DNA from: Actinomycetota bacterium
GTDB lineage: Bacteria; Actinomycetota; Nitriliruptoria; Nitriliruptorales; JAHWKO01
NCBI GenBank assembly: GCA_019347855.1
Contig: JAHWKO010000046.1
Coordinates: forward strand, 1-18,422
DNA length: 18,422 bases
Direction: 5' to 3'
Part shown: positions 1 through 18,422 of the stretch, in pieces
Layout: every line of letters starts with the position of its first letter
Position numbering within the stretch: position 1 is the first letter of the stretch
Translations under genes and position numbers: made by a program
The notes under the pieces: generated by a model
The model's input: only the letters and a program-made list of their open reading frames with translations
Databases searched by the model: none
Told to the model about the DNA's origin: nothing

Positions 1-1
1 C

Positions 2-1729
2 GGCCCGCAACTGGTCGCCGCCCTCGAAGAACAGGACATCACCTCCCCGTTCCCGATCCAGGAGCTGACCGTGCCGGTCGGCCTCTCCGGGGCCGACGTG
101 ATCGGCCAGGCCAGGACCGGGACCGGCAAGACGCTCGCCTTCGGGCTCCCGCTCCTCCAGCACGTCGACCACGGCGCACCCGGCGTCCAGGCGCTCGTCA
201 TCGCCCCGACGCGTGAGCTGGCGATCCAGGTCGCCGCCGACCTCGAATCGACCGGCTCCAAGGTCGGCGCCCGCGTGCTGCTGATCTACGGGGGCGTCGC
301 GATCGAGCCCCAGACGGATGCGCTGCGCAACGACACGGTCGACATCGTCGTCGGGACCCCGGGGCGCCTGCTCGACCACCTACGCCGCGGCAACCTCGAC
401 CTCTCGAACGTCAAGGTCCTCGTCCTCGACGAGGCCGACCGGATGCTCGACATGGGCTTCCTCCCCGACGTGGAGCAGCTGATCGAGGCGTGCGGCGAGG
501 ACCGGCAGACGCTGCTGTTCTCGGCCACCATGCCGAGCGAGGTCGTCGCCGTCGGTCGCCGCTACATGGACCAGCCCACCTTCATCCGGGCGGAGTCCGA
601 GGAACCGCAGATCTCGCCCGAGACGACGCAGCACTTCTTCCTCGTCCACCGGATGGACAAGCCGCGGATCCTCGCACGGATCCTCCAGGACCCGAGCGCC
701 GAGCTGGCCACCGTCTTCGTCCGCACCAAGCGCATGGCCGACCGGCTGATCGGCGACCTGAAGGAGCTCGGGGTGAACGCCACCCCGATCCACGGCGACA
801 TCCGCCAGGCCAGCCGCGAGCGCAACCTCGAGAAGTTCCGCAACGGCAAGGCCGAGGTGCTGGTGGCCACCGAGGTCGCCGCCCGCGGCCTCGACATCGA
901 CAACGTCACCCACGTCATCAACTACGACCTGCCCGACGACGAGAAGATGTACCTGCACCGCATCGGCCGCACGGGCCGGGCAGGCGCAGCCGGCGTCGCG
1001 GTCACGTTCGCGGACCACTCCGAGATGTCCCGGCTGCGCATGATCCTGCGTGAGCTGGACCTCGAGGAGGACGCCGTCAAGGAGGTGTTCTCGACGTCGG
1101 ATCTGCTGCAGGAACGTTTCGACCTGCCGGACGCGACCCCGTGGGACCACCTGGCCGGCGACCGGAAGCCCGACCGGAGCACCACCAGCGACCGCTCCGC
1201 CGGGGACCGATCCGACGAGCCTGAAGCGCAGGACGAACCCCAGGCCACGTCGGCCGACCGCGGATCGGGCCCGCCCTCGGACGACGAGTCGCCCGAGCGG
1301 GCCCGCACCCGTCGCCGCAGCCAGCCCTCACGCTCCCGCACCACCCCCGACGAGACGGAGGACGAGGACAGCGACGCCGTCCGCGTCCGCACCCGGACCC
1401 GCCCCGAGCCTGCCGTGGCTTCCGCGCGATCCGGCTCCAGTGAGGGCCGCTCAGGCGGAGGCGGTGAGAAGCGGCAGGGCAACGGCAAGCGCAGCGGCTC
1501 CGGTCGCGGTGGTTCCGGTCGCGGGGGCTCAGGCCGTGGAGGCTCGGGTGGGGGTGGCTCGAGCCGTGGCGGGGACGGCGGAGGCGGCAACGGCAACGGC
1601 CGCTCCGGCCAGGGACGCTCGTCTGGCGGGGTGCCCGTGCTCGACCAGCCCGTCGCGGCTGGCGAGCCGGCGCGCGGGTCCGGCCGACCCACGCTCAGCC
1701 GTCGTGTGCGGATCGACCACCTGCCCTGA
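2..1729 (+). CDS. DEAD-box ATP-dependent RNA helicase (5' end outside window)
   Basis: ATP-driven RNA unwinding or remodelling, probably in ribosome assembly, mRNA turnover or cold adaptation. The frame is open from base 2 and already contains the Q-motif (SPFPIQ), so the GTG at 71 is internal and the true start lies left of the window. Motifs follow in order: I (ARTGTGKT, 110-133), PTREL (206-220), TPGR, DEAD (428-439), SAT (521-529), ARGLDID, and HRIGRTGR (956-979). Both RecA-like lobes are therefore complete. After about base 1150 the protein becomes a charged, disordered tail of about 190 residues, rich in D/E/R/S and then in RGG and GGS repeats. Such tails are common in actinobacterial DeaD/RhlE/CsdA-type helicases and bind RNA non-specifically. 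The exact subfamily (RhlE or DeaD) cannot be settled here. The gene ends at a strong hairpin shared with the convergent neighbour. Confidence 0.96.
   Translation, partial: GPQLVAALEEQDITSPFPIQELTVPVGLSGADVIGQARTGTGKTLAFGLPLLQHVDHGAPGVQALVIAPTRELAIQVAADLESTGSKVGARVLLIYGGVAIEPQTDALRNDTVDIVVGTPGRLLDHLRRGNLDLSNVKVLVLDEADRMLDMGFLPDVEQLIEACGEDRQTLLFSATMPSEVVAVGRRYMDQPTFIRAESEEPQISPETTQHFFLVHRMDKPRILARILQDPSAELATVFVRTKRMADRLIGDLKELGVNATPIHGDIRQASRERNLEKFRNGKAEVLVATEVAARGLDIDNVTHVINYDLPDDEKMYLHRIGRTGRAGAAGVAVTFADHSEMSRLRMILRELDLEEDAVKEVFSTSDLLQERFDLPDATPWDHLAGDRKPDRSTTSDRSAGDRSDEPEAQDEPQATSADRGSGPPSDDESPERARTRRRSQPSRSRTTPDETEDEDSDAVRVRTRTRPEPAVASARSGSSEGRSGGGGEKRQGNGKRSGSGRGGSGRGGSGRGGSGGGGSSRGGDGGGGNGNGRSGQGRSSGGVPVLDQPVAAGEPARGSGRPTLSRRVRIDHLP
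1499..1573 (+). repeat. In-frame 15-bp tandem repeats coding SGRGG units
   Basis: Five consecutive 15-base units encode SGRGG, SGRGG, SGRGG, SGGGG and SSRGG in the helicase tail. Third positions differ between units, so the peptide is conserved better than the DNA. RGG-type repeats bind RNA and can promote phase separation. Copy number is probably variable between strains by slippage (inference). Confidence 0.85.
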
Positions 1730-1737
1730 CCTCACCC

Positions 1738-1789
1738 GCATCGGGGTGCAGAACCTTGCACTTTGGTGCAAGTTCCGTGACCCCGATGC
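1738..1789. terminator. Nested hairpin, probable bidirectional terminator
   Basis: The outer arms GCATCGGGGT (1738-1747) and ACCCCGATGC (1780-1789) are a perfect 10-bp match. Inside them, GAACCTTGCAC (1751-1761) pairs with GTGCAAGTTC (1766-1775) with one bulged C, closed by a TTTG loop. It fills the 63-bp gap between two convergent stop codons (1729 and 1793). There is no clear T-tract on either side. I call it a terminator by position; a protein-binding palindrome is the alternative. Confidence 0.6.
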
Positions 1790-1792
1790 TGT

Positions 1793-2101
1793 TCAGCCGG
1801 GGAACGGCCACGGGATCCCGGGGCCGCGGCGCACCTTCATCCACGCCCGTCGCTCACAGGTCGGGCACCTGGACCACAGCTCGTGGGTCAGCGGGTTCGC
1901 CAGGAACGGCGGACGCAGCAGGCTCGTCGCCACCCGCGCCGTCAGCGCGCGTTCGACCCCGCACCGGCGGCACTCGACGATGACGGCCGGGGTCGGGTTG
2001 GACTCGGGATCGACCGAGTAGATCGCCCGCTTGCCCTGGCTGTCACCCCGCGAGGGGTCGGCGGGATCGGGGCGGCGGATGCGCTCGAAGCGGTCGCTCA
2101 C
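1793..2101 (-). CDS. Small four-cysteine (zinc-ribbon-like) protein
   Basis: A 102-residue protein of unknown function. Two CxxC knuckles are visible (C44/C47 in ECRRCG and C79/C82 in RCPTC), separated by 31 residues. This is the layout of a treble-clef or zinc-ribbon fold, so structural zinc is likely. The N-terminus (about 1-35) is charged and probably disordered; the C-terminus ends in a proline-rich PWPFPG. Its ATG overlaps the stop of the ParA-like gene by 4 bases (ATGA), so the two are translationally coupled and may work together. I do not recognise the family. It could be an actinobacterial conserved hypothetical that binds nucleic acid or a ParA partner, but the sequence does not show which. 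Confidence 0.8.
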   Translation of the reverse strand: MSDRFERIRRPDPADPSRGDSQGKRAIYSVDPESNPTPAVIVECRRCGVERALTARVATSLLRPPFLANPLTHELWSRCPTCERRAWMKVRRGPGIPWPFPG

Positions 2102-2961
2102 CCGACCGGCTCCTCGGCGGGCTGCTCAGCGGTCCCGCCTGGGGGCAGGACCTCGTCGGCCAGCTCCTGGCTCCACCCGGCATCGTCCAACAGCTCGTCG
2201 CCGACCTCCATCCCGACCAGCCGCCGCGCGATGACGCGGTAGGCCGCCGCTCCCGGGACCCGCCCCGCGTGCTCCAGGATCGAACGCCCCTCGGCCGGAG
2301 CCTCCGCGAAGCGGACGGACTTGCGCACGGGCACCCCGATCAGCGGGAGCTCGTACCGCTCGAGCACGTCGCGCAGGACCTCCCTGCTGTGGTTGGTCCG
2401 GGCGTCGAACATCGTGGCGATGACCCCTCGGATCTCGAGGTTGCGGTTGGTGAGCCGGCGGACGTCGTGGATCGTCTCGAGGAGCTGGCTCACCCCCCGA
2501 TGCGACAGCGTCTCGCACTGGACCGGGATCAGCACCTCGTCGGCTGCGGTCAGCCCGTTCACCGTCAGCACGCCGAGAGACGGCGGGCAGTCGATGATGA
2601 TGTCGTCGTAGCTGTCGACGAGGTCCGCGAGCTCCCCACGCAGGAGGTACTCCCGGCCCGTCCGCGACAGCAGGGTCACCTCGGCGCCGGCGAGGTCGAT
2701 GTTGGCCGGCGCCACGTCGGCGATGCGGTGCTGCACCACGGTGTCCACGAGGCTCTGGCGCCCCACGATCACGTCGTGCAACGACGGGTCCATGTGGTCG
2801 GGGTCGTAGCCCAGCGAGAACGTCAGGCAGGCCTGCGGGTCGAGATCGACGAGCAGGACGGCACGTCCCACCTCTGCGAGCGCGGCCGCGACCGACATCG
2901 AGGTCGTGGTCTTGGCCACGCCCCCCTTCTGGTTAGCGATCGCGTAGACGGTCGCGGTCAT
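2098..2961 (-). CDS. ParA/Soj/MinD-family partitioning-type ATPase
   Basis: A 287-residue P-loop ATPase. It has the deviant Walker A KGGVAKTT (12-19, with the signature lysine in QKGGVAK), the switch I-like DLDPQ (39-43) and Walker B DCPPS (124-128). The family forms ATP-dependent dimers on DNA or membrane and positions chromosomes, plasmids or protein complexes. No parB or parS lies nearby, and the neighbours are an FHA-LuxR regulator upstream and a four-cysteine protein downstream. It is therefore more likely an orphan ParA than the chromosomal segregation ATPase. The last 35 residues or so (after GDELLDDAGW) are an acidic, low-complexity tail. The start is ATG, 43 bases after the stop of the FHA-LuxR gene, with a GGGA purine run about 8 bases upstream. 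Confidence 0.93.
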   Translation of the reverse strand: MTATVYAIANQKGGVAKTTTSMSVAAALAEVGRAVLLVDLDPQACLTFSLGYDPDHMDPSLHDVIVGRQSLVDTVVQHRIADVAPANIDLAGAEVTLLSRTGREYLLRGELADLVDSYDDIIIDCPPSLGVLTVNGLTAADEVLIPVQCETLSHRGVSQLLETIHDVRRLTNRNLEIRGVIATMFDARTNHSREVLRDVLERYELPLIGVPVRKSVRFAEAPAEGRSILEHAGRVPGAAAYRVIARRLVGMEVGDELLDDAGWSQELADEVLPPGGTAEQPAEEPVG

Positions 2962-3004
2962 CCGGCTCGTCCCGTTCTCCCTCGAGGCGAGCCGAGGGTA
3001 GTGC

Positions 3005-3592
3005 TCAGGGTTCGAAGAGCCCGAGCTTCGCGGCCTCCGCGACGGCCCCCGCGCGGTTGCGTACCCCCAGCTTGTCGTAGAGCTCCTGCGCGTAGGCCTT
3101 GACGGTGCGCTCGGTCACGCCGAGCTGGTCGCCGATCTCGCTGTTGGTCATCCCCTCGGCCATGAGCTCGAGGACCTGCTGCTGACGGGGCGACAGGTGC
3201 GGACCGGACTCCACCTTCGGGATCTCGAGGACCATCGTGGCGTCCTCGTGCGCCGCGGCCATCGCCGGATCCTCGAACACGGCGTCAACGGGACCGAAGG
3301 CGACCCGGTCCCCGTGCCGGAGCACACGGGGCCCGACGATCTCCTCGCCGTTCACCTTCGTGCCGGCGCTGCTCCCGAGGTCGGTGACGATGACCGCCCC
3401 GGCCTCCTTGCGGATCGAGGCGTGCACGCGCGAGACACGGGGATCCGTCAGGACGTACGCGTTGTCCTCACGGCGCCCCAACGTGGCGTCGTCGTGCTCC
3501 AGCGCGATGGACGACCCGGCCTCGGGGCCGCTGCGGATCGTGAGCGTCGGGAGCGGCACGACCTTGCGTGCCTTCTGGACCGCTTCCCCCAC
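3005..3592 (-). CDS. FHA domain-LuxR-type HTH fusion transcriptional regulator
   Basis: A 195-residue two-domain protein. The N-terminal FHA domain (about 16-108) carries the diagnostic LGR (38-40), SRVH (54-57) and GSSAGTKVNG (73-82), which form the phosphothreonine-binding pocket. A linker (about 109-131) contains ATMVLEIP, which could itself be a Ser/Thr-kinase target. The C-terminal GerE/LuxR helix-turn-helix (about 132-195) contains LSPRQQQVLELMAEGMTN and the recognition helix around TERTVKAY. Inference: a Ser/Thr protein kinase signal is read by the FHA part and converted to DNA binding, replacing the usual receiver domain. The start is a GTG with a strong GAGGAGGG ribosome site 7 bases upstream (3600-3607). 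The regulator is probably first in a unit with the ParA-like gene; target genes are unknown. Confidence 0.93.
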   Translation of the reverse strand: MGEAVQKARKVVPLPTLTIRSGPEAGSSIALEHDDATLGRREDNAYVLTDPRVSRVHASIRKEAGAVIVTDLGSSAGTKVNGEEIVGPRVLRHGDRVAFGPVDAVFEDPAMAAAHEDATMVLEIPKVESGPHLSPRQQQVLELMAEGMTNSEIGDQLGVTERTVKAYAQELYDKLGVRNRAGAVAEAAKLGLFEP

Positions 3593-3624
3593 GGGGAACC
3601 CTCCTCGTTCGGGTCCGGTGACTC

Positions 3625-3639
3625 ACCGTAACGAACGGT
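3625..3639. promoter_or_regulatory. Inverted repeat upstream of the FHA-LuxR gene
   Basis: ACCGT-N5-ACGGT lies 33-47 bases upstream of the FHA-LuxR GTG, inside the 54-bp gap after the PHP gene. The left arm, read on the minus strand, gives TACGGT, a possible -10 element. The position suits an operator for autoregulation or the core promoter. Short repeats like this can arise by chance in GC-rich DNA. Confidence 0.3.
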
Positions 3640-3646
3640 ACTCGGC

Positions 3647-4498
3647 CTAGGAGCCTTCCGGAAGCCGTTCCCGCAAGCTCGCCACCTCGTCCGGTGTCGT
3701 CGTCGCCTCCCCGATCCGCAGGTCCTTGCGGTCCCCGTGGAAGTCGGACCCGGCCGTGACGATCAGCCCGAGGTCCTCCGCGAGCCCCCGGTAGCGACGG
3801 CGATGCGCGTCGCCGTGATCGGGGTGATCCGCCTCGATGCCGGCGAGGCCGGCCGCTGCCATGTCGCGCACGACCTCGTCGTCGATCCCGGGACCCGACC
3901 GACCCCCGTCGGACGGGCCGTACAGGCCGGGGTGGGCCAGGACCGCCACCCCGCCGGCCTCGACGATCAGCCGCACGCACCGCACCGGGTCCACGGCGTA
4001 CTTCGGCACGTACGCGGGGCCGTCGTCGTGGAGGTAGCGGTCGAAGACGTCGCTGACGTCCGCGGCCGCTCCGAGCTGGACCACAGCCGTCGCGATGTGG
4101 GGCCGGCCCACCGGGGCGCCGCCAGCGATGCGGCGGACCTCGTCGATGCTCACCGGGATGTCGAGCTCGTCGTTGAAGCGCTGGACGATCTCCTCTGCCC
4201 GGCGATCGCGCTCGTTGAAGATCCGGTCCATCTCCGCGGACAGGGCCTCCTCCTCGGGATCGAACCAGTAGCCGAGGATGTGGACGCTGTAGCCGTCGAG
4301 CTCCGCGGACATCTCCGCGCCCGGGATGATCTCCAGGTCGGTGCCCTCGGCCGCCTTCCGAGCACGCTCCCAGGCAGCGGCGGTGTCGTGGTCGGTGACG
4401 CCCAGCCCCGCGAGACCGGCCTCGAGCGCCAGCTCGACGTTGTGCTCCGGCGACGTGGTGCCGTCGCTGAACGTGGTGTGCGTGTGGAGGTCGTACAT
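3647..4498 (-). CDS. PHP-domain metal-dependent phosphoesterase (RNase AM / TrpH-like)
   Basis: A 283-residue stand-alone PHP protein. Metal ligands typical of the family are visible: H5 and H7 (DLHTHTTFSDG) with D12, D36-H37-D38 (VTDHDT), E62 (PGAEMS), H73 (YSVHILGY), H134 (GRPH), H189 (VLAHPGLYG), and D252/H254 (SDFHGD). This matches the trinuclear active site of the YciV/TrpH group, which includes 5'-3' exoribonuclease RNase AM and 3',5'-nucleotide bisphosphate phosphatases. The precise substrate (short RNA, pAp or another phosphoester) is not decidable from sequence. The ATG overlaps the acyl-CoA dehydrogenase stop by one base (TGATG), so it is probably translated by coupling from that gene. 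Despite the old name trpH, nothing here links it to tryptophan synthesis. Confidence 0.92.
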   Translation of the reverse strand: MYDLHTHTTFSDGTTSPEHNVELALEAGLAGLGVTDHDTAAAWERARKAAEGTDLEIIPGAEMSAELDGYSVHILGYWFDPEEEALSAEMDRIFNERDRRAEEIVQRFNDELDIPVSIDEVRRIAGGAPVGRPHIATAVVQLGAAADVSDVFDRYLHDDGPAYVPKYAVDPVRCVRLIVEAGGVAVLAHPGLYGPSDGGRSGPGIDDEVVRDMAAAGLAGIEADHPDHGDAHRRRYRGLAEDLGLIVTAGSDFHGDRKDLRIGEATTTPDEVASLRERLPEGS

Positions 4499-5643
4499 CA
4501 GGTGAACGCCGAGACGCCGGTGAGCTGCCTGCCGAGCAGGAGCTTCTGGATCTGCGAGGTGCCCTCGTACAACGTGGTCACCCGGGCATCACGGAGCAGT
4601 CGCTGGGCCGGGTACTCGTCGATGTACCCGTAGCCGCCGTGGACCTGCACCGCCTTGTCGGCGCACCGCACCGAAGCCTCGGTGCAGAACAGCTTCGCCG
4701 TGGACGACTCCATCGTGTAGCGCTCGCCGGACTCCTTCTTGGCGGCGACCCGCTCGCAGAGGGCGCGGCCGGCCTCGACGTCCACGTGCATCTCGGCGAG
4801 GAGCTCCTGGACGAGCTGGAAGTTCGCGATCGTCTTGCCGAACTGTTCGCGCTCCTCGGCGTACCGCAGGCTCACCTCCAGGGCCTCGCGGGCGATCCCG
4901 ACGCACGCGGAAGCCAGCGAGAACCGTCCGTCGTCCAGCGCCGACAGGGCGACCTTCATCCCGCTACCGACCTCCCCCAGGACCGCGTCGTCGGGGACCC
5001 GGACGCCGTCCAGGAAGATCTCGGCGGTGTCCCCCGCACGCAGACCGAGCTTGCCGTGGATCTGACGGGCGTCGTACCCCTCGCTGTCCTGCGGGACCAG
5101 GAAGCAGGTGATCCCCCGTTCCTCGCCACTGTCGACGGCCTGCGCGAAGACCATCGTGAGGGCTCCGACGGTGCCGTTCGAGATGAAGATCTTCTGGCCG
5201 TCGATCACCCAGTCCGAGCCGTCCCTGACGGCCCGACTCGTCATCTGCGAGGGGTTGGACCCCGCGCCGGGCTCGGTCAGACCGAACGCGCCGAGCTCGC
5301 CCACCGCGAGCCGCGGCAACCACTCCTCCTGCTGCTCCTGGGTGCCCCAGCGCATCACGCTGCCCCCGACGAGTCCCACGTTGACCGAGGTCGTCGACCG
5401 CATGGACGAGTCCGCGGCGCCGAGCTCCTCCATCACGATGCGGTAGCCGTGGGCGTCGAGCCCCATGCCGCCGAGCTCCTCCGGGAACGTCGCTCCCAGG
5501 AAGCCGACGTCGGCCATCTTCGGGATGAGGTCCGGATCCCAGTGCTCGGCCCGGTCGCGCTCGGCGACCCCCGGCCTGAGCTCCCGGTCGCAGAAGTCGC
5601 GAGCGGTCTTGCGGATGGCCTCGAGCTCCGTCGCGTCGGCCAC
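4498..5643 (-). CDS. Acyl-CoA dehydrogenase
   Basis: A 381-residue FAD enzyme catalysing alpha,beta-dehydrogenation of an acyl-CoA, with electrons passed to ETF. Visible hallmarks are the flavin-site stretch GAFGLTEPGAGSNPSQM (about 118-134), the KIFISNG segment that follows it, GLRAGDTAEIFLDGVRVP, REQFGKTIANFQLVQ in the helical C-terminal domain, QVHGGYGYIDEYP, and LYEGTSQIQ. The glutamate at about 360 in the last of these is the usual catalytic base of the short/medium-chain families. Length is normal. The stretch around ADSSMRS recalls glutaryl-CoA-type members, but chain-length specificity cannot be assigned. The start is GTG with a GGAG site 5 bases upstream. It leads a unit with the PHP gene and diverges from a Nudix gene over a 38-bp shared promoter region. 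Confidence 0.95.
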   Translation of the reverse strand: MADATELEAIRKTARDFCDRELRPGVAERDRAEHWDPDLIPKMADVGFLGATFPEELGGMGLDAHGYRIVMEELGAADSSMRSTTSVNVGLVGGSVMRWGTQEQQEEWLPRLAVGELGAFGLTEPGAGSNPSQMTSRAVRDGSDWVIDGQKIFISNGTVGALTMVFAQAVDSGEERGITCFLVPQDSEGYDARQIHGKLGLRAGDTAEIFLDGVRVPDDAVLGEVGSGMKVALSALDDGRFSLASACVGIAREALEVSLRYAEEREQFGKTIANFQLVQELLAEMHVDVEAGRALCERVAAKKESGERYTMESSTAKLFCTEASVRCADKAVQVHGGYGYIDEYPAQRLLRDARVTTLYEGTSQIQKLLLGRQLTGVSAFT

Positions 5644-5668
5644 GTGTTCTCCTCTCCCGGTCGCTCCG

Positions 5669-5675
5669 TAGGCTA
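5669..5675. promoter_or_regulatory. Near-symmetric -10 element serving divergent genes
   Basis: TAGGCTA reads as a -10-like TAGGCT on the plus strand (5669-5674) and TAGCCT on the minus strand (5675-5670). A plus-strand start 7 bases downstream would fall at about 5681-5682, the first base of the Nudix GTG, implying a leaderless mRNA. A minus-strand start would fall at about 5663, 20 bases ahead of the acyl-CoA dehydrogenase GTG and its ribosome site. No good -35 hexamer is seen on either side. Confidence 0.45.
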
Positions 5676-5681
5676 GGGCGC

Positions 5682-6101
5682 GTGGCTGGAGCGGACGGTC
5701 AGACCCATCCGGTGGTCGTCGTCGGGGCGATCGCGACCGACGACGACGGTCGCCTGCTCGTGGTCCGTCGACGCAACCCGCCCGGCGCCGGGCGGTGGAC
5801 GGTCCCAGGCGGACGGGTCGAGCTCGGCGAGCGGCTCGAGGACGCGGTCGCCCGCGAGGTCGCCGAGGAGACCGGTCTGGAGGTCGAGGTCGGCGCCGTG
5901 ATCGGCGTGTTCGAGATCCTCGCGGACGAGCTGCATGCCGTCAGCATCGACCACCGGGTCCACGCCGTCGGCGGGCAGCTGGCGGCCGGGGACGACGCGG
6001 CGGACGTGCGGTGGATGACGCGGTCGCAGCTCGAGGCCGCCGACGTCACCGAGGACCTACTGACGTTCCTGGACGAGCACGGGATCGACGTCGCGCCCTG
6101 A
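5682..6101 (+). CDS. Nudix hydrolase
   Basis: A 139-residue single-domain Nudix protein that would hydrolyse a nucleoside diphosphate linked to another moiety. A complete Nudix box is present: GRVELGE, seven residues, then REVAEETGL (about 44-66), matching Gx5Ex7REUxEExGU. The acidic residues that bind Mg2+ are intact. Preceding strands VVVVGAIATDDDGRLLVVRR and the RWTVPGG turn fit the fold. The substrate is not predictable; it could be housecleaning (oxidised nucleotides), ADP-ribose or another substrate. The start is the GTG at 5682, with no Shine-Dalgarno sequence in the few bases before it, consistent with a leaderless transcript. It is transcribed away from the acyl-CoA dehydrogenase, and its stop codon lies inside a 16-bp palindrome. 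Confidence 0.94.
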   Translation: MAGADGQTHPVVVVGAIATDDDGRLLVVRRRNPPGAGRWTVPGGRVELGERLEDAVAREVAEETGLEVEVGAVIGVFEILADELHAVSIDHRVHAVGGQLAAGDDAADVRWMTRSQLEAADVTEDLLTFLDEHGIDVAP

Positions 6102-6109
6102 TCAGGGCG
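6094..6109. terminator. 16-bp perfect palindrome spanning the Nudix stop codon
   Basis: CGCCCTGATCAGGGCG is perfectly self-complementary and includes the TGA at 6099-6101. As RNA it can form a 6-bp GC-rich stem with a GATC loop, but no T-run follows. It is a weak terminator candidate; a protein-binding site is equally possible. Confidence 0.35.
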
Positions 6110-6189
6110 TGGACGAAACATCGGCGGAGCGTGCCACAGGGGGCCGCACGGGCGCGAGAGCCCCGGGCGGTCCCGCGCCTGCACCCCTC

Positions 6190-6195
6190 TATACT
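6190..6195 (+). promoter_or_regulatory. -10 hexamer TATACT
   Basis: An excellent -10 match in otherwise GC-rich sequence, placed 43 bases ahead of the ATG at 6238 and in the 136-bp gap after the Nudix gene. No matching -35 is apparent. Its position inside the longer upstream-extended frame (from GTG 6109) argues that translation begins downstream, at 6238. Confidence 0.55.
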
Positions 6196-6237
6196 CCGGA
6201 CGCCGATCGACCTCTGGATGACCGTGCGGAACCCCGG

Positions 6238-7017
6238 ATGCTGAACGTCGAACTGCTGTCGGCCGTCGTCTTCGACCACGACACGTGGGACCAGGAGACG
6301 GGGACGATCGACCCCGCGATCGTCGCCCGCGGCGAGCTGCCGGCGCGTGCCCGACCGTTCGTGGTCGACCGCGTCTACCGCGCCCCCGCCGGGCACTACG
6401 ACGAATCGTTCGCGATCATCGATCAGCACGGCCAGGTCGTCTACCAGCACGAGTACGCCCGGATCGTCCTCCGGGGTGAGATGTTCGAGGACCGCTACCG
6501 CGACACGGTGCGGGCCAACCCGGTCTTCTCCAGCGCCGACGAGCACACGATGGTCTTCCTCGTCAGCGACCAGGAGGTCGGCCGCATCCCGATCTTCGTC
6601 GACGCGCCGGACTCGGCCAAGGCCGCGGGCGTCATGAACGATGTGCTGTCCTCGACGCTGAAGAAGAGCGCGATCATCTGGCTGACGATCCCCCAGCCCG
6701 ACGGCAGCACGGTCACGCGCCCCGCCTGGTTCGTCTACCAGGACGGCAAGGTGTTCGTGCTCACTGGCCCGGACGAGCAGGACCTCACCAACATCGACCG
6801 TGCGGAGCAGGTCGAGCTCACCGCTCGCAGCAAGGACGTCCGCGCGGCGGTCGGCACGGTGCCGGCGGTGGTCCGGGTGGTGGACAACGACTCGGACGAG
6901 TTCGCCCAGATCGCGGAAGCCGGACTGTCGACCAGGCTCAACCTCGAGGACGGCCACGACGCGCTCGAGCGCTGGCGGTCCACCTGCACGATGGTGGAGC
7001 TCACCCCCCAGGACTGA
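6238..7017 (+). CDS. Uncharacterised protein, possible FMN-binding split-barrel (PPOX-like) C-terminal domain
   Basis: A 259-residue soluble protein with no signal peptide or membrane span. I do not recognise the N-terminal half (about 1-120), which is beta-rich with many acidic and aromatic residues. From about 135 onward the pattern LKKSAIIWLTIP, then VTRPAWFVYQDGKVFVLTG (159-177), then a stretch like EQVELTARSKD (190-200) resembles the strands of pyridoxamine-phosphate-oxidase-like flavin or F420 proteins. There, an R-P-x-W-F-x-x-D-G segment follows the first strand. This is a pattern resemblance only. The frame is open back to a GTG at 6109, but the sequence there is proline-rich and non-conserved-looking, and a -10 element sits within it, so I chose ATG 6238 (weak ribosome site). 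The last 17 bases overlap the convergent lipoprotein gene. Confidence 0.75.
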   Translation: MLNVELLSAVVFDHDTWDQETGTIDPAIVARGELPARARPFVVDRVYRAPAGHYDESFAIIDQHGQVVYQHEYARIVLRGEMFEDRYRDTVRANPVFSSADEHTMVFLVSDQEVGRIPIFVDAPDSAKAAGVMNDVLSSTLKKSAIIWLTIPQPDGSTVTRPAWFVYQDGKVFVLTGPDEQDLTNIDRAEQVELTARSKDVRAAVGTVPAVVRVVDNDSDEFAQIAEAGLSTRLNLEDGHDALERWRSTCTMVELTPQD

Positions 7018-7744
7018 CCCGTCGCCGCCAGACGAGGACGGCGGTGAACGCCACCACCGCTGCCCCCAGGGCGATCAGCGCTGCGATCAGCAGGGGCGGC
7101 GGTCCCGGATCTGCCGACACCGCCGAGATGGTGCGCATCTGCTCGAGGGGCGCGTGCCAGACCAGGCTGTTGCCGTCGACCTCGTGGGCGTCGTGGCTCA
7201 CGGGGGCTGCCGGCAGCGTGACCCGCACGTCGTACCGGACGAACTCGTCGCCCTGTTCCTCCAGCAGACGCTGCAGGTCGTCGGCGTCGAAGCCCACGCC
7301 GACGCCCTCGGCGCCGGGCGCCGCGGGCAGGCGCAGGCCGACGCGCCCAGACATCGCGATCGCCCCGCTGTCCCGGCGTTCGAGCTGGAGGTCCTCGTGC
7401 ACCCGAAGATCGTCCTGGTCGAGCGCGCCGTTGAGTTCGGCCGCCAGTCGCTGGAAGCCGGCGGGATCGTCGAACGACGCGCGCAGCCGCACGCCGACAC
7501 CGCCGTCCGCATCGGGCTGGCGCACGACCTCCCACTCCGGAGCCGCCGCCGAGGCCTCCTCGAGCCCCTCGAGCGGGTCCATGCCCGCGTCCTGGAGGGT
7601 GGCGGTCAGCTCCTCGTCGAGCGACACCTCGAACACGAACGTCCCGGACCCATCACGCTCGACGGTGACATCGCTCGCTAGTCGTACCTGGCACGCCGAC
7701 GCCAGCACCAGCGCCAGGCACAGCACGGACCAACGTCGCAGCAC
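7001..7744 (-). CDS. LppM-like membrane lipoprotein (DUF3153 type)
   Basis: A 247-residue exported protein. The N-terminus has two arginines, a hydrophobic stretch and a lipobox LASAC, so C18 would be lipidated. The mature part starts with short strands (VRLASDVTVERDGSGTFVFEVSLDEE), the usual opening of LppM-like domains. A hydrophobic helix (about 218-239) followed by RRR near the C-terminus gives a second membrane anchor with the tail in the cytoplasm. LppM of Mycobacterium has been connected to phagosome interaction; here only an envelope location can be claimed. The start is GTG with GAGG 5 bases upstream. It diverges from the GspE/PilB fusion gene over 144 bp, and its 3' end overlaps the uncharacterised plus-strand gene by 17 bases. 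Confidence 0.85.
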   Translation of the reverse strand: MLRRWSVLCLALVLASACQVRLASDVTVERDGSGTFVFEVSLDEELTATLQDAGMDPLEGLEEASAAAPEWEVVRQPDADGGVGVRLRASFDDPAGFQRLAAELNGALDQDDLRVHEDLQLERRDSGAIAMSGRVGLRLPAAPGAEGVGVGFDADDLQRLLEEQGDEFVRYDVRVTLPAAPVSHDAHEVDGNSLVWHAPLEQMRTISAVSADPGPPPLLIAALIALGAAVVAFTAVLVWRRRVSPGG

Positions 7745-7888
7745 GGGGACCTCGGGAACGCGAGGGAACGGACCCGGAGGCTACCGAGGGCGCTACAGGT
7801 ACCGTCGCTCGGTGCCGACCATGCTCGAGGGCCCGGTCCGGCAGGGGCCCTTCCGCGCATGCGACGACAAGGACGACAAGAGGGACGG
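7745..7888. promoter_or_regulatory. Divergent intergenic region with a leader hairpin
   Basis: This 144-bp gap holds the promoters of the lipoprotein and the GspE/PilB fusion. TAGCCT on the minus strand (7783-7778) is a -10 candidate for the lipoprotein. On the plus side, AGGGCCC (7828-7834) and GGGCCCT (7845-7851) form a perfect 7-bp stem with a 10-base loop in the expected leader, and GAGGGA (7880-7885) is the ribosome site that decides the ATG at 7889. No convincing -35 hexamer was found. Confidence 0.4.
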
Positions 7889-10240
7889 ATGGCGAAGTCA
7901 CCCACGCGGCGCCGCCTCGGCGAGATCCTGCTCGCGGCCGACGTCCTCACCGAGGAAGAGCTCGAGGACGCGCTGGCCGAGCAGGCCACACCTGGGAGCC
8001 GGGCCCGGCTCGGGACGACCGTCGTGCGCATGGGGATGGCCGACGAGGAGGACATCGTCGCAGCCCTCGCGACCCAGCTCGGGATGGACGAGGTCGACCT
8101 CGCCTCAACGGCACCCGCTCCCGAGGCGGTCGGTCGGGTCCCGAGGAACCTCGCGCACCGGCACCTGGCGCTCCCCATCCACCTCGAGGACGGGACCCTC
8201 ACCGTCGCGGTCTCCGATCCCACGAACGTGCTCGCCAAGGACGACCTGCGCGCAGCCGCCGGGGTCGACAGCATCCGGATGGTGGTCGCCAGCGAGAGCT
8301 CGATCCGGGAGGCACTGCGGCACGCGTACGGCGCCGACCAGAGCGCGCTGGACGCGCTCGGTGACGACATCCAGGTCGAGGAGCAGCACGACCTCGCCCC
8401 CGAAGACCTCGAGGGGGCGGCGGGTGCTGACGACCAGCCCATCGTCCGGCTCGCGAACCTCATCCTCGCCGAAGCCGTCCACACCCGCGCCAGCGACGTG
8501 CACGTCGAGCCGGGGCGCAACCACGTGCGGATCCGGTACCGGATCGACGGCATGCTCCGCGAGGTCATGCGTGTCCCGCGCGACGCCTCGGCGGCCCTGA
8601 CCTCCCGTCTCAAGATCATGGCGCGGCTCGACATCGCCGAGCGGCGGCGCCCCCAGGACGGCCGCACCGTCGTGAAGGTCGAAGGCCAGGAGGTCGACCT
8701 GCGCGTGTCGACCCTGCCGACGATGTTCGGCGAGACCGTCGTGCTCCGGCTGCTCCGCAAGGGCGTCGAGCAGCTCGAGATCGACGAGGTCGGCCTGAGC
8801 CCGGACCAGATGGCCCAGTACCGATGGGCGCTCGACCGGCCGCAGGGACTGATCATCATCACCGGGCCGACCGGATCCGGGAAGACCACGACGCTGTACA
8901 CCGGCCTGAACGAGATCGCCGACCCGGTGCGCAACATCGTCACGCTCGAGGACCCGATCGAGTACCAGCTCGAGGGCGTCAACCAGACCCAGATCCACGA
9001 GAAGGTCGGCCTGACCTTCGCCCGGGGGCTGCGCAGCGTGTTGCGACAGGACCCCGACGTCGTGCTGGTCGGCGAGGTCCGCGACGAGGACACCGCCGCG
9101 CTCGCGATGCAGGCATCGTTCACCGGTCACCTCGTGCTCACGACCCTGCACACCAACGACGCCCCGTCCTCGATCGTGAGGCTGCTCGACCTCGGGGTCG
9201 AGCCGTTCCACATCGCCTCGTCGCTGCTACTGGTCGTCTCGCAGCGGCTGATCCGGATCACCTGCGACAGGTGCGCGGAGCCCTACGAGCCCGAGGACCG
9301 CACGTTGTCGATGCTCGGGCTCACCCGGGCGGACATCGCAGACGGCACCCTCCTGCGCGGCACGGGGTGCGAGATCTGCGGCCGCACCGGCTTCCGGGGC
9401 CGCGAGGGCATCTTCGAGATGCTGCCGGTCACCGCGTCGGTACGGGAGCTGCTCATGGAGGGCGCGACCGAGATCCAGCTAGCACGCCTCGCCAGGGCCG
9501 AGGGCATGCGCACGCTGCGGGAAGACGGCATCCGCGCGGCGCTCGAGGGCAGGACCACCCTCGAGGAGGTCCTGCGGGTCACCCCCTCCGAGACGCTGAC
9601 GACCCACCGCTGTGCCGAGTGCGGCCACCAGATCGCCGAGGGCTTCGTGGCGTGCCCGCAGTGCGGGAACGCGCTGGGGGTCGAGGCGTGCCGCGAGTGC
9701 GGACGACACCTCGAGAGCAGCTGGCGCATCTGTCCGTACTGCCGGAGTCCCGTCAAGCGTCGCCGCGAGGACGACGATCCCGTCCGGATCGAGGGTCCCG
9801 AGGAGCCGCGCCCACCCGAGATCAGTGGGAACGGGGGGCCCGCCCCGATCGAGGAACGCCCCCTGCCGATCGTGCTCGTCGTCGACGACGACCAGGCGAT
9901 CCGCGAGCTCGTCGGCCTGATGCTCGTGGACGACTACGACGTGCTCGAAGCGGCCAACGGCGAGGAAGCGATCGAGATGGCCAAGCGCCACCGGCCGGAC
10001 GCGGTCGTCCTCGACCTCCGGCTCCCCGACATGTCCGGGGTCGAGGTGACCCGCGCGCTGCGCTCCGACGAGGCCACCCGCTGGATACCGATCCTGATGA
10101 TCACCGGCGAGGAGAACACCGAACGCGAGGTCGAGAGCCTCGTCGCAGGCGTGGACGACTACCTCCTGAAGCCGGTGAACGACGACGTGCTCCGCGGGCG
10201 CCTCACGGCGGCACGCCGACGCGCCACGACCGGCCCCTGA
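7889..10240 (+). CDS. GspE/PilB-type secretion or pilus ATPase fused to zinc ribbons and a response-regulator receiver domain
   Basis: A 783-residue protein of unusual composition. Residues about 5-150 form the MshEN/T2SSE N-terminal domain (GEILLAADVLTEEEL). The ATPase core has an Asp-box region (ASDVHVEPG), Walker A GPTGSGKT (326-333), Walker B VVLVGEVRDE (391-400), a His box (TTLHTNDA) and the PilB/GspE tetracysteine zinc site C459/C462/C494/C497. All of this is normal. After residue 570 come two added four-cysteine ribbons (C575/C578/C589/C592 and C601/C604/C615/C618), an acidic proline-rich linker, and a full CheY-like receiver (about 659-780) with D666/D667, phospho-acceptor D709, T739 and K761. 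Inference: phosphorylation tunes assembly or extrusion of type IV pili or a related system. No pilC, pilT, pilin or histidine kinase lies beside it. ATG 7889 is preferred over ATG 7859 because only it has a ribosome site. Confidence 0.95.
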   Translation: MAKSPTRRRLGEILLAADVLTEEELEDALAEQATPGSRARLGTTVVRMGMADEEDIVAALATQLGMDEVDLASTAPAPEAVGRVPRNLAHRHLALPIHLEDGTLTVAVSDPTNVLAKDDLRAAAGVDSIRMVVASESSIREALRHAYGADQSALDALGDDIQVEEQHDLAPEDLEGAAGADDQPIVRLANLILAEAVHTRASDVHVEPGRNHVRIRYRIDGMLREVMRVPRDASAALTSRLKIMARLDIAERRRPQDGRTVVKVEGQEVDLRVSTLPTMFGETVVLRLLRKGVEQLEIDEVGLSPDQMAQYRWALDRPQGLIIITGPTGSGKTTTLYTGLNEIADPVRNIVTLEDPIEYQLEGVNQTQIHEKVGLTFARGLRSVLRQDPDVVLVGEVRDEDTAALAMQASFTGHLVLTTLHTNDAPSSIVRLLDLGVEPFHIASSLLLVVSQRLIRITCDRCAEPYEPEDRTLSMLGLTRADIADGTLLRGTGCEICGRTGFRGREGIFEMLPVTASVRELLMEGATEIQLARLARAEGMRTLREDGIRAALEGRTTLEEVLRVTPSETLTTHRCAECGHQIAEGFVACPQCGNALGVEACRECGRHLESSWRICPYCRSPVKRRREDDDPVRIEGPEEPRPPEISGNGGPAPIEERPLPIVLVVDDDQAIRELVGLMLVDDYDVLEAANGEEAIEMAKRHRPDAVVLDLRLPDMSGVEVTRALRSDEATRWIPILMITGEENTEREVESLVAGVDDYLLKPVNDDVLRGRLTAARRRATTGP

Positions 10241-10254
10241 GCGCGTCCTCGACG

Positions 10255-10284
10255 TTCAGAGCCGTCGGGCGCCTCCGGTAGCAT
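10255..10284 (+). promoter_or_regulatory. Candidate promoter of mrp
   Basis: TTCAGA (10255-10260), an 18-base spacer and TAGCAT (10279-10284) lie in the 102-bp gap before mrp. The mrp ATG follows with a GGAGG site (10331-10335) 7 bases upstream. The -35 match is loose. Confidence 0.35.
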
Positions 10285-10342
10285 CGAAGGTCCAGCCGAG
10301 CCCCCGCTCCTTGGGATCCCTACCCGTCCCGGAGGTCCCGGC

Positions 10343-11452
10343 ATGCCCACCGCAGAGCAGGTCCGCGAGGCGCTGGCCGGCGTCCAGGACCCCGACATCG
10401 ACAAGCCCGTCACCGAGCTCGGGCTGGTCGACCACGTCGTCGTCGACGAGGGGACGGTGCGGCTGCGTTACAACCTCACGATCCCGGGTGAGCAGCAGCA
10501 GCGCCAGGTCGACGCGGAGATCCGTCAGGTCCTGCGGTCGCTCGATGGCGTCTCCGAGGTGGACATCTCCTGGGAGGCACTGTCCGACGACCGCCGCGCC
10601 GACCTCGCGCACCGTCTGCGCGCCGAGCGCGGGCAGACCGACGACGAGATCATCTTCTCGAAGCCGGGGAACCGGACCAAGGTCATCTCGATCGCGTCGG
10701 GCAAGGGTGGTGTGGGCAAGTCCTCGGTGACCGTGAACCTCGCCGCGGCGCTCGCCGACGAGGGGCACGTCGTCGGGGTCCTCGACGCGGACATCTACGG
10801 CTACTCGGTGCCGCGCATGCTCGGCGTCTCGGGCCGTCCCGTGGGCATGGAGGGGCTCGTCATGCCCCTGCGGGCCCACGGCTGCAAGGTGATCTCGATC
10901 GGGTTCTTCCTGCCCGACCCGGACAAGCCCGTGATGTGGCGCGGCCCCATGCTGCACCGGGCGCTCCAGCAGTTCCTCTCGGACGTCTACTGGGGCGACC
11001 TCGACTTCCTGCTGTGCGACCTGCCGCCCGGGACCGGCGACATCGCGATCTCGCTGGGTCAGATGCTGCCGACCTCCGACCTGATCGTCGTGACCACCCC
11101 GCAGGAGGCCGCGCAGAAGGTCGCGATCCGCGCGGGGCAGATGGCCGAGGAGACGGGGATGATCGTCTCCGGGGTCGTCGAGAACATGGCCGGCTTCACG
11201 TGCCCCGACTGCGGATCCCACCACGACATCTTCGGCAGCGGGGGTGGCGAGGAACTGGCTGCGGAGCTCGACACCGACCTCCTGGGCAGGGTCCCGATCG
11301 ACGTGCGTCTGCGTGAGGGCGGCGATCACGGGGTCCCCCTGGTCCTCAGCCATCCCGAGGTCCCGGCAGCGACCGCGCTGCGTGACGTCGCGGCCGGCAT
11401 CGCACGCCGCGCCCGCTCGGTGGTCGGCAAGCAGCTGCCGATCACGGGCTGA
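10343..11452 (+). CDS. mrp: Mrp/ApbC-family iron-sulfur cluster carrier ATPase
   Basis: A 369-residue cytosolic ATPase that binds and transfers [4Fe-4S] clusters to apo-proteins. The N-terminal MIP18/DUF59 domain (about 1-90, VQDPDIDKPVTELGLVDHV) lacks an obvious cysteine. The P-loop domain has SGKGGVGKSS (119-128), DADIYGYSVPRML, WRGPMLHRALQQF, LCDLPPGTGD (224-233) and TTPQEAA. The CPDC pair (287-290) is the dimer-bridging cluster site. Length and architecture are standard. In mycobacteria mrp lies a few genes from tatB of the sigE cluster and converges with it, and the same arrangement is seen here. The PQQ-propeller gene starts 8 bases after the stop. Confidence 0.96.
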   Translation: MPTAEQVREALAGVQDPDIDKPVTELGLVDHVVVDEGTVRLRYNLTIPGEQQQRQVDAEIRQVLRSLDGVSEVDISWEALSDDRRADLAHRLRAERGQTDDEIIFSKPGNRTKVISIASGKGGVGKSSVTVNLAAALADEGHVVGVLDADIYGYSVPRMLGVSGRPVGMEGLVMPLRAHGCKVISIGFFLPDPDKPVMWRGPMLHRALQQFLSDVYWGDLDFLLCDLPPGTGDIAISLGQMLPTSDLIVVTTPQEAAQKVAIRAGQMAEETGMIVSGVVENMAGFTCPDCGSHHDIFGSGGGEELAAELDTDLLGRVPIDVRLREGGDHGVPLVLSHPEVPAATALRDVAAGIARRARSVVGKQLPITG

Positions 11453-11460
11453 TCCCGCCG

Positions 11461-12810
11461 GTGGCGCGCTGTCGCGAGTGCGGCACCGAGCAGGACACCG
11501 GCCGCTTCTGCGGGCACTGCGGGGCGGCCCTCCCCTCGGGACGACCCGCGAGCGGGGCACCGGACGGCGACGACGGGTCCGAGCTGGCCACGACCAGCGC
11601 GCCGTCATGGTGGCGCTGGACCGCAGGCGCCGTCGTGGCGGTCGCCGTAGGTATCGCGGTCGCGTTCCAGGGCAGCTCCGTGGACCGGTCAGCAGCACCC
11701 GACCAGGGCCGCGCGCAGCCGACATCGGCGTCGGCCTCCCCCCAGAGCGGTCCGCCACCGCTGCCGACCACGGTCCCGGGGAGCTGCCCGGATGCGGTCG
11801 TGGGGTGCGTCCTGTGGCGTACGGACCTCACGGGCGCCACCTCGATCACCGTGCCCGTCGCCGGCCGGGACCCGCGGCACGCGTACCTGGGCGCGGTCCT
11901 GCCCGACGGCGGAGGGGCGCTCTACGCGATCGACCCGGCGAACGGGATCCAGCTGTGGCGTCGCCGGTTGCCGGGCCCCCCACGCGCTCCGATCGTCACC
12001 CCCTGGGGGGCGGTGGTGGTCGCCTACGACGACCCGAGGGCCGGGTCAGGGCTGCGGTCGTACAACCCGGACACCGGCGAGCTCGGCTGGCAGGCGGAAG
12101 GCGCGCTGGCGGGACGGACCACCGCGGGTCCCGTCGTCGCGGGGCGGACCGTCGCGTCCGCAGGACCGCGGCAGTTCATGCTCCACCACCAGGACACCGG
12201 CGCGGTCACCCTGATCGAGATCGACGGGACGCCGGCGGCGATGCTCGGCGGCGGTGACGGCGACGCAGCGACGTTCCTCGTGCTGATGGACGACGGCGTG
12301 CGCGCCTACGCCACGGATGGCTCGACCCGTTGGACCTCCACGGCGTCGACCATGGGGACCACGATGCCCGACGGCCGGACGGTGCTGGTCGAACCGCCCG
12401 ACCAGGTCGTCGGCATCGCCGGAGCACGCGGCGAGGTCTGGCGTCGCACTCTCGACATCCTGGCGATCCCGCCCGTCGTCGCCGGGTCCGAAGCCCTGCT
12501 GAGCGCTCCCGACGGATCCTTGATCCGACTGTCGCTGGAGGACGGGACCGACCTCGGACGCGTCGACCTCGACGAGGGGCTCGTCAGTGGCCCGTTCAGC
12601 ATCGACGGAGGGACCGCCTTCCTGCCCGCCTGTGGCGGGGTGACCGCGATCACCCTCGCGACCGGCGAGGAGGTCTTCGCGACCGGGCTCCCCTCGGGGC
12701 CGACGGCGTGCGGGGACCTCCCCACCGTCGTCCCGGGAGAGGGCGGTCCACTGCTCGTCGGGACCGGCACCCGGCTGCACGGCCTGATCCGCGCGTCGTC
12801 ACTCCCGTAG
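11461..12810 (+). CDS. Zinc ribbon-TM-PQQ-like beta-propeller membrane protein
   Basis: A 449-residue protein. A four-cysteine ribbon at the extreme N-terminus (C4, C7, C17, C20) is followed by a Gly/Ser/Asp linker, one transmembrane helix (about 51-70, WRWTAGAVVAVAVGIAVAF), a Pro/Ser-rich spacer, then about 330 residues of repeated blades. Blade signatures include LYAIDPANGIQLWRRRLPG, LRSYNPDTGELGWQAEG, VRAYATDGSTRWTS, VVGIAGARGEVWRR and VTAITLATGEEVFATG. These have the A-x-D/D-G-x-x-x-W pattern of PQQ/BamB-like propellers. The expected topology is ribbon inside, propeller outside. Such propellers often act as scaffolds rather than dehydrogenases, and no enzyme motif is seen. GTG 11461 is chosen because it keeps the ribbon intact, though no good ribosome site precedes it, suggesting coupling to mrp. 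Its 3' end overlaps the convergent PAP2 gene by 12 bases. Confidence 0.87.
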   Translation: MARCRECGTEQDTGRFCGHCGAALPSGRPASGAPDGDDGSELATTSAPSWWRWTAGAVVAVAVGIAVAFQGSSVDRSAAPDQGRAQPTSASASPQSGPPPLPTTVPGSCPDAVVGCVLWRTDLTGATSITVPVAGRDPRHAYLGAVLPDGGGALYAIDPANGIQLWRRRLPGPPRAPIVTPWGAVVVAYDDPRAGSGLRSYNPDTGELGWQAEGALAGRTTAGPVVAGRTVASAGPRQFMLHHQDTGAVTLIEIDGTPAAMLGGGDGDAATFLVLMDDGVRAYATDGSTRWTSTASTMGTTMPDGRTVLVEPPDQVVGIAGARGEVWRRTLDILAIPPVVAGSEALLSAPDGSLIRLSLEDGTDLGRVDLDEGLVSGPFSIDGGTAFLPACGGVTAITLATGEEVFATGLPSGPTACGDLPTVVPGEGGPLLVGTGTRLHGLIRASSLP

Positions 12811-13392
12811 CTCGCCGACGATCAGCCGCCAGGTCGCTCCGCTGAGCCCACCGAGGCCCAGTCCGGCCACGACGTCGGTCGGGTAGTGCACCCCCACGTA
12901 CACGCGGCTCGCCGCGACGAACATCGCGAGCGATCCTCCAGCCACGCCGCCCCCCGGCGGGAGGTGCGGGACCAGCACCGTCGCCACCGCCGCGGCAACC
13001 GCCGGGTGACCGCTGGGGAAAGACGAGCCAGCGGGCTCCGAGACCAAGCGCTCGGCCTCCTCGACCTGGTAGGGACGCGGCCGTTTGACGATCCGCTTCA
13101 TCGCCTGGGCCGCCGCCCACGCCAGTGACCCGGCGACGAAGGTGTCCACGGCCGCGCGGCGTCGCCCGGTGAGCGCCAGCACCGCAGCCAGCCCCGACAC
13201 GGCGAACACCGACCCGAGGTCGGTGGCGGACGACACCACCGTGTCGACGACCGGCCCACGGGGACGGCGCATCCGGACCGCCAGGGCCCGCTCGCGCTCC
13301 TCGAGCACCGCCGAGCGCATCGCGAACCAGGAGGCACCGATCGCGCCCAGCGCGGCGGCGACCACACCCGTGGCCTTGTACCGACGGCGCAC
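12799..13392 (-). CDS. PAP2-superfamily membrane phosphatase
   Basis: A 197-residue multi-pass membrane protein with all three phosphatidic-acid-phosphatase-2 signatures: KRIVKRPRP (99-107), PSGH (126-129) and SRVYVGVHYPTDV (142-154). The motif-2 and motif-3 histidines and the aspartate needed for the phosphohistidine mechanism are present. Likely substrates are lipid phosphates such as undecaprenyl pyrophosphate or phosphatidic acid, acting on the outer face of the membrane. About five hydrophobic segments are visible. The GTG start overlaps the tatB stop by one base (TAGTG), making it the last gene of the sigE-type operon. A role in recycling lipid carriers during envelope stress would fit, but this is inference. 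Confidence 0.92.
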   Translation of the reverse strand: MRRRYKATGVVAAALGAIGASWFAMRSAVLEERERALAVRMRRPRGPVVDTVVSSATDLGSVFAVSGLAAVLALTGRRRAAVDTFVAGSLAWAAAQAMKRIVKRPRPYQVEEAERLVSEPAGSSFPSGHPAVAAAVATVLVPHLPPGGGVAGGSLAMFVAASRVYVGVHYPTDVVAGLGLGGLSGATWRLIVGELRE

Positions 13393-13712
13393 TACGTGGC
13401 CTCGGGATCGGTGGGTGGCGGGGTGCGTCGCGGACGTGGCATCGACGAGGGCCCGTCCTGATGAGGCGAGGTGGCCGAGGTCAACTCACGCCCCACATCA
13501 CGCAACTCGTCACGCATCGAACGCAGCTCACGGTCCAGGTCCTCGAGCTCCGCGGCCTTCTTGAGCTCCGCCATGCTCTTGGACGTCTCCTCGCGGAACC
13601 GCGAGATGAACCGTCCGGCCTGCTGGGCGAGCTCCGGGAGCCGGTCCGGGCCGAAGACCAGCAGCGCGACGACCGCGATCACCAGGAGTTCGGGGAAGCC
13701 GAGGTTGCCCAC
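13392..13712 (-). CDS. tatB: Sec-independent protein translocase subunit TatB (TatA/B family)
   Basis: A 106-residue protein with an N-terminal membrane helix (about 7-21, FPELLVIAVVALLVFGP), the hallmark FGPDRLPELA hinge, an amphipathic helix (about 25-52) and a charged, proline-rich tail. TatB helps TatC receive twin-arginine substrates. The FGPDRLPE sequence and the length favour TatB over TatA, and the position directly after htrA in a sigE cluster matches mycobacterial tatB. No tatC is in the window. It starts 36 bases after the htrA stop and overlaps the PAP2 gene by one base. Confidence 0.92.
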   Translation of the reverse strand: MGNLGFPELLVIAVVALLVFGPDRLPELAQQAGRFISRFREETSKSMAELKKAAELEDLDRELRSMRDELRDVGRELTSATSPHQDGPSSMPRPRRTPPPTDPEAT

Positions 13713-13748
13713 CTGGTTCGCGCTCCGGGTCCGTGTGCGGGTCCGAGC

Positions 13749-15095
13749 CTAAAGGTCGAACTCGCCGAGCGTGACCTCGACCTCGATCCGCTCCCCGCCC
13801 CGCACGAGCTCGAGCAGGATCGTCTCCCCAGGCTCACGCGCCTGGATCTGGGCGACCAGCTGATCGAAGGTCTCGATCGTCTCACCGCCCGCGGACACGA
13901 TGACGTCGCCCGGTTCGACACCCGCCTGCGCCGCGGGACCGCCCTCCTCGACGGTCGCCACCAGCGCGCCCGTGCGGACGTCCAGCCCGAACTCGCGGAT
14001 CGCAGCGGCGGTCACGTCGGTCCCACTGATCCCCAGCCTGGCGTGTCGCACGACGCCGTCCTCGATGAGGGTGTCGACGACGGTCACCATCGTGTCCGAC
14101 GGGATCGCGAAGCCCACGCCCACGTTGCCGGCCTGCTGACCGGGGCCGGTGGTCGACAGGATCGCGGAGTTGATGCCGATCAGCCGGCCCTCGGCGTCCA
14201 CCAGCGCCCCGCCGGAGTTTCCGGGGTTGATCGCGGCGTCGGTCTGGATCACCCCCGTGAGCGGGATGAAGCCCTGCTCCCCTCCCGTGGTGATGGGGAT
14301 CTCGATGCTGCGGTTCAGCGCGGACACGACGCCGGCGGTCACGGAGGCGTCGAGACCGAACGGGCTGCCGATCGCGACCGCCGGCTCGCCGACGTCGGGG
14401 TCCTCCGTCCGCACGTTGATCGCGGGCAGCCCCGTGCGTTCCACCCTGACCACCGCCAGGTCGGTCAGCGGGTCCGTCCCGACGACCTCCGCGGTCACGG
14501 ACTCACCGTCGGCGAACTTCACCTCGAGCTCCTCGGCCCCCTCGACCACGTGGTTGTTGGTGACGATGTAGCCGTCCGACCGGTAGATCACGCCCGAGCC
14601 GAGCCCCTGCGGCTCCGCGATCCCTCCCTGGACGACCAGCCGGTCGATCCGGACGACGCTCGGGGTGACCGCCTGGGCGACCGCCTCGACGGAGGTCAGC
14701 CGACCGTCCCCTTCGCCCTGCACCACCTGGGGTGCCTGCACCTGCTCGATCACCTGCGGCGCGGTGCGCGCGAGGGTGAGCGTGCCAGCGGTCCCGAGGA
14801 CGGCACCGACCAGCGCACCGAGCAGCGCGGTCGCCATCCCCCGGCGGCCGGGCCGCGACGGGGCGTCGACCGTGCCCGTCGTGTCGGGCGGCCGGACCGA
14901 GCCCGCGGGGGAACCGGGGCCGTCGCGTTCCTCGTCCCACGAGGACGGGGGCGCCTGCGGGGCGGCGGGGCGCGGGCCCTCGGTCGTCACGCTGCCGGAG
15001 CGGCCCCGGGCGTACGCGGGGAGGTCGGCCCGGTCTCCCCCGGGCCGTTCCCACTCGCCGGTGCGGTCGTCGTCGTCCATCTGGTCCTCGTTCAT
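13749..15095 (-). CDS. htrA: HtrA/DegP-like membrane-anchored serine protease with PDZ domain
   Basis: A 448-residue S1C protease. A long disordered, acidic cytoplasmic N-terminus (1-86) leads to one transmembrane helix (about 87-109). The protease domain follows, with triad H182 (TNNHVVEG), D212 (DPLTDLAVV) and S294 (GNSGGAL), and then a PDZ domain (about 352-445, starting ARLGISG, with GGPAAQAGVEPGDVI). It degrades or refolds misfolded proteins outside the membrane and may cleave the anti-sigma factor. ATG 15095 is chosen because it overlaps the RseB-like gene's stop by 4 bases (ATGA). The frame is open to 15254, but that extension is arginine-rich and antisense-like. Architecture matches mycobacterial HtrA1 in the same position of the sigE locus. 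Confidence 0.95.
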   Translation of the reverse strand: MNEDQMDDDDRTGEWERPGGDRADLPAYARGRSGSVTTEGPRPAAPQAPPSSWDEERDGPGSPAGSVRPPDTTGTVDAPSRPGRRGMATALLGALVGAVLGTAGTLTLARTAPQVIEQVQAPQVVQGEGDGRLTSVEAVAQAVTPSVVRIDRLVVQGGIAEPQGLGSGVIYRSDGYIVTNNHVVEGAEELEVKFADGESVTAEVVGTDPLTDLAVVRVERTGLPAINVRTEDPDVGEPAVAIGSPFGLDASVTAGVVSALNRSIEIPITTGGEQGFIPLTGVIQTDAAINPGNSGGALVDAEGRLIGINSAILSTTGPGQQAGNVGVGFAIPSDTMVTVVDTLIEDGVVRHARLGISGTDVTAAAIREFGLDVRTGALVATVEEGGPAAQAGVEPGDVIVSAGGETIETFDQLVAQIQAREPGETILLELVRGGERIEVEVTLGEFDL

Positions 15096-16165
15096 CCGAA
15101 GGGCCACAGCCACCCGCCCACGCGACGCAGGCCGCGACGCAGGCGCGTCAAGGGGCCTGGTGCCGGGTCGTGCGGGAGGGCAGCGAGCGTCTCGTGGAGC
15201 ACACCCAGCGGGGCGTCGCTCACGGCGGTGTAGGTCCGGTCGTCGCCGGTCCACACCACCGTCGCGGGCTCCGCGCCGGGCCAGCGGTACACGTGCATCC
15301 TGCCGAGTGTGGCGGGTCGGGCGCCACGTGCCATCACCGCGGAACCGTCCAGGCGGCCGTCCTGCTGGTAGATCGACACCGCGTAGAGCCCGTCGGAGTA
15401 GAGCAGGTGCAGCGACGAGGAGCCCTCCTCGCCCAGCGCGGCCGCATCCAACAGCCCGTACCCGCCGGGCAGCTCGTGCGGCGCGACCCAGCCGATGTCG
15501 CGGAGGATCTCCACGGCGTCCTCGTTCATCTCGGTCTTGTCGGCCTCGTTCCCCTCGTTCCAGACCGCGGTGTCCTCGATGTCGGGCACCCGCCCGGGGT
15601 TGAGGTCGAGCGACGTGAACGCCACCAACCGGATCGGGACCCCGCCCTCGCCGTAGGTCTCGCGGCGCACGATCAGGCCACTGCCCGGGTCGATGAACAG
15701 GCGCTCCCGCAGCTCGCCGTCCTCGCGGACCGCGATCACCCGCGCCTCACCGAGCACCGTCGTGCCCTCCCCCTCGAACCCAACGTCGTACTTGTCGTCG
15801 AGGCGGTCGAGGCTGAAGCCGGTCTGCTCGACGCTGCCGAGGCGCAGGAGCGACCCCGAGTCGGCGTCCCCGAAGAAGGTCCGTCCCCGTTCGCGTCCCA
15901 GGACCCACGCGGCGGACGCGGACGTCATCAGCGCCCCGGTGGCGTCCTGTGTCACGGTGACCTCGCCGATCACCGGGGCGTCGGCGTCGAACGACACGAC
16001 CACGAGCCGCCCTTCGAACGGCCGCCGCTGGCCCTCCTCGACCGCCCGTTCCAGGAGATCGCGCCAGGACGCGGTCTGCGCCTGCGCGGGCGCCACCGTG
16101 GCCACGACGACGAGCAGGACGAGCACCCGAGCGACCGTGCCCGCCGGGCGTCCACCACCAGGCAT
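15092..16165 (-). CDS. RseB/MucB-like exported regulator of sigma-factor activity
   Basis: A 357-residue protein with a signal peptide (1-30, hydrophobic core LVLLVVVATV, ending AQAQ). The N-terminal two-thirds are a beta-rich, lipoprotein-carrier-like domain (EGRLVVVSFDADAPV onward, then ERLFIDPGSGLIVRRET, as in MucB/RseB and LolA relatives). The smaller C-terminal part contains YSDGLYAVSIYQQDG (256-270), which corresponds to the SDGL-x-x-x-SVF signature of RseB. In Proteobacteria RseB binds the anti-sigma factor RseA and shields it from protease until lipid or misfolded protein signals arrive. Here it starts immediately after the anti-sigma gene with zero spacing and overlaps htrA by 4 bases, supporting the same job. 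It may instead be a LolA-like lipid-binding protein. Confidence 0.85.
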   Translation of the reverse strand: MPGGGRPAGTVARVLVLLVVVATVAPAQAQTASWRDLLERAVEEGQRRPFEGRLVVVSFDADAPVIGEVTVTQDATGALMTSASAAWVLGRERGRTFFGDADSGSLLRLGSVEQTGFSLDRLDDKYDVGFEGEGTTVLGEARVIAVREDGELRERLFIDPGSGLIVRRETYGEGGVPIRLVAFTSLDLNPGRVPDIEDTAVWNEGNEADKTEMNEDAVEILRDIGWVAPHELPGGYGLLDAAALGEEGSSSLHLLYSDGLYAVSIYQQDGRLDGSAVMARGARPATLGRMHVYRWPGAEPATVVWTGDDRTYTAVSDAPLGVLHETLAALPHDPAPGPLTRLRRGLRRVGGWLWPFG

Positions 16166-16609
16166 CTAGCGACCGAGGTCCACGGGCGTGAGGACCGGTC
16201 CTCCCTCCATGCGGGCGACGTGGTCGACCACGAAGACGTCGACCGGTGGCCTGACCGTGCCGGGGTCGTCGGTGCCGGCCGCGAACGCGGCGATCCCGAG
16301 CAGGAGCGCGGAGGCCACGGCCGCCGCCACCACCCGAACGACGATCGATCGGCGCCGACCGGTGGACGTGGGCTGTGCCAGCACGTTCCGGTAGAGGTCC
16401 TCCGGGGGTTGCACGTCCGGCAGGTTCCGCAGTGCCCCGCGGGCCTGGCGGATCGCCTCGAGCTCCTCGAGGCACGAGGGGCACCCGGCCACGTGGTGCG
16501 TGACCTCGAGCGATTCGCCCTCGGAGAGCTCGTCGTCGAGGAACGCGGACAGGCGCTCCTCCTCGTGGTCGTCCCCGAACGGCCACCAGCCGGCGGGACG
16601 GTCACGCAT
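16166..16609 (-). CDS. Transmembrane zinc anti-sigma factor (RseA-like)
   Basis: A 147-residue protein. The cytoplasmic part (1-87) has the ZAS motif H39-x3-C43-x2-C46 (THHVAGCPSC) in an acidic helical context (RLSAFLDDELSEGE), typical of zf-HC2 anti-sigma domains that sequester ECF sigma factors. One membrane helix follows (about 88-112) after RRR, with a 35-residue extracytoplasmic tail. ATG 16609 is chosen because the ZAS domain begins there and the codon overlaps the sigma stop by 8 bases. The frame is open to 16738, but that extension merely runs antisense through sigma coding. It holds the preceding sigma factor inactive until damaged or proteolysed. It is the RseA counterpart of the mycobacterial locus, where RseA is also a ZAS protein. 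Confidence 0.92.
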   Translation of the reverse strand: MRDRPAGWWPFGDDHEEERLSAFLDDELSEGESLEVTHHVAGCPSCLEELEAIRQARGALRNLPDVQPPEDLYRNVLAQPTSTGRRRSIVVRVVAAAVASALLLGIAAFAAGTDDPGTVRPPVDVFVVDHVARMEGGPVLTPVDLGR

Positions 16610-17198
16610 CGTCGGACCCCCCGTCCAGCAGTCGGTCACGGAGCTGCTTGCGGCCGCGGTGGATCCGGGAACGCACCGTGCCGAGCGGCCAGCCGGTCGC
16701 CTCGGAGATCTCCTCGTAGGAGAGGCCCTGGACGTCACAGAGCACCACGGCGGTGCGGAAATCCGGAGGCAGGGAGCGCAGCGCGACCTCGATGTCGCCC
16801 CGCAGCAGCCCCTGTTCGAGCCGGTCCTGCGGACCGGGCGCGGGCTCCGGGGTCTGCTTCCACTCCTCGTCGGGCAGCGGCTCGATGATCGCCCGCTTGC
16901 GCTTGCGCACCTTGTCCAGGAACAGGTTCTTGGTGACGCGGTACAGCCAGCCCTCGAAGGTGCCCGGTTCGTACTTGTCGAGGTTGCGGTAGACGCGCAC
17001 GAACACGTCTTGCGTGAGGTCCTTGGCCTCGTCCGGGTCCCCCGTCAGCCGGTAGGCGATGCTGTAGATCTTGCGTCCGTAGGTGTGGGCGACCTCGTCC
17101 CAGGTCGGCACGGGGTCCTTGTCGGGGTACTCGGGACCGACCGACGTGCCCGGACGAGGGCGTGGCTCGTCGAACGTCGTGAAGTGGTCATCCGCCAC
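16602..17198 (-). CDS. sigE: ECF sigma factor, SigE-like (envelope stress)
   Basis: A 198-residue sigma-70 family protein of ECF type. Region 2 (about 33-100) contains SIAYRLTGDPDEAKDLTQDVFVRVY and the TFEGWLYRVTKNLFLDKVRKRKR segment that contacts the -10. Region 4 (about 127-190) contains LPPDFRTAVVLCDVQGLSYEEISEATG and GTVRSRIHRGRKQLR, the -35-reading helix-turn-helix. Region 3 is absent, as expected. The frame extends to ATG 17357, but an ECF promoter lies downstream of that codon. I therefore chose GTG 17198, which has GGGAG 6 bases upstream; another GTG at 17237 remains possible. The order O-methyltransferase / sigma / zinc anti-sigma / htrA / tatB is the mycobacterial sigE (Rv1220c-Rv1224) order, the basis for the gene symbol. 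Confidence 0.93.
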   Translation of the reverse strand: MADDHFTTFDEPRPRPGTSVGPEYPDKDPVPTWDEVAHTYGRKIYSIAYRLTGDPDEAKDLTQDVFVRVYRNLDKYEPGTFEGWLYRVTKNLFLDKVRKRKRAIIEPLPDEEWKQTPEPAPGPQDRLEQGLLRGDIEVALRSLPPDFRTAVVLCDVQGLSYEEISEATGWPLGTVRSRIHRGRKQLRDRLLDGGSDDA

Positions 17199-17204
17199 GG
17201 CGTT

Positions 17205-17209
17205 CTCCC
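17205..17209 (-). promoter_or_regulatory. Ribosome-binding site deciding the sigE start
   Basis: GGGAG on the minus strand sits 6 bases before the GTG at 17198. The in-frame upstream ATG at 17357 lies before the predicted promoter, so it cannot be used from that transcript. Confidence 0.6.
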
Positions 17210-17284
17210 GCGTCTGGTCCGCATCCAGGGTAACCACGGGGTGCGTCGCGCCCTCCTGCTGTTGGCCGGCTGTCCGCTGCACCC

Positions 17285-17310
17285 AACGTGGTGTGGAAGG
17301 TCGGTGTTCC
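17285..17310 (-). promoter_or_regulatory. ECF-type promoter, probable sigE autoregulation
   Basis: Read on the minus strand, GGAACA (17310-17305) is followed by exactly 16 bases and then CGTT (17288-17285). This is the GGAAC-N16/17-CGTT pattern recognised by many ECF sigma factors, including the SigE/SigH groups. Transcription would begin near 17277, giving a leader of about 79 bases before GTG 17198. It is the only such match I found upstream of the operon. Confidence 0.7.
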
Positions 17311-17362
17311 CGGTGGCACCGCGCACATCCTGCGCGCCCTACGCGCGCTTCCGGCATGCTGG

Positions 17363-17389
17363 TAGCGTTCGCCGGTGCCTATCGAGGGG
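17363..17389 (+). promoter_or_regulatory. -10 element and ribosome site of the O-methyltransferase gene
   Basis: TAGCGT (17363-17368) is a plausible -10, and GAGGGG (17384-17389) is a clear ribosome site 7 bases before ATG 17397. No good -35 is visible. The gap of 198 bp to sigE (17199-17396) holds both divergent promoters. Confidence 0.45.
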
Positions 17390-17396
17390 TTCTGCG

Positions 17397-18314
17397 ATGG
17401 AAGGACGCGCACGGCTCCCGGGAGCGGACGAGCTGTTCCGCCAGACCGGGCCGAGGCCGACAGAGGTCGAGGAGGAGCCCGCCGAGACGTTCGATCCCCG
17501 GACCCTCGCGGAGCTGTCCGAGGTCGCCGCTGACGAGGACTCGACGCTGTCCGCGGCACGGGGACGTGCCGGACAGCGCATCCCGGTCCCGTCGCCCCCC
17601 GTGGGGGCGCTCCTGGCCTGGGTCGCGGCATCTCGCGGGGCTCGCAACGTGGTCGAGGTCGGCAGCGCCGTCGGCATCACCGGTCTGTGGTTGCTCCGTG
17701 GCATGCACCCCAAGGGTGTGCTGACCTCGATCGAGCCCGATCCCCACACGCAGGGCCTGGCCAGTCAGGCGTTCGAGGACGCGGGCGCGACGGACCGGGT
17801 CCGTTCGATCCTGGGCGACCCGTTCGAGGTGCTCGACCGCTTGTCGGACCACAGCTACGACCTTCTGGTGCTGCAACGCATCGATCAGGACCACAGCAAG
17901 CTCCTCTCGCACGCGGTGCGTCTGCTGCGTCCAGGGGGTGTGCTGGTCGCCCGCGAGATCGCGGCGGGAAGCGGTCCTGAGCTCCGGGCACGGCGTGCGT
18001 TCGTGCACGCCCTCACGGATGACGACCGGCTGGTCGCGATGGTCCTCCCGCTCGACGCCGGCGTCGCCGGACCAGGCCAGCACCGCGTTCGATGTCAGCT
18101 CGGTCCCGTTGTCGCTGACGATCATCTTGGGCCTGCCACGCTCGGCGATCAGATTGGTCAGCTCGCGCACGACCCGCCGGCCCGAGATCGACGTGTCGAC
18201 CACCGCCAGGATGCACTCGCGCGTCACGTCGTCGACGATGTTGAGCACGCGGAACCGCCGCCCGGTAACGAGCTGATCGTGCACGAAGTCCAGGCTCCAG
18301 CGCTGGTTGGGTAG
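17397..18314 (+). CDS. O-methyltransferase (Rv1220c-like), C-terminus replaced by antisense transposase sequence
   Basis: A class I SAM-dependent methyltransferase of the small O-methyltransferase family. Native residues run from 1 to about 223: an acidic N-terminal extension (1-45), motif I VVEVGSAVGITGLW (85-98), acidic IEPDP (112-116) after strand 2, SYDLLVLQ (153-160), and RLLRPGGVLVAREI. The expected ending (a P-L-G-D-G-V-like strand plus about six residues) is reached at PLDAGV (218-223). The frame then continues for 82 codons that are only the antisense of a transposase, to a TAG at 18312-18314. The native gene thus lost about 7 codons and gained a foreign tail. The family's metal-binding D-A-D after strand 4 is replaced by QRIDQD, so activity may differ. 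It diverges from sigE as in mycobacteria. Confidence 0.85.
   Translation: MEGRARLPGADELFRQTGPRPTEVEEEPAETFDPRTLAELSEVAADEDSTLSAARGRAGQRIPVPSPPVGALLAWVAASRGARNVVEVGSAVGITGLWLLRGMHPKGVLTSIEPDPHTQGLASQAFEDAGATDRVRSILGDPFEVLDRLSDHSYDLLVLQRIDQDHSKLLSHAVRLLRPGGVLVAREIAAGSGPELRARRAFVHALTDDDRLVAMVLPLDAGVAGPGQHRVRCQLGPVVADDHLGPATLGDQIGQLAHDPPARDRRVDHRQDALARHVVDDVEHAEPPPGNELIVHEVQAPALVG
18051..18065. other. Recombination or assembly junction between O-methyltransferase and transposase
   Basis: The 15 bases fit both sides. On the plus strand they encode LDAGV, the expected near-end of the methyltransferase; on the minus strand they encode DAGVE, the expected continuation of the transposase. Left of this the transposase reading (REDH) no longer fits its family, which would have WHYIAPGKP. 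No IS terminal repeat or target duplication is seen, because the join is inside the transposase gene. Confidence 0.7.
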
Positions 18315-18422
18315 CGCCAGCACCGGTGCGGGCGCCCGCGCGCCAACGGCACGCTTTCGCCCCTTCCTACGGCGCACCGGCAGGCCCTCCTCGCGGTGGA
18401 GCCGCTGGGTCTTCTTGCGGTT
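18051..18422 (-). pseudogene. IS3-family transposase (OrfB) fragment, truncated at both ends in this window
   Basis: About 124 residues of a DDE integrase-type transposase run in from the right edge. The start NRKKTQRLHREEGLPVRR is the typical OrfB lead-in. The catalytic core follows, with QRWSLDFV (first Asp) and KMIVSDNGTELTSNA (second Asp). The distal third with the catalytic Glu is missing, because the sequence joins the methyltransferase at about 18051-18065. The proximal part and orfA would lie beyond 18422. The WSLDFV/DNGTEL wording and the conserved spacing point to the IS407/IS2-like branch of IS3. The fragment cannot encode an active transposase. The frame happens to stay open antisense through the methyltransferase to 17379, but that part is not real coding. 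Confidence 0.88.
18051..18422 (-). mobile_element. Partial IS3-family insertion sequence
   Basis: The extent equals the transposase fragment. No inverted repeat or flanking duplication can be defined, since one end is deleted or misjoined and the other lies outside the window. It is the only mobile DNA seen here. Confidence 0.75.

Follow-up and report, generated by a model that had tools for sequence, protein, structure and literature searches.

Can a signalling pathway act directly on the motor ATPase of a type IV pilus, through a receiver domain that the motor itself carries? The question is raised by one gene in the window (the whole stretch of DNA analysed here, 18,422 bases long), whose product runs from a PilB-type ATPase into extra zinc ribbons and a CheY-like receiver. 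As far as sequence goes, this fusion architecture is real and is conserved within a known family, and the membership of the protein in a stand-alone branch suggests that the motor may be a direct target of a signalling pathway.

Architecture and conservation of the fusion protein

Positions 7889-10240 of the plus strand form one open frame, translated into 783 amino acids without a stop. An ATG at 7859 opens the listed ORF, and the start at 7889 is better matched by the starts of homologues. The gene, its domains and its closest neighbours are as follows.

7001..7744 (-): LppM-domain protein, divergent neighbour (Pfam LppM, 28.2 bits, cut-off 27)
7889..10240 (+): pilB-type gene, MshEN - T2SSE ATPase - double zinc ribbon - receiver, 783 aa (translation, Pfam, homologue search)
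7901..8344 (+): N-terminal MshEN (c-di-GMP-type) region, residues 5-152 (Pfam MshEN and the published consensus, PMC5013675)
8426..9577 (+): T2SSE / PilB-type ATPase, residues 180-563, with K332, E396, H414 and H421 (Pfam, NCBIfam, PDB sequence match, Foldseek)
9263..9379 (+): tetracysteine usual in PilB/GspE, C459, C462, C494 and C497 (C in 119/119 homologues)
9611..9742 (+): extra double zinc ribbon, residues 575-618, eight cysteines (Pfam DZR)
9872..10201 (+): CheY-like receiver, residues 662-771, with the phospho-acceptor D709 at 10013-10015 (Pfam Response_reg, conservation)
10343..11452 (+): Mrp/ApbC-type iron-sulfur carrier ATPase, directly 3' on the same strand
12799..17357 (-): PAP2, TatA/B-like, HtrA-like protease, RseB-like (below cut-off), small ORF and SigE-type sigma factor

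Pfam places four domains in the order MshEN (residues 64-152, 79.3 bits, cut-off 23.1), T2SSE (residues 180-563, E 4e-136), DZR (residues 575-618, 36 bits, cut-off 27.3) and Response_reg (residues 662-771, 96.6 bits, cut-off 30.2), each above its cut-off. The initial annotation, made from the letters of the DNA, had described a complete PilB/GspE ATPase with Walker A/B, His box and tetracysteine, and these motifs are present, together with G326, G331, K332, T333, E354, D355, G395, E396, R398, H414 and H421. Its two extra C4 zinc ribbons agree with the DZR match and with eight cysteines (C575, C578, C589, C592, C601, C604, C615 and C618), and the receiver residues D666, D667, D709, T739 and K761 are all as it claimed. 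Residue 758, three before the lysine, is Y, and the receiver is nearest to PleD and PhoB (NCBIfam). The N-terminal MshEN domain, which is of the c-di-GMP type and represents a second possible input, was absent from that annotation. An AlphaFold model of the 783-residue protein (36-row alignment, mean pLDDT 84.7, pTM 0.53) is confident for the N-domain, the ATPase and the receiver; the ribbon blocks score about 51-62 and the linkers at 149-181 and 625-656 below 50, so the relative placing of the domains is not given by the model.

The ATPase is closest to pilus extension motors. The best PDB sequence match is PilB (6olj, residues 8-567, E 5.4e-154), and PilB/PilF extension motors rank first in a Foldseek search of the AlphaFold model. 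Among the NCBIfam families, PilB (TIGR02538) scores 607.1 bits, below its cut-off of 675.65, GspE (TIGR02533) 582.6 bits, below 630.25, and TfpB 466.2 bits, below 850; PilT, at 175 bits, is far under the PilB and GspE scores. Neither the tetracysteine nor the MshEN/N1 domain is known from PilT. A TadA/Flp ATPase, the name given by the sources of some homologues, is ruled out, the best NCBIfam families being PilB and GspE.

A protein search (best 120 of 8000 scored candidates, window included) returned 119 non-self homologues, which are ranked by likeness to the window protein, so that fractions among them are no measure of the frequency of the fusion. The alignment covers the receiver in 116 of the 119, and 112 of these 116 receivers keep the full D/E-D/E-D-T/S-K set; the other four are P0018, with E in place of K, P0059 and P0075, with A in place of D709, and P0088, which is cut short. 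A receiver aspartate that is not conserved, which the initial annotation had named as evidence that would count against it, is not what these proteins contain: the D709 position is D in 114, A in two and a gap in three of the 119. The ribbon positions are C or H at seven or more of the eight in 103/119 homologues, and C at all eight in 80/119. Three homologues have no receiver: P0024 stops after the ribbon, P0030 stops after the ATPase, and P0005 (68% identity, 660 aa) ends in the linker on a 2878-base contig that possibly cuts it. Among the rows listed, the NCBI source names are Nitriliruptorales, Egibacteraceae, Frankiaceae, Mycobacteriales and Actinomycetota, marked MAG, and Actinomycetota-MAG records share the single-ORF order at 46-66% identity. 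When the tail was searched by itself (residues 566-783), kinases or regulators made up most of the best 120 matches; those bearing T2SSE, window aside, were P0004, P0006, P0112, P0010 and P0011.

The orphan PilB branch, its tails and its neighbourhood

The protein is no lone oddity. It is a member of a branch of orphan PilB proteins with variable tails, and receiver-bearing PilBs also occur in Desulfobacterota. We sampled 396 genomes of the phylum of G270, a genome that was itself taken from the phylum to which the Streptomyces genome G001 belongs, and scored the best two candidates per genome; a PilB-like match (E <= 1e-50) is present in 248 of them. Among the matches listed, at least five genomes (G243, G047, G270, G222 and G163) match to the receiver end, and the receiver of G014 was found by direct reading. 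Within the class of G270 a match reaching the receiver is detected in nine of 66 genomes (G412, G413, G270, G397, G402, G407 and G163, with partial matches in G398 and G401). The receiver fusion is a minority architecture.

We read 80 distinct PilB-type frames, of which 76 entered an ATPase-domain tree after the removal of three duplicate short rows and one short piece. The tree sets 44 'orphan' PilB rows, the window included, against 32 rows that we call canonical, a label for the other branch. A receiver or extra ribbon is found in none of these 32 canonical rows, and PilT- and PilC-type matches lie about 10 kb or less from canonical PilB, for example in G413, G407, G119, G345, G318, G163 and G063. 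When 12 Desulfobacterota rows and six rows from other genomes were added in a second tree, the 44 orphan rows stayed one branch (support 100/99). The 11 ATPase residues named above and C459/C462/C494/C497 are identical in all 44.

The tails of the 44 orphan rows are DZR-REC in 12, DZR in 13, REC in four and none in 15. Every DZR-bearing row (25/25) keeps all eight cysteines, and 14 of the 16 receiver-bearing rows have intact phosphorylation residues. The two failures are near-identical rows from G407 and G163, which read DPSNATR at the seven tested receiver positions; in both genomes the orphan genes form a neighbouring pair, one member with this degenerate receiver and no ribbon, the other with intact ribbon and receiver. 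As DZR-REC occurs in the early-branching G243, G047 and G222 and in both large orphan sub-branches, it is probably old and the receiver has been lost repeatedly, a history that rests on midpoint rooting and includes some long branches; repeated gain of the receiver may be the alternative. The receiver is absent from 28 of the 44 rows, and is therefore dispensable for whatever the motor does.

Outside this phylum we examined 395 genomes of the phylum of G430 (the genome to which a Desulfamplus contig belongs), which we take to be Desulfobacterota. A match at E <= 1e-200 is present in 206 of the 395, and among the matches listed at least five reach the receiver end. Twelve regions were read directly: G887 and G1191 encode PilB-DZR-REC in one frame, G1126 encodes PilB-REC, G929 encodes REC-PilB-DZR, with the receiver N-terminal and a separate receiver frame past its stop, G908 encodes a PilB followed by a hybrid-kinase frame past the stop, and the other seven are PilB-DZR without receiver. 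The G929 gene lies in a same-strand run of a histidine kinase, a receiver protein, a receiver-HD_5 protein, a small GTPase (Arf, 28.9 bits; presumably MglA-like), a HATPase kinase, the REC-PilB-DZR protein and a receiver. HD-GYP motifs were not found in the HD_5 protein of this cluster. In G047, genes for a HATPase kinase and a LuxR-type regulator lie on the opposite strand and point towards the fusion gene.

These Desulfobacterota proteins carry the same kinds of domain on a PilB-type ATPase, as PilB-DZR, PilB-DZR-REC, PilB-REC or REC-PilB-DZR, but all 12 rows fall outside the 44-row branch in the second tree, with G1126 and G929 on long branches, so the receiver and DZR were, most simply, joined to PilB separately there. 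A restriction of the fusion to Actinomycetota is ruled out by these receiver-bearing PilBs. Ten genomes of other phyla gave no match from the ATPase through the receiver end, and none of the viral contigs matched. Pseudomonadota gave 0/398 genomes at E <= 1e-200, a cut-off so strict that the empty result shows no absence. In a genome-contig scan with the single protein, no range among the 80 matches listed spans both ATPase and receiver (ranges only).

The initial annotation had stated that the gene stands alone. This is right in that no pilC, pilT, pilin or kinase gene was found among the window ORFs scanned, and the co-encoding with PilT and PilC that the canonical rows show where examined is not seen there; it is not right in that the gene sits in a conserved neighbourhood beside an lppM-like gene and mrp. 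The window reads, in order, DEAD-box helicase, a family-less small ORF, ParA, FHA-LuxR, PHP phosphoesterase, acyl-CoA dehydrogenase, NUDIX, PNPOx-like (below cut-off), LppM, the pilB-type gene, Mrp, PQQ-repeat protein, PAP2, TatA/B-like, HtrA, RseB-like (below cut-off), a small ORF, SigE and integrase. LppM-like genes adjoin many orphan-branch rows. The window proteins served as queries, and the window was left out. Of the 30 orphan rows whose sequence reaches 1.5 kb downstream, 20 have Mrp on the same strand no more than 2 kb away; none of 22 canonical rows does. Among rows with 8 kb of downstream sequence, HtrA was detected in 12/16, TatB in 11/16 and SigE in 6/16 orphan rows, and each in 0/12 canonical rows; the rows are related and so these counts are not independent. 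No Mrp was found near the orphan gene in G047, G222, G043, G227 and G399; it is on the opposite strand in G040, and genes intervene in G401, in both G163 copies and in one G407 copy. The ECF-type promoter pattern GGAAC-N14-18-GTT matches the window at 30, 1752 and 17285, none of these places being in front of the pilB-type gene, which speaks against control by the neighbouring SigE.

Candidate inputs and the role of the motor

The MshEN consensus comprises a pair of repeats, each 24 residues long with R, L, G, G, L, L and Q conserved, the first arginine of each repeat stacking on guanine, as the available text of PMC5013675 describes, and R9 and Q32 are called pivotal in MshE in that of PMC12943098. 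In the window protein the first repeat motif spans residues 9-32, with D in place of G at residue 18, and the second spans residues 40-63; R9, Q32, R40 and Q63 are all present. Neither repeat fits the strict consensus, and motif II alone fits the relaxed one. R9 is kept in 35/42 orphan rows versus 9/33 canonical rows, and R40 in 43/43 aligned orphan rows versus 1/33 canonical rows (S in 25). The motif-I glutamine Q32 is kept in 8/42 orphan versus 19/33 canonical rows, and Q63 in 38/42 versus 20/33. At least one repeat fits the relaxed consensus in 35 of the 44 orphan rows (two repeats in 13) versus four of 33 canonical rows, and the strict consensus is fitted in 3/44 versus 1/33; in the 119 homologues the relaxed consensus is found twice in 23, once in 83 and never in 13. 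The arginine contrast would favour a nucleotide site in the orphan proteins, and the motif-I glutamine and the strict-consensus counts speak against it. GGDEF matches are present in 22/22 genomes searched, and in G243 the gene upstream of the fusion carries the HD-GYP motifs HDVGK and HHERWDGRGYP.

Pilus machinery was sought elsewhere in the genomes. Of the 35 class genomes with a tree-placed orphan, which are drafts and may be incomplete, 20 encode a PilC-type T2SSF (at least 100 bits), and in the other 15 none was found; four of these 15 (G379, G300, G419 and G418) encode another PilB. In the remaining 11 of the 35 neither this T2SSF nor another PilB was found, so that the orphan could be the sole PilB of some cells or could act outside a pilus in them. 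In the best-scoring genome, G412, no PilC and no second PilB were found; it encodes a PilT-like ATPase, as judged by size and score. In the six tree-placed orphan genomes with megabase contigs (G407, G119, G227, G052, G248 and G063), canonical PilB and PilC-type T2SSF occur together at a separate place.

We lean slightly towards the view that the gene encodes an extension ATPase of type IV pili, PilB/MshE in kind and gated by signals, which is a paralogue outside the pilus operon. The protein would form the usual PilB hexamer and dock on a PilC platform encoded elsewhere; a histidine kinase, likewise encoded elsewhere, would phosphorylate D709, and c-di-GMP may act at the N-domain. On the C-terminal side of the ATPase, the zinc ribbons would serve as a link that is either rigid or binds protein, and phosphorylation would thereby alter ring conformation, receiver pairing or recruitment to the machine. 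Where a cell has a canonical PilB as well, the orphan would share its platform as a second extension motor that works conditionally. A fuller version, which we offer tentatively and hold to be doubtful as a whole, is that the orphan motors of Actinomycetota are gated by both c-di-GMP and receiver phosphorylation and act conditionally as a second motor alongside a canonical PilB that is blind to c-di-GMP, with the same wiring arising separately in Desulfobacterota, once within a two-component cluster.

The orphan PilB could also have ceased to be a pilus motor and become a signalling or envelope ATPase, perhaps acting with lppM, mrp, tatB, htrA and sigE and taking phosphorylation and possibly c-di-GMP as inputs. 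The conserved synteny with envelope-stress-type genes fits this, as do the 11 class genomes in which neither PilC-type T2SSF nor a second PilB was found and the signalling precedent of Myxococcus xanthus PilB (available text of PMC5544727). The shared synteny may, however, reflect vertical inheritance alone, no SigE-type promoter pattern precedes the gene, the tested catalytic residues of extension motors are unchanged throughout the orphan branch, and the six most contiguous genomes also have the pilus operon; we regard the loss of the pilus role as unlikely.

Less probable still, and in our judgement rather improbable, is a receiver that is a structural or localisation module and is not used as a phosphorylation switch. 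Its absence from most orphan rows and its decay in one copy of G407 and G163 would agree with such a module, and the FimX receiver is described as mattering for localisation without a phospho-acceptor (available text of PMC11656802); yet nearly all homologue receivers keep the full phosphorylation set, the second copy in G407 and G163 retains an intact receiver, and a two-component gene cluster surrounds the G929 relative. The probability that an assembly or frame error joined a pilB and a response-regulator gene, the other outcome that the initial annotation had named as counting against the fusion, is close to nil. The window is an entire contig, which would allow for such an error, but the same single-ORF order is found on many separate, independent contigs and in the class and phylum sample genomes, and these relatives already refute an artefact.

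If the gene does encode a signal-gated extension motor, the built-in receiver would place the ATPase ring itself at the output end of a phosphorelay, with one enzyme perhaps integrating c-di-GMP and phosphorylation. The tail states DZR-REC, DZR, REC and none, often at one chromosomal place, would form a natural series for the contribution of the receiver, and a second PilB beside the canonical one bears on the sharing of one pilus platform by several motors.

Comparison with known pilus motors and their control

No description of a PilB/GspE ATPase with a receiver was found in the literature searched, a body that leaves aside supplements and most subscription journals, and such a fusion is not described in the available text of PMC10333796, PMC3244431, PMC6060248 and PMC7288161. 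The MshEN domain also associates with REC and other domains, and a PilB-type ATPase with a receiver is not named in the available text (PMC5013675). The words 'receiver' and 'fused' are absent from the available text of a review of PilB control, where the REC passages concern FimX (PMC11656802).

The window protein shares the MshEN-ATPase-tetracysteine plan of PilB (Geobacter PilB, Thermus PilF; ATPase identity 47-49% in Foldseek) and differs in its double zinc ribbon, its receiver and in having no pilus gene found beside it. With MshE and other MshEN receptors it has in common the two N-terminal repeats with their first arginine, motif I differing by a D at a conserved G (PMC5013675, available text). 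Acinetobacter baylyi is likewise described as having, besides its canonical PilB, a second extension ATPase that is phylogenetically distinct, and its two extension motors, PilB and TfpB, act on one pilus; in contrast to the window protein, no receiver or extra zinc ribbon is mentioned for TfpB, and 'response regulator' is absent, in the available text (PMC8213720). A signalling role of a PilB itself has been reported in Myxococcus xanthus, for exopolysaccharide (PMC5544727, available text). Two-component control of pilus extension, as far as the available text of PMC11656802 covers it, runs through separate proteins and second messengers, with two-component-type input through PilG/PilH, PdeR and FimX, the last with a receiver that lacks a phospho-acceptor and whose deletion is reported to mislocalise pilus assembly. 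In these systems the receiver is on another protein, whereas in the window protein it is built into the motor.

Integrase and PQQ-repeat genes of the window

Window 11461-12810: PQQ-repeat protein, flanked by mrp and the PAP2 gene
Window 17379-18422: frame with an integrase core (rve), adjoining the sigE gene

The PQQ-repeat protein carries a weak zinc ribbon at its N-terminus and did not cluster with any ORF from the loci of relatives. The integrase core frame continues off the end of the contig.

Orphan pairs, PilT-like ATPases and extended tails

L168:8157-12696: orphan PilB pair
L116:7685-12374: orphan PilB pair
L117:665-2554: HD-GYP-motif protein
L117:2612-5386: PilB-DZR-REC

At two loci (L168 and L116), two orphan PilBs, members of the tree branch that includes the window gene, stand side by side, and the receiver of one is degenerate and lacks the phospho-acceptor. 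An AMP-binding enzyme gene separates the pair from mrp at L168. In three genomes (G397, G402, and G412) we searched for a PilC-type T2SSF, the pilus platform protein family, and found none; these genomes encode a PilT-like ATPase with neighbors in common (L180, L181, and L182), which at L182 include genes for a Ser/Thr kinase and for a PolyA_pol-type enzyme (Pfam). In genome G243 (L117), the gene for the HD-GYP-motif protein lies immediately 5' of the PilB-DZR-REC gene, whose product has a tail that extends beyond the receiver. Precomputed domain annotation places PF13860, presumably FlgD_ig, in three homologs of the window protein (P0055, P0063, and P0085).

Desulfobacterota motors amid two-component genes

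L237:8789-12715: PilB frame and next frame of genome G908
L239:8340-17141: gene cluster of genome G929, all on the same strand

Among the matches listed for the Desulfobacterota sample, PilB-type motors that reach the double-zinc-ribbon end far outnumber those that reach the receiver, and seven of the former, read directly, are PilB-DZR. The PilB frame of G908 ends at a stop codon and is followed by a frame encoding a hybrid histidine kinase together with two receivers. In the G929 cluster, two genes encode kinases and three encode receiver proteins, of which one has an HD_5 domain. The cluster also encodes an Arf/MglA-like small GTPase and a pilus motor with the domain order REC-MshEN-T2SSE-DZR.
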